Part shown: positions 1-64,000 of the stretch, one piece after another
Layout: each line of letters starts with the position of its first letter
Numbering within the stretch: the first letter of the stretch is position 1
Assembly (NCBI GenBank): GCA_000808095.1
Contig: CP009910.1
Location: 558,001 to 622,000, forward strand
Direction of reading: 5' to 3'
Length of the DNA stretch: 64,000 nt
Origin: Borreliella chilensis
GTDB lineage: Bacteria; Spirochaetota; Spirochaetia; Borreliales; Borreliaceae
Position numbers and translations under genes: made by a program
The notes under the pieces: generated by a model
Told to the model about the DNA's origin: nothing
The model's input: only the letters and a program-made list of their open reading frames with translations
Database searches by the model: none

Positions 1-316
1 TTTCAAAGATTGGAATTTTTGCTTTTAAAAGACCTTCTTTTATCCACCCTATTTGAGGTATTAAATCATTAGGGGGCTCATCTCTTGTTGCTTTGTAGCT
101 TGGATACTTTTGTTTTCTAAATGTTGGTATTTCTGAGTCAAAGGTAATAACTAAATATTCAGGATTTTTTTCTTTTATTATAAAAAATAATGTTTTAAAA
201 AAGCCGATAAATGCGTTTACATTTTCCCCTTGCTTGTTTAAAAGTGGATAATTTTTCATTACATGGTAATTTCTAAATATTATGTTTAGTGCATCAATTA
301 AGTAAAGTTCTTTCAT
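1..316 (-). CDS. polA: DNA polymerase I, N-terminal part (cut by window edge)
   Basis: Reading the minus strand from an ATG at 316 gives MKELYLIDALNIIFRNYH, followed by VITFDSEIPTFRKQKYPSYK and ATRDEPP. This is the start of the 5'-3' exonuclease (FEN-type) domain of DNA polymerase I; the VTFD and RKxxYxxYKxxR motifs are the metal-binding and arch residues of that fold. Only about 105 residues lie in the window and the frame is open at position 1. Its ATG overlaps the TGA of the upstream FlgN-like gene (ATGA at 313-316), so it is the last visible gene of a cheY1-fliS-flgN-like-polA transcription unit. Pol I fills gaps in replication and repair. Confidence 0.9.
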   Translation of the reverse strand, partial: MKELYLIDALNIIFRNYHVMKNYPLLNKQGENVNAFIGFFKTLFFIIKEKNPEYLVITFDSEIPTFRKQKYPSYKATRDEPPNDLIPQIGWIKEGLLKAKIPIFE

Positions 317-714
317 ATTTTAATATCTAGCATTACAGGTGAATTGTTTGTTGGAATAAGGTTTTGAAGTTTTTTGATTTTTGGGATTTTACTTTTTGTA
401 TTTAACATTTGTTCTAAGAGTTTATAACAAATTTGATATTTAATATATATTTCTGCTTTTAGCAGGTTGATATCTTTAATCAAGTGGTCGAAATTATCCA
501 GTTTTTGATTTTGAGATTTTAACCACGCATTTATTGTTTTATAATAACTTTTTATTGATTCTAGAATTAAATCTTTTTTGGGGTTAGTTACATTTAATAT
601 TTTTATTTCTCCTTTTTGCAATTTATCACTTTCAATTATTAATATTGACTTTAATTCCTTTAATTCTAGCAATAAATTTCTAAAATATTTTTTTAAAATT
701 GCATTAGCCGACAA
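313..714 (-). CDS. FlgN-like putative flagellar export chaperone
   Basis: A 133-residue, probably all-helical protein with no signal or membrane segment. The N-terminal half has the loose pattern of FlgN chaperones: a leucine-rich helix (LLLELKELKSILIIESDKL), a short KGEIKIL stretch, then a Lys-rich helix (NPKKDLILESIKSYYKTI), resembling the E-x-L-x-x-G-D-x-x-x-L....K-x-x-L-L signature. It starts with TTG (712-714) preceded by AGGAA, overlaps the end of fliS by 11 bp and the polA start by 4 bp. Being co-transcribed with fliS supports a chaperone role for hook-associated or filament substrates. The family call is inference from pattern and context; it could be an unrelated small helical protein. 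Confidence 0.6.
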   Translation of the reverse strand: MSANAILKKYFRNLLLELKELKSILIIESDKLQKGEIKILNVTNPKKDLILESIKSYYKTINAWLKSQNQKLDNFDHLIKDINLLKAEIYIKYQICYKLLEQMLNTKSKIPKIKKLQNLIPTNNSPVMLDIKI

Positions 715-1123
715 TATTGATTCCTAATTTATTATGCTTAACATTATTTTCTTTTTTTCTTAACTCTTTCCAGGTAAAGCTTAATACTTGCAGTTGTTTT
801 ATAACATTATCAATTTTAGTCATTTCTTTTTTTAAAATAACGCTTTCTAGCTCTTTATTTAGGAATGAGTATATTGAGAGTAAGTTTGTAGAAATGCTTC
901 CACCTTGTTCAAAGTTTAAGGTTGACATTAATTCAGTAATAATTTCTTGTGCATGAAAGATTTTTTCATTAGCTTTAATTTCATTTTGCCAATTTTCATC
1001 TTTGATAAGTTCTTTGGCTATTTTTAAATCTTGTATTGCTTTGTCATAAAGCATTATCAATATTGAGATAGGATTTGATGTGTTTATTTGTGTTTGTTTA
1101 TATATTTTTTCTTTTGCTATCAA
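704..1123 (-). CDS. fliS: Flagellin export chaperone FliS
   Basis: 139 residues, the normal size for FliS. The diagnostic N-terminal block is present: Y-K-Q-T-Q-I-N-T-S-N-P near residues 8-18, then ILIMLYDKAIQDLKIAKELI, matching the Y-x-x-x-x-i-x-T-s-s-P....mLYdgai motif that binds the flagellin C-terminus. The rest is predicted four-helix bundle. FliS keeps unpolymerised flagellin export-competent in the cytoplasm. The start is a TTG at 1121-1123, with AGAGGA immediately upstream overlapping the cheY1 stop codon, so translation is probably coupled to cheY1. The last residues are charged and not conserved in the family as I know it. Confidence 0.88.
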   Translation of the reverse strand: MIAKEKIYKQTQINTSNPISILIMLYDKAIQDLKIAKELIKDENWQNEIKANEKIFHAQEIITELMSTLNFEQGGSISTNLLSIYSFLNKELESVILKKEMTKIDNVIKQLQVLSFTWKELRKKENNVKHNKLGINIVG

Positions 1124-1131
1124 AATTTCCT

Positions 1132-1512
1132 CTAATCCAAAAGTTTAATTTGTTCTATTATTTGATCTTCTTTAAAAGGTTTTGTAATGTATCCTTTAGC
1201 TCCAAGAGATAAAGCTTTTTGTATGAGTTCTTGTTTCCCAATAGCTGTAACCATTAATATGTTAGCTTTTTTAAGCAATTTTTTATTAGTTTCGTAGATT
1301 CTCTCAAGAGCTGTAATTCCATCCATTCCCATCATTGTTACATCGAGTGTTATTAAATCAATATTTTTTTGTTTTTCAAATTCTTTAACAGCTTGAATTC
1401 CATCTTCGGCTTCTACAAATTCTTTAAATCCTAATTGTCTTAAGATTTTTATTAGGTTTTTTCGCATAAAAAGCGAGTCATCAGCTATTAAAGCCTTTTT
1501 GTGTTCTTCCAA
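1132..1512 (-). CDS. cheY1: Chemotaxis response regulator CheY1 (single receiver domain)
   Basis: A stand-alone receiver domain with all key residues: the acidic pair in IADDS, the phospho-acceptor in ITLDVTM, the switch Thr in MVTAIG and the Lys in YITKPF. I place the start at a TTG (1510-1512), because AAGGAG lies about 8 nt before it; then the acceptor is Asp57, as in enteric CheY. An in-frame ATG at 1533 would add seven residues but would overlap that ribosome site. It is the first gene of the fliS/FlgN-like/polA group, away from the main che operon at 16961-23399. Known B. burgdorferi has three CheYs; this corresponds to the one called CheY1. Output is expected at the flagellar switch. 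Confidence 0.9.
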   Translation of the reverse strand: MEEHKKALIADDSLFMRKNLIKILRQLGFKEFVEAEDGIQAVKEFEKQKNIDLITLDVTMMGMDGITALERIYETNKKLLKKANILMVTAIGKQELIQKALSLGAKGYITKPFKEDQIIEQIKLLD

Positions 1513-1725
1513 AATCAGCACTCCTTCATCCATTTTAGCACATTAAATATTTTAAATGACAATTAAAATATAATTCACATTTTTATAATGTTGCCTTTTT
1601 GATTTATATTTTTGTTTAAAAATTATTTTGATTTAATGAGTCTAGGTAAAAACAATATTTTGTTTTTGGCGATTTTTAAGCTTTGCATAGCAAAAAGGTA
1701 GTTTTTATTTGAAGATTTAGATTAT

Positions 1726-1754
1726 TTGATAAAATAATAAAGATTATGTTAAAT
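1726..1754 (+). promoter_or_regulatory. Candidate sigma-70 promoter of ligA, ending near the start codon
   Basis: TTGATA at 1726-1731 is separated by exactly 17 bp from TTAAAT at 1749-1754. The expected transcription start is about 7 nt downstream, that is at or next to the ligA ATG (1763). No Shine-Dalgarno sequence precedes that ATG. This arrangement suggests a leaderless or nearly leaderless message. The call is inference from spacing and consensus in an A+T-rich region, where chance matches are common. Confidence 0.4.
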
Positions 1755-1762
1755 TTTACCCT

Positions 1763-3745
1763 ATGAGCATTAAAATACAGCAAGAAATTTCAGATTTGAA
1801 GAAGCTGATTAGAAAGTGGGATAAGGAGTATTACGTTGATTCTTTGCCCAGTGTTGATGATTTTGTTTATGATGAGCATTTTTTAAGACTTCAAGAGTTA
1901 GAGAATAAGTATCCTGAATATAGGACCTTAGATTCTCCTACGCTTAAGCTTGGCAGTGATCTTTTGAATGACTTTAAAGAGGTTGAACATTCTGTTCCTA
2001 TATTAAGCCTTGACAAGGTTTATGATTTTGACTTGTTAAAGTCTTGGATAGATAAGATTGATTTTAATAATTCTTTCAGTATTTCTGTTGAACCTAAGAT
2101 TGATGGGTGTTCTATTGTTCTTTATTATAAAGATGGCCTTCTTGAGAAGGCTCTTACTAGGGGTAATGGAAAATTTGGTAATGACATTACTAAAAACATT
2201 AGAACCATTAGGCATGTACCTTTATTTCTTGATGAAAAGGTTGATTTAGTATTAAGGGGCGAGGTTTACATTACTAAAGAAAATTTTTTAAAAATAAATA
2301 AATTTTTGGAAAAGCCTTATGCTAATTCTAGAAATTTAGCTTCAGGAATACTTAGAAGAGTTGATAGCAGAGAGGTCGCTAATTTCCCTTTAAATGTTTT
2401 CGTTTATGATTTTTTGAATGCTGGATTGGAGTTTAAAACTAACAATTTGGCTACCGCAAGACTTAAAGAATTGGGCTTTAAGGTCAATCCTTTGATTAAA
2501 TTCTTTGATCAAAAAAATTCAATGGGAGAAGTTTTAAATTACATAGCAGATATAACAAAAAAAAGGAATTCTTTTGAGTATGAAATAGATGGCGTTGTTC
2601 TTAAGGTTAGTGATTTTGCTTTAAGAGAGAATTTAGGATATACTTCCCATCATCCTAAATGGGCAATGGCTTATAAATTTGAGGCACTCTCAGGTTTTAG
2701 CAGGGTAAAGAGTATTGTTGTTCAGGTTGGGCGCAGTGGTAAGGTTACTCCTGTTGCTAATATTGATAAAGTTTTTGTTTCAGGGGCCTATATTACTAAC
2801 GCAACGTTACACAACCAGGAGTATATAATGTCTATTGGTTTGAATGTTGGCGATGTTGTTAAAGTTTCAAGAAGAGGAGATGTAATTCCTGCGGTTGAAA
2901 TGGTGGTAAATAAATTTTCAACAGGATTTTTTAAGGTTCCTGATAATTGTCCAGCTTGTAATACGGTTTTAGTAAAAGAAGGTGCGCATTTTTTTTGTAC
3001 AAATAACAATTGTCCTTCAGTAGTGGTTGAGAGGATAAAATATTTTTGTAGTAAAAATTGTATGGATATTGAATGGTTTTCTGATAAAACCGTTTCGTTT
3101 CTTTTTGAGAAAAAATTTATTTTTTCAGAAATTGATCTTTATATATTTGATTTTTATAAACTCCTTGAATTCAAAGGGTTTAAAGCTAAAAAAGTAAATA
3201 ATTTAATAAATTCAATCGAAGCTAGCAAAAAAAAACCATTTAGCAAGTTACTTCTTAGCATGGGAATTAAAGAATTGGGAGAAAACACAATAAGGTTATT
3301 ATTCCTTAATAATTTAAATTCATTTTCAAAGCTTTTTAAGCTTTGTCAAGATAGGGATTTTGCTTTTTCAACATTGTTGAGAATTAAAGGCATAGGAGAG
3401 AGAATTGCTTTAAATATTATTGATGCTTTTAACGATTCAGTAATCCTTAATAAGTTTAAATTTTTTGAAAATTTGGGATTTGAAATGGAAGAGTATATTG
3501 TAATTAATGATGAAGATAGCTTGTTAGCTGGTAAAAAGTTTTGCATTACTGGAACTTTTAATGGTTGTTCTAGGTCTATTGTTATTGACAAGTTGAAAAG
3601 CAAAGGAGCAATTTTTAACACTTCTGTGACCAGAAGTTTAGATTTTCTTGTTGTTGGAGAAAAAGCTGGATCAAAGCTTGAAAAGGCTTTAAATTTGGAC
3701 ATAAAAATTATGTCTTTTGAAGACATTAAGAGGCACTTAGATTAA
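1763..3745 (+). CDS. ligA: NAD-dependent DNA ligase LigA
   Basis: 660 residues, full length for bacterial LigA. An N-terminal Ia domain (YDE near residue 36, SPT near 58-60) is followed by the adenylation domain with the nucleotidyl Lys at 112 in EPKIDG; then DGVVLK, an OB fold (VGRSGKVTPVA), a four-Cys zinc finger (CPAC...C...CP, about residues 396-417), helix-hairpin-helix repeats and a C-terminal BRCT domain (CITGTFNG....). It seals nicks in replication and repair using NAD. It stands alone on the plus strand between two minus-strand genes. There is no ribosome site before the ATG, and the promoter lies almost against it. Confidence 0.97.
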   Translation: MSIKIQQEISDLKKLIRKWDKEYYVDSLPSVDDFVYDEHFLRLQELENKYPEYRTLDSPTLKLGSDLLNDFKEVEHSVPILSLDKVYDFDLLKSWIDKIDFNNSFSISVEPKIDGCSIVLYYKDGLLEKALTRGNGKFGNDITKNIRTIRHVPLFLDEKVDLVLRGEVYITKENFLKINKFLEKPYANSRNLASGILRRVDSREVANFPLNVFVYDFLNAGLEFKTNNLATARLKELGFKVNPLIKFFDQKNSMGEVLNYIADITKKRNSFEYEIDGVVLKVSDFALRENLGYTSHHPKWAMAYKFEALSGFSRVKSIVVQVGRSGKVTPVANIDKVFVSGAYITNATLHNQEYIMSIGLNVGDVVKVSRRGDVIPAVEMVVNKFSTGFFKVPDNCPACNTVLVKEGAHFFCTNNNCPSVVVERIKYFCSKNCMDIEWFSDKTVSFLFEKKFIFSEIDLYIFDFYKLLEFKGFKAKKVNNLINSIEASKKKPFSKLLLSMGIKELGENTIRLLFLNNLNSFSKLFKLCQDRDFAFSTLLRIKGIGERIALNIIDAFNDSVILNKFKFFENLGFEMEEYIVINDEDSLLAGKKFCITGTFNGCSRSIVIDKLKSKGAIFNTSVTRSLDFLVVGEKAGSKLEKALNLDIKIMSFEDIKRHLD

Positions 3746-3768
3746 TCTAGATTTAAAGGGTTTAATTT

Positions 3769-5253
3769 TTATTTAATTATTTTTATTTGCTTGAATTCAG
3801 GTTTTAGGTTTTTATACATAATTCCTAATTCGTGAATGTTTTTGACTTCTATTAAGTTTCTAAAAAATTCTTCTTTATTTTTTAGAGCAGGGTTAATAAA
3901 ATATTTTTCAAATTTATATTTTGAGATTATTTCATGATTTTTTAGCGCTTCATTTAAATTATTAGTTGGACCTATTTCAATATAGAATGTATTTTCTTTT
4001 TTGAAATCAAACCGATCCCCCTTTTCTTTAAATTTATAATTATTAAGGTATATATCAGGGTAGATTTGAAAATCTGCTGTTTTGATCATAGTTGTTTTTG
4101 GAGTGTTTTTAGCATTTTCTTCTAAATCTTGGTTTTCATCTTTTTCTGTAGGCTTTAAATATTCCTTTTCTAATTTGTTATCTTCTTCTAAATCATCATT
4201 TGTTTTTGTGGCACTTGGAATAAAGGTTTCTTCGGTTGAAGACTTTTGAGGAAATTCTTTTTTTTTATAATTGTTCAATTCTTTTTGAAGTTTTAAAATA
4301 GTCTCTTCATTATCCTTTATTTTATCTTCTAATTCTTTTAGCTTATGTTTATCGGTTCTTAATTTTTTTTGATTTTCTTTATTTATTGCTTCATTTGCGC
4401 TAATTTTTTCTTTTAGGGCATTTATTATTTTCCCTATTGAAGATAAGTTTTCTTCTATTTCTTCTAAGTTTTTATCTGAGGCATCTTTTTTTTTAAACTT
4501 TCTTAATTCTTTTTGCAAGTCTAAAATGGTATTTTCATTATCATTGATTCTCTCCTCAAGTTCATCGAATTTGTTTTCATTAATAGCATAATATTGGTCA
4601 TTATTGTGAAGGGTTTCTTTTAGATTGTTGATTATTTTTTCATTAGAGGGATAGCTATCCCCATTTATTTCTTCAAGCTTATCTTCATAGTCATAATTTT
4701 CTTCAAAGATCTCTTCTTCTTCTTCTTCTTCATTGATTTTTTCGTAATTTTCAACTTCTTTGGGGCGGATTTTTTTGCTAAGGAGTTTTTTAATTTCTAA
4801 TATTTCGTTTTTTAATTTATTAGTTAAAATTTCATATTTTTTTGCTTTTCTTTCTATTGATTCTATTTTTTTATTTTCATTTGTTAGAGATTTTTGGTTT
4901 TTGTTTTTTAAAAGTTTTTCTATATTTTGAATTTTATTTTCATAATTTTCAATTACAGATTTTAGATCATTTTCATCCATTCTTTTTTTAATAAGGCCTT
5001 TGTTTCTTATATTTTCTGGCAATTTTAGATCCTTGCCTTTTTTGGGATCTTTATAAGAAACTATGTTTTTACTTGAATTTTTTAATTTATTTATTTGATT
5101 ATTTTTAATTTCAGTATATTTAAACTCTTCGCTTAAGTCTTCTAAGGGAATTTCAATACTTGAGTAGCTTATTGTATTGTTATTGGCTCCAAATAATGAT
5201 ATACATGAAAGTATTATAAAATACTTAAAGCCTTGCTTTTTTGTTTTGTTCAT
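3769..5253 (-). CDS. Exported coiled-coil protein with a C-terminal SPOR-like region
   Basis: 494 residues. The N-terminus (residues 8-23, hydrophobic, then FGA-NNN) looks like a signal peptide; Cys17 in ILSC could instead be a lax spirochaetal lipobox. Residues 95-340 are strongly charged coiled coil with an EEEEEE run near 175-181, encoded by a short CTT-type repeat. About 70 residues are duplicated: KIINNLKE (206-213) matches KIINALKE (275-282), and ELEERINDNENTIL (231-244) matches ELEDKIKDNEETIL (307-320). Residues 421-493 (FYIEIGPTNNLNEALKN....FFRNLIEVKNIHELGIMYKNL) show the two half-repeats of a SPOR peptidoglycan-binding domain. I infer a periplasmic, septum- or wall-associated protein; no function is recognised. 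Confidence 0.7.
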   Translation of the reverse strand: MNKTKKQGFKYFIILSCISLFGANNNTISYSSIEIPLEDLSEEFKYTEIKNNQINKLKNSSKNIVSYKDPKKGKDLKLPENIRNKGLIKKRMDENDLKSVIENYENKIQNIEKLLKNKNQKSLTNENKKIESIERKAKKYEILTNKLKNEILEIKKLLSKKIRPKEVENYEKINEEEEEEEIFEENYDYEDKLEEINGDSYPSNEKIINNLKETLHNNDQYYAINENKFDELEERINDNENTILDLQKELRKFKKKDASDKNLEEIEENLSSIGKIINALKEKISANEAINKENQKKLRTDKHKLKELEDKIKDNEETILKLQKELNNYKKKEFPQKSSTEETFIPSATKTNDDLEEDNKLEKEYLKPTEKDENQDLEENAKNTPKTTMIKTADFQIYPDIYLNNYKFKEKGDRFDFKKENTFYIEIGPTNNLNEALKNHEIISKYKFEKYFINPALKNKEEFFRNLIEVKNIHELGIMYKNLKPEFKQIKIIK

Positions 5254-5338
5254 AACTTCCTTGTTTTTATTTAGAAAACATCTATAATTTATAATGTTAG
5301 CATAGTTTGTCCATTTATCAAAAGCAATAAAAAATCAT

Positions 5339-5511
5339 AGGAGGAGATCTGTTTTTATTGACAAGTGGTGATAATTTTAAATTAGCTTTAAATAATTTCT
5401 TATTTTATTTGTTAAGGCGTTTTAAGATTGTTGCATATGTTAGTAGGACTAGCTATTCTTGAAGTTTTGTTTTCAATTTTTTTCATTTATGTAACAAGAG
5501 ATTATTATTGA
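5339..5511 (+). other. Two tiny overlapping ORFs behind a strong ribosome site (possible broken small gene)
   Basis: AGGAGGAG at 5339-5346 is one of the best ribosome sites in the window but precedes no annotated-size gene. Downstream, TTG at 5358 opens a 34-codon frame to a TGA at 5460-5462. In the +1 frame, ATG at 5437 opens a 24-codon frame to 5511 encoding a single hydrophobic segment (VGLAILEVLFSIFFIYV). Joined by one frameshift they would make a membrane-anchored protein of about 50 residues just ahead of the xanthine-dehydrogenase-like operon. The ribosome site to TTG spacing (11 nt) is long. Real small gene, frameshifted relic or chance are all possible. Confidence 0.3.
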
Positions 5512-5539
5512 TTCAATTTTTTCTGTTTATTTGAGGTTT

Positions 5540-7408
5540 ATGAGTTTGGCAAATGTAGATGAATATGAATTTTGGGCTTTACCGGTTTGTTGTAATGTTA
5601 AAGATTCTTTTATTGAAGATTTTAGCTTTGTAGATGAACATTTAAGTTCGATTTTTAGTATCAGTTATAAAGACAATATAACTTTAAAGTTTAGAGATTT
5701 TGTTGATTCTAATGAATTTAATTTAAAGCTTTTTGATAATAAAATAAGTTTTGAAGGACAAATTCCTTTGGTTTTGTATTCAGATAATTTAGAGTATTTG
5801 TTAGAAGCAGAAAAAAGTGTTCTTTTTAATTTAAGAATTGGAGATGAAAATAATAATTATTCTTCTGGATTTGAAAAAAAAGAATCTGGGGCTTGTAATG
5901 TTTTGAATGCTTGTTATGAATTTAGTGATTATAATAGTTTTTCAGACGACTTTGTGTTAGTTAAAATATTTTTTGATTCTGAAAATTTAATTATTGATGC
6001 TAATGTAGACAATATTTCTTTTTTGAAATTTTTTATTAGTGAAAATTTTGGAGTGAATAAGGACAAAATAAAAATCAATTCTTTTGATAATTATTGTTCT
6101 AGTTCCATTTTTCCTATTTCTTTTAATGCAATTGTGCAAGGCATAGTGATTTCACAAAAAATTAATAAAAGGGTTAATGTTATTTATTACAAAAGGCATT
6201 TTGGAATTTTAGATAATTTAAACCTAACTTTTTCAGTTTCTAATTGTTTGTTGGCAGATAACAAGCTTTCAAAGATTGTTTTAGAAATTATAATAAATCG
6301 ACCTTTAAATTTTTTGTATAAGTTTTATTTTAAATTTATTAATAATATTTTTAGAAATTTGTTTTTTGATGGGTTTTTAGAAATTTTTTTTGTTGAGAAT
6401 AAAAGTGATTCTATATTTTTTTATGATAATCTTTTGGCATTTGAGACTTCTGTTTATAATTTTATTTATTCCAATTTTTATAATCTTGCTTTAGCGTTGT
6501 CCTGCGAGCCAATAGGTTATTTGCTTACTCAGATTAAAGGTGATTATAGTAAATTTTTTAAAATTTTTAAGAAATTAGACCTAAAGAATTCTTTGATGAA
6601 GAAATCTTCTGTTTTAAGTGTTAATAAGAATTATAATATTTTTGATGCTAGTCGTAAGGGAGTTGGGTTTGCTTATTTGAACTCAAATAATTATTTTTTA
6701 AGAGAAGATCAATCTGTTGTTGCTTTTTTATATAAGGATAGATTAGATATATTTTTGCCTTACAGTATTGTTGATAGCAACTTAAGCAACTATTTGAAAA
6801 ATAGTTTGGCTAAAACATTGGGGTTGGCTTATAACAGTATAAATTTTTTGATAGATGAGAATTTGCTAGATTTTACTAATTTTAGTAGTCTTCTTTTTAA
6901 AGATTCTTATGTTATTGAAAAAGCAGTTTTAAATATTAAGGATCAATTTTTTTCTTTGATAAGCACGGGTTTTGCAGATGAATATCCTGTTATGTTCGAA
7001 GAAAAAATAGCAACTGAGTATGTCAATGATTGCATGCTTGGATGTTCTGTTGAGCTTAAATTTGAATTTTATTCTCTTAAAGCTGTTTTTAGTGATGTGA
7101 GTTTTTTTGTAGAGCAAGGTAAGTTTACCAAGCTTAAATTAAATAACAAAAGAGTTCGCACAATATTTGAGTTGGCGGTTGATTATGTGTTTTGCAGTGG
7201 CAATGTAAATTGTGATATTAAAGATTTTTTAAGTTTAGAGTTTGTTGAAGATGGTGAATTTGTTTTTTCTTTTAGAAGTTTTTTTATTGTTTCTGTTTCT
7301 GCAATTCGAACTGCTTTGATTCAGATATTTGATTTTAATGTAAACCGCACGCCTCTTGATTTTGAAGAAATTCTAAATAACTGGAGTATAAAAATTGATA
7401 TTAATTAA
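5540..7408 (+). CDS. Degenerate xanthine-dehydrogenase-type large (molybdopterin) subunit homologue
   Basis: About 622 residues, no signal peptide or membrane helix, rich in Phe, Asn and Ser. Alone it is hard to place, but it precedes recognisable small and FAD subunits and shows matching blocks: DANVDNISFLKFFISENFGV, like the StQ....vA..lG block; LDIFLPYSIVDSNLSNYLKN, then LAKTLGLAYNSINFLID, like the e.GqG..T...q.aAe.LGi....V.v block; and a C-terminal SAIRTALIQIFDFNVNRTPL then DFEEIL, like the usual AiaNAi.dAtG.ri..lPltpe.il ending. The Gly-rich molybdenum-pyranopterin loops are not recognisable. I place the start at ATG 5540 (GAGG just upstream); TTG 5531 is the alternative. Family membership is inference; catalysis with a molybdenum cofactor looks unlikely. 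Confidence 0.6.
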   Translation: MSLANVDEYEFWALPVCCNVKDSFIEDFSFVDEHLSSIFSISYKDNITLKFRDFVDSNEFNLKLFDNKISFEGQIPLVLYSDNLEYLLEAEKSVLFNLRIGDENNNYSSGFEKKESGACNVLNACYEFSDYNSFSDDFVLVKIFFDSENLIIDANVDNISFLKFFISENFGVNKDKIKINSFDNYCSSSIFPISFNAIVQGIVISQKINKRVNVIYYKRHFGILDNLNLTFSVSNCLLADNKLSKIVLEIIINRPLNFLYKFYFKFINNIFRNLFFDGFLEIFFVENKSDSIFFYDNLLAFETSVYNFIYSNFYNLALALSCEPIGYLLTQIKGDYSKFFKIFKKLDLKNSLMKKSSVLSVNKNYNIFDASRKGVGFAYLNSNNYFLREDQSVVAFLYKDRLDIFLPYSIVDSNLSNYLKNSLAKTLGLAYNSINFLIDENLLDFTNFSSLLFKDSYVIEKAVLNIKDQFFSLISTGFADEYPVMFEEKIATEYVNDCMLGCSVELKFEFYSLKAVFSDVSFFVEQGKFTKLKLNNKRVRTIFELAVDYVFCSGNVNCDIKDFLSLEFVEDGEFVFSFRSFFIVSVSAIRTALIQIFDFNVNRTPLDFEEILNNWSIKIDIN

Positions 7409-7862
7409 TTTTAATCTAAATGGAGAGAATATTTCAAAAAAGATTAGCCTTTCTTTGGCAGCAAGAAGTCTTTTGGATTCAATTTATTGTTCTAAGAGCA
7501 ATAAATTAGAGTGTGTTGTTAATAATAGATTTTTTTTGATCTTATTGGATTCAAGACTTGTTTATTCTAATTTAATTCCTGCTTTTATTTTAAATGGTCG
7601 TAGCGTAGTTACTCTTGAGGGGCTTAAGAAAAAAAGTTTTTATCAGTATATGCAAAAGATTTTGTTAGAAGATGATTTTAATTTTTGTAATAATTGTTTT
7701 GAGTCGAATGTTTTGATGTTTTATTATTTTTTGGAAAGCAAAATTGTAAGCAAATCGGATATTTTAGGGTATAGAAATTCATTAAAATGTAATTGTATAG
7801 ATATTAATACTTTTTTATCTCTTTATTTAAAAGCTGAAGAATTGTATAGAAAAAATGGTTAA
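7395..7862 (+). CDS. Degenerate [2Fe-2S] small subunit of the xanthine dehydrogenase family
   Basis: 155 residues, the standard length for CoxS/XdhC-type subunits. The line-up is good: INFNLNGENI at the N-terminus, LLDSRLVYSNLIPAF then NGRSVVTLEGL (family: LLDGrlVnSClvpa...g..i.TiEGL), CNNCFESNVLMFYYFLE (family CGFCTPGmimsayallE) and KCNCIDI (family lCRCTgY). The four Cys of the C-terminal helical-bundle cluster are kept (98, 101, 132, 134), but the N-terminal plant-ferredoxin cluster keeps at most one of four (Cys40). The TTG start (7395) has GGAG 8 nt upstream and overlaps the large subunit by 14 bp, so the genes are translationally coupled. Confidence 0.72.
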   Translation: MILINFNLNGENISKKISLSLAARSLLDSIYCSKSNKLECVVNNRFFLILLDSRLVYSNLIPAFILNGRSVVTLEGLKKKSFYQYMQKILLEDDFNFCNNCFESNVLMFYYFLESKIVSKSDILGYRNSLKCNCIDINTFLSLYLKAEELYRKNG

Positions 7863-8718
7863 TGTTAAGATTTATTATCCTGAAAGTTTTAATATACTAT
7901 CTAATTTATTTGACAAGAATTTAAATAATTATATCATTTATAATGAGTTGGATTTTAAAAAAAATCCTAATTTGTTTGATAAAAAAACATCTATTGATAA
8001 TTTTTTCCTTGTTTGTAATTTTGAAAAATTCAATAGGATGTCTTTAAGGGGTAATTTTCTTGAAATGGGACCGTGTGTTACTTACAATGAAATACTTCAG
8101 ATAGGTAAGAAAAATATTCCAAGTTTGCTTTATGAATTTATTTCTAAATTGAATGATAAAATATATTTAAATAGCATCAATCTTGCAAATGGGTTTTATT
8201 ATAAGAACACTATTTTTGATATTTATCCTTTATTGTTAAGCCTTGATGCACAGATTGAGTTTAAAAATGTTTTAACCAAGAAGACCTATGTTTTTAATGC
8301 TTATAATTTGAATAGGTCTGATTATATTGCAAACCGAAGCACTATTCTTGTTACTAAGTTTAAATTTCCAATGATGAATTTGTGGAACAGAAGTTTTTAT
8401 CATAAATTATTTTTCAATACTTTGTCTTTTGATGTTTTAGAAGAGATAGACATTATCTTTATATGTATTCTTTTAAACATAAGAAGAGATGTTATAAATG
8501 ATTTTTTATTAAAAATCTTTTATGATGATAAGGTGATTATTATCAAAGATTTTCAGATTTTACTTTTAAACAAATCTTTGCCGCTTTCATTTTCTGAGAT
8601 AGAAAATTCTCTTAAAATGTTGGATAAAAATATAAGAGATTCTAAAAATTTTAACATAGGAGAGAGAAGCTTAAAGCTAATAAAGAATTTTTATTTAGAT
8701 ATATTAATGAGTTTTTAA
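7855..8718 (+). CDS. Degenerate FAD-binding medium subunit of the xanthine dehydrogenase family
   Basis: 287 residues, typical of CoxM/XdhB subunits. The best block is residues 71-132: MGPCVTYNEI (family iGA.vTh.el), then INLANG followed by DIYPLLLSLDAQIEF (family GGNLAN....Dl.PaLlaLdA.v.l), and later STILVTKFKFP (family EiLt.i.iP). The Asp-to-LDA spacing is identical to the family. The two glycine motifs that hold the FAD pyrophosphate are lost: the AGGT region reads IIYNELD, and GGN reads SIN. The gene overlaps the small subunit by 8 bp. It either binds flavin differently or has lost redox function. Family assignment is from pattern plus operon order. Confidence 0.72.
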   Translation: MVNVKIYYPESFNILSNLFDKNLNNYIIYNELDFKKNPNLFDKKTSIDNFFLVCNFEKFNRMSLRGNFLEMGPCVTYNEILQIGKKNIPSLLYEFISKLNDKIYLNSINLANGFYYKNTIFDIYPLLLSLDAQIEFKNVLTKKTYVFNAYNLNRSDYIANRSTILVTKFKFPMMNLWNRSFYHKLFFNTLSFDVLEEIDIIFICILLNIRRDVINDFLLKIFYDDKVIIIKDFQILLLNKSLPLSFSEIENSLKMLDKNIRDSKNFNIGERSLKLIKNFYLDILMSF

Positions 8719-8806
8719 TTTTTAATAGTTCAATTAAGTTTTAATTACTATCTTTAGTATGCTATATTTCTTATATAAGTGGAATATATAATTTATTTTT
8801 ATGTAT

Positions 8807-8812
8807 TATAAT
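8807..8812 (+). promoter_or_regulatory. Candidate -10 box for the pts operon
   Basis: TATAAT at 8807-8812 lies 50 bp before the ptsH start, in the 143-bp gap after the xanthine-dehydrogenase-like operon. No good -35 hexamer sits 17 bp upstream, so the promoter is only suggested. A clear ribosome site (GAGGGG at 8845-8850) follows. Confidence 0.35.
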
Positions 8813-8861
8813 GTAAAAAGTTAATCAAAAAAAATATTCATAATGAGGGGTTTCTGTACTT

Positions 8862-9122
8862 ATGGTAAAAAAAGAAGCAATTATTAAAGCTGTAAACGGT
8901 TTACACGTTAGACCTGCATCAACTTTTGTAAAAAAGGCTAAAGAATATTCTAGTGAAATAACAATAGAGTCTGAAGGAAAGTCTGTTAGTGGGAAAAGTT
9001 TATTCAGACTCCAAACTTTGGAATTGTCATCAGGTAAAAAGCTTTTGATATGTGCTGAAGGTGAGGATGAAGAGAGGGCTGCTTCAGAACTTGCAGAGCT
9101 TATCGAATCTTTTAAGGAATGA
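8862..9122 (+). CDS. ptsH: Phosphocarrier protein HPr
   Basis: 86 residues, normal for HPr. The active-site His15 sits in NGLHVRPAS, and the regulatory-site region GKSLFRLQTL has Ser46. HPr passes phosphate from enzyme I to the sugar-specific EIIA proteins. The ATG is preceded by GAGGGG about 11 nt upstream. It is followed after 19 bp by ptsI and then crr, the classic order of general PTS genes. The presence of Ser46 does not by itself show HPr kinase regulation. Confidence 0.97.
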   Translation: MVKKEAIIKAVNGLHVRPASTFVKKAKEYSSEITIESEGKSVSGKSLFRLQTLELSSGKKLLICAEGEDEERAASELAELIESFKE

Positions 9123-9141
9123 TTTTGAAAGGATTTAAGTT

Positions 9142-10863
9142 ATGACTTTATCGGGTAAAAGAATATCCAAAGGAATAGGCATTGGAGAAGTTCTTTGTAT
9201 TAGGAAAAATTTTGACAAAATGGTAAGTAGAGAAAAAATTGACTTTTCTCAGATTGATAGTGAGATATCAAAATTCAATAAAGCCAAGTCAAAAGCGATT
9301 GAAGTACTTAAAGATCTTGAGAGGAAAGCTGTGCTTCAGTTTGGAGATGATAAGAAGGGTATTTTTGAAGGTCAGGTGCTAATCGTTGAAGATGATGAAC
9401 TTTCTGAGTTTGTAATTGAGTATATTGCAAAAGAAAATTATAGTGCTGCTTATTCTATTTATTTAGCATTTGAAGATTTGGTTAAAAGTGTAGAAGATTA
9501 TAAAGATCCTTATTTAAAAGAAAGAGCGTCTGATTATAAAGACATTAGGAATAGATTAATTTCTACTGTTTTAGGTCAAGTAACCGATTTTTCTGAAGTT
9601 AATAAAGATATCATTCTTGTTACCGAGGAATTAACCCCATCTGATACCATGCAATTTGATTTAAATTATGTTAAAGGGTTTTTAACTGCAGTTGGGGGAG
9701 AGACTTCTCATGCTGCTATTTTGGCAAGAACAATGGGACTTCCGGCGCTGGTGATGTCTTCTTTAGATATTGATTCGTTAAAGGATGGTGACAAAATAGT
9801 TATTGATGGAATATCTTCTATTGTTATTAAAAATCCTTCTTCTGATGAGCTTAATCTTTATGAGGGTAAGATATTACGTCAATTAGAAATGGAAAAAGAA
9901 CTTTTTTCTTTAAAAGATAAAGATGCCGAAACAAAAGACGGTATAAGAGTGGCTTTAAAGGCAAATATTGGAACGCCTGTTGATATTTCCTATGTTAATA
10001 AATATGGCGTTGAGGGAATAGGCCTTTTTAGGACTGAATTCTTATATATGAAATCTTTACAACCTCCAACAGAAGATGAGCAGTTTGAAGCTTATAAGAG
10101 AGTTTTAGATACAATGGAAAAAAAAGGTGTTGTTACTATTCGTACTCTTGATGTTGGTGGGGACAAGGAAATTCCTTATCTTAATTTTGAAAAAGAAGAG
10201 AATCCTTTTTTGGGTTTTCGTGCGCTTAGAATGTACAAGGAATATGAAGATTTAATTCAAACGCAATTTAATGCTATTTTTAGAGCTAGTCATTATGGAA
10301 AGATAAGAGTAATGGTCCCTATGCTTACTAGATATGAAGAGATTGAAACAATAGAATATTTTGTTAATAATGCAAAGAATAATTTGAAGTCCAGAAGTTT
10401 ACCGTTTGATGAAAATTTGGAAGTGGGTTGCATGATAGAAGTTCCTTCTGCAGCTTTAATTTCGTCTAAACTTGCTAACAGATTGAGGTTTTTTAGTATA
10501 GGGACTAATGATTTAACCCAATATGTTTTAGCTGTTGATCGTGGTAATCAGAAAATATCAAATTTATATGACAAGTATAATCCTGCCGTGTTGAAATTGA
10601 TCAAAAAGGTTCTTGAAGATGGAGTTAGCTCTGGGATTGATGTGTCTGTTTGTGGTGAGCTTGGGGGAGATGATGCTGGAGCTTTAGTTCTTGTAGGTCT
10701 TGGATTTAGATCTTTGAGCATGATTCCTAGTGCTACACTTAAGGTTAAGTATTTGCTTAAAAAGTATACAATAATGGAATTGGAAGAATTGGCAAATAAG
10801 GTTTTAAATAGTGATTCCGAACAAGAGACTTTAAGTTATTTTGATAAATTTATAGGAGATTAG
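9142..10863 (+). CDS. ptsI: PTS enzyme I (phosphoenolpyruvate-protein phosphotransferase)
   Basis: 573 residues, full length. The phosphorylated His190 is in GGETSHAAILAR; the PEP-binding barrel shows GLFRTEFLYM, LDVGGDKEIPYL, GTNDLTQY and the active-site Cys in VCGELGGD. It takes phosphate from PEP and gives it to HPr in the cytoplasm. It lies between ptsH (19-bp gap) and crr (2-bp gap), with AAAGGATTTAAGTT upstream providing a ribosome site. Confidence 0.97.
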   Translation: MTLSGKRISKGIGIGEVLCIRKNFDKMVSREKIDFSQIDSEISKFNKAKSKAIEVLKDLERKAVLQFGDDKKGIFEGQVLIVEDDELSEFVIEYIAKENYSAAYSIYLAFEDLVKSVEDYKDPYLKERASDYKDIRNRLISTVLGQVTDFSEVNKDIILVTEELTPSDTMQFDLNYVKGFLTAVGGETSHAAILARTMGLPALVMSSLDIDSLKDGDKIVIDGISSIVIKNPSSDELNLYEGKILRQLEMEKELFSLKDKDAETKDGIRVALKANIGTPVDISYVNKYGVEGIGLFRTEFLYMKSLQPPTEDEQFEAYKRVLDTMEKKGVVTIRTLDVGGDKEIPYLNFEKEENPFLGFRALRMYKEYEDLIQTQFNAIFRASHYGKIRVMVPMLTRYEEIETIEYFVNNAKNNLKSRSLPFDENLEVGCMIEVPSAALISSKLANRLRFFSIGTNDLTQYVLAVDRGNQKISNLYDKYNPAVLKLIKKVLEDGVSSGIDVSVCGELGGDDAGALVLVGLGFRSLSMIPSATLKVKYLLKKYTIMELEELANKVLNSDSEQETLSYFDKFIGD

Positions 10864-10865
10864 TT

Positions 10866-11435
10866 ATGGGGTTTTTAGATTTTTTTAAAAAAACCGCTAC
10901 ATTGGATTTGATTGCTCCGATTAGTGGGAAAGTAATGTCAATTGATAAGGTTCCTGATGAAGCGTTTGCCGAGAAGATAGTTGGTGATGGAATTGCAATT
11001 CTTCCAACAAGTGATGAATTGTTAGCGCCTTGTGATGGTAAAATAGGTAAAATTTTTAAAACTAATCATGCTTTTAGTCTTGAAACTAAAGAGGGCATTG
11101 AAATTTTTGTTCATTTTGGAATTAATACTCTTAATTTGAATGGCAAGGGTTTTACAAGAGTTGCTGAGGAAGGCATGAATGTTAAACAAGGCGAAGTTAT
11201 TATTAGGCTTGATCTTGAATATTTGAAAGAGCATTCGGAGTCAGTTATTACTCCGGTTGTCATTGCAAATTCTGATGAGGTTTCAAGTATAGAATATTCT
11301 TTTGGAAGGCTTGAAAATGAGTGTGAATATATTTTATTGTCGTCAACTGCCTTGACAGAAGAAATTAGACATAAAATATCTCAAACAAAGCCCGTTGAAG
11401 CAGGTAAAGATTTAGTATTGCGAGTCAAAAAGTAA
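10866..11435 (+). CDS. crr: PTS glucose-type EIIA component
   Basis: 189 residues. The EIIA-Glc fold is clear: IAPISGKVMSIDKVPDEAFA at the N-terminus, LAPCDGKIGKIFKTNHAF with His68, and IEIFVHFGINTLNLNGKGF with the phosphorylated His83. Borrelia PTS permeases for glucose, maltose and N-acetylglucosamine-type sugars depend on such a soluble EIIA. It starts 2 bp after ptsI with GGAGAT upstream and ends inside a strong terminator, closing the operon. I see no membrane-anchoring EIIB/C domain. Confidence 0.93.
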   Translation: MGFLDFFKKTATLDLIAPISGKVMSIDKVPDEAFAEKIVGDGIAILPTSDELLAPCDGKIGKIFKTNHAFSLETKEGIEIFVHFGINTLNLNGKGFTRVAEEGMNVKQGEVIIRLDLEYLKEHSESVITPVVIANSDEVSSIEYSFGRLENECEYILLSSTALTEEIRHKISQTKPVEAGKDLVLRVKK

Positions 11436-11466
11436 AAAGAGAGAGTTTTAAACTCTCTCTTTTTTT
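11434..11466. terminator. Bidirectional intrinsic terminator between crr and htpG
   Basis: A near-perfect inverted repeat: arm 11434-11448 (AAAAAGAGAGAGTTT) pairs with 11450-11464 (AAACTCTCTCTTTTT). It has A-rich and T-rich flanks on both strands and lies between two convergent genes whose stop codons are at 11433-11435 and 11472. It should stop transcription from both sides. Confidence 0.85.
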
Positions 11467-11471
11467 CTTAA

Positions 11472-13322
11472 TTATAACAAATCTTTTTCTAGAAGTTCGT
11501 TTATTATGTTTATAAATTTTCCTGGATTTTTGCTTGGCATTCCTGAAGTTAGCATAGCTTCTTCAAAAAGAAGAATACTTATTTTTTCTAATTTTTCAGG
11601 TTCTAAGGTTTTTAAATTTTTGACGATTTTATTATTAGGGTTTAATTCAAGTATTGGTTTAATTTCTTTTACTTCTTGTCCCATTGATATCATGATTTTT
11701 TGCATTTGATAAGTTGGATCATTGCTATCAACTATTATTGCCGAAGGTTCTTTTATCAATGTTGCTGATAGATTTACCTCTTTTATGTGGTCCTTAAGAA
11801 TTTCTTTTACTTTTGCAAGGGTATCTTTGAATTCTTCTTCAATTTTTTTGAAATTTTCATCTTTTAATTCATTGCTAGTTTCATTTTTGTTTATTGCTTT
11901 TAGTTTTAATCCTTCGTATTCTGGGATTAGATTTAAAATAGCTTCATCAAGTTCGTCGTCCATGATTAGAATTTCAAATCCTTTTTCTTTATAAGCATTT
12001 ACGATTGGATTTTCTTTTAATATATTTTCTTTACCACCTGTTATATAGTAAATGCTTTTTTGGCTTTCATTCATTCTTTCTTTGTAATCTTTAAAAGATA
12101 CAAATCCATCAACGTTTGAAGATTTGAATCTTATTAGTGAAATAAGCTTTTCCCTATTTTCAAAATCAGAATAAACGCCCTCTTTAATGCATCTTCCAAA
12201 TTCTTTAGAAAAGTCTGAAAATTTTTCAGGATTTTTCTTGCTGAGCTTTTCAAGTTCGCTTAGAATTTTTTTTACAGAAGATGATTTTATTTTAGACAAG
12301 ATTTTGTTTTGTTGTAAAATCTCTCTACTTACATTTAGCGGTAAATCTTGACAGTCTATTACTCCTTTTATAAATCTTAGATAGTTTGGAAGCAAGCTGC
12401 CTTCAGAGTCTGTAATAAAGATTCTATTTATAAATAGCTTTACTCCAGGTTTAGTGTTTGGGTAATATAAATCATAAGGAGCTTTGTTTGGGATATAGAA
12501 TAAGCTAGTATATTCTAAATTTCCTTCAGCTTTTGTGTGAATATGTATTAGTGGATTTTCATAGTCAAAGGTTGTATTTTTATAAAATTCGTTATATTCT
12601 TCCGCTTTAATTTCACTTTTATTTTTTGTCCAAAGAGCAGTGGTTTCATTTAATTTTTCTTCTTTTTCTTCTATTCCCTCTTGTTTACCATCCTTCATTA
12701 TGGGTTCGCTGTATTTTATGTAAATAGGATAATTTATGTGATTTGAATATTTTTTAATAATTTCTTGAATTTTCCATTTATTGGCATATTCAAGTCCTTC
12801 TTTATTAAGATAAAGCTTTATTTCTGTGCCTGGTTCTTCTTTGTTTGATTTTTCTATTTCATATCCCGTTTTACCGTCGCTAGACCAAATGTAAGCGTCA
12901 TTTTCTAGAGCTTTTTTTGATATAACTTCTACTTTTTCTGATACTATGAATGCACTATAAAATCCAACTCCAAATTGGCCAATTAGACCTGCAGATTTTT
13001 TTTCATCTTGTTTTAAATTGTTAATAAATTCTTTGGTTCCTGATTTTGCAATTACACCAAGATGATTAGTTAAATCTTGTTCATTCATTCCAATCCCATT
13101 ATCTTTTATTAGGATGCTTTTATCGTCAAAGGTTATTTCTATTTTTGGCTCTAGAACAATGTTTTTGAATTTTTCATTTGTCAAGTTTAAAAACTTGAGT
13201 TTATCAATAGCGTCAGACGCATTTGATATTAATTCCCTTAAAAATATTTCCTTATGGGAGTAAAGAGAGTGTATGATTAAATAAAGTAAATCATTCACTT
13301 CTGTATCAAATTGTTTTTTCAT
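11472..13322 (-). CDS. htpG: Chaperone protein HtpG (Hsp90)
   Basis: 616 residues from ATG 13322. The GHKL ATPase domain is complete: LYSHKEIFLRELISNASDA, DNGIGM, GQFGVGFYSAF, and the middle-domain LPLNVSREILQQ; the C-terminal dimerisation domain follows. I reject the TTG at 13340 as start because AAAGGAAAA inside that stretch is the ribosome site for the ATG. HtpG is a cytosolic ATP-dependent chaperone. It is transcribed alone, towards the pts terminator. Confidence 0.96.
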   Translation of the reverse strand: MKKQFDTEVNDLLYLIIHSLYSHKEIFLRELISNASDAIDKLKFLNLTNEKFKNIVLEPKIEITFDDKSILIKDNGIGMNEQDLTNHLGVIAKSGTKEFINNLKQDEKKSAGLIGQFGVGFYSAFIVSEKVEVISKKALENDAYIWSSDGKTGYEIEKSNKEEPGTEIKLYLNKEGLEYANKWKIQEIIKKYSNHINYPIYIKYSEPIMKDGKQEGIEEKEEKLNETTALWTKNKSEIKAEEYNEFYKNTTFDYENPLIHIHTKAEGNLEYTSLFYIPNKAPYDLYYPNTKPGVKLFINRIFITDSEGSLLPNYLRFIKGVIDCQDLPLNVSREILQQNKILSKIKSSSVKKILSELEKLSKKNPEKFSDFSKEFGRCIKEGVYSDFENREKLISLIRFKSSNVDGFVSFKDYKERMNESQKSIYYITGGKENILKENPIVNAYKEKGFEILIMDDELDEAILNLIPEYEGLKLKAINKNETSNELKDENFKKIEEEFKDTLAKVKEILKDHIKEVNLSATLIKEPSAIIVDSNDPTYQMQKIMISMGQEVKEIKPILELNPNNKIVKNLKTLEPEKLEKISILLFEEAMLTSGMPSKNPGKFINIINELLEKDLL

Positions 13323-13430
13323 GCAATTTTTCCTTTTCAATTTAATCTTTACTTTTTTTATAATATAACATAATCTAAAAATAATGAATAAAGCAATTTG
13401 TTAAAATAGAAAATTAGAATCAAGGAGAAT

Positions 13431-14828
13431 GTGTTGGATATAGGAATTTATGGTCTTGGTGTTATGGGTGGTAATTTAGCACTAAATATTGCTGATAACG
13501 GTTTTAATGTTTCTGTTTATAATAGAGATAGTGAAAAAACTGAAATTTTTGTTAAACAAAATTCTCATAAAAAGATAAGTGGTTTTAAAGATATTGAATC
13601 TTTTGTTAAAAGCTTGAAGACTCCAAGAAAAATCATCTTGATGGTGACAAGTTTGGCTGTAGAAAAGGTTATTGAACAAATTTTGCCTTTTGTAGATAAA
13701 TTGGACGTAATTATTGACGGTGGAAATTCTCATTATAAGAGTACAATGAGACTTGAAAAAGAACTGTTTGCTAAAGACATTTATTTTGTAGGACTTGGAA
13801 TTTCTGGGGGGGAGAGAGGAGCAAGATTTGGCCCTGCGTTAATGTATGGAGGAAGTAAATCAGCTTATGAAATTCTTGAGCCTATATTAAATAAAATTGC
13901 AGCTAGAACTAAAACCAACGATGTTTGTTCGACTTATATTGGAGAAAATGGTTCTGGGCACTATGTTAAAATGATACATAATGGGGTGGAATACGCTGAT
14001 ATGCAACTTATCAGTGAGGTTTATTTTTTCATGAAAAAAGCTTTCAATCTAGATAATTCAAAAATTTCTGAAGTTTTTGAAAAGTGGAATGAGGGGGATC
14101 TTTCGAGTTATTTACTAGAAGTAACTTCTAAGATTCTTAGGTATAAGGAAAATAATGAATATTTAGTTGATAAAATTTTAGATATTGCAAATCAAAAAGG
14201 TACTGGTGTTTGGACTTCTATTGATGCTCTTGAATCTAATATGCCTGTGAATTTAATTGTTGAATCTGTTTTTTCAAGATTTATGTCGGGGTTAAAACAC
14301 GAAAGGATTATTGCTAGTGATTTGCTCAAGATGGATACCGTCTCTTTTGAGTTTGAGCTTAGTGATTGGATTTTGGATCTTTATTATGCTCTTTTAGTTT
14401 CAAAAGTAGTAGCTTATGCTCAAGGTTTTATGATGCTTAAGACCGCATCTGCTAATTATAGTTGGGATTTGAATTTGGGTAAAATTTCTTTAATTTGGAG
14501 AGAGGGCTGTATTATTCGCAGTAGTTTTTTAGATAAAATTAAATTAGCTTATGATAAAAATCCCCATCTTATTAATTTACTTTTTGATGATTATTTTTTA
14601 GATTTATTAAAAAATCATCACAAATCTTTGAGAAGAATAATTTCAAAAGCTAGTGAGATTGGAATACCTTTGCCTGCATTTTATGCTAGCCTTTCGTTTT
14701 TAGATTCTTATTCTACTAATTATTTACCTTCCAACCTAATTCAGGCACAAAGAGATTTTTTTGGTGCACATTCTTTTGAAAGATTAGATTCAAAACGAGG
14801 TGAATTTTTTCATAGTTCTTGGCAATAA
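13431..14828 (+). CDS. gnd: 6-phosphogluconate dehydrogenase, decarboxylating
   Basis: 465 residues. N-terminal Rossmann motif GIYGLGVMGGNLALNIADNG, substrate motif GISGGERGARFGPALMYGG, and the catalytic Lys/Asn region GHYVKMIHNGVEYADMQLI. It converts 6-phosphogluconate to ribulose 5-phosphate with NADP, the oxidative pentose phosphate step. The start is GTG 13431 or, better spaced from AAGGAG (13423-13428), TTG 13434; an out-of-frame ATG lies at 13429. It faces away from htpG, sharing a short promoter region. Confidence 0.95.
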   Translation: MLDIGIYGLGVMGGNLALNIADNGFNVSVYNRDSEKTEIFVKQNSHKKISGFKDIESFVKSLKTPRKIILMVTSLAVEKVIEQILPFVDKLDVIIDGGNSHYKSTMRLEKELFAKDIYFVGLGISGGERGARFGPALMYGGSKSAYEILEPILNKIAARTKTNDVCSTYIGENGSGHYVKMIHNGVEYADMQLISEVYFFMKKAFNLDNSKISEVFEKWNEGDLSSYLLEVTSKILRYKENNEYLVDKILDIANQKGTGVWTSIDALESNMPVNLIVESVFSRFMSGLKHERIIASDLLKMDTVSFEFELSDWILDLYYALLVSKVVAYAQGFMMLKTASANYSWDLNLGKISLIWREGCIIRSSFLDKIKLAYDKNPHLINLLFDDYFLDLLKNHHKSLRRIISKASEIGIPLPAFYASLSFLDSYSTNYLPSNLIQAQRDFFGAHSFERLDSKRGEFFHSSWQ

Positions 14829-14851
14829 ATTTAATGAAGCCGTGGTTTAAT

Positions 14852-15394
14852 TTAGAGATAGTACTTAGCGGATACTCCTCCAGCAAAGTTTGCTTTTATG
14901 CCTGAGTAAGTTCTGTGGCGCGCTAGTGATCTTGTGTTTGAGATCAATTCTATCGAAGGTGCTATTTTTATACCTATTTCTAAGCTTTCTGTAATGTCAT
15001 AAAGAATAGCCAATGGAATTCTTATTCCAAATCCTAATTCTATGTTTATTAACTTGGATGTGTGAGACGATAAATTTAGATTTCCTCCTACGCCAATTCC
15101 TAAATTTAAATTTTTTATCAAAGATATTGTAAAAATAAAATCGAGTGCTGCTATTGCTAATAAATTAAAATCATAAGATTTTGATTCAAGTTTTAAGCCT
15201 GATAGATTTATTCCATTGCTACCACCATATCCTATTTCAAGGTCAACAAAGGGAAATGACATTATTAAGTTAATAATCGGATTTCCAATACTTGCTCCAA
15301 AACCAATTCCTCTATTTAAATATGAACCTTTTGCAAAACTGTTTGTAGATATATTTACAATTATAATGAATAGTATAAAAATTTTTTTCACCAC
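14852..15394 (-). CDS. Exported small beta-rich protein with a GxSxG motif (BB0562-type, reported lipase)
   Basis: 180 residues. A clear signal peptide (KKIFILFIIIVNISTNSFA-KG) precedes a mature part rich in alternating hydrophobic strands and glycines, typical of a small outer-membrane barrel. GASIG near residue 33 fits a serine-lipase GxSxG motif. From memory, the B. burgdorferi gene at this position (BB0562) has been reported to have lipase activity and to matter when fatty acids are scarce; I cannot verify that here. GTG starts at 15394 and 15391 are both possible, the second better spaced from GGGAG. It is a paralogue of the next two minus-strand genes. Confidence 0.72.
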   Translation of the reverse strand: MVKKIFILFIIIVNISTNSFAKGSYLNRGIGFGASIGNPIINLIMSFPFVDLEIGYGGSNGINLSGLKLESKSYDFNLLAIAALDFIFTISLIKNLNLGIGVGGNLNLSSHTSKLINIELGFGIRIPLAILYDITESLEIGIKIAPSIELISNTRSLARHRTYSGIKANFAGGVSAKYYL

Positions 15395-15533
15395 TGTCTC
15401 CCAAATTTTGTTTTATTATTATAATATTTTATTTTTAAATTTTAAAATAATAGAAACAAGTCTTTGACAATTTAAATTTTGCGTTTAAGATTTTGAACGA
15501 TTTTTAATTTTCCAATAATATTTTTTTATATTT

Positions 15534-15570
15534 AAAAAAAAAAGAAGCAATAACTTCTTTTTTTTTTAAA
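15534..15570 (-). terminator. Intrinsic terminator after the 15582-16100 gene
   Basis: AAAAAAGAAG and CTTCTTTTTT arms flank a short loop (GCAATAA), with long A and T runs on both sides. It lies just downstream of the stop codon of the minus-strand gene ending at 15582 and separates it from its paralogue at 14852-15394. Confidence 0.7.
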
Positions 15571-15581
15571 TGACTTTATTA

Positions 15582-16100
15582 TTATGCAAGCCAGAATCTC
15601 AGTCCTAGACCCGCAAATACTTCCCATCTAAATCCAACGCTATTGCTCCAGATGTTCATTCCAAGTCCTGGTGCTATTCTTAGAAATATGTCAAATTTTT
15701 TTCTAGATACTGCAAGATTTAAAGCTAAAGGCAATCTTGCTCCAATACTCATTGGTCCAGATCCTGATTGACTGCCTCCAAATCTTGAAAACCATATTGT
15801 TCCATATCCCCCAGCTCCTACTGAGAAATCTAAAATATTAGCAGCTCCTGAAAATGTATATATGTAGAAAATATAGTCGAGTGCTATAAACAGTGTTTTC
15901 CAGTCTGAGAATAAATTATTTACTCCGCTGTAAAGACCAATGTCAAAATCAAAGTCTCCTATATTAAACTGTAAAGCGATTGGAAATGGGAGTATGATTC
16001 CTGCTCCAAATTTACCTCTTGCAGTTCCTTTTGAATTAGCAAATCCTGAGATTGAGGCTAATGAAATAATAATCAAGATAATAAATATTTTTTTTCTCAT
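15582..16100 (-). CDS. Exported small outer-membrane-barrel-like protein (paralogue 2 of 3)
   Basis: 172 residues. The signal peptide (KKIFIILIIISLASISGFA-NS) is followed by glycine-rich amphipathic strands: FGAGIILPFPIALQFNIGDF, DIGLYSGVNN, SVGAGGYGTIWF, SIGARLPLALNL. The end LGLRFWLA, with an aromatic residue close to the C-terminus, resembles outer-membrane barrel closure strands. The ATG has a good AGGAGAT ribosome site. The IGARLPLALNL block aligns with FGIRIPLAILY in the 14852-15394 gene and with IGAGLPIGIIY in the 16180-16764 gene, showing common ancestry. No GxSxG motif comparable to the first paralogue is evident. Function unknown. Confidence 0.72.
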   Translation of the reverse strand: MRKKIFIILIIISLASISGFANSKGTARGKFGAGIILPFPIALQFNIGDFDFDIGLYSGVNNLFSDWKTLFIALDYIFYIYTFSGAANILDFSVGAGGYGTIWFSRFGGSQSGSGPMSIGARLPLALNLAVSRKKFDIFLRIAPGLGMNIWSNSVGFRWEVFAGLGLRFWLA

Positions 16101-16179
16101 TTTTTGTTATCTCCTAAGTGTAATATTCTAGTTTTTAAAACAGTTTAGTTCAATATTTTTTTTATTTAAAAAGTAAAAA

Positions 16180-16764
16180 CTATATCTTAAGAGAGCTTTT
16201 TATTCCGATAGAAAAGTTTCCTTTTATTGGAAATAATAAATTTCCATTAGGTAATTGACCAATAAAAATTGATGGTGTTGTTTTTATTATGATTTCAATA
16301 ATGTCGTAATAAGCTTCATATATTATGCCTATAGGCAAACCTGCTCCAATTTTATAGGTAATCCCAGAAAAAACATTTGCTAAATTTGAGTTTGTAATTT
16401 GGCCTATTTCAAAAAATAGGCCAGATCCCAAGAAAAAGGTAAAATTTGAATTTTTAATTCTTAAATTTAAGAATATATAGTCAAAATATGTTTTAAATAA
16501 AAATATTATTGATGATTTTGGAAAAAATTCTGAGACACTCAATATTGTTATTCCTATTCCAATATCAAAGTTATTAATGCTGAATTCTATTGCAGTAGGA
16601 TAAGGGAGGATAAAGCCAAATTTTATTTTAGTCTTTGTTTTAAAATTGTCTATTTTTATACTATTTGAACTGTTTTTAGATTTTTCGTTTGTAAAAATAT
16701 TCTCAACATTGAAAAATAATACAGTTATTATTAATAATTTTAGTAATTTGTTTTTACTTTGCAT
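16180..16764 (-). CDS. Exported small barrel-like protein (paralogue 3 of 3)
   Basis: 194 residues. A hydrophobic N-terminus (LLKLLIITVLFFNVENIF-TN) serves as a signal peptide, followed by a polar Asn/Lys/Ser stretch and then strands such as KFGFILPYPTAIEFSINNFD, SGLFFEIGQI, YKIGAGLPIGIIYEAYYDII. It shares FGFILPYPTAIEFSI with FGAGIILPFPIALQFNI of its neighbour. The three genes lie in tandem on the minus strand, with gaps of 187 and 79 bp. It is more Ile/Asn/Lys-rich than the others and its ribosome site is weak (AAAGATAGT). Function unknown. Confidence 0.68.
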   Translation of the reverse strand: MQSKNKLLKLLIITVLFFNVENIFTNEKSKNSSNSIKIDNFKTKTKIKFGFILPYPTAIEFSINNFDIGIGITILSVSEFFPKSSIIFLFKTYFDYIFLNLRIKNSNFTFFLGSGLFFEIGQITNSNLANVFSGITYKIGAGLPIGIIYEAYYDIIEIIIKTTPSIFIGQLPNGNLLFPIKGNFSIGIKSSLKI

Positions 16765-16910
16765 TACTATCTTTTTTGTGCGAGATTTAAATTAAACTAC
16801 AGCCTTATGTTTAAATTATAAGATAGAATTCTGTCTTTTTATTATTTATTAGCAATTAAATTTTATTAATTTCTGATTTGTATTTATCAATATATGAGGT
16901 AATATTAATT

Positions 16911-16939
16911 TTGACGCTAGTATTCTATTTGCGATTTAA
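16911..16939 (+). promoter_or_regulatory. Candidate promoter of the chemotaxis operon
   Basis: TTGACG at 16911-16916, then 17 bp, then ATTTAA at 16934-16939, 21 bp ahead of cheW. The -35 is good and the -10 poor. It is the only decent -35 in the 196-bp gap between the divergent barrel gene and cheW. Confidence 0.3.
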
Positions 16940-16960
16940 GTTGCATTTAAAGGGGCTTTT

Positions 16961-17503
16961 ATGGACATGGGTTTAGATATACAAGATTCTTTAAGTCAGT
17001 ATCTTTTATTTAGTTTGGACGAACTTTATGCTATTGAGATTAAATATGTTGTTGAGGTTTTGGAATATACTAAGATATCGAAAATTCCAAGGACTCCTAG
17101 TTACATGGCAGGAATAATAAATAATAGAGGCAAAATAGTTCCAATAATTGACATTCGAAAACAATTTGGAATGAGTGACCGTGTTATTGATGAGGATAAT
17201 AAAAAGAGAAATAAGGGAGTTGATATTTCAAATATTATTATATTGACTTTAGCTTACGAGGGAGATGAATTTAATCTTGGAATTTTAGTAGATTATGTTA
17301 ATGAAGTTCTTGAATTAGATCCATCTAGTATTGATGATGCTCCTAAGATTGGATCAGGGTTTAATTCAAAATTTATTTCAGGAATTGGTAAGAGCAATGA
17401 TAAGTTTATTATTATTTTAGATGTAGAAAATTTATTTGATGTTAGAGAGCTTTCTAAGTTTAGAAATACAACAATATATGACCCCGAGTATCAGCAGCAA
17501 TAG
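16961..17503 (+). CDS. cheW2: Chemotaxis coupling protein CheW
   Basis: 180 residues, one CheW domain: QYLLFSLDELYAIEIKYVVE, IPRTPSYMAGIINNRGKIVP, IIDIRKQFGM, then a C-terminal LGILVDYVNEVLELD. It couples receptors to CheA. It opens a six-gene chemotaxis operon (next gene after 11 bp) with a strong AAAGGGG ribosome site. An insert near residues 80-95 (EDNKKRNKGVDISN) lengthens a loop compared with enteric CheW. B. burgdorferi has three CheWs; by position this is CheW2. Confidence 0.93.
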   Translation: MDMGLDIQDSLSQYLLFSLDELYAIEIKYVVEVLEYTKISKIPRTPSYMAGIINNRGKIVPIIDIRKQFGMSDRVIDEDNKKRNKGVDISNIIILTLAYEGDEFNLGILVDYVNEVLELDPSSIDDAPKIGSGFNSKFISGIGKSNDKFIIILDVENLFDVRELSKFRNTTIYDPEYQQQ

Positions 17504-17514
17504 GAGTTTTAGCC

Positions 17515-17826
17515 ATGATTTATAGGCCAGAAGGAGAACTTGTAATCAATAGTATTTTTAAGGTAAAAGAAGATTTGTTGCATATTTTTAAAAAAATGAA
17601 AGAGGGAGATACTCTTACCATTGATCTTTCAAATGTTGAAAAGATAGATATTACTTTTATACAAATTTTGTATGCATCCAATAAATATGCTAAGAATAGA
17701 AATTTATTTGTAAAGATTGAGTATCCATCTGATGAAGTTTTAAGTTCGCTAATATATGGAGGATTTTTAATAGATATTGAAGATGTTGATAGTTTTGATT
17801 TGGGGCTTAATTTGATTGGATTTTAG
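17515..17826 (+). CDS. STAS-domain protein in the chemotaxis operon
   Basis: 103 residues forming one STAS (anti-sigma-factor antagonist-like) domain: LTIDLSNVEKIDITFIQILY has the usual beta strand and helix, with Thr47 at the place of the phosphorylated Ser/Thr of SpoIIAA (D-x-S/T). The gene sits between cheW and cheA, with gaps of 11 and 15 bp, so it is almost surely co-transcribed. A partner kinase is not visible in the window. A role as a small adaptor or scaffold for the signalling array is possible; I infer no exact function. Confidence 0.78.
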   Translation: MIYRPEGELVINSIFKVKEDLLHIFKKMKEGDTLTIDLSNVEKIDITFIQILYASNKYAKNRNLFVKIEYPSDEVLSSLIYGGFLIDIEDVDSFDLGLNLIGF

Positions 17827-17841
17827 ATTTAAGGAAAGCTT

Positions 17842-19992
17842 ATGGATAGTAGTGATGTGATTGATAAATTTAAGAATTCCTTTAAGGAAGAGTCAATAGA
17901 GAATATTTCAGACATTGAGCAAGCGCTTCTTAATCTTGAGGTAAGCTCAGACCAGGAAACTATTAATTCTATTTTTAGAAATTTACATACCATAAAGGGA
18001 AGTTCTGGTATGTTTGGTTTTAATTTTACAGCATCGCTTGTCCATGAAATAGAAACAGTTCTTGATGTTGTAAAAGATGGTAGGGCTGCTTTTAGTCAAT
18101 CCGTTATTGATGCTACCTTAATGTCGGTTGATTTTGTTAGAGAGCTTATAGAAGGCGATGAGGTAATTTCTGAGATTGATTTTAATAAACGCAAGCAGTT
18201 GTTAGTAAATGGAATTAAAAATGTTTTTGAAGCTTCTAATGTTGGGAGAGGGGGGTCTTTTCAAGAATCTGTAGAAAATGATTTTCCAAAGTCTGGTAAC
18301 AGTTCTGTTTTAGAAGAATTTGTTAATGCTGATCTGGGTAATAAGTTTGATGATGAGGCTTTGAGATCTGAATTTAAGACCTACAAAATTCTTTTTTCTC
18401 CTGCAAGGGGTATTTTATTTCATGGGCATAAGCCTATAAATTTATTGAGCAAGTTGATTGATTTGGGTAGTGGCCATGTCAAAGCTAAAGTAGACAACAT
18501 CCCTGATTTAGAGCTTATTTCTCCTGATAATGTTTATGTTAATTGGGAGATAAGGTTAGATACAGAAGAGAGTAAAGAGAGCATTGAGGATGTTTTTTTA
18601 TTTTTAGATTCTCAGTCAAAAATTGATATTCAAGAATTAGACAAATGTTTTGAAATGCCTGATAAAAGTAATAATGTAGGGTTTAAAAATTCTAATTTTT
18701 TGCTTTCAGATAGAGATGCTAAAGATTCTCTTAATTCTTTATCTAAAAAATCAAAATTTGTTGAGAAGTCCGGTTTTAATGGAGAGAAAAATAGATCTAA
18801 TAGCCAAGATGATGCTGTTAGAAGTAAGGTAAATATTGCTAGTATTAAGGTAGATTCTAAAAAGCTTGACCATTTGGTGAATCTTGTTGGAGAACTTGTT
18901 ACAATACAATCAAAACTTTCAAAAGAGGCTGAAAATAGAAATAGTAATATTTTAAATTCAATATCAGCAGAATTTTCTTTGCTAATTAATGAACTTAGGG
19001 ATTATACAACAGGGCTTAGAACAGTACCTATTGAGATTTTGTTTGTAAAATTTCAAAGGATAGTAAAAGACTTGTCAGCTAGCCTTGGTAAGTCAATTCT
19101 TTATCATGCTTATGGTGGTGATACTGTTCTTGATAAGAGTATTATTGAAAAGCTTAATGAACCTTTGGTTCATTTAATTCGAAACTCAATTGATCATGGA
19201 ATTGAATCTTCTAAAGAAAGAGAGGAATTGGGCAAGGATCCTAAGGGAATTATTAAACTTTCAGCTTATCAATCCGGGGATTCTGTTATTGTTATTATTG
19301 AAGATGATGGGAGAGGTCTTGATAAGAATAAAATACTTGAGAAGGCTATAGAGCGCAATATAATTTCCGACGCAGTTGCCAAGACCCTCTCAGATGTTGA
19401 CGTTTATAATTTGATTTTTGAGCCCGGATTTTCGACTGCAAATTCTATTACCGATATATCAGGTCGTGGAGTTGGTATGGATGTTGTTAGAAAGCAGGTT
19501 GAGTCTTTAAGAGGGCATGTTGTTCTTGAAAGTGAGCTTGGTAAATATACTAGAACTAAATTAATCTTTCCGTTGACTTTGGCTATTATTGAGGGCTGGC
19601 TTGTCAGAGTTAAAGACGAGCACTTTATTGTGCCTCTTTCTAATGTCGAGTCTTGTTTAGAATCTAGTAAGTTAATTTCTCAAATAGATGGCGTTGAGGC
19701 TAAAAGTAACGTAATGGATTATAGGGGCAGTATGATTAGTTTTATTAGACTTAGGGAGTTTTTTCAAGTTTCTAGCGAGAAGAGTTCTAGTGAGCAAGTT
19801 GTTGTTGTGAATACAAATAGTGGAAAAATGGGTATTGTGGTTGACGAAGTTTTAGGTCAGCATCAGACTGTTATAAAAGCTTTAGGTAAAATTTATTCTA
19901 GAGTAGAAGGGGTTTCTGGAGCTACTATACTTGGTGATGGAAGTTTAGCTTTAGTTATTGATATAGATGCAATAACTAAGCTTGTAAGATGA
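17842..19992 (+). CDS. cheA1: Chemotaxis histidine kinase CheA
   Basis: 716 residues. The P1 domain carries the phosphorylated His49 in NLHTIKGSSGMFGF. A CheY/CheB-binding-like region (about 130-260) and a Ser/Asn-rich linker follow. Then come the dimerisation helices (VDSKKLDHLVNLVGELVTIQ), the kinase domain with N box HLIRNSIDHGIE, G1 EDDGRGLD and G2 GRGVGMDVV, and a C-terminal CheW-like regulatory domain. It phosphorylates CheY and CheB. By position this is CheA1, which in B. burgdorferi is known to be less important for swimming in vitro than CheA2 encoded elsewhere. Confidence 0.96.
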   Translation: MDSSDVIDKFKNSFKEESIENISDIEQALLNLEVSSDQETINSIFRNLHTIKGSSGMFGFNFTASLVHEIETVLDVVKDGRAAFSQSVIDATLMSVDFVRELIEGDEVISEIDFNKRKQLLVNGIKNVFEASNVGRGGSFQESVENDFPKSGNSSVLEEFVNADLGNKFDDEALRSEFKTYKILFSPARGILFHGHKPINLLSKLIDLGSGHVKAKVDNIPDLELISPDNVYVNWEIRLDTEESKESIEDVFLFLDSQSKIDIQELDKCFEMPDKSNNVGFKNSNFLLSDRDAKDSLNSLSKKSKFVEKSGFNGEKNRSNSQDDAVRSKVNIASIKVDSKKLDHLVNLVGELVTIQSKLSKEAENRNSNILNSISAEFSLLINELRDYTTGLRTVPIEILFVKFQRIVKDLSASLGKSILYHAYGGDTVLDKSIIEKLNEPLVHLIRNSIDHGIESSKEREELGKDPKGIIKLSAYQSGDSVIVIIEDDGRGLDKNKILEKAIERNIISDAVAKTLSDVDVYNLIFEPGFSTANSITDISGRGVGMDVVRKQVESLRGHVVLESELGKYTRTKLIFPLTLAIIEGWLVRVKDEHFIVPLSNVESCLESSKLISQIDGVEAKSNVMDYRGSMISFIRLREFFQVSSEKSSSEQVVVVNTNSGKMGIVVDEVLGQHQTVIKALGKIYSRVEGVSGATILGDGSLALVIDIDAITKLVR

Positions 19993-20048
19993 GAAATTGA
20001 AAATACAGATTTTTGTTTTTAAAGGTTGCAAAGTATTAAAATATAATA

Positions 20049-21206
20049 ATGAAGATATTAGTAATTGATATTCAGGGTCTTATAAAGCAAGTTTTTGTTA
20101 GAGCTTTTTCTAAGGATAATGATGTTGAAATATTAAATGCAGGTTTTAATTCTTTAAATCTTATTAATGTATTTTTACAAAAGTTTCCAGATTTAGTTAT
20201 TATTGATGAGAATACGGCAAGATCTAATTTTGGAAGTTCTTTAAACGATGTTCTTAACAATATATCTCTTCCGGTTGTATTTATTGCTCAAAATGAAATG
20301 TCACCAAATTTTGGGTATCTTGAGCAAAGTAAAGAAAAAGTTAAATTAATAATAAATAAGCTTAATTTTAAGCTTACAGTTGATTTGTTTCGTAGTAAGT
20401 ATTTAGATTTAATAAAGTTGGAGTTGAAGAATCTAGGCAAGAATAAATTAATATCTTCTTTTGAAGCTAAAAGGATTCATGCACCAGATTTTGTTAGTCA
20501 TTCTAAAGTAGGGTTTAGAGAAAATAGCTTAGATGATTCAAGTATAAGAAAAAGTTATAGAGTTTCTGATGTTATTAATTTTGCCCCCAAAAATGATCCG
20601 GATGTTGTTATTAAATATCAAGGTCTTTTAAATAAACATAAAACGGGCAAAATTATTGTTGTGGGCTCTTCAACAGGCGGTACAGAGGCTTTAAGAATTT
20701 TTTTAAGGTCTTTTAGAAAGGATTCTCCTCCAATTATTATTGTTCAACACATGCCAGGAGGATTTACAAGATCTTTTGCAAAAAACTTAAACAATGAATT
20801 TAATATTGATATTAAAGAAGCTGAGAATGGAGATATTCTTCGTCCAGGTCTTGTAATAATTGCTAATGGAAGTTATCATTTGATTGTAAAGTATGGTAGT
20901 GGAAATTATTTTGTAAACTTATTAGATGGACCTCTTGTTAGTAGGCATAAGCCTTCTGTAAATGTGCTTTTCAGGTCTGCTGCAATGTATGCAGGCTCTA
21001 ATGCTATTGGAGTTATTCTTACAGGCATGGGAGATGATGGTGCTATTTGTATGCTTGAAATGAAAAAAAATGGAGCTTATACTATTGCTCAAGACCAGCA
21101 AACCTCTGTTGTTTTTGGTATGCCAATGGAAGCCATAAAAATAGGAGCTGTAGACAAAATCCTTCCTTTAAGTAAGATAGCTGATCATGTCCTAAGGAGA
21201 TCTTAG
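20049..21206 (+). CDS. cheB2: Chemotaxis protein methylesterase CheB, degenerate receiver domain
   Basis: 385 residues. The C-terminal methylesterase domain is intact: catalytic Ser208 in VGSSTGG, His234 in VQHMPGGFT, Asp330 in GMGDDGA. The N-terminal receiver is unusual: the usual acidic pair reads VIDIQG (one Asp), the likely acceptor is Asp53 (VIIDENT), and no KP motif is seen. So control by CheA phosphorylation may be altered. It lies 56 bp after cheA; the ATG has no close ribosome site, and AT-rich promoter-like sequence (TAAAAT at 20037-20042) stands just upstream. Confidence 0.92.
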   Translation: MKILVIDIQGLIKQVFVRAFSKDNDVEILNAGFNSLNLINVFLQKFPDLVIIDENTARSNFGSSLNDVLNNISLPVVFIAQNEMSPNFGYLEQSKEKVKLIINKLNFKLTVDLFRSKYLDLIKLELKNLGKNKLISSFEAKRIHAPDFVSHSKVGFRENSLDDSSIRKSYRVSDVINFAPKNDPDVVIKYQGLLNKHKTGKIIVVGSSTGGTEALRIFLRSFRKDSPPIIIVQHMPGGFTRSFAKNLNNEFNIDIKEAENGDILRPGLVIIANGSYHLIVKYGSGNYFVNLLDGPLVSRHKPSVNVLFRSAAMYAGSNAIGVILTGMGDDGAICMLEMKKNGAYTIAQDQQTSVVFGMPMEAIKIGAVDKILPLSKIADHVLRRS

Positions 21207-21208
21207 TA

Positions 21209-22984
21209 ATGGATAATGAGAATAATGGTTTTTTTGACGCTAATGATTGTTTAGCAACCTTATTTTATAAACTTGAATCTTTTGATGAGAATGCAAGGCA
21301 TATTTATTCAAACTTAAGCAAATCAATTCCTAAGTTAATAGAAAAAATTTCTAAAGATTCAAAGGACTTGTCTTTTAGTATTGACTTAATTTCTAATCTT
21401 GATATTGATAATGACACTTCTTTGAACAATTTCATAGCTAAGATTATAGGTGCATTAGATGATTTTGTTGCTTACTTCAATTCTTCAACAACTTCTCTTG
21501 AATCTCAATTTAGCATCATAAGAGGTAAGGTTAAAGATATAGAAATACTTGAAGATGTGATTGAAAGAATGAAAAAAAGCTCTCTTGATATGGAAATAAT
21601 GTCTATTAATACGCTAACAGTTGCTATGAGGGCCGGTAAAGCTGGAGGAGCCTTTTCTTATATTACTAGTGAGATTAAGGTTTTGACTCAATCTATGATC
21701 AAACAAGCAGATCAACTTACTAGCAAGGGGCGTGAAGTTAAAATTGGTCTAGATAGGGCTAAAAATCAGGTATATGAGAGCAATACTGCTGAAAATAAAA
21801 TTCTTGAAGAATTTAGAGATAATTTAATGAAAAAGATAGATGCCTTTTCAGATGGAGTAGGAAGTGTTATTGCTCTTTATGATGATATTTTAAAAGTTCT
21901 ATTAGAATTTAAATTTAAACTTGTAAATTCGATTTCTTATCTTCAGTTTCAAGACAGATTAACTCAATCTTTGCAGCATTTGAATATTATGTATTCTAAT
22001 ATCGATGTTTTTAAATTTAGAGATATAAGCGAGGTTCAAAAGTTAAAAATTTTATCAGTTTTTACTGATACATCAAAAGTTATAGTAAAAGATGTTCTTG
22101 AAAAGCTTGAGAAAAATTATATTGTTTTTGAAAAATTTATTGATGCTTCTCTTAGCTCTATTCAAACTATTAACGATTTAAGGTCTGATAATTCCTTATA
22201 CATAGACATTCCTAAAATAATAGAGCAATTTTCTAGTATTTTGTCTGACCTGCTTAGAAGAATTGATGATGTTGAAAAAAATAATTCTAATTTTTTGAGT
22301 TTATATTATGAACAGGTTAAGCTTATAAAATCATTAGAGTTAATGTTTTCAAATATTTCAGCTATTTCTGCTAGATTCCAAAATATTAATATAGCTTCAA
22401 AGATAGAGGTTGTCAAAAGACCAGAACTTGAAGCTATGGAGGGAAATATTTCAGAAATGTCTAAAATTATCAAAGAAATTGATTCTAATATTACTAAGGG
22501 AATAGAATTTTTAGATCAAATAATTTTTTTTCTTGAAAAAGTTGTTAAGGATTATGACAATAGATTTTATCTTGAAAAAAACTATTTTAATAAGTTTAAA
22601 AAATTATTTATGGAAATTAAAAATGATATTCTTGATATTAAGAATATAGCTATTGACAATATTTTGTCTTATGAAGTTTTTTCAATTGAATTTATGGAAA
22701 TATTTGAAGAAATGAAATTAGAAGTCTACAATGTTAGGAATTTAAAAAAATCTCTTTTAGATATAGATAACTTTTTAAGCAATATGGAAAGCAAGATAAA
22801 TTTTAATCTTAACTTAGAACTATCTAAAGTTGGGATTCAATCTGTTGAGATTGAAGATAAGGAATTTGTTAACAGGATTGCTAATCGATTTACTTTATTT
22901 GTTCATAAAAAACACTTATTATCTTTGATAGAAGAGGCTAAGGATATTCATTCTTTTGATGAGGGTAGTGTAATTTTGTTTTAA
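21209..22984 (+). CDS. Soluble MCP-like signalling protein with a CheZ-like motif
   Basis: 591 residues, long helices, no membrane segment. Residues 128-165 (IMSINTLTVAMRAGKAGGAF then SYITSEIKVLTQ) mimic the chemoreceptor tip (TNLLALNAAIEAARAGE.GRGFAVVA.EI). A second, weaker copy is at 388-420 (ARFQNINIASKIEVVKRPEL). Between them, YLQFQDRLTQ (244-253) resembles the QDxxxQ element of the CheZ phosphatase helix and of some MCP-like proteins. It starts 2 bp after cheB behind AAGGAGAT and precedes cheY2. I infer a cytoplasmic helical-bundle partner of this Che pathway, possibly a CheY phosphatase or scaffold; the function is not established. Confidence 0.7.
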   Translation: MDNENNGFFDANDCLATLFYKLESFDENARHIYSNLSKSIPKLIEKISKDSKDLSFSIDLISNLDIDNDTSLNNFIAKIIGALDDFVAYFNSSTTSLESQFSIIRGKVKDIEILEDVIERMKKSSLDMEIMSINTLTVAMRAGKAGGAFSYITSEIKVLTQSMIKQADQLTSKGREVKIGLDRAKNQVYESNTAENKILEEFRDNLMKKIDAFSDGVGSVIALYDDILKVLLEFKFKLVNSISYLQFQDRLTQSLQHLNIMYSNIDVFKFRDISEVQKLKILSVFTDTSKVIVKDVLEKLEKNYIVFEKFIDASLSSIQTINDLRSDNSLYIDIPKIIEQFSSILSDLLRRIDDVEKNNSNFLSLYYEQVKLIKSLELMFSNISAISARFQNINIASKIEVVKRPELEAMEGNISEMSKIIKEIDSNITKGIEFLDQIIFFLEKVVKDYDNRFYLEKNYFNKFKKLFMEIKNDILDIKNIAIDNILSYEVFSIEFMEIFEEMKLEVYNVRNLKKSLLDIDNFLSNMESKINFNLNLELSKVGIQSVEIEDKEFVNRIANRFTLFVHKKHLLSLIEEAKDIHSFDEGSVILF

Positions 22985-23024
22985 TTTTTATATACTTTTC
23001 AGGAGGGTTTTAGGAGAAAATTAG

Positions 23025-23399
23025 ATGAAAAAAAGAATTTTGGTTATTGATGACAATAGGGCAATAAGGCAAAGTGTTGCTTATATTCTAGAGCAAAATG
23101 GTTTTGGAGTGCTAGAGGCAAAAGATGGTTTAGAAGGAGTGTTAAAGTTTAAAGAAGCAGTTGGGCAAGGAGATAAAGATTTTGACCTTGTTATTACAGA
23201 TATAAACATGCCCAATTTAGATGGCATTGGTGTAATTAAACAGATAAGAGAATTTGGCAGCTTTGTTCCCATACTCGTTCTTACCACTGAATCTGAGCAA
23301 TCTAAGGTTGATGAGGGTCGTAAAGCTGGAGCTACTGGTTGGCTTGTTAAGCCTTTTAATCCTGAGGCTTTAATGAAAACAATTTCAAAGATATTTTAA
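23025..23399 (+). CDS. cheY2: Chemotaxis response regulator CheY2
   Basis: 124 residues with the full receiver set: Asp9/Asp10 (VIDDN), acceptor Asp59 (VITDINMPN), Thr88 (LTTES) and Lys109 (WLVKPF). No output domain. It ends the che operon, 40 bp after the MCP-like gene, with a long purine-rich leader (AGGAGGG and AGGAGAA). By position it is CheY2, which has been linked to infectivity rather than to swimming behaviour in B. burgdorferi. It is closer to Bacillus-type CheY than is the gene at 1132-1512. Confidence 0.93.
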   Translation: MKKRILVIDDNRAIRQSVAYILEQNGFGVLEAKDGLEGVLKFKEAVGQGDKDFDLVITDINMPNLDGIGVIKQIREFGSFVPILVLTTESEQSKVDEGRKAGATGWLVKPFNPEALMKTISKIF

Positions 23400-23475
23400 A
23401 TTTTTATTTTCAATCAATTTGTAGGCTTTAAAGTTTCATTATAAATTAAAACGATTTTCAATATGTTATTTTAGA

Positions 23476-23602
23476 ATAAAGATAGGATATTAAAAGGATA
23501 TTTTATCTTTAATGTGGTAATAGCTAAATTGTATTAACCACAAAGGATAAGATCAAATTTTTAATTTGTGAACATACTGTGGATAAAGCAAATTGTTTGC
23601 TT
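23476..23602. other. Hairpin-rich spacer after cheY2
   Basis: The 268 bp between cheY2 and the tRNA gene hold no ORF. Three inverted repeats stand out: AAAGATA/TATCTTT (23478-23510), GTGGTAATA/TATTAACCAC (23514-23541, one bulge) and AAGCAAA/TTTGCTT (23586-23602, 3-nt loop). None is followed by a clear T run on the plus strand. They may be a weak termination zone for either the che operon or the pyrH-tRNA unit, or a small RNA. Confidence 0.3.
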
Positions 23603-23667
23603 AGAAGAAGTGATTATTAAATTGTAATGTTTTGATAATTTTTAAGTTTATAAAAAAGTAATTAGAA

Positions 23668-23751
23668 TACCGGTAGTCGGAGTCGAACCGACACGAAGTT
23701 GCCTCCATCAGATTTTGAGTCTGACGCGTCTACCAATTCCGCCATACCGGC
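23668..23751 (-). tRNA. tRNA-Leu, anticodon CAA
   Basis: 84 nt on the minus strand. Acceptor arms are GCCGGTA and TACCGGT plus discriminator A; the D arm contains GGAATTGGTAGACGC; the anticodon loop CTCAAAA sits on a TCAGA/TCTGA stem; a long variable arm (GGAGGCAACTTC region) marks a class II tRNA; the T arm GTCGGTTCGACTCCGAC is complete. CCA is not encoded. The first pair is G-U. It reads UUG codons, common here. It begins 7 bp after the pyrH stop on the same strand, so it is probably processed from a pyrH transcript. Confidence 0.95.
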
Positions 23752-23758
23752 ATAACTT

Positions 23759-24448
23759 TTATTTTACTATAACAGTGCCCAAAAAATCATTATTTTTGTT
23801 GAAAACTTTTTCTAAGTTTTCAATATTATTTCCATTTACTACATAAAGGGTAAGTCCAAGTTTTGAAGAGAGTTTTGTTGCTATTGGGTCAAAAGGCAAA
23901 TTTAAGCCAGGGTTCCATTTTTGACCCACAATGTCTTGCAATTGTTTCCAATTTAATTTTTTAAAAGCTGTTGCGTTTTTAAATTTTTTTGGGTCTTTAT
24001 CATAAACTTGATTTACGTTTGTTATATTTATGATATCTTTTTTGTTAAATTTTTCTGCAAATTTTACGGCAATGTAATCTGTTGAAAATCCCGATTTCCA
24101 TCCAGAAGCGATTAGTATTTTTCCTTTAAAAGAAAAATTTTTTAAGGGGTTAGTAACAATTTTGTCTTTACAAAGGGGTTTCATTACTTTGCACAAAAAT
24201 TCTGCGTTTAACTTTGTTGACATTATTCCAATTTCATCAAGTTCATGAGCTTGAAAATCAGGGTTAATTTTTTTATAGGCGTCTTGGTATTCTCTTGCAA
24301 CTTTTCCTCCACCAACTATTAAAATGATTTTTCTTTTTTCATTTTCTAGTAACCATTTAAAAAGAAAGTTTTTAAATTTTTTAATGAATTCTATGTTGAT
24401 TTGATTTGAATTTATTACTCCTCCCCCAAGACTTATTATTTTAAGCAT
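23759..24448 (-). CDS. pyrH: Uridylate kinase (UMP kinase)
   Basis: 229 residues of the amino-acid-kinase fold: ISLGGGVIN at the N-terminus, ILIVGGGKVAREY, a central IASGWKSGFSTDYIA, ITNVNQVYDKDPKKF, and a C-terminal WNPGLNLPFDPIATKL. It is shorter and closer to the archaeal/spirochaetal type than to E. coli PyrH. It makes UDP from UMP, feeding the CTP synthase at 27645-29246. The ATG has AAGGAA upstream. The tRNA-Leu gene follows 7 bp downstream. Confidence 0.88.
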   Translation of the reverse strand: MLKIISLGGGVINSNQINIEFIKKFKNFLFKWLLENEKRKIILIVGGGKVAREYQDAYKKINPDFQAHELDEIGIMSTKLNAEFLCKVMKPLCKDKIVTNPLKNFSFKGKILIASGWKSGFSTDYIAVKFAEKFNKKDIINITNVNQVYDKDPKKFKNATAFKKLNWKQLQDIVGQKWNPGLNLPFDPIATKLSSKLGLTLYVVNGNNIENLEKVFNKNNDFLGTVIVK

Positions 24449-24660
24449 TCAAGTTCCTTGTTTAGATTAATGGTTTTTAAATTTTTCACTTTTAATAATA
24501 TAGCAATTTCTGTTAAACTTTTCATTAAAAATAAGTTTAAAACAATACAAACTCGTTAATTATATATTACAATTTAATTATTATGCAAAGAATTAAAAGA
24601 ATTTATTGTTAAGTGTTTTAGCGGTAGTTTTACTTAGCAGTTTTTATTTTGGAGGATATT

Positions 24661-25725
24661 GTGCATAAGTATAAAGTTTCTGTTATTATTTGTTTTTTTA
24701 ATTCAGCTGAAACTCTCGATACAATAATAAAGGATGCTGTTAATCAAACATTAAAAGATAAAGAAATCATATTGATTAATGATGGTTCTTATGATAGCAG
24801 TTTAGAGATAGCGGAAAAATATGTTAATAAGTATAGTTTTATTAAACTTTTTAGCCAGAAAAATATGGGACTTCCCGCCTCTAGGGATAAGGGTCTTTCT
24901 GAGGCCCAGGGGGAATATGTTATTTATTGGGATGGAGATGATTCTGTAGAGAGCACTATGCTTGAAGTTTTATATAATAGGGCAAAGGCAGACAATTCCG
25001 ATATTGTTTGTTCTCAATTTTATGTTTATTTTCTTGCAATAAATGTAAAAAGAAAATCTCTTCTTCCTTTTCCTAATTACCCATTAACAGGTAAAGAGGC
25101 TTTTAAAAACTTGCTTTGTACTGTTTATGCTACTTTTGGAAGGAAGAATTTTGTTGTTGGAACATTATGGGATAAATTGATTAGACGAGAATTAATCTTA
25201 AAGAACAATATTTATCAGCAAAATGTGGTATTTGAAGATATAGTTTTTGTTATGCAAGCTTTACTAAAATCCTCTAAAGTTTCTTTTGTAAATAATTATT
25301 TTTATACTAATTTTCAAAGAATGGGAAGTATGAGCTCTTCTATTAGTGTTTTGCATAAAGCGCAATTATCTCTTAGCACAATAGAAAATTTATTAAAAAG
25401 AGAAGGCATTTTTAATGAATGTCAACATTTGTATAAAAGATTTTACTTACAATTTTATTATTTTATTTCTTTTAAGCAGATTTATATTATTAGTTGGAAT
25501 ATTTCTGACAAGCTTGTTTATAATGCATACAAGAAAAAGCTTATTTCTGTTCTTGATGAGATTAAAGGATTGCCTGAATTTCAAGATTGTTATGAGTATG
25601 CAAAAAGTTTTGGATTTAACGAAATCCAAATTTTGCCTAGAGTTATGCTAAAGATTTGGAATTTTAGTTCAAGACTTTATGTAAATTTTTCTATATTTAT
25701 TTATAAATTATTCATAAGAAATTGA
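24661..25725 (+). CDS. Family 2 glycosyltransferase
   Basis: 354 residues from GTG 24661, chosen because GGAGG (24651-24655) is 5 nt upstream; the in-frame TTG at 24649 overlaps that site. The GT-A fold motifs are VSVIICFFNSAETL, ILINDGSYDSS and the DxD-like YWDGDDSVEST. It probably transfers a sugar from a nucleotide-sugar donor onto a lipid or surface glycan. In the B. burgdorferi genome a gene here was named lgtD-like, but the acceptor cannot be told from sequence. Borrelia lacks LPS, so a glycolipid acceptor is likely. No membrane segment except weak C-terminal hydrophobic stretches. Confidence 0.85.
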   Translation: MHKYKVSVIICFFNSAETLDTIIKDAVNQTLKDKEIILINDGSYDSSLEIAEKYVNKYSFIKLFSQKNMGLPASRDKGLSEAQGEYVIYWDGDDSVESTMLEVLYNRAKADNSDIVCSQFYVYFLAINVKRKSLLPFPNYPLTGKEAFKNLLCTVYATFGRKNFVVGTLWDKLIRRELILKNNIYQQNVVFEDIVFVMQALLKSSKVSFVNNYFYTNFQRMGSMSSSISVLHKAQLSLSTIENLLKREGIFNECQHLYKRFYLQFYYFISFKQIYIISWNISDKLVYNAYKKKLISVLDEIKGLPEFQDCYEYAKSFGFNEIQILPRVMLKIWNFSSRLYVNFSIFIYKLFIRN

Positions 25726-25786
25726 ATTTACCTTTTTGGTTTAATTGTTTTTTTCATATTTTGATTTTTAATATTAAGGGGTGTGT

Positions 25787-26593
25787 ATGCTTATTGAAGC
25801 ACTTAATGTAGGATTTTCCTATAAGGGAAAAGAAGTTTACTCGAATTTAAATTTAAACATTAAAACTCCTCAAACTTATTTGCTTCTTGGCAAAAATGGA
25901 GTTGGAAAAACAACTTTGCTTAAACTTGTAAGTGGGCTTTTAGAGCCACTAAAAGGGAAAGTTTTGTTCAATTCTTTAGCAGCTTTTCCAAGAAATCCTT
26001 TGAATTTAGTTGATTTATTCTTTGTTCCTGAAGAATTTTCACTTCCTAGATTGTCTTTAGCTGAATACAGTAAAGCTCTATCTAGATTTTACCCAAATTT
26101 TAATAAGGCAGATTTTGAAAAATATTTATCGAATTTTAATCTTAATACCTCTCTCAATTTATCTTCAGCGTCTTTTGGGCAGAGAAAAAAAAGCATTATT
26201 TCATTTTCTTTAGCTACAAATGTTTCTTGTTTATTGTTTGATGAGCCAACAAATAGTCTTGATATTAGTTCAAAAAATGTTTTTAGAAATGTGCTTTCTA
26301 ATTTAAATGATAGAGTTATTTTAATTACAGGTCATAATGTAAGAGATTTAACAGGAGTTGTAGATTATTTGATTATTGTTGGAGAAAAATCAATACTTTT
26401 TTCCAATTCAATATCTTATGTTAATAAAAACTATAAGATTAGAATTGTAAGCGAATTGAATGGAAGTGAATTATTCTATGAAAAAAATAAAGATGGGTTT
26501 AAGGCGCTTTATCTTGAGAGTAGCAGTGGGGTTGAAGTTGTTGATATTGAGTTTTTCTTTTTATATATTACAGAAAATAAAAAGGAGAGGTAA
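25787..26593 (+). CDS. ABC transporter ATP-binding protein
   Basis: 268 residues. Walker A LLGKNGVGKTTLLKL, signature region SASFGQRKKSI, Walker B CLLFDEPTNSLD, switch His in ITGHN. The start is ATG 25787, 5 nt after AAGGGG; the GTG at 25781 overlaps that site. Its stop codon is 6 bp before the next gene, a six-helix membrane protein, so the two make an ABC-2-type exporter. The divergent signature (SFGQ instead of LSGGQ) is typical of this subfamily. Substrate unknown. Confidence 0.9.
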   Translation: MLIEALNVGFSYKGKEVYSNLNLNIKTPQTYLLLGKNGVGKTTLLKLVSGLLEPLKGKVLFNSLAAFPRNPLNLVDLFFVPEEFSLPRLSLAEYSKALSRFYPNFNKADFEKYLSNFNLNTSLNLSSASFGQRKKSIISFSLATNVSCLLFDEPTNSLDISSKNVFRNVLSNLNDRVILITGHNVRDLTGVVDYLIIVGEKSILFSNSISYVNKNYKIRIVSELNGSELFYEKNKDGFKALYLESSSGVEVVDIEFFFLYITENKKER

Positions 26594-26599
26594 TAAAAG

Positions 26600-27451
26600 A
26601 TGTTTAGATTAAGAAGATTTTTAAATTTATTTTATTTTGATTTTATTTATAATAAAAAATTCTATGCTTTATTAATAGCTCAAATTTTGGGTATGATATT
26701 TATATCTTATTTGCTTGTTAGATTTTATTTTAATTTTTCAGCAACTGATTTTTTAAGATTTATTGCTCCTAAAATTTTTATTTTAACTTTGATTATATCA
26801 ATGTTTGCTATTTATGATTATTATAAAGTAATTCACGATCCGTTTAAAAATATTCTTTATTTTTCTTTACCTGTTTCAAGCTTTGAACATTATTTTTTCA
26901 ATTTAATTAAATATTTGATTGCATTACCTTTGATTTTAATATTTTTATATTATTTAGGGTTTAATATTCTTTTGTTTCTAGATAATGTGTTTTTTTTAAG
27001 AAGCGAGAATGCTGTTTATTTGGAATTAAGCTATCTTTCTGATTTTTTATTTTTTCGTTATTTTGATTTTTTGTCCATTTTTTCAATCTTTATTTTTTTT
27101 AGAATAGCTTTTAAAACACATTCTTTTGTTAAGACTTTAATAGTGTTTTTAGGAACTGTCTTTTTATTGTTTTCTTTTACATCTTTTTTCCATTCGGTTT
27201 TTAAATATTCACCGTGTTCTTCGGATTTAATTTTTTATTTTGATAGATTTTTGGACGATCTTTTTTTAAAAATGTTTTACAGTTTAGGATTTTTTTTGTA
27301 TTTAGCATCATATTTCAAGATAGTGGAGTTTGGAAGTGTTAGGAAAAAGGGCAATTTATTTGCTATTGTAGGATTTTTAATATTTTTAGTAATGTTTAAT
27401 TATTATTATTTAACCAAAGGTTCATTTTATTGCTTTGTAAATTATAATTAA
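26600..27451 (+). CDS. ABC-2-type permease partner, multi-pass membrane protein
   Basis: 283 residues, very rich in Phe, Leu and Ile, with about six hydrophobic segments (roughly residues 20-42, 55-72, 95-120, 145-165, 172-195, 230-275). It follows the ABC ATPase by 6 bp; its ribosome site AAGGAGAGG is in the end of that gene. This layout fits the membrane half of a two-gene ABC exporter. No family motif is recognised beyond the membrane pattern. Confidence 0.72.
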   Translation: MFRLRRFLNLFYFDFIYNKKFYALLIAQILGMIFISYLLVRFYFNFSATDFLRFIAPKIFILTLIISMFAIYDYYKVIHDPFKNILYFSLPVSSFEHYFFNLIKYLIALPLILIFLYYLGFNILLFLDNVFFLRSENAVYLELSYLSDFLFFRYFDFLSIFSIFIFFRIAFKTHSFVKTLIVFLGTVFLLFSFTSFFHSVFKYSPCSSDLIFYFDRFLDDLFLKMFYSLGFFLYLASYFKIVEFGSVRKKGNLFAIVGFLIFLVMFNYYYLTKGSFYCFVNYN

Positions 27452-27644
27452 AACAGTTTAAAAGGCTTAAGATTGAAGATTTTAAAATAGATTCATAGAC
27501 TTGGTGTTAATGATTTTTAATTTTGTTCTAAATTAATATTTTTATATGCTTTGATGAAGTAAAGTTTTATGTTTTATTTACTTGTTTGTATTTGAGTGTA
27601 AGTTTGATAATTTAGAATTTAAAGTTTCAATTTCGGGGTGTTCA

Positions 27645-29246
27645 ATGAAAAAAAACTTAAAGATTTTAGTAATAACAGGGGGTGTAATTTCTGGGATTGG
27701 TAAAGGGGTTACATCAGCGAGTATTGCAAGGTTATTTAGATATGACTTTAGGATTACTCCAATTAAATGTGATGGATATTTAAATACTGATCCTGGAACG
27801 ATTAATCCTGTTGAGCATGGAGAAGTTTTTGTGCTTGATGATGGAGGAGAGGTTGATATGGACTTTGGTCATTATGAGAGATTTTTAAATCTTAATGCAA
27901 AGTCTAGTTGGAATATTACAATGGGCAAAATATATAAAAAGATACTTGAGAATGAGCGACAGGGTAAGTATTTGGGAAGAACAGTGCAGCTTATTCCTCA
28001 TGTTACTGATGAAATTAAGTCTACAATTTTTCAAATTGCAAGTTCTGAAAATAGTGAAATGTTGATAATTGAAATTGGTGGAACTGTGGGAGATATGGAA
28101 AATATTTTGTTTATTGAGACAGTAAGGCAAATAAGACATGAGATTGGAAGCGATAATATTTCTTTTATTCATTTAACTTATGTGCCAAGTCCAGCCGGAA
28201 TTAACGAACAAAAATCTAAGCCTACTCAACAAAGTGTTAAAACTTTAAATAAAGCGGGTATTTTCCCCGATTTGATTATTGCTAGAAGTTCTCAAGTATT
28301 GACAGACCAAATCAAAAAAAAAGTAGCAATGTTTTGTAACGTAGAGAGTACCTCTATTATTGATAATGTTGATGTTTCTACTATTTATGAAATTCCTATA
28401 TCTTTTTACAAGCAAGGTGTGCATAAAATTTTAAGCTCTAAGTTAGGCATTAAGGTTGATCCAAAAATCGAAGAGCTTTCAAAGCTTGTAGGGGTTATAA
28501 AATCTAATTTTTTTGCACCTAAAAAAATTGTTAATATTGCTATTTGTGGTAAATATGCTGAGCTTGATGATTCTTATGCGTCAATTAGAGAGTCTTTGGT
28601 TCATGTTGCAGCTAATTTGAATTTACTTATTAAAAATACTCTAATTGATTCTAATGACATAAATGAAAGCTGTTTAAAAGAGTTTGATGGCATTATTGTT
28701 CCTGGTGGTTTTGGGAGTAAAGGATATGAGGGTAAAATTCTTGCTATTAAATACGCTCGTGAGAATAATATCCCTTTTCTTGGAATTTGTTTGGGTTTAC
28801 AGCTTGCTGTAATAGAGTTTGCTCGTAATGTTTGCGGAATACTTGATGCTAATACGGAAGAAAATTTAGAAAAAGATGAGCCTTTGGTAAATCCTGTTAT
28901 ACATTTACTTCCTGAGCAAAAGGGAATTAAAGATAAGGGTGCTACAATGAGACTTGGAGGATATCCTGTGATTCTTAAAAAAAACACAGTAGCTTTTAAT
29001 CTCTATGGCCAAGACAGGATAACTGAAAGATTTAGACATAGGTATGAAGTTAATAATGATTATTTAGATTTATTTGAAAAAAATGGACTTGTAGTATCTG
29101 GATTTTCAAGTGATTTTAAAATGGCAAAATTAATAGAAATTCCTAAAAATAAATTTTTTGTAGCTTGTCAATTTCATCCAGAACTTATTACAAGAATAGA
29201 AAATCCAGCTAAGCTTTTTTTGGGATTAATTAAAGCTTGCATTTGA
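27645..29246 (+). CDS. pyrG: CTP synthase
   Basis: 533 residues from ATG 27645 (GGGGTG upstream). The amidoligase domain starts [19 protein letters not shown] and has [20 protein letters not shown] and [11 protein letters not shown]. The glutaminase domain has LGICLGLQ with the catalytic Cys and FHPE near the end. The open frame back to 27582 adds 21 residues without family similarity, so I reject it. The enzyme converts UTP to CTP with glutamine. Confidence 0.97.
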
Positions 29247-29263
29247 GTTTTTTATTTATTTTC

Positions 29264-29788
29264 TTATTGAGTAGGCATATTTTCAAAATTAATGTTTGTC
29301 ATGTTTTCAAATTGCATGATTTTGTAGCTTAAAAACAATTTAGAAAAAATGGTTAGCATCATTATTGTTAAAAGATCAAAAAAAGCATTAACTATTGTAT
29401 TGGTAAAAGACATTTTTTCATAGATTATATCGTTTATCACTTTAGGCAAACTAAATGCAAGCCAAGTTATGCCAGATATTAGCATTGCTGACAATATATT
29501 GTAATTTAAGTTTGTTAAGCTTTCAAAGGAGTTGTTAGTTAGGTTTATTAAATTGTTAAATAAATTAACAAGGGCATTGATTAAAAAACTTTGTAATAAA
29601 TTATTGAAAGCTAAAATGGTAATAATAAATGTTTTGTGGTGTTTATTTTGAGTATGTAATGGTTTGACATTGCTAATTATTTTTTTAAATAATATTTTTC
29701 GGTATACTACTTCTAATAGTATTTTAAATAAAGTCATACTGAGTATTAATATTGAATTAATATCTGAGAACATAAATTTGATTAACAT
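29264..29788 (-). CDS. Unknown membrane protein
   Basis: 174 residues from ATG 29788, chosen because AAGGGG lies 6 nt upstream; upstream TTG/ATG codons have no ribosome site. About four hydrophobic segments (IDs by sequence: SILILSMTLFKILLEVV, FIITILAFNNLLQSFLI, ILSAMLISGITWLAFSL, FFDLLTIMMLTIFSKLF). No recognisable family. It converges on pyrG with an 17-bp gap and no terminator hairpin visible. Confidence 0.55.
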   Translation of the reverse strand: MLIKFMFSDINSILILSMTLFKILLEVVYRKILFKKIISNVKPLHTQNKHHKTFIITILAFNNLLQSFLINALVNLFNNLINLTNNSFESLTNLNYNILSAMLISGITWLAFSLPKVINDIIYEKMSFTNTIVNAFFDLLTIMMLTIFSKLFLSYKIMQFENMTNINFENMPTQ

Positions 29789-29926
29789 AATTTTCCCCTT
29801 CATTTTAGACAATGATTTAATTATAATTAGTATATATAAAATATTTTGATTTCTTTAATTCGATTTAGATTTTATTATTTTTATATAATAGTTTTAATTT
29901 TTGGCAATTTTTATTAGGAGGATTAA

Positions 29927-30517
29927 ATGAAAGAAGAAGATATTAGAAAAACGATTCTAATGAAAAGATTAGTTAAATATTTTTTTGATGAGCTTAAGTA
30001 TAGAATGAAGATCCCTTGCCTTAGGATAAGCAATAAAGAGATGAGCACTAAATATATACTTCTTAATCTTTTTAGAAAAATTGCAAATCTTCCTTTCAAT
30101 AAGCAATATGAGATAGAAGAACAGTTTGCTCTTGAAGTTGGTGATAGGGTTGTTCTTACGGACGCTGTTTTGATTAAAAGAATTGATCATGAAAGGTGTG
30201 TTATTGTTGGTGTTGTTGAGGCAAAAACAGATCAAGTTGATCTTGATTATGAATTTAATAGATTTTTTCTCCAGGATGAAAAAATTAATGTTCTTTTTTG
30301 GCAACCCAAAAAAGTTATTCTCAAGCAAGATGCTAAATTATTTACAACAGAATCAGATGATATTTTTAATTTTGACAATGATTTTAACTTGCCAAAAGTT
30401 AAGACTAAATTAGAAGAATTTATCGATATTTTTCTTTGTTTTTTTTCTTACAGAGATGCTCTTTTTGAGTATAATGAAATTAGTGGTCGGTATTCCTTGA
30501 TAAAAAGAAGCAAATAA
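29927..30517 (+). CDS. Unknown protein with a PD-(D/E)xK-like motif
   Basis: 196 residues, soluble. The middle region VVLTDAVLIKRID (Asp79), followed by CVIVGVVEAKTDQVD (Glu98, Lys100), has the D-x(18)-E-x-K arrangement and strand pattern of PD-(D/E)xK nucleases and the N-terminal region of type I restriction HsdR (pDfvl....lavIEaK). The helical N-terminus may bind a partner. It has an excellent AGGAGG ribosome site. Nuclease activity is inference only; no methylase or other restriction gene is nearby. Confidence 0.6.
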   Translation: MKEEDIRKTILMKRLVKYFFDELKYRMKIPCLRISNKEMSTKYILLNLFRKIANLPFNKQYEIEEQFALEVGDRVVLTDAVLIKRIDHERCVIVGVVEAKTDQVDLDYEFNRFFLQDEKINVLFWQPKKVILKQDAKLFTTESDDIFNFDNDFNLPKVKTKLEEFIDIFLCFFSYRDALFEYNEISGRYSLIKRSK

Positions 30518-30712
30518 AATTTAATATTGGTAGTAAATTTGATAAATAAGGAGAATAATTTGTATCTTTAGATGATTTTAAGATGAAAGTCTAAATTTAT
30601 TTCAAAGTGTTAACTTGTATTATTTAAGTTTAAAAATATTTTTTGTTTATAGATGTATTTGATTTGATATTAAGGTTGGAATAATATGTCAAATTAAGTA
30701 CTAGTCGCTCTA

Positions 30713-30739
30713 TTCAAAAAGTTTTTTTTATGATAGAAT
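30713..30739 (+). promoter_or_regulatory. Candidate promoter abutting the mcp1 start
   Basis: TTCAAA at 30713-30718 and TAGAAT at 30734-30739 (15-bp spacing), or TATGAT at 30729-30734 with a poor -35, lie directly before ATG 30746, which has no ribosome site. Either -10 puts the transcript start within 5 nt of the ATG. Confidence 0.3.
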
Positions 30740-30745
30740 CCCCTT

Positions 30746-31909
30746 ATGAAAAAATTTTCGTTTTTAAAGAAAAAAAAAGAAAAAGTTCTTGATTCAAATT
30801 TTGTAGACAATGACAAAAAAGATTTGAGTACGTATGAGTATAAAGCTCCTGTTAAGGAAATGCTAAAAGGATTTTATCATACTAAAGCTTCCATCTCTAC
30901 TTTAAAAGTAGGATTCGAGTTTCTACAAAGAATTTTGTTTTCTGGAATAGAAGATCTTGATCATATATTTTCTGTTCTTGTCAAGATGACAAATAATGCT
31001 CGTGATCATATAAACGTTATTTTTAGTGATCTTGGTAAGAATAACAAGGAAAAACTGAATCAAATATCTTCTGTTATTGTTGGAATTCAGGGAAGCTTAG
31101 AAACAATAAGTAATTTTCTTGGTGCTACCAATATGATTTCTCTTAATGCAAAACTTGAAGCTGCAAGGGCTAAAGAATATGGTAAAGGATTTTCTGTTGT
31201 TGCAGATGAAATTAAGCGTCTTTCTGATCAGGCAAAAGGTGTTATGAATATGATTTCTGTAAAGGAAATTGAGGAGGTTTCTAAAGATTTAATTTCTCAT
31301 AATCTTAAGGATTTGCAGATTGATATTGATAAGTTCTTTGTTGGGATTCTTGAACAGCTTAATTATCTTGAGAGCATATTTAAACGTTTTTCAAGTAGTC
31401 AAGAGGAGTTTTCTTCTTTGTTGGAAAATCTTGAGAGCATAGATGCTAATATGGCTTATTATTCAAAGAACTGTGATTCTTTGATTAGTTCTGATACTTT
31501 TATGCTTTCTAATGATGAATTTTTAAAAGAGCTAGAATTTATTATCTCAGAGCAATTTTCTTGGATTAATAATTTGAGATTAATTGTTGAAGGGCAGAAG
31601 TCAATGTTCATTCAAACGGATGTTTCCAAGCATGGGTTTGGATTGTTTTATAAAGGATTGTCTCCTAAGAATGATGTTATTAAGCAGTTGTGGGAAGAAG
31701 TATATATTCCTTATTTAAATATTAATAAGTTTGCAACCGAAATTGTGATTATATTTAGAACAGAAAATCGCAATGATAGTGATTTAAGGCAAGCTAAAGA
31801 TTTTTTGTCTCAAGCTGAAAGTTTGTCTGAAGAGATTGTTAGAAAGCTAGAGCACATTAAAAAAATGGTAATTGAATTGGATAATCAAGGAATTAGTGTT
31901 TTTTCTTGA
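30746..31909 (+). CDS. mcp1: Soluble methyl-accepting chemotaxis protein
   Basis: 387 residues, no membrane helix, a basic N-terminus (KKFSFLKKKKEK). The chemoreceptor tip is recognisable but modified: GATNMISLNAKLEAARAKEY then GKGFSVVADEIKRLSDQA. Unlike classical receptors, the tip is followed by only part of the returning helix, then by a different helical region and a C-terminal segment (ISEQFSWINNLRLIVEGQ ... YIPYLNINKFATEIVIIFRT) that may be a sensor. It is expected to sit in a cytoplasmic array or near one. It stands alone upstream of dnaE. Confidence 0.85.
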   Translation: MKKFSFLKKKKEKVLDSNFVDNDKKDLSTYEYKAPVKEMLKGFYHTKASISTLKVGFEFLQRILFSGIEDLDHIFSVLVKMTNNARDHINVIFSDLGKNNKEKLNQISSVIVGIQGSLETISNFLGATNMISLNAKLEAARAKEYGKGFSVVADEIKRLSDQAKGVMNMISVKEIEEVSKDLISHNLKDLQIDIDKFFVGILEQLNYLESIFKRFSSSQEEFSSLLENLESIDANMAYYSKNCDSLISSDTFMLSNDEFLKELEFIISEQFSWINNLRLIVEGQKSMFIQTDVSKHGFGLFYKGLSPKNDVIKQLWEEVYIPYLNINKFATEIVIIFRTENRNDSDLRQAKDFLSQAESLSEEIVRKLEHIKKMVIELDNQGISVFS

Positions 31910-32039
31910 TTATTTTGATGAGATTTTTTGCAATAATTTAAATTAGGGATTTAAAAATTATTATAACTTTTTAAGTTTTTGTTTATTTGGCTAAGGTTTG
32001 TTAAAAATCAAGTTTTATTTTGATAAAATAATTTTAGGT

Positions 32040-35000
32040 ATGAATTTTAGATCTAAGTTTATTCATCTTCATGTTCATTCAGATTATTCTCTTTTAGATG
32101 GGGCTGCAAAAATATCAGACATTATAGCAAAAGCTAAAAAATGCAATATGTCGCATATTGCATTAACGGACCATGGTAATCTTTTTGGAGCTATTAAATT
32201 TTATAAAGAAGCTAAAAAAGCGGAGATTAAGCCAATAATCGGCATTGAAGCTTATATGGCAAAAACTTCTAAGTTTCTAAAAAAACATGATGATCTTGGA
32301 AAAATGTCTTATCATTTAATTTTGCTTGCTAAGAATGAACTGGGTTATAAAAACTTATTAAAGTTAACAAGTGTTTCTTATCTTGAAGGGTTTTATTATC
32401 GTCCAAGGATAGATAAAGAGGATCTTGAAAAATACTCAGAAGGTTTAATTTGCACTTCAGCTTGTATTGGAGGGCTTATTCCAAGACTTATTTTGGCCAA
32501 CAGATTTGAAGAGGCTAAGAATGAAATTCTTTGGTTTAAGAAAGTTTTTGGTAATGATTTTTATCTTGAGATACAAAGGCATGGCATTAAAGATCAAGAT
32601 ATTGTAAACAAAAGGTTGGTTGAGTATTCTAGGGAGCTCGGAGTTCCTTTAACAGCATCTAATGATTCTCATTATGTTAACAGAGAAGATTCAGTTGCTC
32701 AAGATATCATTGTTTGCATTGGCACTGGTGCTAAGAAAAGCGATGAGAATAGGTTGAAAATGGAAACCAATGAATTTTATATTAAATCTCAGGAAGAAAT
32801 GTGTGAACTTTTTGTTGATTTGCCTGAAGCTTTGGAAAATACTGTAAGGATTGCAGAAAAGTGTGATGATTTTAAAATAACTTTTCCAGGACCCATTTTG
32901 CCTGATTATCAAATTCCTATTGAATTTAAAACTCTTGGTGAATATTTGGAGCATCTCACTCTTGAGGGATTAAAGTTTAGATATAAAACTTTGACAAGCA
33001 AAATAAAAGATAGAGCTTTTTATGAATTGAGCGTGATAATTGGGATGGGCTTTGAAGGCTATTTTTTGATTGTTTGGGATTTTATTAAATTTGCTCATGA
33101 TCACGATATTCCTGTTGGAGCTGGACGTGGTTCTGGTGCTGGTTCAATTGTAGCTTATGCTCTTAGGATTACCGATATTGACCCTTTAAAGTATAATTTG
33201 CTTTTTGAGAGATTTTTAAATCCTGAGCGTATTTCTATGCCCGATTTTGACATTGATTTTTGCTTTGAAGGTAGAGACGAGATTATAAGGTATGTCACCA
33301 ATAAATATGGGGAGGATAAGGTAGCTCAAATAATTACTTTTGGAACTTTAAAGCCCAAAGCTGTAGTCAAAGATGTAGCTCGAGTTTTGGATATTCCATT
33401 TTCTGAATCAAACGAACTTACTAAATTTATTCCTGATGGACCTAAGGTTTCTTTAAAAGAAGTTTTAGATGATAATTCTTTGAAAGAGTATTTTACTAGC
33501 AAGCCTGTTTATAAAGAATTAATGAATGCTGCGTTGGTCCTTGAAGGAATGAATAGGCATGCTTCAACTCATGCTGCAGGAATTGTGATTTCTAAAACTC
33601 CTTTAACCGATTATGTGCCTCTTTATAAGGATTATAAGCAAGGCTCTGTTTCTACTCAATATACTATGGATTTGCTTGAAGAATGTGGACTTGTTAAGAT
33701 GGATTTCCTTGGTTTGAAAACATTAACTTTAATAAAAAATGCAGAAAATCTTATCAAGAGTATAAATCCCGATTTTGACATAAAAAATATTCCAGATAAT
33801 GATGTTAAGACTTTTAAGATGTTAGGAGAAGGAAGAAGTGCGTCTGTTTTTCAATTTGAGTCTGAGGGAATGCAACAAATTCTAAAAGACGCAAAGCCTG
33901 ACAATATTGAAGATTTAATAGCCTTAAATGCGCTTTATAGACCAGGCCCTATGCAATTTATTCCCCAATTTATTGCTGCTAAAAAGGGTGTTAAGAGGAT
34001 TAAGTATCCTCATCCGGATTTAAAGGAAGTTTTAAGACCAACTTATGGGGTTATTGTTTATCAAGAACAAGTAATGGAAGTTGCAAGAATAATTGGAGGG
34101 TTTTCTCTTGGCAAAGCTGATATTTTAAGGCGTGCTATGGGTAAAAAGAAAGAAGACGAGATGAATGAAATGAAAGTCGACTTTTTAAGAGGTGCTATTG
34201 ATAAGGGTTACGGTAAGGAAATTGCTAGTGAAATTTTTGAACTTTTAAAGCCTTTTTCAGGTTATGGATTTAATAAATCGCATGCAGCAGCGTATTCTTT
34301 AATAGCGTATCAAACTGCTTATCTTAAGGCAAATTATCCTGAGCATTTTATGGCTGCCAACTTGACAAATGAAATTAATAATAATGAAAAGCTTTCTTAT
34401 TACATTGAAGAATCAAAAGCTATAGGAATAAACGTACTAAAGCCCGATATAAATCGATCTTTTAGAGAATTTCGTGTAACTGGCTCTGGGATTTCTTATG
34501 GGCTTAATGGGATTAAAAATCTTGGAGGGATTGTTGTCGATTTAATGATTGCTGAGAGAGAGGAAAAAGGGAAATATAGTTCTTTTGAAGATTTTATTAG
34601 ACGTGTGGATGATAAAGTAATTAATAAGAAATTTTTAGAATCTGCAATCAAATCTGGACTTTTTGATAGCTTAGGGCAGAATAGGAAAACTTTATTTGAA
34701 AATCTTGATCGTTTGATTGAAGTTGTTTCAGAAGATAAGAACAATAAAAAACTTGGTCAAAATAGTTTATTTGATGTTCTTGAAAGTCAAGATCTAATTC
34801 AACAAAGTTTTAATTATCAAGTTTATGAAGAGTATTCTTATTCTGAGCTTTTGGGGTTTGAAAAAGAGCTTTTAGGATTTTATGTGTCAGGACATCCCCT
34901 TGATCCTTATAAAAAGGCAATTAATAGTTTTTCTAGTTTTGATGTTATAAGAGATCTTGCTTCTAAAAAAGATAGTATTGTTCAATTTTCTGGTATTTTA

Positions 35001-35483
35001 AATTCAATAAAAGTTATTCAGACTAAAAGAAATAATGCAAGAATGGCTTTTGGCTCTATAGAAGATTTTAAGGGTACAATAGATATTGTAGTTTTTACAG
35101 AAAGCTATGAAAGATACAAGAATTTTTTACTTGAGGGCAATATTATTGGGGTTATAGGTAGACTTACATTTAATAGAGACAAATTTTCAATTGTAGTTGA
35201 AAAAGTTTTAAATATTGAGAGGCTCTCTGAAAATAAAGTAAGTAATATTCATATTAAATTTTTAAATAGTAAATTAAATGATTTGCAATTACTTAATTCT
35301 TTGAAGGAAAGTATAAATAATTTTGAAGACAATTCTGGATTGTCAAATGTTTATTTTTATTTAAGAGAAAATGGTAAGGATTTAAAATTAAAAATGAATT
35401 CAATTTTAAATTTTGGACCAGATGCAGATAAGCTTGATAAGTTGAGAAGGTGTGTAATAGTTGAAGATGTTTGGGTTGATTAG
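32040..35483 (+). CDS. dnaE: DNA polymerase III alpha subunit
   Basis: 1147 residues from ATG 32040. N-terminal PHP domain (FIHLHVHSDYSLLDG, ALTDHGNLFG), polymerase palm with PVGAGRGSGAGSIVAYAL and catalytic aspartates in MPDFDIDFCFEGRDEI, fingers with FNKSHAAAYSLIAYQTAYLK, and a C-terminal OB fold. It is the DnaE1-type replicative polymerase. The frame extends to 31998, but family similarity begins at the chosen ATG. The ATG has no good ribosome site and TAAAAT (32024-32029) is close upstream, so the leader is short. Confidence 0.97.
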   Translation: MNFRSKFIHLHVHSDYSLLDGAAKISDIIAKAKKCNMSHIALTDHGNLFGAIKFYKEAKKAEIKPIIGIEAYMAKTSKFLKKHDDLGKMSYHLILLAKNELGYKNLLKLTSVSYLEGFYYRPRIDKEDLEKYSEGLICTSACIGGLIPRLILANRFEEAKNEILWFKKVFGNDFYLEIQRHGIKDQDIVNKRLVEYSRELGVPLTASNDSHYVNREDSVAQDIIVCIGTGAKKSDENRLKMETNEFYIKSQEEMCELFVDLPEALENTVRIAEKCDDFKITFPGPILPDYQIPIEFKTLGEYLEHLTLEGLKFRYKTLTSKIKDRAFYELSVIIGMGFEGYFLIVWDFIKFAHDHDIPVGAGRGSGAGSIVAYALRITDIDPLKYNLLFERFLNPERISMPDFDIDFCFEGRDEIIRYVTNKYGEDKVAQIITFGTLKPKAVVKDVARVLDIPFSESNELTKFIPDGPKVSLKEVLDDNSLKEYFTSKPVYKELMNAALVLEGMNRHASTHAAGIVISKTPLTDYVPLYKDYKQGSVSTQYTMDLLEECGLVKMDFLGLKTLTLIKNAENLIKSINPDFDIKNIPDNDVKTFKMLGEGRSASVFQFESEGMQQILKDAKPDNIEDLIALNALYRPGPMQFIPQFIAAKKGVKRIKYPHPDLKEVLRPTYGVIVYQEQVMEVARIIGGFSLGKADILRRAMGKKKEDEMNEMKVDFLRGAIDKGYGKEIASEIFELLKPFSGYGFNKSHAAAYSLIAYQTAYLKANYPEHFMAANLTNEINNNEKLSYYIEESKAIGINVLKPDINRSFREFRVTGSGISYGLNGIKNLGGIVVDLMIAEREEKGKYSSFEDFIRRVDDKVINKKFLESAIKSGLFDSLGQNRKTLFENLDRLIEVVSEDKNNKKLGQNSLFDVLESQDLIQQSFNYQVYEEYSYSELLGFEKELLGFYVSGHPLDPYKKAINSFSSFDVIRDLASKKDSIVQFSGILNSIKVIQTKRNNARMAFGSIEDFKGTIDIVVFTESYERYKNFLLEGNIIGVIGRLTFNRDKFSIVVEKVLNIERLSENKVSNIHIKFLNSKLNDLQLLNSLKESINNFEDNSGLSNVYFYLRENGKDLKLKMNSILNFGPDADKLDKLRRCVIVEDVWVD

Positions 35484-35491
35484 GAGGAGCT

Positions 35492-36073
35492 GTGTTGTTT
35501 GTTTTAATAGAAACTTTAATGGTATTTTTGCAGATTTATAGGATTTTAATTTTAATTAGGATCATTTTGAGCTGGCTTGTGTCTTCTGGGATTAATACCA
35601 ATGTATTTTTCAGATTTATACATATTGTCACAGAGCCATTTTTATCTTTTTTCAGAAGAATTCCGTTTTTTACATTTGGTATGTTTGATTTTTCTCCAAT
35701 TGCAGCTTTAATCACTCTAACTATTGTTGAAAGAATGTTGGTTTATGGAAATTATAAGCTTTCTACATTTTTTATTTTATTTATTGTTGAGATTTGGGGA
35801 ATATTTAGGAGTATTTTTATTGCCATAGTTTTCTTTTTATTGTTGAGATTGTTATTATTGCTTTTGAATTTGTTCCAAGATTCAAGCTTTTTAAAAACGG
35901 TTGATTCATTTTTATTTCCTTTGTCTACTCGGATAAGTGGATTAGTTACTGATAAGCATATGTCTTATACTTTCCGTTTGATTGTTGGGAGCGCTTTAAT
36001 GGTGGCATTTATAATTATTATTGAACAAGTTGTATTTGCTATTAGAATTTTAGGAACATATTTACCTTTTTAG
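35492..36073 (+). CDS. YggT-family membrane protein
   Basis: 193 residues with two YggT repeats. The first is LIRIILSWLV....IVTEPFLSFFRRI...DFSPIAALITL; the second is LLRLLLLLLNLFQDSSF....FLFPLSTRISGLVTD. Four to five membrane helices are predicted. YggT proteins are linked to membrane homeostasis and, in some bacteria, to cell division; the role here is unknown. It begins 8 bp after dnaE behind AGGAGGAG; GTG 35492 or TTG 35495 are possible starts. It ends 9 bp before recG, so dnaE, this gene and recG form one operon. Confidence 0.8.
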   Translation: MLFVLIETLMVFLQIYRILILIRIILSWLVSSGINTNVFFRFIHIVTEPFLSFFRRIPFFTFGMFDFSPIAALITLTIVERMLVYGNYKLSTFFILFIVEIWGIFRSIFIAIVFFLLLRLLLLLLNLFQDSSFLKTVDSFLFPLSTRISGLVTDKHMSYTFRLIVGSALMVAFIIIIEQVVFAIRILGTYLPF

Positions 36074-36082
36074 GAGATTAAA

Positions 36083-38143
36083 ATGTTTTTACATGAGTTT
36101 GAATATGAGCTTAAAGGTATAGGCGGTCTTGGTGAGAAAGGGGTTGAAAGATTAAATAATCTTCAAATTTTAAATGTTAAAGATCTTATTGAGTTTTTTC
36201 CCATAAAGTATGAAGATCGTCAAAATATACAAACTTTTCCAGATTTTTCTAAGGTGAAAAGTTGTGATATGATGACGGTGTTTACTGTTGTTGAGCATAA
36301 AAAATTTGGAGATAATTTTAAAAAAAATTTAAAGTTAACAGTTAAAAGCGTGAATAATGAGACTTTTGAAATTCTACTGTTTAACAGGGCTTTTTTGGAG
36401 AATGTTTTTAAAAAAGATAAAAAGTTCTATATTTATTCTAAATTTATTTATAACGATTACAGTGGCTTATGGAGTTGTTCTAATTTTGACAGTGAAGTTT
36501 TTAGCGATAATCCTGAAAGGTTTAAAAAAATTCTTCCGGTTTATTCTTTGACAGAAGGGTTAACATCAAAGAAAATTTCATTATATGTAAGAGAGGCTCT
36601 TGAATATTTTTTTAAGTTTGGTCAAACAGATGTTCCCAAATTTTTGATAGAAAAGTATTCTTTATTGTCGTTAAGCGAGGCTTTAAAAGAAATTCACTTT
36701 CCAAGTTCATTAGAAATGCTTGAAAAGGCAAAAAAAACTTTAATTTACAGAGAAATTTTCTTGCTTCAGTTTTTTTCAAGGTATAGATCTTCTAAGATTC
36801 TTTTACGAGAAAAAAAACATTTATCAAGAGATTTGCTTGAAAGGGTTGTGTCGGGCTTGCCTTTTGAACTTACAGAAGATCAAAAAATTTCTATTGATGA
36901 GATACTCTTAGATCTCGGCTCTTCTAAGCCAATGAATAGATTGCTTCAAGGAGATGTTGGAAGTGGAAAAACCCTTGTAGCCCTGCTTTCAGGGCTTCCT
37001 TTAATTGAAGCTGGATATCAAGTGGCATTTATGGTTCCTACTGATCTTTTGGCTCATCAACATTATGATAATTTATCCAACATATTATTACCTTTTAATA
37101 TTTCAGTAACTCTTTTGACTGGTAGTTTGAAAAAGAGAGAAAAGGAACAAGTGTTAGAAAATATTAAAAATGGAACTACCGGTTTAATAGTTGGAACACA
37201 TGCTATTTTTTACGAAAGTACAGAATTTAAAAGATTAGCATACGTTATTATTGATGAGCAGCATAAATTTGGGGTGGTTCAAAGGGAAGAGCTTAAAAAC
37301 AAAGGAGAAGGGGTAGATATGCTTTTGATGTCTGCAACACCTATTCCTAGAAGTTTTGCATTAACACTTTTTGGTGATCTTGAAGTTTCTTTTATTAAAA
37401 CATTGCCTAAGGGACGTTTGCCTATTACTACTTATTTAGCAAAGCATGGTAATGAGAATAAGGTTTATGAGTTTTTAAGAAAAGAACTTTTAAAGGGCCA
37501 TCAGGTTTATTTTGTTTATCCATTGATTTCATCTTCAGAAAAATTTGAATTAAAAGATGTTAATAATATGTGTTTAAAATTGAAGGAAGTGTTTAGTGAA
37601 TATGTTGTAGATATGCTTCATTCTAAGTTGCCATCCGACTTAAAAGAAGAAATTATGAAAAATTTTTATTCCAAAAAAGTAGATATTTTGGTGGCTACTA
37701 GTGTTATTGAGGTTGGGATTGATTGTCCAAATGCAACTTGCATGGTTGTAGAGCATGCTGAGCGTTTTGGGCTATCTACTTTACATCAAATTAGAGGTCG
37801 TGTCGGGAGAAGTAATTTACAATCTTTTTTCTTTTTGCTTTATAAAGAACCTTTGACAAATGCTGGAAAATTTAGATTAAAAACCATAAAAGAAAATTTA
37901 GATGGATTTAAAATAGCAGAGGAAGATTTGAGATTGAGAGGGCCCGGCAATTTATTTGGACTTGAGCAAGCAGGATATTTAAAATTAAAAATAGCTAATT
38001 TTGTTGATGACAGAGATATTATAGTCTTGATCCGAGAAGAGCTTGACTTGTTTTTTAATGATAATACTGCTTACGATAAGCTTGATATTGATTTACTAGA
38101 CAATCTTTTTTGTTCTTATTTGAATGTTGGTAGAAGCATTTAA
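36083..38143 (+). CDS. recG: ATP-dependent DNA helicase RecG
   Basis: 686 residues. An N-terminal wedge/OB region, then Walker A LLQGDVGSGKTLVALL, motif II VIIDEQHKFGV, motif III LLMSATPIPRS, and C-terminal motifs ATSVIEVGIDCPNAT and QIRGRVGRSN. It remodels stalled forks and Holliday junctions. AGGAGAT precedes the ATG. Its stop codon shares a TTAA (38140-38143) with the convergent carboxypeptidase gene. Confidence 0.96.
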   Translation: MFLHEFEYELKGIGGLGEKGVERLNNLQILNVKDLIEFFPIKYEDRQNIQTFPDFSKVKSCDMMTVFTVVEHKKFGDNFKKNLKLTVKSVNNETFEILLFNRAFLENVFKKDKKFYIYSKFIYNDYSGLWSCSNFDSEVFSDNPERFKKILPVYSLTEGLTSKKISLYVREALEYFFKFGQTDVPKFLIEKYSLLSLSEALKEIHFPSSLEMLEKAKKTLIYREIFLLQFFSRYRSSKILLREKKHLSRDLLERVVSGLPFELTEDQKISIDEILLDLGSSKPMNRLLQGDVGSGKTLVALLSGLPLIEAGYQVAFMVPTDLLAHQHYDNLSNILLPFNISVTLLTGSLKKREKEQVLENIKNGTTGLIVGTHAIFYESTEFKRLAYVIIDEQHKFGVVQREELKNKGEGVDMLLMSATPIPRSFALTLFGDLEVSFIKTLPKGRLPITTYLAKHGNENKVYEFLRKELLKGHQVYFVYPLISSSEKFELKDVNNMCLKLKEVFSEYVVDMLHSKLPSDLKEEIMKNFYSKKVDILVATSVIEVGIDCPNATCMVVEHAERFGLSTLHQIRGRVGRSNLQSFFFLLYKEPLTNAGKFRLKTIKENLDGFKIAEEDLRLRGPGNLFGLEQAGYLKLKIANFVDDRDIIVLIREELDLFFNDNTAYDKLDIDLLDNLFCSYLNVGRSI

Positions 38144-38928
38144 CTTGCATATTTTTCAATTAAGTTAATAAGCGTTTCTTTGTTTTGATTCCAAACTTCA
38201 AGAAGTTTATGCTGTAGATTGTTAAAATATTTTTTTTGAATAAAGCACGGCTTAGGGCCTATGTACAAGTAGTGCCAAGGTTCTGATTTGTATCCGGTTT
38301 CTAGTTCGTATCCTTTTGGATATGAAAGAGAAAAGCCGTATTTTAAAGAGTTTTCGTAAAGCCATTTTCCTTCTTTTGTGTTTAGTAAATTATCATCTAT
38401 ATTTATAAAGTCTATTGCTGTTCCCATGTGATGTTGAGAATAGCCTGGAATTGCTGATTGAGTTTCTGCAATTTTTCTGCCATAAGTTTTTACATTGTAA
38501 TCAAATAAAAATTTTTGATATTCTTTTGTTCTGTAGGCTGATTTTATTTTAATTTCAATTCCAATTTTTTTTGCATCTTTTACTAGCTTAATTAAATTCT
38601 CGATTAAAATTTGTCTTACCCTAAGATTCTTTGGGCCAAGATTTTTAAGATCTTTAAAATCATCAATATTTACCAAATCAGATACTTTATGATCCTCAGG
38701 AATAGGTGTTTTTTTATTTATTAGAGTTAGGAGATTGGTTTTTTCTGCATCTACTAAGGGTTTTATTTCTTTTAAGAATTGAATAGGATTTTTTTCAATA
38801 AAATTTTTACACTGTTCATTTATTGTTTTGGTAATTTTTATTAGTATTTTCAAATCTTTTTTTGAAATGTTGCTAGCTAATAAAGATAAGTTAATAAATA
38901 GAAATAATAAAATACAGATTGATTTCAT
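38140..38928 (-). CDS. VanY/DdcY-type D-Ala-D-Ala carboxypeptidase
   Basis: 262 residues with an N-terminal signal peptide (KSICILLFLFINLSLLAS). The zinc peptidase motifs are SAYRTKEYQ, SQHHMGTAIDF (SxHxxGxAxD) and EPWHYLYIG (the second His). It should trim D-alanine from peptidoglycan stem peptides in the periplasm. Residues 20-110 are helical and lack a known domain. It is convergent with recG and overlaps it by 4 bp. No ribosome site is evident; TATAAT lies 9 nt before the ATG on the minus strand. Confidence 0.9.
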   Translation of the reverse strand: MKSICILLFLFINLSLLASNISKKDLKILIKITKTINEQCKNFIEKNPIQFLKEIKPLVDAEKTNLLTLINKKTPIPEDHKVSDLVNIDDFKDLKNLGPKNLRVRQILIENLIKLVKDAKKIGIEIKIKSAYRTKEYQKFLFDYNVKTYGRKIAETQSAIPGYSQHHMGTAIDFINIDDNLLNTKEGKWLYENSLKYGFSLSYPKGYELETGYKSEPWHYLYIGPKPCFIQKKYFNNLQHKLLEVWNQNKETLINLIEKYAS

Positions 38929-39033
38929 ATTATTTAATTATAATATATTTTAGTATAATAAGTAGTTAATTTTAATTATATGTATCTAATATAGATTAGA
39001 TTAAATTTAGTTAAAATTAATAAATGAAGGAGA

Positions 39034-40398
39034 ATGGGAATAGGTAATATGATCAAAAAGTTTAAAAATTATGATGAGATAATAAAAGAGCTATTTGTTA
39101 TAGCTATTCCTACAGCTTTTGAATCGCTGTTATTTCAGATGGTAACTTTTTTTGATAATTTTATGATCTCTTATTTGGGTTCTTTTCAAGTCACAGGTGT
39201 TTCTTTAGCAAATAGAGTAACTTTTATTTTTTTTATTATTGTGTTTGGACTTGGTACAGCTTTAAGTGCTTACGTGTCTCAGGCAATTGCAAAAAAGAAA
39301 TTTCTTCAAATAAGACAATCTTTTGCTTATATATTGTCAATTGGAACTACAATAGGAATAATTTTTTTTATATTTTCATTTCTTTTCCCAAAAAACATTA
39401 TTCAACTATTTACATCTAATCAGAGTTCTTTAAATTTTGGATCAGAGTATTTAAGAATTATTTCATGGTCTTATGTGTTAATGGCATATTCTTTTTTATC
39501 GGCTATGGGGTTTAAGAGTGCTAAAGAAGTAAAAATACCTTTATATGTTACTTTTATTGTTGTTTTAATAAATATTGTTTTTAATTATATTTTTATGTTT
39601 GTTTTTGGCATGGGAATAAAAGGTGCTGCATATGCTACTGTGCTTGCTAGAATTGTTGAGTTTGTTTTTTATTTTTCATATAGTCTGATAAGTAATAATT
39701 CATATTATAAGATTAAGTTTAGTGATTTTTTTGCTTCAAGAATAGTTACTAGGGCCAATTTGAAATTAATCATACCCGTTTTGTCTCACGAGGTTTTTTG
39801 GGTGTTAAGTATAACTATTTTGCATGCATTTTATGCTCGTATTGGAAGCATTGAGTATGCTTCATTTGCTGTTGCATCGAATATTTTTGACATTTGCTTT
39901 GTATTGCTTCATGGTGTGGGACTTGCAACAGGCGTTGTTATTGGGCATTTAATGATTTATGATAAGAGTCATGTTAGATCGATTGGATTTTTTTTATCTT
40001 TTTTAGGATTTATTTTAGGCATTTTTGTGGTTATTTTGCTTATTGGGATATCTGGCTTTGCGCCTTATATTTTTAGCAATTTAGATTCTCCTGAACTTGT
40101 TAGTGTGTTTATTTATGTTTTTGCAAGCATTGTGGTTTTTAAAGCTTTCACAGCCCAAGTTCTTGTTGGAGTTTTTAGGGCTAGTGGTATACCAAATGTT
40201 TGTTTTTTTATTGAATCTGGGGTAATTGTTTTTTATACACTTCCTGTTGCCTATTTATTAGTATTTTATACAAGTTTAAGTTTGCCAATAGTGGTTTTTA
40301 TTGTAAATGCTGAGGAAATCATAAAAAATATATTTATTATAATTGAATTTTTTCAAGATGATTGGATACGAGAGATTGATTACGAGGAGCTTGTTTGA
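39034..40398 (+). CDS. MATE-family efflux transporter (tandem copy 1)
   Basis: 454 residues, about 12 membrane helices. MATE hallmarks: AIPTAFESLLFQMVTFFDNF, VTGVSLANRVTF, and a second-half repeat. Usual substrates are cationic drugs exchanged for Na+ or H+. The start is uncertain: ATG 39034 is only 1 nt after AAGGAG, and ATG 39049 is the other choice. It pairs with a paralogue 168 bp downstream. Confidence 0.85.
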   Translation: MGIGNMIKKFKNYDEIIKELFVIAIPTAFESLLFQMVTFFDNFMISYLGSFQVTGVSLANRVTFIFFIIVFGLGTALSAYVSQAIAKKKFLQIRQSFAYILSIGTTIGIIFFIFSFLFPKNIIQLFTSNQSSLNFGSEYLRIISWSYVLMAYSFLSAMGFKSAKEVKIPLYVTFIVVLINIVFNYIFMFVFGMGIKGAAYATVLARIVEFVFYFSYSLISNNSYYKIKFSDFFASRIVTRANLKLIIPVLSHEVFWVLSITILHAFYARIGSIEYASFAVASNIFDICFVLLHGVGLATGVVIGHLMIYDKSHVRSIGFFLSFLGFILGIFVVILLIGISGFAPYIFSNLDSPELVSVFIYVFASIVVFKAFTAQVLVGVFRASGIPNVCFFIESGVIVFYTLPVAYLLVFYTSLSLPIVVFIVNAEEIIKNIFIIIEFFQDDWIREIDYEELV

Positions 40399-40566
40399 GT
40401 ATGGTAGTGTGATATATTTAGAATAAGTAATTTTTTTTCATAGGACTTCGTGAATTTAAAATTCATTTTGATTATTTTTTTATTAAATAATTTTATTTGC
40501 TTTTATTGTAAATTTATAGTATTTATTTTTTGCAAAAATCTTAATTATTTATTTAGAGGAGCTTAT

Positions 40567-41913
40567 GTGTATTCCTTAAGTGCACCAAAAAAGGAGAAAA
40601 TTTATAAAGACCTTTTAAAAATAGCTATTCCAACCGCTATTGAATTTTTTTTATTCAATGTTATTTCCCTTACAGATAATGCTATGGTTGCGTATCTTGG
40701 CGATTATCCTGTTGCAGGAGTTTCTCTTGCAAATAAATTTTTTGAACTGTTTGTTACTATTGGGTTTGCTATGGTGGGAGCTTGCAATATAATCTCTACA
40801 AGACAATACAATGAGGGTGATTTTAAGAACTTTCGAAATACATTTTTTATTAGCATATTAATCATTATTTTACTTTCTTTTCCATTTATAGTTATTTCTA
40901 GATTAAGACCTGTTTTATTGCTTAGATTGCTTTCCAATGATGTGCAGGCAGTTTATTATGGGGCGATTTATTTAAATGTTGCTATTTTTTCTTTTGTATT
41001 TGCAATCATAAAAGGACTTATTGCCAATGCTCTTAAAGTTGTTGAGATTGTAAAATTTCAAGTTTACATCTCTATTTTTTCAGTGCTTTTAAATGTAATA
41101 TTAAATTATATTTTTATTTTTGTTTTTAATATGGGAGTAGTTGGGGCTGCTATTGCAACTACCATTATTCGTATTTTAGAGCTTCTTTTTTATCTTATTT
41201 ATACAGTATTTAACAAGAATTCGGTCTTGAACCTTAAGTTTGCAGACTTAAAGGTTAATTTTAGCATGTTTGTTCAGTTAGTTAAATTTTTTGTTCCAAT
41301 CCTTTTAAATGATTTTATTTGGTTTTTAGGATATCTTGTATTGACATCAATTTTTATAGGAATCGATACGCATAAATATGCTGCTTACAGTATATCTTTT
41401 TCTGTTTATTTTATTATCTTTAATATAATTAATTCCTTTTGTATTTCTTTAAATATCATAATGGGTTATGAAATGCATAATAGTAAAAAAGAAGTTATGA
41501 AAGTTGCAATCTATTTGGGCAAAATTGGGCTTAAGCTTGCTTTTTTAACATCTTTTGCGTTGTTTGTTTTTTCATTTATTGCACCTTATATTTTTTATAC
41601 ATTGAAATATGCGTATCTTACAGGAACTATTTTGAGATATTCCTCTATTACTGCTTTTTTCATGGCTCTTGCTTTTCAGTATCTTTTTGGGTTTTTCCGT
41701 GCAGGGGCATCCCCAAGTTTTGGAGCTATTATGGAAGGTGCTGTAACATTTATTTATACTATTCCTATTGCATTTATTTTAGCAAATTATACAAATTTAC
41801 CATTTGAAATTATTATTTTTATTCCAGCTCTTGAGGATGTAATCAAATTTGCTATTTCACTTCCTTATTTTTATAGTGAAAGATGGATTAAACCTGTTAA
41901 AACAGGTTGGTAG
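40567..41913 (+). CDS. MATE-family efflux transporter (tandem copy 2)
   Basis: 448 residues from GTG 40567, chosen because AGAGGAG lies 5 nt upstream and because similarity to copy 1 starts just after (KIYKDLLKIAIPTAIEFF against EIIKELFVIAIPTAFESL). The frame is open from 40450 and that stretch would add a Cys/Phe-rich hydrophobic segment that I treat as untranslated or optional. Both copies share DN-M and VAGVSLANK-type sequences, so this is a tandem duplication that has diverged widely. Substrate unknown. Confidence 0.82.
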   Translation: MYSLSAPKKEKIYKDLLKIAIPTAIEFFLFNVISLTDNAMVAYLGDYPVAGVSLANKFFELFVTIGFAMVGACNIISTRQYNEGDFKNFRNTFFISILIIILLSFPFIVISRLRPVLLLRLLSNDVQAVYYGAIYLNVAIFSFVFAIIKGLIANALKVVEIVKFQVYISIFSVLLNVILNYIFIFVFNMGVVGAAIATTIIRILELLFYLIYTVFNKNSVLNLKFADLKVNFSMFVQLVKFFVPILLNDFIWFLGYLVLTSIFIGIDTHKYAAYSISFSVYFIIFNIINSFCISLNIIMGYEMHNSKKEVMKVAIYLGKIGLKLAFLTSFALFVFSFIAPYIFYTLKYAYLTGTILRYSSITAFFMALAFQYLFGFFRAGASPSFGAIMEGAVTFIYTIPIAFILANYTNLPFEIIIFIPALEDVIKFAISLPYFYSERWIKPVKTGW

Positions 41914-41925
41914 GTTTGTTATAAT
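41898..41925 (+). promoter_or_regulatory. Promoter giving a leaderless murD message
   Basis: TATAAT at 41920-41925 is followed by six bases and then the GTG start of murD at 41932, which is where transcription should begin. TTAAAA at 41898-41903 lies 16 bp upstream as -35. There is no ribosome site. An 8-bp inverted repeat (AACCTGTT, 2 nt, AACAGGTT, 41891-41908) overlaps the -35. Confidence 0.55.
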
Positions 41926-41931
41926 CTTATT

Positions 41932-43287
41932 GTGCGTTTAGATGAAATTAAAAATTTAAATTTTTTAATTATGGGTTTAGGTCTTAATGGAGGAGGAGTA
42001 GCTCTTTCTAGATTTTTATTAAAGCATGGGGCAAAGTTAGTAATTACTGATCTTAAAAGTGAGTCGGAATTAGCTTTAAGTATCGATCTTTTAAAAGATT
42101 TTAATAGCCAAATTAGATATGTTTTAGGTAGACATGATATAAATGATTTCAAAAAAGCTGATATTGTTGTGAAAAATCCTAGTGTGAAACCCAATAATGA
42201 ATATTTAAAGTTTGCAAAACGAGTTGAAACCGATATTAGTTTATTTTTGATGTTCAACAAAAATCCTATAGTTGCAGTAACAGGTACCAAAGGTAAATCA
42301 ACTCTTGTATCTCTTTTGTATCAGGTTTTGAAAAGAAAATATCTAAGGACAATGCTTGGGGGCAATATTGGTGTGTCTCCTTTGAGTTTTTTAGATCAAC
42401 TTGATGGAAGATCACCTTTGATTTTAGAGCTTTCTTCTTGGCAGTTACAAGCTTTAAGAGATTTTAATCCAATTATTAGTATTATTACAAATATTTACAA
42501 CGACCATCAAAATTATTATTTAGATTTTAATGATTATATTACTGATAAGTCAAAAATTTTTGTAAATCAAACTTCAGGAATTGTGATTATTCAGGATAAG
42601 GCCTATTACAAATATTTTTCAAAATTTGAGTCAAAAGTTAAAGTTATTTTATTTTCTGAATTTAGTCCTTGTAATTTTGATCAAGATTTTTTTTATTACA
42701 ATAAAGGCAAAGTATATTTTAATGATAAATTGATTGGAAGTTTTTTTGAGTCGCAAGCTGTTTTTTTAATACCCAAGCTTATTGCTTTTTTTGTTTTATA
42801 TTATTTAAATATAGATATTAATCATACGTTTCAGATTTTAAACGATTTTAAAGGTATTGAGCATAGATTAGAGTTTGTTAAATTAGTTAGAAATATAATG
42901 TTTTATAATGATACAGCCTCAACTATTCCCGATTCTACGATTTTATCTGTTAAAAGTTTAAAAACAAATAATAATTGTATTAATTTGATTGTTGGAGGGA
43001 CTGATAAAGAGCTTGATTTTTCAGGTTTTAATGAGATTTTAAATCTTGTTAAAACTTGGATTTTAATAAAAGGTAGTGCAACTGTAAAAATTATTAAAAT
43101 TTTAGAAAAAAGTAGTATCCAATATTTTGTATTTGATTCTTTAAGCGATGCTGTAAATTATGCTCTAAAGGTTTCAAAACCAGGTAATATTGTTTTATTT
43201 TCTCCCGCCAGTGCTTCTTTTGAGCTTTTTAACAATGAGTTTGATAGGGGTTTGCAATTTAAGAATTTAGTTAATATGCTTGTTTAA
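41932..43287 (+). CDS. murD: UDP-N-acetylmuramoylalanine-D-glutamate ligase
   Basis: 451 residues. N-terminal nucleotide-like fold (LIMGLGLNGGGVALSRFL), ATP loop VTGTKGKSTLVSLLY, LGGNIGVSP, the LELSSWQLQ motif and the late FKGIEHRLEFV....YNDTASTIPDS. It adds D-glutamate to UDP-MurNAc-Ala in the cytoplasm. The GTG start has no ribosome site and sits at the predicted transcription start. Its stop overlaps the convergent FemAB gene by 4 bp (43284-43287). Confidence 0.96.
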   Translation: MRLDEIKNLNFLIMGLGLNGGGVALSRFLLKHGAKLVITDLKSESELALSIDLLKDFNSQIRYVLGRHDINDFKKADIVVKNPSVKPNNEYLKFAKRVETDISLFLMFNKNPIVAVTGTKGKSTLVSLLYQVLKRKYLRTMLGGNIGVSPLSFLDQLDGRSPLILELSSWQLQALRDFNPIISIITNIYNDHQNYYLDFNDYITDKSKIFVNQTSGIVIIQDKAYYKYFSKFESKVKVILFSEFSPCNFDQDFFYYNKGKVYFNDKLIGSFFESQAVFLIPKLIAFFVLYYLNIDINHTFQILNDFKGIEHRLEFVKLVRNIMFYNDTASTIPDSTILSVKSLKTNNNCINLIVGGTDKELDFSGFNEILNLVKTWILIKGSATVKIIKILEKSSIQYFVFDSLSDAVNYALKVSKPGNIVLFSPASASFELFNNEFDRGLQFKNLVNMLV

Positions 43288-44327
43288 ATTTTTTTCTTTA
43301 TTACTTTGTAGTAAAAGTATCTGATTTTTTCAAGATTTGTATAAATTCTGTAAAGAAAATTGTTGTAAACAAAATCATAGCAACCGATTCTGTGAATAAT
43401 ATTGCCTCCAAATCCTGTTTTAAAATTAAAAAGTCCAGATAAGGGATGCTTTTTAGATTCAGTTGGAGGGATGCCTAGTAAATCATATTCTTTTATTTCC
43501 AATTCTTTTAAAATTTGTATTGCTTTAAATTGTACTGCGTAATTGGGCATTAAATTTCTATGTTCGCTGCTAGAAGCTCCATAAAGATAAACCGCTTTTT
43601 CTTTGTAGATTCCTATTATTATTCCAGAAATAATGATGTTATTGTAAAATGCAATTATCAATTTTATTTCAGAATTTTTGTCTTGTTTGAATATTTTAAT
43701 GAGATTTTGTATATATTCTTCTGAGTGAATAGCAAATTTATCTCTTTTGCTAGTTTCTTTGTAGAGCTTGTAAAATGAATTTAAATGTTTAAATTCATCA
43801 TCTATTATTATATCTAGGGTTTTTTTTAAGCTGAGCTTTATATTGTATCTTGTTTTTTTTTTCATATTGAGCAGAATATTTTCAAGTGAATTATTTAAAT
43901 TTAGTATTGTTGTATTTGAAGGCTGTATATCGTCAAATGCCTTTTCAAGATATTTTATTTTAATTTTTAGTGGAAAGTATTTTTCGTTTAATGTTCTTTT
44001 ATAGTAATACATTAAATCTAATCTTAAAAAGATTGTATTTTTATGTAAGTAGGGTTTTATTTTTATGCAAAATTCTTTAATATTTTGACTGATTTTTTCA
44101 ATATTAATATTTTCAAGAGTTTTGTTTGAAAATTCTGGATGTGGAATATATGCTAAGTAAAAATTTTTAAATAGTCTTCTTTGCATTACAACAATTTTGC
44201 CAAGAACATCACTTTTAAATGCTACGACTTTCCAATTGCTGTTTTTTGTTGTTTTTATTAATGCCCACAGCTCACTTTGAAGATAATTTTCTTCTATTTG
44301 TTCTGTTTTAATTTTTTTAATAGTCAT
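43284..44327 (-). CDS. FemAB-family peptidyltransferase
   Basis: 347 residues. The paired GNAT-like folds of FemX/FemA are suggested by LQSELWALIKTTKNSNWKVV at the N-terminus, MKKKTRYNIKLSLKK in the middle (family: ..k.R..irkA.k.G) and YGASSSEHRNLMPNYAVQF followed by EYDLLGIPP and a C-terminal GFGG. Such enzymes add amino acids to the lipid II stem peptide from aminoacyl-tRNA; Borrelia peptidoglycan contains ornithine linked to glycine, so a glycine-adding role is plausible but inferred. It starts 10 bp after metG on the same strand, as a likely pair. Confidence 0.85.
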   Translation of the reverse strand: MTIKKIKTEQIEENYLQSELWALIKTTKNSNWKVVAFKSDVLGKIVVMQRRLFKNFYLAYIPHPEFSNKTLENINIEKISQNIKEFCIKIKPYLHKNTIFLRLDLMYYYKRTLNEKYFPLKIKIKYLEKAFDDIQPSNTTILNLNNSLENILLNMKKKTRYNIKLSLKKTLDIIIDDEFKHLNSFYKLYKETSKRDKFAIHSEEYIQNLIKIFKQDKNSEIKLIIAFYNNIIISGIIIGIYKEKAVYLYGASSSEHRNLMPNYAVQFKAIQILKELEIKEYDLLGIPPTESKKHPLSGLFNFKTGFGGNIIHRIGCYDFVYNNFLYRIYTNLEKIRYFYYKVIKKKI

Positions 44328-44337
44328 TAAATGGCTC

Positions 44338-46512
44338 TTAGCAAACTATTCCATTTGGAATATCTTTGGACAATATTTTGTTCTTAGAGTGCTCTAATAT
44401 TAAATTTATTCCATTTATTTTAAGTTCTCCGTTTTCTGCTACTATATTAGCTTTTGAGAATTTATTTATGTCAATTTTAGGCGGGCAGGGAAGATCTTTG
44501 TTTTGATCGTTTTCAAGTATTATTCTCTCTCCAGCAATAGGATTTTGGGTGGAATCTTCTACAATTATAATTTTAAAATTTTTATTTTTGTCCTCAGTAG
44601 CTATTAGCATCCCTTCAGATTTTATTCCTCTAAATTTTGCAGGCTTTAAATTATCTACTATTATTATATGTTTTCCTAAAAGTTCTTCTTCTGTATAATG
44701 GCCTTCAAGACTGCTTACTATTTGTTTTTCCTCAACAGTTCCGTTATCTAGTTTTAATATAAACAAGTTTTTAGCTTCGGGATTTCTGTCTATTTTATTT
44801 ATTTTTACAACTCTTAATAGTACTTTTTCCCTAAATAAATTTTCTGGCTTTTCTTTTTCTTCCATATTTATTTCTCCTGAGTATTTTAGCTTTAAGTTGT
44901 TTATTTTTTTTTGTTCTAGTTTATTGAATAATATTTCTGTAAATTCAATTTTTTTAATTCCCGATTTGGTTCCAAGAATTTTGGTTGAAAATTGATAACT
45001 TTTGCCAAAGAATTCTTGTATTTTTTTGCTTGTTTCGGGAATGAATGGCATCATTAAAATGGACAAGTCTCGGATTAAATATATTAAGTTTGAGATTAGT
45101 TCTTTTGTTTCTTGTGGAGAGTTGTTTTTTCCTTTCCAAGGCTCGTTGTCTTGAAATATTTTGTTTCCAAGGGATGAAATTTGAAGTATTTCTTTAAGTG
45201 CAGATTTTAGTTCTGCTTTTTTAAAAAGATTTAAGATTTTATTATACTTTGGTGTTATTTGTTTCCAAAATTTATTTTTAATTTCTATTGTTTCTATAAC
45301 ATCCCCAAAGAATTTTTTTTGGAATGTTAATACTCTGTTGACAAGGTTTGAAAAATTATCAATAAGCTCAGTATTTACTCTTTCCATAAAATCTTGCCAC
45401 ATAAATTGAAAATCAGATTTTTCAGGTCTGTTGTAATAGATATAAAATCTCCAAATATCAGAAGGAATTCCTGTGGTAATAGCGTCGTTTCCAAAAATTC
45501 CTATCCCTTCTGATTTTGAAAATTTAAGATTTTCGTAATTTAAGTATTCGCTTGATGAGAGCTGATTTAACATTGTCCAATTTTCTTTACTTCCGATTTC
45601 TATGCAAGGGAATATAATTGTGTGGAACAATATATTATCTTTGCCAATAAATTGTACAAGATTTACTTGCTTATTGTTTTTCCACCAAGATTCCCAATTT
45701 TTGACAATACTTTTAGTAATTGAAATATATCCTATTGGGGCGTCAAACCAAACATAAAATACTTTATTTTCATAGCCTTTTTTAGGTACAGGAATCCCCC
45801 ATTTTAGGTCTCTTGTAATTGCCCTTTCTTTAAGACCATCTCTTAAAAAAGCGTTTGTCATTTTAATGGCATTGGTATTCCAGTTCTTATTAGTAGATGG
45901 ATTTTTTATCCATTTTTCAAGTTTTGTTTTTATTTTTGGAAGGTCTATATAAAGATGATTGGTTTTTTTCAAAATAGGTTTGTTTTTACAAATTATGCAT
46001 TTTGGATTTATTAGGTCTATTGGATTTAAAAGCTTAGAGCAGTTGTCGCACTGATCTCCTTTAGCAATGCTTTGGCACTCTGGGCATTCTCCTATTACAT
46101 ATCTGTCGGCTAAGAATATTGAATCTTTTTTGCAGAAAAACTGTTCAGTTTCTCGTTCTTTTATATAACCATTTTTGTCTAATTTTAGGAAAAAATTTTG
46201 GACAATGTCTTTATGGTACTCATTGGTAGTACGGCCGAAGATATCAAATTCAATATTGAACCATTTGTAAATTGACTTATGTATTTCATAATATTTATTG
46301 CAAAGTTCTAAAGGGGTAGTTTTCTCAATTAAAGCTTTGGTTTCAGTTGCTGTTCCATATTCATCTGTTCCGCAGATATAAAGGGTTTCAATTCCTGACA
46401 TTCTAGAATATCTTGCAAAAGCATCAGCTGATAATACTTGCACTAAATTTCCAAGATGAGGGATATTGTTAACATAGGGTAAAGCAGCTGTAACTAGATT
46501 CATTGTTTTCAT
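44338..46512 (-). CDS. metG: Methionyl-tRNA synthetase
   Basis: 724 residues. HIGH-like motif [11 protein letters not shown], four-Cys zinc knuckle pairs (CPEC, CDNC, CIIC; one cysteine before), the KMSKS motif as LKFSKS, an anticodon-binding helical domain and a C-terminal tRNA-binding OB domain ([20 protein letters not shown] to MLIATED) used for dimerisation. It charges tRNA-Met. The ATG has GGGGAAACTG upstream. It leads the FemAB gene on the minus strand. Confidence 0.97.
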
Positions 46513-46671
46513 TCAGTTTCCCCTTTTTATTTAAGCTACTAATATTGTAATACGGATAGGATAATTTTTTTCAATATTTTTTACAAAAATTATTTGTAAA
46601 AGAAACTCAGTTTTAATTTTTTTCTGTGATAAATGATATAAATGTTCTTTTATTATAAGGAGCGTAAATTT

Positions 46672-47466
46672 ATGAATAATTGTTTAATAAAATTTTTTCT
46701 TTTTTTATTAGTTTTTTCAAACAGCTATGTTGCTTTTTCTAAAAATATTAATGTCTTAATAATAGCTGCTTTGGATTCTGAGTTTGAGCAGATAAATGAG
46801 CTTATGTCTAATAAGGAAGAAATAGTGCTTAAGGAATATGGTCTTAATAGAAAGATTGTGAAGGGCAAGTTGTCTAATTGTAATGTTATAACTGTTGTTT
46901 GTGGGGTTGGCAAGGTTAATGCGGGTGTGTGGACTAGCTATATTTTGTCAAAATACAATATAAGCCATGTAATTAATTTTGGAATTGCCGGTGGTATTGT
47001 TAGTAATAAATATAAAGATATTAAAGTGGGAGATGTAGTAGTATCCTCAGATGTTGCATATCATGATGTTGATTTGACTAAGTTTGGATACAAGATGGGG
47101 CAGCTTTCAAGGTTTCCTGAAAAATTTAGTGCCAATAAGAATTTAGTTAATAAGGCTATGGAGGTTGTTAAATCAGAGGTTGTGGGTTTTAATGTATATT
47201 CAGGATTAATAGTTTCAGGAGATCAGTTTATTGGCCCAACTTATATGAAAAAAATTATAAAGAATTTTAAAGATGTAATAGCTGTTGAGATGGAAGGTGC
47301 GGCAATAGGACATGTTTCTCATATGTTTAATATTCCTTTTATAATTATTAGGTCCATATCTGACATTGTAAATAAAGAAGGAAATGAAGTTGAATATAGT
47401 AAATTTTTAAAATTAGCTGCTTTTAATTCAGCTAAAGTTGTACAAGAGATTTTAAAAACGCTTTAG
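46672..47466 (+). CDS. pfs: Exported 5'-methylthioadenosine/S-adenosylhomocysteine nucleosidase
   Basis: 264 residues from ATG 46672 (AAGGAGCG upstream); the ATG at 46642 is rejected. A signal peptide (NCLIKFFLFLLVFSNSYVAFS) precedes a complete nucleosidase domain: VLIIAALDSEFEQI, VVCGVGKVNAG, NFGIAGGI, DQFIG, VEMEGAAIGHV with the catalytic Glu, and IIRSISDIV with the Asp. It cleaves MTA, SAH or 5'-deoxyadenosine. Export to the periplasm is unusual for the family; B. burgdorferi is known to have more than one nucleosidase with different locations. Confidence 0.92.
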   Translation: MNNCLIKFFLFLLVFSNSYVAFSKNINVLIIAALDSEFEQINELMSNKEEIVLKEYGLNRKIVKGKLSNCNVITVVCGVGKVNAGVWTSYILSKYNISHVINFGIAGGIVSNKYKDIKVGDVVVSSDVAYHDVDLTKFGYKMGQLSRFPEKFSANKNLVNKAMEVVKSEVVGFNVYSGLIVSGDQFIGPTYMKKIIKNFKDVIAVEMEGAAIGHVSHMFNIPFIIIRSISDIVNKEGNEVEYSKFLKLAAFNSAKVVQEILKTL

Positions 47467-47577
47467 AAATATTTAATTTTTTATAATTGAAAATAATGCA
47501 TGAGAAAAGATTTTTTTAAATTCAAAAGATGTCTTTTTTTATGCATTTATTAATTTGTATTGTAATATTTTTATGAA

Positions 47578-48615
47578 ATGTTTTGTTTAAAAGATTATGT
47601 TTTTGAAAAAGCAAGAGTATTTGTGCAAGAGAATAAGTATAAGGCTAGTATAGTTTTTCCTGAAAGTAGTGATTCTAGGGTTTTGAAGGCAGCTGTTGTT
47701 GTTTTGCAAAAGAATCTTGCAAATTCAATTATTTTAATAGGGAAAAAAGATTCTGTTTTTAATTCTTTAAAAGAATTTACTATTTCTAGTAATGTTTTAG
47801 AAAGAATAGAAGTTGTTGATCCTAATTATTTTTCAGGTATTGAAATGTATTTGGATGAATATTGGAATTTGCTAAGGCTAAAGGGAGCTACTAAGCAAAG
47901 TTTAAAGGCTCAGGTTTTAGATGAGATTACTTTTGCTATGCTTATGGTAAGATTTGGCCATGCCAAATCTTGTGTTTGTGGAGCTGTTGCAACTTCTGCC
48001 AAAGTTTTGTCTAATGCTTTGAGAATAATTCCCAAGTTGGAAGGTGTTAAGGTTATCTCATCTTTTATGATTATGGATACTTTTAGTATTTCTTGCAATG
48101 TTGATGTTTGTTTTGGGTATAATGGAATTTTATTTTTTGCGGATTGTTCTGTAGTAGTCAATCCTAATTCCTTAGAGCTTGCAGAGATTGCACTTCAAAG
48201 TGCTAAATCTTTTAAAGATATTTTAAATGCAAATCCCAAGGTTGCTCTTTTAAGTTTTTCAACAAAAGGCTCTTCTAATGCTAGAGAAACTGAAAAAGTA
48301 AAGAATGCTTTAAATATTGTTAAGAATAGGAAGAGCGATTTGCTTATTGATGGAGAGCTTCAACTTGATTCTGCCATAATTAAAAATGTTGCAGAGAAAA
48401 AATGTAGAGATTCTTTGGTAGCAGGCTCTGCAAATGTATTAATATTTCCTAATTTAGATGCTGGAAATATTGGTTATAAATTAGTAGAGAGATTAGCCTT
48501 TGCCAAGGCCTACGGTCCCTTTTTGCAAGGCTTTTCTAAGCCAATTAGTGATCTTTCAAGAGGTTGTTCTGTTGATGAGATTGTATTTGCAAGTGCTTTA
48601 ATGATAAGCATTTAA
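47578..48615 (+). CDS. pta: Phosphate acetyltransferase
   Basis: 345 residues, the single-domain PTA_PTB type: VFPESSDSRVLKAA, CVCGAVATSAKVLSNALR, ADCSVVVNPN, LSFSTKGSSNARETEKV, DGELQLDSAI, VLIFPNLDAGNIGYKLVERL. It interconverts acetyl phosphate and acetyl-CoA; in Borrelia acetyl phosphate also feeds the mevalonate pathway and response-regulator signalling. ATG 47578 lacks a ribosome site and TGTAAT/TAATAT lies 10-17 nt upstream, so the leader is very short. An out-of-frame ATG at 47573 precedes it. It overlaps ksgA by 18 bp, tail to tail. Confidence 0.95.
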   Translation: MFCLKDYVFEKARVFVQENKYKASIVFPESSDSRVLKAAVVVLQKNLANSIILIGKKDSVFNSLKEFTISSNVLERIEVVDPNYFSGIEMYLDEYWNLLRLKGATKQSLKAQVLDEITFAMLMVRFGHAKSCVCGAVATSAKVLSNALRIIPKLEGVKVISSFMIMDTFSISCNVDVCFGYNGILFFADCSVVVNPNSLELAEIALQSAKSFKDILNANPKVALLSFSTKGSSNARETEKVKNALNIVKNRKSDLLIDGELQLDSAIIKNVAEKKCRDSLVAGSANVLIFPNLDAGNIGYKLVERLAFAKAYGPFLQGFSKPISDLSRGCSVDEIVFASALMISI

Positions 48616-49422
48616 AGTATTTGAAATTTTTATAAATTCTTCAACAGAAATGTTTTCAGGTCTTTTGTCTAGATATTCTTTTAAAAAATCTTCTCTTAGA
48701 ACAGCTTTATTCTCGACGAAATTAATAATGGTATTTTTCAATTTTTTTCTTCTGCTTGAAAATACAGTTCTAACCAATTTGTTGAAGTCTTTAAAGTCTT
48801 TTATATTGGGGTTTTTAGGAATTAATTTTAGTGTTGTAGACTTAACTTTAGGAGCAGGATAAAAATTGCTTTTTCCTATGTCTATTATTTTAATTACGGT
48901 AAAGTGTGATTGTACTAAGACTGTAAATGAAGAATAGTTTTTACTGTTTATTTTTGCAATCATTCTGTCGGCCAACTCTTTTTGTACTGTGAATACCATT
49001 TCTTTTAAAAAATTTTCTTCAATTAATCTAGATATTACTTTTGATGCTATATTATATGGCAAATTTGAAAATATTTTATTAATGTTTTTATTTTCATTTT
49101 TGTATTTTTTTAAAAAATCCCCTTTTATTAGTTTGAAGTTTTTTAATTTTCCAAATTTTTCATTTAATATTTCTGAATATTTTAAGTCAATTTCAAATGC
49201 AGTTAGGAAATTAGTTTTTTTTAATAAAATGGCAGTCATTGAGCCAAGACCCGGACCAATTTCCCAGATTTTTTCATTTTTTTTTAGTTCTAAGCTTTCT
49301 ATTATTTTTTGCCTTATATTTTCGTTTATTAGATAGTTTTGTCCCCACAACTTTCTTGGAGCTATTTTTTTTTCTTTTAATGTTTGCTTTATGCTAGCTA
49401 TACTGTTATAGTTGATGTCCAT
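48598..49422 (-). CDS. ksgA: 16S rRNA dimethyladenosine transferase
   Basis: 274 residues. LWGQNYLINENIRQKI, SAM motif WEIGPGLGSMTAIL, the acidic loop LTAFEIDLKYSEIL and the catalytic NLPYNIASKVI are all present, with the C-terminal FSSRRKKLKNTI. It dimethylates two adenines near the 3' end of 16S rRNA. It converges on pta with an 18-bp overlap. No strong ribosome site is seen before the ATG. Confidence 0.95.
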   Translation of the reverse strand: MDINYNSIASIKQTLKEKKIAPRKLWGQNYLINENIRQKIIESLELKKNEKIWEIGPGLGSMTAILLKKTNFLTAFEIDLKYSEILNEKFGKLKNFKLIKGDFLKKYKNENKNINKIFSNLPYNIASKVISRLIEENFLKEMVFTVQKELADRMIAKINSKNYSSFTVLVQSHFTVIKIIDIGKSNFYPAPKVKSTTLKLIPKNPNIKDFKDFNKLVRTVFSSRRKKLKNTIINFVENKAVLREDFLKEYLDKRPENISVEEFIKISNTLNAYH

Positions 49423-49472
49423 AGATAAGAGATATTAGCATATTATTCTTTATATTGGCAGTCATTTTTACA

Positions 49473-50726
49473 TTATTTTATTTTTTTAATCTCATTATTG
49501 TAAATAATGTAAGTTATAAGGACAACGCTTAATGTTAAAAATGTAGGTATTTGGTGATGTTTTACTATAAAGAATTTGCTAAAAAGTGTTGCTGTAATTT
49601 TTATTGTTTGGAATATGTAAGCATTTATAAGGTCAAGAAGAAAAAATAAATTCAAGTTTGAGTAGTAAGTTATTAAGCTTAATATTGTTATTATTAAGAA
49701 AATTAATGTTAATGGAATAATTATTAAGTTTGACAATACTGAGATTGGTGTTAGATCAAAATTGTTAACATAAATTACTGGTAAAGTGAATATTTGAATA
49801 AAAAATGTTGTAAGCATTGATGACATTAGCTTGTTAAGACCATATCTATTTTTTAGATGAACCGCTACTGATATTCCCATTGTTGCAAGATAGGAAAGCT
49901 GAAATCCTATTGAATTTAGTGTTTCGGGAAATGCAATACTGTTTATTGTAAAACTAATAGATAGGCAGCTTATTAAATTAATCTTCCCGTAGATTAGTTT
50001 GTATATTATAAGAGATTCTGTCATTAGAAATGCCCTTAGTGTTGAAGGTGTAAATCCAGTTAAAATTAGATAATTTAATAAAATTGTGCTTAGTATTGAG
50101 TATTTTAATTTTTCATTTGTGATTATTAAAAGTAAGTAGTAGCTTATTAAGCTTATTAGATAAAAATGTAGTCCAGACACTACCAAAATGTGGGCAATGC
50201 CTGCATTTTGAAATAATGTTTTTTCGTATTTTGTTATTTCTGATTTGATATTCAAAATTATTGCTTTTGAAAAGTGGGAGTAGCTAGGATTTAATGAGTT
50301 TAAAAAAATATTTAAAGCATTTGTATATTTTTCTCTAAGCTTAGAAAAAAAGGATCTTTTAATAAGTTTTATTTTTTGGTTTTTAATTTTAACAGTATCT
50401 CCTACTTTAAAAATATTTTCAATATTTTTAAAGTAGGATTTGTGTGTATTGGCTGTATTGTCAATTGCTTCAATAATGGTTTTTGAATCTTTTTTAAAAT
50501 GTTTAATGTTTACTATTTTATAAATATTTTTTTCCAATGTTTTAAAATTCAATCTAGCTTGAAAGCTTAATAGAAACAATGTGCAAAAAATAAAACTAAG
50601 TGCTAAGTGTTTGTTATTTTTTATTATAAAAAATAATGCTAGTGTTGTGTTGAGATAAATTAAATTGAGCTTAAAATAGTATTGAATTGATAAATTAAGT
50701 GAAATTAGGATAAATATTAAAATCAT
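49473..50726 (-). CDS. Short ComEC/Rec2-type membrane protein
   Basis: 417 residues. It has a short OB-like N-terminal region after two helices, then the ComEC core with AGIAHILVVSGLHFYLISL (family: aGi.HllavSGLHv..i), GFTPSTLRAFLMTESLI, NSIGFQLSYLATMGISV, and seven to nine membrane helices. The C-terminal metallo-beta-lactamase-like domain of full ComEC (about 700 residues) is absent. ComEC is the DNA channel of natural transformation; Borrelia is not known to be competent and no other com genes are in the window. It is divergent from the CPBP gene. Confidence 0.85.
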   Translation of the reverse strand: MILIFILISLNLSIQYYFKLNLIYLNTTLALFFIIKNNKHLALSFIFCTLFLLSFQARLNFKTLEKNIYKIVNIKHFKKDSKTIIEAIDNTANTHKSYFKNIENIFKVGDTVKIKNQKIKLIKRSFFSKLREKYTNALNIFLNSLNPSYSHFSKAIILNIKSEITKYEKTLFQNAGIAHILVVSGLHFYLISLISYYLLLIITNEKLKYSILSTILLNYLILTGFTPSTLRAFLMTESLIIYKLIYGKINLISCLSISFTINSIAFPETLNSIGFQLSYLATMGISVAVHLKNRYGLNKLMSSMLTTFFIQIFTLPVIYVNNFDLTPISVLSNLIIIPLTLIFLIITILSLITYYSNLNLFFLLDLINAYIFQTIKITATLFSKFFIVKHHQIPTFLTLSVVLITYIIYNNEIKKIK

Positions 50727-50796
50727 TTATAATATTCCCATTTTTTATTTGTAAATAATTATATTTTGAATTTTAATTTGTTTTGATTAATCAATC

Positions 50797-50827
50797 AATA
50801 ATAATTAATTGACAATTAATTATTATT
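50797..50827. repeat. Perfect 15-bp inverted repeat over the -35 box
   Basis: Arms 50797-50811 and 50813-50827 are exact reverse complements with one central base (A at 50812). The inner part reads AATTAATTG-A-CAATTAATT. It lies between the divergent ComEC-like gene and the CPBP gene, and its centre coincides with TTGACA (50809-50814). Its place suggests an operator for a dimeric repressor. Confidence 0.75.
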
Positions 50828-50837
50828 TAATTACAAT
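50809..50837 (+). promoter_or_regulatory. Strong sigma-70 promoter of the CPBP gene, leaderless
   Basis: TTGACA (50809-50814), a 17-bp spacer, TACAAT (50832-50837), then five bases and the ATG at 50843. Both hexamers are at or one base from consensus. The transcription start should fall on the ATG. No ribosome site exists. Confidence 0.65.
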
Positions 50838-50842
50838 ACTTT

Positions 50843-51556
50843 ATGCAATTGTTAAAAAATAAATATTCATTCAAGCGAGCTTTGCTTGATCTTTTTTTGG
50901 CCTATGCTGTTATTTATCTTGCATCTTCTTTTGAAAATGTTAATTCAGAATTTTGGAATGTTGCTAAGAACCATTTTTATTTTTGGGCTTCAAGATCTTT
51001 TTTAATTATTTTTATAATTTATTTTTCCAAACTTACTAGTTCTTGTGATGATTTTAGAGTGGAGTTTTTTATTCCTAAATTTAAATTTATTTTTATTTGG
51101 GAATCTGTAATAATTTTTATTAAAACAATATTGATTGCAATAATATCAATTTTTTTAATAGCTTTTTTGCTTGAATATCTGTTGCCAGAGTCGTCATTTG
51201 CCTCTTATTTCCAAAATAATTCTGGGTTTAATTGGAAGATCAGTAGTAAAACAGCATTGATTTTAATGATTTTTACTTCTTTACTTACAGGAGCTTTTGA
51301 AGAGTTGTTTTACAGGGCTTTTGTTATTACTAAGTTTACGCAAATGGGCTTTTCCGGTGTAGTCACCGTTTTAATCAGTAGTATGTTTTTTGCTTTTGAG
51401 CATTTATATTATGGGGTTTTAGGCTTTTTGGTTACATTTATATTTGGGATATTTTTTGCTTTTACTTATTTAAGGTATAAAAATGTATATTATATGATTT
51501 TTATGCATAGTTTTTATAATATTATTGTTAGCATGTTATTGCTTTTTTTAAATTGA
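50843..51556 (+). CDS. CPBP-family intramembrane metalloprotease-like protein
   Basis: 237 residues, about six membrane helices. The three CPBP (Abi/CAAX protease) motifs are GAFEELFYRAFVI (EExxxR), FAFEHLYYGVLGF (FxxxH) and IFMHSFYNIIV (HxxxN). Members process membrane-bound peptides or CAAX proteins; bacterial ones are often linked to peptide maturation or self-immunity. Here it lies alone before an acyl-CoA ligase (14-bp gap), and under an operator-like palindrome. The target is unknown. Confidence 0.85.
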   Translation: MQLLKNKYSFKRALLDLFLAYAVIYLASSFENVNSEFWNVAKNHFYFWASRSFLIIFIIYFSKLTSSCDDFRVEFFIPKFKFIFIWESVIIFIKTILIAIISIFLIAFLLEYLLPESSFASYFQNNSGFNWKISSKTALILMIFTSLLTGAFEELFYRAFVITKFTQMGFSGVVTVLISSMFFAFEHLYYGVLGFLVTFIFGIFFAFTYLRYKNVYYMIFMHSFYNIIVSMLLLFLN

Positions 51557-51570
51557 TTTGAGGGGGATTT

Positions 51571-53508
51571 ATGAGAGATACTGTGCCTAAGCGCTTCAAG
51601 GAAGTGGTAACTCCTTATAGTGAGCTTGATATTTTTATATATAAGGAAGCAGAGTCTAAGAGTTTCAAAAAACAAATATACGCTGATTTTTGGAATGAGG
51701 TAAAAAGAGTTGCTTCTGGGCTTTTGTATTATGGTATTAAAAGGGGAGAAAAAGTTGTAATCGTCTCTGATTCTAGAAGAGAGTGGATAATAATTGACGT
51801 TGCTACTTTGGGACTAGGTTGTGTTGATGTTCCTAGGGGAAATGATTCTTCTGAGGATGAATTAGCTTATATTATTAACCATTCTGAATCCACTTTTATT
51901 TTTGTTGAAAACAATAAACAGCTTCAAAAAGTTTTATCCAAAAAACATGATCTTAGATTGGTGAGATGTATTGTTGTTATTGATGATGATAAATCTTATG
52001 AAGAAAAAATGGGAAGTATTACTGTATTTTCTTATAAAAAATTGCTAGAACTTGGAATTGAGTATTTAAGGGCTAATCCAAAATCATTTGATATGGAGAT
52101 TGAAAAAGGTTCTTCAAAAGATATTGCAACTATAATATATACTTCTGGTACAACAGGTGTGCCAAAGGGAGTAATGTTAAGGCATGAATCTTTTATTTTT
52201 CAATTAGACAGGCTTTATGATTATCTTCCAACACTTAAGCCAGGTAAGATAATGATTTCTATTCTTCCTCTTTGGCATTCTTTTGAGAGAGCTTGTGAAT
52301 ATATAGTTGCTTTAAAGGGCATAGCAATTGCATATTCAAAACCCATAGGCCCTGTTTTGTTAAAAGATTTTTTACTTTTAAATCCTCAAACGATTATTTC
52401 TGTGCCTAGAATTTGGGAAGGCATAAGAATAGGTATTATTAAAAAAGTGTCAGAATCTTTGATTAAAAAACTTGTGTTTGGAGGGTTTTTAAAGATTGGA
52501 ATTTTCTATGCAAAACTTAAGGAAAAATTTTTAGGGTTTTCTCCTGTTTATAAAAAACCTAATTTTTTTATTTCACTTTTTTCAAAATTATTCTTATTTG
52601 TTGGGATTATTTTAATTTTTCCTGTTAAATTATTAGGTGATATTTTGGTATTTAAGAAAATAAAAAATGCTCTTGGAAAAAATTTTGAATTTGGAGTTTC
52701 TGGTGGTGGGGCTTTAGTTGATTATGTTGATTATTTTTTCAAAGCTGTAGGAATTAAAGTCCTTGAAGGTTATGGCCTTACTGAAACAGGTCCTATTTTG
52801 AGCGTTAGGCGTCTTAAGGGTCCTGTAGCTAGAACCGTAGGTCCTATTTTGCCGGATGTTGAATATAAGGTAGTTGGAATTGACGGGAGAGTTTTGTCTT
52901 ATGGAGAAAAAGGTGAACTTTGGATAAGGTCTCCACAAATAATGAGCGGTTACTTTAAAGATAAAGCTAAGACAAGTGAAGTTTTAACAGAAGATGGTTG
53001 GTTTAATACTGGAGATTTGGTTAGATTGACAATTAATAATGAAATTTCAATTGTTGGTAGAAGTAAAGATACAATTGTTCTTAGAGGGGGAGAAAATATT
53101 GAGCCTGAGCCTCTTGAGAGGGTTTTGAGCAAATCGTTATTTATTGAAAATATTATGATTGTTGGTCAAGATCAAAAATTTTTGGGAGCTATTATTGTGC
53201 CTAATTTTGAAAATCTTGAAAAGTGGGCAAATTCTAATGGGGTATCTTTTGCTTCTAGAGGTGATTTATTGATCAGCGAAGATGTTAACAAGCTGTATTC
53301 TAAGCAAATCTCAGATACTATTAATATCAAATTAGGTTTTAAAAGCTTTGAAAGAATAGTAGGTTTTGTTTTGCTTCAAGATTCTTTTTCAATTGGAGAA
53401 GAACTTACCAATACTCTTAAGTTAAAAAGATATTATATATCTCAAAAGTATGAAGATAAAATAAGGTTAATTTTTAGTAAAAGTGATCTTGATTTAAATG
53501 GATATTAG
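51571..53508 (+). CDS. Long-chain fatty acid-CoA ligase (AMP-forming)
   Basis: 645 residues. ATIIYTSGTTGVPKGVMLRH is the AMP/phosphate-binding loop; SGGGALVDYVDYFFKAVGI, EGYGLTETGPI and GELWIRSPQIMSGYFKDKAK then DGWFNTGDL follow, ending with a Lys-rich C-terminal domain. A hydrophobic insert (LFLFVGIILIFPVKLLGDIL) may bind membrane. Borrelia cannot make fatty acids and imports them, so this enzyme activates scavenged chains for lipid synthesis. It follows the CPBP gene by 14 bp with GAGGGGG upstream. Confidence 0.93.
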   Translation: MRDTVPKRFKEVVTPYSELDIFIYKEAESKSFKKQIYADFWNEVKRVASGLLYYGIKRGEKVVIVSDSRREWIIIDVATLGLGCVDVPRGNDSSEDELAYIINHSESTFIFVENNKQLQKVLSKKHDLRLVRCIVVIDDDKSYEEKMGSITVFSYKKLLELGIEYLRANPKSFDMEIEKGSSKDIATIIYTSGTTGVPKGVMLRHESFIFQLDRLYDYLPTLKPGKIMISILPLWHSFERACEYIVALKGIAIAYSKPIGPVLLKDFLLLNPQTIISVPRIWEGIRIGIIKKVSESLIKKLVFGGFLKIGIFYAKLKEKFLGFSPVYKKPNFFISLFSKLFLFVGIILIFPVKLLGDILVFKKIKNALGKNFEFGVSGGGALVDYVDYFFKAVGIKVLEGYGLTETGPILSVRRLKGPVARTVGPILPDVEYKVVGIDGRVLSYGEKGELWIRSPQIMSGYFKDKAKTSEVLTEDGWFNTGDLVRLTINNEISIVGRSKDTIVLRGGENIEPEPLERVLSKSLFIENIMIVGQDQKFLGAIIVPNFENLEKWANSNGVSFASRGDLLISEDVNKLYSKQISDTINIKLGFKSFERIVGFVLLQDSFSIGEELTNTLKLKRYYISQKYEDKIRLIFSKSDLDLNGY

Positions 53509-53513
53509 AATAT

Positions 53514-53547
53514 TAGGCAAGAATATTTTATAGCATTTTCTTGCCTA
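53514..53547. terminator. Hairpin between convergent acyl-CoA ligase and argS
   Basis: TAGGCAAGAA (53514-53523) pairs perfectly with TTCTTGCCTA (53538-53547) across a 14-nt AT-rich loop. On the plus strand it is followed by CATTTTTAAC. The argS stop codon is within the right arm. It probably ends transcription from both sides, though the T run is short. Confidence 0.55.
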
Positions 53548-55305
53548 CATTTTTAACATATAAGGAATATTTAATAGGTACATACAATTTTTTATTGTTT
53601 GTAATATAATTTTTAAAAATTCGATTCTTGTTGCTGTTAAATCAGTATTGTTTATGTCTATTACTTTAACTTCTTGATAGTATGTGCTAAAATGCTTTGC
53701 AAGCGAGTATGAATAGCTGGTAAGTATTGAAGGATTTAAATCTTTTGCTGCTTTGATTATATTTTCTTCTAATTCTGATATTATTTTAATAATTTCCCAT
53801 TCTTTTTCATGTTTTAAAAGTTCGAAATTAATTTTTTTCACTATGGGGATAGAAAGTGCATTATATTTTTCAAGAATGCTATTAATTCTTGCACCAACGT
53901 ATTGTATGTATGGTCCAGAATTTCCTGTAAAAGATAGACTTTCTTTTTTGTTAAAAACAATATCTTTATGTACAGCCGATTTTAGTAGGTAATAGTGGAT
54001 TGCTCCTAGCGCAATATTTAAAGCATTTTTTTTAGCATCTTTTTTATTTGCAATTTTTTGTGTAATTTCAGGCATTATTGACTCCATTAGGTCCAAGATT
54101 AAATTATCTCCGTCAATTACATTGCCTTCTCTTGACTTCATTTTGCCATCAATAAGATTAACCATTCCGTGTGATAAATGGAGGAGTTTTTTGTTTTTAG
54201 AAATTCCCAATTTTTCTGATATGAAAAATAGACTTTTAAAGTGGTGAATTTGTTCGCTTCCAACCACGTAAATCATTTCTTCAAAATTAAATTCTTCTGT
54301 TCTAGCTACTATATTTCCTAAGTCTTGGGTAAGATAGATAGATGTTCCATTTGGTCGTATGAGCACTTTTTGTTTGGTTTGAGCAGCATCTGTTTTTTCA
54401 TCTGAATCCAAGGGCAAATCAATGCATATTGCTCCATCTTCTCTTTTGTAGCAAAGTCCTTTTTCAAGTCCCTCTAATACTACATTTTTACCAAGTTTAA
54501 AAATTTCACTTTCAAGGTAAATTTTATCAAATGATGTATTTGTAATTTTGTATGTTTCTTTTATTCCTTCAATTGCCCATTTATTTAGTTTTTCCCAGAG
54601 TTTAATTGTGTCTTCATCTTTTTGTTCCCATTTTAAAAGCAGATCTTGAATTTCTTTTTCAGCGTTTTCATTTTTTTGTGAGTATTTGTTATATTTGACA
54701 TAAAAATCACCAATTAAATGGTCTCCTTTTTTAAAAGCTTTTTCAGGGGTAATGCCATTCCCAAATTTTTTGTATGCAAGCATTGATTTGCAGATATGTA
54801 CCCCACGATCGTTTATTAAATTTATTTTTGTAATTTTTGCACCTACGGCTTTTAATATTCTTGATAGGCTTTCTCCTATTACGTCATTTCTAAGGTGCCC
54901 TACATGCAGTGGTTTGTTTGTATTCGGGGATGAAAATTCTAATATTATTTTTTTATTGTCTAGATATTTATTTGTTCCGTAGTTATCCTTTTGGGCATTT
55001 ACCATTTGTATTATATTGTTAATATACTCTTTTCTAGGAATTTTGATATTTAAGTAAGGTCCCATAGCTTTAATTTCGTATTTATTTTTAAGAGTTTTTA
55101 TTATTTCTTCCGAGATAGTTGCAATAGGAAGTTTTAAGGTTTTACTAAGTTCAAATATTAATATAGTAATGTCTCCCAGATCGTTTTTAGGAGGTTTTTG
55201 AATATTTATATTGATTTTGTCTATGCTTATATTTTTTGCTAATGCTAGATTAGCAACTATGATGCCAATTTCGTCTTTAATCTTTTTTTTTATACTTTTA
55301 GTCAT
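53545..55305 (-). CDS. argS: Arginyl-tRNA synthetase
   Basis: 586 residues. An N-terminal tRNA-binding domain, then [21 protein letters not shown] with the HIGH motif, [27 protein letters not shown] in place of KMSKS, and a C-terminal helical anticodon domain ([20 protein letters not shown]). It charges tRNA-Arg. Its ATG overlaps the upstream Rnf-like gene by 8 bp, and AAGGGGAAAAGG serves as ribosome site, so it is the third gene of an MCP-Rnf-like-argS unit. Confidence 0.96.
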
Positions 55306-55897
55306 CCTTTTCCCCTTTAACTCTTATTAGCATATTGATTAATAGTAAAATTAAAGATGCTATAATAAAAACGTTTGAGCTATAGGCTGGTGTTTTTATA
55401 TTTATAAAATCTTTTATTATAATTATCTCTTTATTGAAAAGTTTTAAATTTCCTGTGTTTAATATTTCTCTAATAAGTGAAATTATTACGTTTAGAGTAA
55501 TGAAAATTAAAATTGGGATTTTAGAATATTCAATTATTATTGATGGATTTTTTAGGATTTTAAAAGGCTCATTTTTATGGAATGATATTATTATGGCTAT
55601 TAAAATGGGTATTGAAAATTTGAATTCTTTGTATAGGGTTGGAGTCAAATAGAACATGAATAAGTAGGTTAGACTAGCAAACATTCCTATTATTAATAGA
55701 TATATTCCCAATATGTGATTTTTATGTTTTCTCAACTCAATTTGGTTGATTATTAAAGCAGGCAATATAATGCATAGTGAAATCCAAACAGATACAATAC
55801 TAGCATCTAAAAAGTTTTTTGTATAAGCAAAAATAGGAAATAACATTAAATGACTTTTAAGATACTTTTCAGTGATATAAAATGTCTTTTTTTGCAT
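55298..55897 (-). CDS. RnfE/NqrD-family-like membrane protein lacking the cluster cysteines
   Basis: 199 residues, six hydrophobic segments. Two family blocks are clear: [19 protein letters not shown] (residues 83-101; RnfE/NqrD: aPeLYk.LgifIPLIvvNC) and [15 protein letters not shown] (140-154; family: aiREilGsGtlfG), followed by a terminal helix ending [10 protein letters not shown] (family: all.aliN.l..r). In RnfA/RnfE and NqrD/NqrE a conserved Cys in the first helix (GLCP) and one after IPLIvvN bind a membrane [2Fe-2S] cluster; here those places read F20-P21 and about I103, and the only Cys is 42. No other Rnf/Nqr subunit is in the window. Placed between mcp and argS. Confidence 0.68.
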
Positions 55898-55918
55898 ATT
55901 ATTTCCTTTTGATCTATT

Positions 55919-58066
55919 TTATTTAGTTTTAAATTGATTTGTATTTTCACTAATTCCAGAAATATGGCTTGAGTTTGTAGTTCCTAAAACTTTAATGCGT
56001 TCAATTGCTCCTACTAGCTTATTAATCTCTTCTTTTAGTCCTTTCATAGAGTTTGAGACCGTAATGTTAATTTCTCCTAATAGTTTAACAGTGCTAATGA
56101 TTTCTTTGTTGCCTCTAAACATATCGTTTGAGCCAATTTTTACCTCATATGTGATTTCTCTCATTGTGTTTAAAGCCTTTAAGATTTCTTGGCTACCTAT
56201 TGATTGCTCTTGCATTGTGTGGTTTATTTCTTCTATTACTTGAACAACTAGATTGATTGAATCGAATATTTGGTTGAAAGCTTTATTTGTTAGTTCAGAA
56301 GTATTCACAGTTTTGGTTATTGAATCCATTATTTCGTTTATTGATGAAGCAACAGATTCTGATTGTGATGTAACTTGTTCTGCTAGGTCTTTTATTTCTT
56401 CTGCAACAATGGCAAATCCTTTGCCAGCCTCACCAGCATGAGATGCTTCAATTGCAGCATTCATTGAGAGCAGGTTGGTTTGACTAGCTATAGATGAGAT
56501 TAAAGAGTTTGCTTCTTGTAATCTTGTTGAGTTTTTGAAAATTTCTTTGATTTGAGCAATAACTTCTTCTTGTTTTTTTCGACCCTCATCAGAAAATCTT
56601 TTTAGTTCTTCTGTGCTTTTTGCAGCTTTTTGAGTTATTTCTGTTATTGATTGTATTCCCCCTATCATTTCTTCGATAGCTGATGAGGATTGTTCAACGC
56701 TTGCGGCTTGAGTTTCAATTGAGTTGTCAAGAGATGAAATATTTTTTGAAAGACTTTCAATTACGTTTGTTGTATTGGAGATGAATTCTACTTGCTTTTC
56801 TACTTCTTCTTGTGTTTTTTCTATGTATTGATTTGAATTTTTTATTGTATCGTGGGTTTTATTTATTTCACTAAATAAATGGTCGCCGTTTTCTTTTAGC
56901 AGTCTTACTCTTTCTTGTAGTGAATTAATTACATTTTTTAAATTTTCAATAAAGTGACCAAAAAGATTTATTGTTGAGCTTATTGAATCTTTGCCTTTTG
57001 ATTCGATTTTAAATGTTAAGTCGCCGTTTTTCACTTTTGGAATGACAACATTGAGTTTATCTATTTTTGATATTATTAAAGTTTTTATGGTTGATATCAT
57101 TATTAATATAAAAATTATTACTAAAATCAATATAATGGAAAGCGAAACTAATCTCATATTTTTAAATTCTTTTGAAAATATGTTGTTATAATCTATTTTT
57201 ATTCCCAAGTACCAATGGGATGTTGTAATCCTTGCTAAAGAGATTATTTCATTTGAATTACTTGTATTGTAATTTGCTTTTCCTTGAGACAATGCGTTTA
57301 GTATTTGAGTTAGCGTTTTGATATTAAATCCAAATATGTGCTTTATGTTTTTCAAAACTTCATCTTTTCCTCCAAATGCGTCTCCACTGTTGTTTATTAT
57401 GTATATATTGAAGTATTTTGATGAGTTTTGACTGCTTGCATTTTGTTCTAGCAACGAGTTTTCTAAAAGAAGCAAAAGATATTCTTTTAGCTCGGCAATT
57501 TTTTCTGAAATGTCAGCATATAAAATAATATATCCAATATTAGTTTTTTTTGAATCTGTTATTTTATATGTTATTGGGATATAAAAATTGTTATTTATTT
57601 TTACCAAACTGTTGTGAAGGATTGAAATTTGAAATGTAGTTAGAGCTTTGCCTAAGATTAATTCTTTCAAGCTCATGTATTGGCCGTTTCTTTTTTTGTC
57701 ACTTGATGAGATTATGTACCCATCTTTGTTTGTGTACTCTATTATTTTAATAAAGGACGGAAGTGTAATTAAAATCTTGTCAGATACTAAATGTTCTTCT
57801 CTTTTGTTATTTTGAATTGCAGATTTATAGTCATATTTGGCTGTTAATATGCTTAAAGCTTTTATTATTTCTTTAGATTCATCAGAAAAGCTTTTAATCA
57901 TTGCTTGGTTAATGAATTTTGTAAAGTCTTGAAGTTCTTTTGTTATGATTTTTTTATAGCCTTGATCTAGTAGCAAAAAGGTTGTTGCAATAATGATTAT
58001 TGTATATGCCAAAATTATAAAATTGAATTTATAAAAAAGGTTGGAGTTAAGTTTCTTTTTTTTCAC
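55919..58066 (-). CDS. mcp2: Transmembrane methyl-accepting chemotaxis protein (dCache-like sensor)
   Basis: 715 residues. TM1 near 14-34, a periplasmic sensor of about 270 residues of dCache type ([31 protein letters not shown]), TM2 near 305-330, HAMP, then the signalling domain with [20 protein letters not shown] then [21 protein letters not shown] start with AAGGGG upstream. It is divergent from the next MCP, with 255 bp between. By position it is Mcp2 of B. burgdorferi. Ligand unknown. Confidence 0.93.
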
Positions 58067-58321
58067 TAAGTCCCCTTAAAATTTTAATTTTCTATAAAAT
58101 TTTCAAAAATATTAGATTTTTAGTATTCTACATGTTTTATTATATAATTATATATGCATGTGACTAAATAATAAAATAATTATTTGCAAATATTTGGGAT
58201 ATGTAATCTTTAGTGGGAAAAGTGTATTTGCCAATTGTTATTGGTATTTATTTATACATGATTTATGGAAGGTGAAAGTTTTGTTTTAAGGTTTTAATCA
58301 TGTTATGTTTGGAGAACTTTT

Positions 58322-60523
58322 ATGACTGATGAGAATTTAATCGATGTTAATCTAAAAAATACTAAACGAGTTCTTTATCTTGTTTTATTTGGGTTTCTTT
58401 TTTTAAATTTTTTATTTATAGGCTATTCTTATATGAATTATAAGAAGGAATATTTGAATCGCTTTCAATTTGATGCTAGGTTGTTTTTAAACAGTGTATC
58501 TACTGTTATTAAGGGTAAGTATATAGAATCTTCTAGATTCCTGGAAGAGCTTGTAAAAGATAGCTATAGGTTTGGGATATTGGTGAATTCTTCAAAGAGC
58601 TTTCTTTTGTCTTCAAGTTTAAAATTTGGCGATAGTTTAGATGAAAATAGCGATTTATTTTTAAAGTCAAGAGAATTTGGCTCTATAGATAAAATTTTTA
58701 AGACTATTCCTATAGCAGAAAATTCACTCGAAGGCGTATTTTATATTCCTATAGGGAAAAATGTTTTAATATCGAATGCGGATTTTTCATCCTTGGGTTT
58801 AAAAGATGTTAGATCAGATCCAATTTATTCTGTTCCTGTGGAAAAAAATTCTAAATATTATTCGAGGTATCTAATAATAGATGGGAAAATTTATTCTGTA
58901 GTAAGTTTCCCCGTTAGAGATTCTGTTACAACATTAGGGGTAATAGGGATGTTAGTGTGCTTTGATGATTCATTTGATATTATTGAAAATCAGCTGTATT
59001 CTTCTCTTAAGTCTAGCAATTATAACTTTTTTATGCTTGACAGGAATTATGTGCCTATTTTTTCAAACTTTAACAATCTTAAGACCAAATCTTTTTCTAA
59101 AGCTTATAGTGAGAATGTTTTGAGTAAAGCTATAGCTTATACTAAAAAAGATGTTTCTGTTTCTCAGCATACTTTTAGTTATGCAAGTGATTTTTATTCT
59201 TTAAATTTTGTAAAAACTGGTGATTTTTTGATTCAAGGATTGATTTTAAATGTCAATTCTATTCCTATTATGTTTAAGTCAAATTGGGTTTTATTTTTTA
59301 TATTTTTATTGCTGTCTTTTTTGATTATGTTTTACTTGTGTAATACTTTTGTTTTTTCGTTAATTAATGATTTTAACAGAATTGTTGATTATCAAAAATC
59401 AAAAAGTGATCCTTTTAGTTTTGAGTCTCCTTTGGAGGTTAAGTATTCTTCGGCTATTATTTCTTATATTGGTTCAAAGCTAGATAGTATATCGTCTAGG
59501 AGTAATGAATCTTTTGAGAAGATAAAATTTTATTCTGAAGACTTAAGTGGATGTTTAGAGCAAATAGAAGCTGCTATATCAAATACTGAGAGTATAGATT
59601 CTAGTGTTTTAGCCTATGAGCAATTAAGAGATACTTTTTCTAAATTTGAAAAGTCAATTGTAGATATTTTAAAAGGCTTTGAATCTATTACTGATCCGAT
59701 TAATGACCACAATAAATATATGTCAGAAATCTCTTCAAAGTTTGAAGAGAATGTTAGTTTTTTTTATAGCATAGATAAAAATTTGGAAATTTTTAATAAA
59801 ATTGCTACTACAAATTCTGCTGATATTGAAAGTATTAAAAGTAAAGTTTTCGATTTAAATATTGTTTTTGAAAATGTGAATAAAAACTTCGCAGATCTTT
59901 TATCTCAAACAAACAGCTTGCAAAGTGTAAATAAACTTTTAGTTTCAATTTCAGCTCAGACTAATATGCTTGCCATGAATGCAGCGATTGAAGCTGCAAA
60001 AGCAGGTGATGCGGGTAAAAGTTTTGCAGTTGTTGCTGAGGAGATTAGAAAGCTTGCTATTAATTCTGGAAAATATTCTAAAACCATTAAAGATGAGCTT
60101 AAAATGGTTGATAGTATTATTGCAGTAATTAATTCAGAGATTGATACAATTTATAAAAATTTTATAGATATTCAAGATAATGTGGATAACAATTTTTCAA
60201 GACATGAAAAAGTAGATCTTACTCTTGCCAAGCATTTTAAAGAAATTGGCGAGTTTAAAGAAAGGTATTTGTCTCATGATACTAAGATCAGAGATGCTAA
60301 GAATATGTATAAAGAAATATTTAATAACCATTTTTTTGTTAGCGGAAAGTTTAACAACTTTAGTCAGGATTTAAAAGAACTTAAGGTTTCTAAGATGAAT
60401 TTAGATGCAGTAAGTTCTCTTCAAGAATATTCATCTTTGATTAAATCTTCTAAAGGCAAAATATTAAAGACAAAGGAATTGATTCAAAAGATTAATAATG
60501 AGATTAAAGATATTCTTTTTTAG
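58322..60523 (+). CDS. mcp3: Transmembrane methyl-accepting chemotaxis protein
   Basis: 733 residues. TM1 near 16-37, a periplasmic domain to about 315 (Cache-like: [20 protein letters not shown]), TM2 near 318-343, and a signalling domain with [20 protein letters not shown] then [20 protein letters not shown]. The HAMP is poorly conserved, and the helices flanking the tip differ from mcp2. TTTGGAGAA precedes the ATG. Its stop overlaps murB by 4 bp. By position Mcp3. Ligand unknown. Confidence 0.93.
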
Positions 60524-61440
60524 TTTTTATGATTTTTAAACCCTATGTAGAGAACTTCTTCTTCTAGTAAAAGTCCAGTTTTTGAGTAGACTTCAGTTTT
60601 TACTTTTTCAATTAGATTTTTTACATCATTAGAAGTGGCATTGTTAACGTTTATAAGAAAATTTCCATGGTATTTAGACACCGTGGCGCCTCCAATGCTG
60701 AGTCCTTTAAGTTTGCACTCTTCAATTATTTGTCCGCTAGGCTTGAGAAATGCTTTATTGTTTTTGAAAGTACTTCCACTGCTTGGGAATAAATAGTGTC
60801 CTTTTTTTATTCTTGCTTGTTTATTTTTATTCATTTTTTCTTCAATAATTTTTTTATTTTCTTTTTTTAAATTCAATTCAATTTTTAATATGAGAAAGTT
60901 TTTATTTTGAAAAGGCGAGATTTTATACTTAAAATCTTCTTTTTTAAATTCTTGGCAAATAGTTTTTCCTTTGTCATTTATAAATGTAATTTTTTTTAGT
61001 ATTTCAGAGATTTCATTTCCAAAACATCTGGCATTCATCCATACAGCGCCTCCGAGTGTTCCGGGCAACCCATAAATAAATTCTAGACCACTTAAGCTGT
61101 TCTCAAGTGCAGTTCTGCATAAGTTTTCGAAATTTGCACCACATTCGGCGGTGATTTGATTGTCTTGAATTTCTATTTTGTTTAAATGTCCGGTGTATAT
61201 TATTGGGAAATCAAGTTCTTTCTCGTCATTGACTAAAATATTGGATCCTCCTCCTAGAATAAATAATTTAATTTTTTCTTCTATTGCAGCTTTAAAAATA
61301 GTTTGGGCTTCTTGAATATTTTTAGGAATGAGGAATAATTTCGAAATACTTCCAATTTTATATGTTGTATAGTCTGTTAGGCTTTTTGTTTGAGGCTTAA
61401 TATTGATTTTTTTCAAAAAATTATTTAGGCTTTTAAGCAT
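60520..61440 (-). CDS. murB: UDP-N-acetylenolpyruvoylglucosamine reductase
   Basis: 306 residues. FAD motif [40 protein letters not shown], and the SSGSTFKN active-site Ser motif, with a catalytic Glu near the C-terminus ([10 protein letters not shown]). It reduces the enolpyruvyl moiety to make UDP-MurNAc with NADPH. It is short, type II-like. It converges on mcp3, with which it shares TTAG at 60520-60523. Confidence 0.96.
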
Positions 61441-61492
61441 ACTTGCTTAATGATAAATTAGATTTTTTATTTTTTCAATTTTTGGAAAATAT

Positions 61493-62935
61493 ATGATTTT
61501 AAAGCTATATAATACTAGAACAAAGGGTTTTTCAGAGTTAACAAATTTTGATGGCCTTAAAGTGTATGCTTGTGGGCCTACTGTTTATAATTATGCTCAC
61601 ATTGGAAATTTTAGAACCTATATTTTTGGAGATTTGTTAATTAAAACTTTAAAGTTTTTAGGATATAAGATTGATTATGCGATGAATATTACAGATATTG
61701 GGCATTTAACGGGCGATTTTGATGAGGGAGAAGATAAAGTTGTTAAAGCTGCAAGAGAAAAAGGTCTTACAGTTTATGAGATTAGTGAATTTTTTACGGA
61801 GGCTTTTTTTAACGATTGTAGAAAATTAAACATTGCACATCCCGATAAAGTTCTTATTGCAAGCAAACATATTCCCACCATGATAGAGGTTGTTAAAATT
61901 CTTGAAGAAAAAAAAATTACTTATTTTTCTAATGGTAATGTGTATTTTGATACTTCTTGCTTTAAAAGTTATGGAGAGATGGCTGGCATTAATTTGGTTG
62001 ATAAAGATATGGCTTTTTCCAGGGTTGATATTGATGAGTTTAAGAGGAATAAAACCGATTTTGTTTTATGGTTTACTAATTCTAAATTTAAAGATCAGGA
62101 AATGAAGTGGGATTCTCCTTGGGGATTTGGTTATCCAAGTTGGCATTTGGAGTGTGCTGCTATGAATTTGGAGTATTTTAAAGATACGCTTGATATTCAT
62201 TTAGGGGGAGTTGATCATATTGGAGTTCATCATATTAATGAAATAGCAATAGTAGAGTGTTTTTTGGATAAGAAGTGGTGTGATATCTTTGTTCATGGAG
62301 AATTTTTGATTATGGATTATAATAAAATGTCAAAATCGAGTGGGAATTTTATTACAGTTAAAGACTTGCAAGAGCAAAATTTTTCTCCTCTAGATTTTAG
62401 ATACTTGTGTTTGACATCGCATTACAGGAATCAATTAAAATTTTCATTGAATAATCTTCAAGCAAGTAAGATTGCTAGGGAGAATATGATAAACAGGCTA
62501 AGTTCTTTTTATGCTTCTTTAGATTCGGTTGATTTAAATATGCTTCATAAAGATTTGAAAAGTTTTTCCTCTAGTACAGAAGAAGAATATTATGATTTTT
62601 TTGTAGAAAAAGTTTCTTTTGACTTGAATGTTTCTCAAGGATTAGCTTTGCTTTGGGAGATAATTAAATCTGAAGATTTAGGTTTTGTTTCAAAGCTTAA
62701 ATTAGCGTTTATTTTTGATGAGATTATGTCGCTTAATTTAAGAGAAGAGATTTTAAAAAATTTGGAAAATAATAATGCAGTTATTGATGAGAATATGAAA
62801 ACTTTGATTGAAGAAAGAAAAATAGCTAAATGTGAAAAAAATTTTAAGCGTGCTGATGAAATTAGAGACTTTTTTGCTAAAAAAGGGTTTGTTTTGATTG
62901 ATACTAAGGAAGGAACTAAAGTTAAAAGAGGCTAG
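61493..62935 (+). CDS. cysS: Cysteinyl-tRNA synthetase
   Basis: 480 residues. [20 protein letters not shown] has the HIGH motif and the first zinc Cys; WHLECAAMN and HHINEIA give other zinc ligands; [11 protein letters not shown] is KMSKS. The C-terminal helical domain follows. It charges tRNA-Cys. GGAAAATAT precedes the ATG at 61493. The next gene starts 3 bp after its stop, so it is probably transcribed with it. Confidence 0.96.
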
Positions 62936-62938
62936 TAT

Positions 62939-64000
62939 TTGGTTATTTTTTTAAAAAACAAATATTTTTATTTAAGCTTAATTTTTGTTATTTTTTTATT
63001 TTTATTTGTTTTTTCTGGATTTTTATTTTATTCAAAGCCAATTATTTATGATATATCTCCAATTCCCACTTCACACAAGGACATTATTGTTATTAAAGGA
63101 AGCAATTTAGGTAGTAGCACGGGAGAGATTAATATTAACAATAATTATTTGGTTAAAAGTAGTATTATTAGTTGGAATAATACTGAGATAATTTTTAAAA
63201 TTACAGAAGAAGTAAATTCTGGGCTTATTTTTGTAAAAAGTGAGAGTGGGACTAGTAACGAACTTTTTCTAGTGATTAGCAGGCAAGTCCCCATTAAGCT
63301 TAATGGGAAAAATATACCTTCGATTTTTCCAGAGGATAAAATAATTTTAAATGCAAATTCTTCAACTTTATTACAAGGTATGAATTTTTTTTCAAATTCT
63401 AGTACTATTAAAATTTTTCTTGAAACTAAGGATGAACTTTATACAATTTTGCCTCAAAATATTTTAAATGTTTCTGAGAATAAAGTAGAATTTATTTCTC
63501 CTAAAACTTTAAATTCTGGTGGTAAGCTTTATGTTTTATTGGAGGATCTTCAAAGCAATAAAGTTCCATTTTTTGTTAAAGATGATTTTTTCAAATGGTC
63601 TTTGAGCGATTCAAAACAGTTTAGAATAATTGAAGAAATTTATTTTTCTCAAGATATCAGTAGCAATTTTGATTCAAAGCCTGAAGACATTAATTTTAAT
63701 ATCTTCTATTTAAGACCAATTGAGAATGAACGTCAAAAAATTACAAAGTACGACAATGAGCATCTTGATTTTAATATTGATAATTTATTTTTTAAAAGCT
63801 TGAAGACAAATAAATTTATTTTTGAGACCCAAGTAAAGACTCATAAACTTAATTTGGAATTTTTGGATACTAAATATTTAGAAAGTATTGAGGTTAATAG
63901 AGATGTTAATAACCAAGAGTACAAAACATATGTTCAAAACAAAAGAAAAGATTATTTATCTTACGTAGCTGTTGATTTAATGCCGTTAGATTCTATGATT
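62939..64000 (+). CDS. Membrane-anchored IPT/TIG-domain protein, N-terminal part (cut by window edge)
   Basis: 354 codons lie in the window and the frame stays open. A TTG start (62939) has AGAGG about 7 nt upstream, in the end of cysS. The protein starts with one membrane helix (YFYLSLIFVIFLFLFVFSGF) and an extracytoplasmic part whose first 80 residues, IYDISPIPTSHKDIIVIKGS to GSSTGEININN and beyond, fit an IPT/TIG immunoglobulin-like domain; a second such block may begin near IPSIFPEDKIILNANSS then LLQGMNFF. The remaining domains are outside the window. Function not recognised. Confidence 0.75.
   Translation, partial: MVIFLKNKYFYLSLIFVIFLFLFVFSGFLFYSKPIIYDISPIPTSHKDIIVIKGSNLGSSTGEININNNYLVKSSIISWNNTEIIFKITEEVNSGLIFVKSESGTSNELFLVISRQVPIKLNGKNIPSIFPEDKIILNANSSTLLQGMNFFSNSSTIKIFLETKDELYTILPQNILNVSENKVEFISPKTLNSGGKLYVLLEDLQSNKVPFFVKDDFFKWSLSDSKQFRIIEEIYFSQDISSNFDSKPEDINFNIFYLRPIENERQKITKYDNEHLDFNIDNLFFKSLKTNKFIFETQVKTHKLNLEFLDTKYLESIEVNRDVNNQEYKTYVQNKRKDYLSYVAVDLMPLDSMI

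Follow-up and report, generated by a model that had tools for sequence, protein, structure and literature searches.

Does the three-gene locus between ligA and ptsHI-crr in Borrelia encode a xanthine dehydrogenase (XDH), as its published name says? We analyzed this locus in a 64,000-nucleotide stretch of the Borreliella chilensis genome (the window). Judged by gene order and published descriptions, the trio is bb0554-bb0556 (xdhACB) of B. burgdorferi, the same locus at the same place with the same description. The initial annotation called the operon hidden, which it is not. Ramsey 2017 (PMC5333916) described bb0554-bb0556 as having limited homology with subunits of CO dehydrogenase, and the transposon screen in that paper linked the genes to peroxide tolerance. 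A 2019 mutant screen (PMC6516651) linked bb0554 and bb0555 to tick survival, and the locus was named a putative xanthine dehydrogenase, xdhACB, in 2023, with reactive oxygen species (ROS), tick and mouse phenotypes (PMC10566445, citing Phelan 2023). In Treponema pallidum, TPASS_0079 and TPASS_0081 have been called xanthine dehydrogenase (PMC4403809, 2015). The available text on bb0554-bb0556 treats the products as an XDH or a CO dehydrogenase-like enzyme and makes no mention of cofactor losses or of a spirochaete family. As far as the literature examined shows, the locus is known, and its reinterpretation and the spirochaete family described here are new.

The trio consists of three overlapping plus-strand open reading frames (Table 1). 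The large-subunit frame starts with ATG at 5540 (an alternative TTG is at 5531), the small-subunit frame with TTG at 7395, and the FAD-type frame with ATG at 7855. The overlaps in the window are 14 nt (large/small) and 8 nt (small/FAD-type), in agreement with the overlapping starts noted earlier. Across the Borreliaceae, the first overlap is always 14 nt (36/36 genomes) and the second is 8 or 4 nt in 34/36. The gene order in the window is ligA (1763-3745), a coiled-coil frame on the minus strand (3769-5253), the trio, ptsH, ptsI, crr and htpG. The minus-strand frame between ligA and the trio encodes 494 residues, is rich in coiled coil and has no clear Pfam family. Antisense and intergenic ncRNAs have been published at BB_0556 and BB_0556/BB_0557 (PMC6117026); Rfam gave no match at 8500-8860 of the window, where the ncRNA is published, and Rfam and promoter scans of the trio region yielded nothing useful.

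Table 1. Features of the trio and its cofactor sites (positions in the window).
Feature	Position	Strand	Evidence
Large subunit (XDH/CoxL-like, MoCoBD fold, 622 aa; BB0554-like by gene order)	5540..7408	+	hhalign 98.0% over 566 columns; AF2 pLDDT 81.9; Foldseek to XDH/AO
Stretch NSFDNYCSSSIFP of large subunit, aligned to canonical molybdopterin loop GGGFGxK; motif absent	6077..6115	+	alignment
14-nt overlap of large- and small-subunit genes; equal length in 36/36 Borreliaceae	7395..7408	+	genome comparison
Small [2Fe-2S]-type subunit (155 aa; BB0555-like)	7395..7862	+	NCBIfam pucE 9.5e-6; hhalign 99.2%
Plant-type [2Fe-2S] ligand position; all four aligned Cys replaced by E, N, F, N	7509..7571	+	alignment
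CxxC (C98, C101), second [2Fe-2S] site; invariant in 36/36 Borreliaceae	7686..7697	+	alignment
CxC (C132, C134), second [2Fe-2S] site; invariant in 36/36 Borreliaceae	7788..7796	+	alignment
FAD-type subunit (CoxM/XdhB-like, 287 aa; BB0556-like)	7855..8718	+	Pfam FAD_binding_5 0.0076; NCBIfam xdhA 0.0017; hhalign 99.8%
FAD motif AGGT position; reads YNEL, motif absent	7939..7950	+	alignment
FAD motif TxGGN position; reads NLANG, motif absent	8179..8193	+	alignment

The three proteins are homologous, far beyond chance, to the large, [2Fe-2S] and FAD subunits of the XDH/CO dehydrogenase family. We place them there because of subunit profile matches, the structural match of the large-subunit model, and a colinear profile-profile alignment. 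Searched alone, the small subunit matched pucE (Table 1) and also the NCBIfam families glyceraldDH_gamma (8.8e-5) and XdhC (3.3e-4); the FAD-type subunit matched xdhA and, under the gathering score, FAD_binding_5; and the large subunit had no match in Pfam, NCBIfam or PDB searches. Profiles built from Borreliaceae sequences only (E<1e-3) found 55 loci with the small subunit and 58 with the FAD-type subunit, the best non-member having an E value of ~0.2. Profile-profile comparison (hhalign) of the Borreliaceae with the family outside Borrelia gave high probabilities for all three subunits (Table 1), with the large subunit colinear over 566 columns. Large subunits of the family outside Borrelia match Pfam MoCoBD_1 at 1e-22 to 1e-40; those of the 36 Borreliaceae do not match it. 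With an alignment of Borreliaceae plus 41 other spirochaete sequences, the AlphaFold2 (AF2) model of the window's large subunit had a pTM of 0.85, and Foldseek aligned it to XDH and aldehyde oxidase (AO) chains with E ~1e-24, probability 1.00 and a TM score of 0.70 over the whole chain. Modeled from Borreliaceae sequences by themselves, the same protein reached pLDDT 45.5 and pTM 0.36, too low to be of use. PDB sequence searches with Borreliaceae profiles found 4zoh_C only (0.005) for the small subunit, nothing for the FAD-type subunit, and irrelevant weak matches, such as ribosomal S17, for the large subunit. These results bear out the initial annotation, which had assigned the three frames to XDH/CO dehydrogenase subunits by order, size and motif placement and had named predicted structures and profile matches of the two smaller proteins as its checks.

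The trio belongs, by sequence, to a putatively molybdenum-free XDH-like subfamily that is spirochaete-wide and includes the syphilis bacterium. Outside the Borreliaceae, the Borreliaceae-only FAD-subunit profile matched 58 of 359 Spirochaetia genomes, one of them T. pallidum-like. Frames adjoining these matches encode the two remaining subunits, ordered as in Borrelia, and the small-subunit profile agreed. A separate profile scan of genome contigs with close alignment, which depends on two peptide patterns, returned 18 loci, all in spirochaetes; a search of viral contigs for the trio found none. Throughout the family the genes are ordered large-FeS-FAD and overlap or abut, and the Borreliaceae trio conforms; the order is large-FAD-FeS in E. 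coli XdhABC and FAD-FeS-large in CoxMSL. With an SH-aLRT of 100, a tree of the three subunits grouped the Borreliaceae with the spirochaete family and apart from the canonical enzymes. The Borreliaceae stem branch is very long (4.17), which makes the loop alignments uncertain.

The molybdenum site is lost in the whole subfamily. In canonical large subunits, GGxFG forms the loop over molybdopterin. The motif was present in 6/6 canonical large subunits and in 0/89 members of the family (0/53 outside Borrelia and 0/36 Borreliaceae). In nearly all family large subunits other residues stand in place of the aligned Arg of RG[FY]G and of GQG, and the Borreliaceae lack both. XDH paralogues served as a control: in four family-bearing spirochaete genomes they retained GGxFG, and most retained the other motifs too; because motif-intact paralogues occur in some of the same genomes, loss of the loop is specific to the family. 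A sequence EDGE at residues 570-573 was invariant in 17 aligned large subunits and lies close to the place of the catalytic Glu motif, GxGE, to which it could not be aligned with confidence. Comparison with the spirochaete family gives no support for equating the two.

The flavin and iron-sulfur sites have been lost more selectively. All four Cys of the plant-type [2Fe-2S] cluster were present in 51 of 56 other spirochaetes and in none of the Borreliaceae, which have ENFN and similar residues there. The T. pallidum-like locus L069 has none of these Cys, and L068, L118, L073 and L105 have one to three of them. The tree pairs L069 with L118 (99) and places L068 and the Borreliaceae elsewhere, so the plant-type cluster has probably disappeared on three or more occasions. 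The FAD motifs AGGT and TxGGN, or close variants, are found in most other spirochaetes, including L069; both are lost in the Borreliaceae, which read YNE(L/I) and N(L/I)ANG at these positions. The second cluster site, CxxC...CxC, had all four Cys in 36/36 Borreliaceae and in 44/56 other spirochaetes, with CC in place of CxC in most of the remaining 12. In the Borreliaceae small subunit these four are the sole conserved Cys columns, with synonymous TGT/TGC changes in their codons. In XDH relatives this site holds the cluster nearest the molybdenum subunit. The CC variant (e.g., LSSCCTD; L078, L079, L087, L089, L094, L095, L101, L107 and L119) belongs to one Treponema lineage and shifts the ligand pattern.

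The description of the Borreliaceae complex as stripped of its cofactors thus held for the molybdenum loop, the plant-type ligands and the FAD motifs, and needs two corrections: the stripping is incomplete, as the CxxC...CxC ligand set is fully retained, and loss of the molybdenum site is a trait of the whole spirochaete subfamily and is not peculiar to Borrelia. The canonical enzymes (XDH/AO/CO dehydrogenase; XdhABC, PaoABC, CoxMSL) share the three-subunit architecture and fold with the Borrelia proteins and differ in having the molybdenum loop, the plant-type cluster and the FAD motifs. The T. pallidum TP0079-TP0081 type of operon (L069) is like that of Borrelia in gene order, in the loss of the molybdenum loop and plant-type cluster, and in keeping CxxC/CxC, but unlike it in retaining the FAD motifs (GGGT and TIGGN) and in lying within a capD-degT operon. 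The most economical history appears to be loss of the molybdenum site at the base of the subfamily, repeated loss of the plant-type cluster, and loss of FAD in the Borreliaceae, an order that we infer from the alignments and the tree.

Based on these comparisons, we think it likely that the trio encodes a retained, cofactor-stripped XDH-fold complex with one Cys4 site. The complex would be heteromeric, probably made of the large, small and FAD-type subunits, and would descend from the molybdenum-free spirochaete branch of the XDH family. What selection maintains is the protein scaffold and the four-cysteine site in the small subunit. To judge from its ligands, the remaining chemistry is likely to be this one metal site, which may hold a [2Fe-2S] cluster or Zn. 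The whole may be no flavin or molybdenum redox enzyme but an assembly with a structural or redox-responsive role, which could explain the published peroxide-sensitivity and tick-survival phenotypes.

A narrower form of this explanation is that the complex is a minimal electron carrier or oxidant sensor that uses the remaining [2Fe-2S] cluster without FAD or molybdenum. We regard this sub-case as possible, with a real but minority chance of being right. Borrelia is held to need little iron, which argues against it, and no redox partner gene adjoins the trio, which is followed by ptsHI-crr. Retention of CxxC/CxC in all 36 Borreliaceae favors it, as does the presence of a NifU-like protein (33/36 Borreliaceae) and a NifS-like protein. 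The peroxide sensitivity of the mutants (PMC5333916) also favors it.

A working xanthine dehydrogenase, as published, would have to obtain its molybdenum cofactor (Moco) from the host or by an unrecognized route. The initial annotation noted that Borrelia is not known to make Moco, and MoaA, MoaC and MoeA_N were indeed absent from 36/36 Borreliaceae. Among the family-bearing genomes of other spirochaetes, 36/58 lacked MoaC, and of these, 25 were at least 95% complete, none of which (0/25) had MoeA_N. MoaC was not associated with the family (22/58 vs 98/301 genomes, Fisher p 0.45). Five motif-intact XDH-family proteins had no accompanying MoaC/MoeA_N match (L167, L168 (G324), L169 (G058), L170 (G226) and L171 (G277)); GGxFG is present in them, most have GQG/GTG or RG[FY]G-type motifs, and their Moco supply is unexplained. 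Because such genomes carry motif-intact paralogues, missing MoaC and MoeA_N is not proof that Moco is absent, and we reduced the gene absence from decisive to supporting evidence. These paralogues, the XDH fold of the large-subunit model and the invariant EDGE speak for a working enzyme, as do the name xdhACB and the ROS, tick and mouse phenotypes in PMC10566445. Against it stand the lack of a MoCoBD_1 match in the Borreliaceae, the missing Moco genes, and the loss of the molybdopterin loop, the aligned Arg, GQG, the plant-type cluster and both FAD motifs. The Borreliaceae complex would hardly be able to act as a molybdenum hydroxylase any more, because the molybdopterin loop, plant-type ligands and FAD motifs are lost and MoaA, MoaC and MoeA are missing. 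That it is a xanthine dehydrogenase or other molybdenum hydroxylase is very unlikely on these residues, and the label 'putative xanthine dehydrogenase' is probably wrong.

The complex is kept and is functional in the genetic sense. Large- and small-subunit genes were found in 36/36 Borreliaceae genomes, and the full trio was open in all of them, as expected from the intact frames noted earlier. Over 18 genomes of the window's genus, dN/dS was 0.184 for the large subunit, 0.136 for the small and 0.102 for the FAD-type, compared with 0.092 for ptsI; the Borreliaceae trio is under purifying selection. The alternative raised in the initial annotation, a slow relic of decaying genes without present function, fits the lost motifs, the accelerated stem branch, and a large-subunit dN/dS twice that of ptsI. 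We give it very little credence, as it is disfavored by the dN/dS values of 0.10-0.18, the intact trios with conserved overlaps, the four invariant Cys, and the transposon-mutant phenotypes reported in PMC5333916 and PMC6516651. Chance resemblance of AT-rich frames, to which the lack of Pfam or PDB matches to the large subunit alone might point, has next to no likelihood and is already refuted by the NCBIfam matches, family profiles, hhalign, AF2 and Foldseek.

The ancestral complex probably took part in the synthesis of amino-sugar nucleotides or worked alongside it, because capD and degT lie directly upstream in most other members of the family. A gene for a DegT/PseC-like PLP aminotransferase was directly upstream on the same strand in 46/58 family loci, and a CapD-type (Polysacc_synt_2) gene lay upstream of degT in 36/58, with several of the others being truncated contigs. 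In L069 (764-7089, plus strand) the order is capD-degT-trio with an adjoining sigma-54-type regulator, an arrangement that matches TP0077-TP0082 of T. pallidum. We found no literature on a glycan link of the family in Treponema. The capD-degT arrangement is common and not universal in the family; the Borreliaceae trio lacks it, with ligA and the coiled-coil frame upstream in the window, and a true DegT is missing from the Borreliaceae, whose only match is NifS-like. The link would thus have been lost in the Borreliaceae. We offer only tentatively a broader scenario, in which a separate molybdenum-free spirochaete XDH branch had an amino-sugar nucleotide role with CapD-DegT, shed its cofactors stepwise, and in Lyme and relapsing-fever Borrelia became an iron-poor or iron-free complex that is held by a single Cys4 metal site and newly serves to tolerate oxidants.

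The xanthine dehydrogenase label thus sits on a locus for which infection and ROS phenotypes have been published, yet the residues that this chemistry needs have been lost. Because those residues are gone, experiments on purine or urate chemistry at this locus are probably misdirected. The syphilis lineage has the same family, there with amino-sugar genes in its operon, and this raises a testable question: what role an XDH fold may have without molybdenum.
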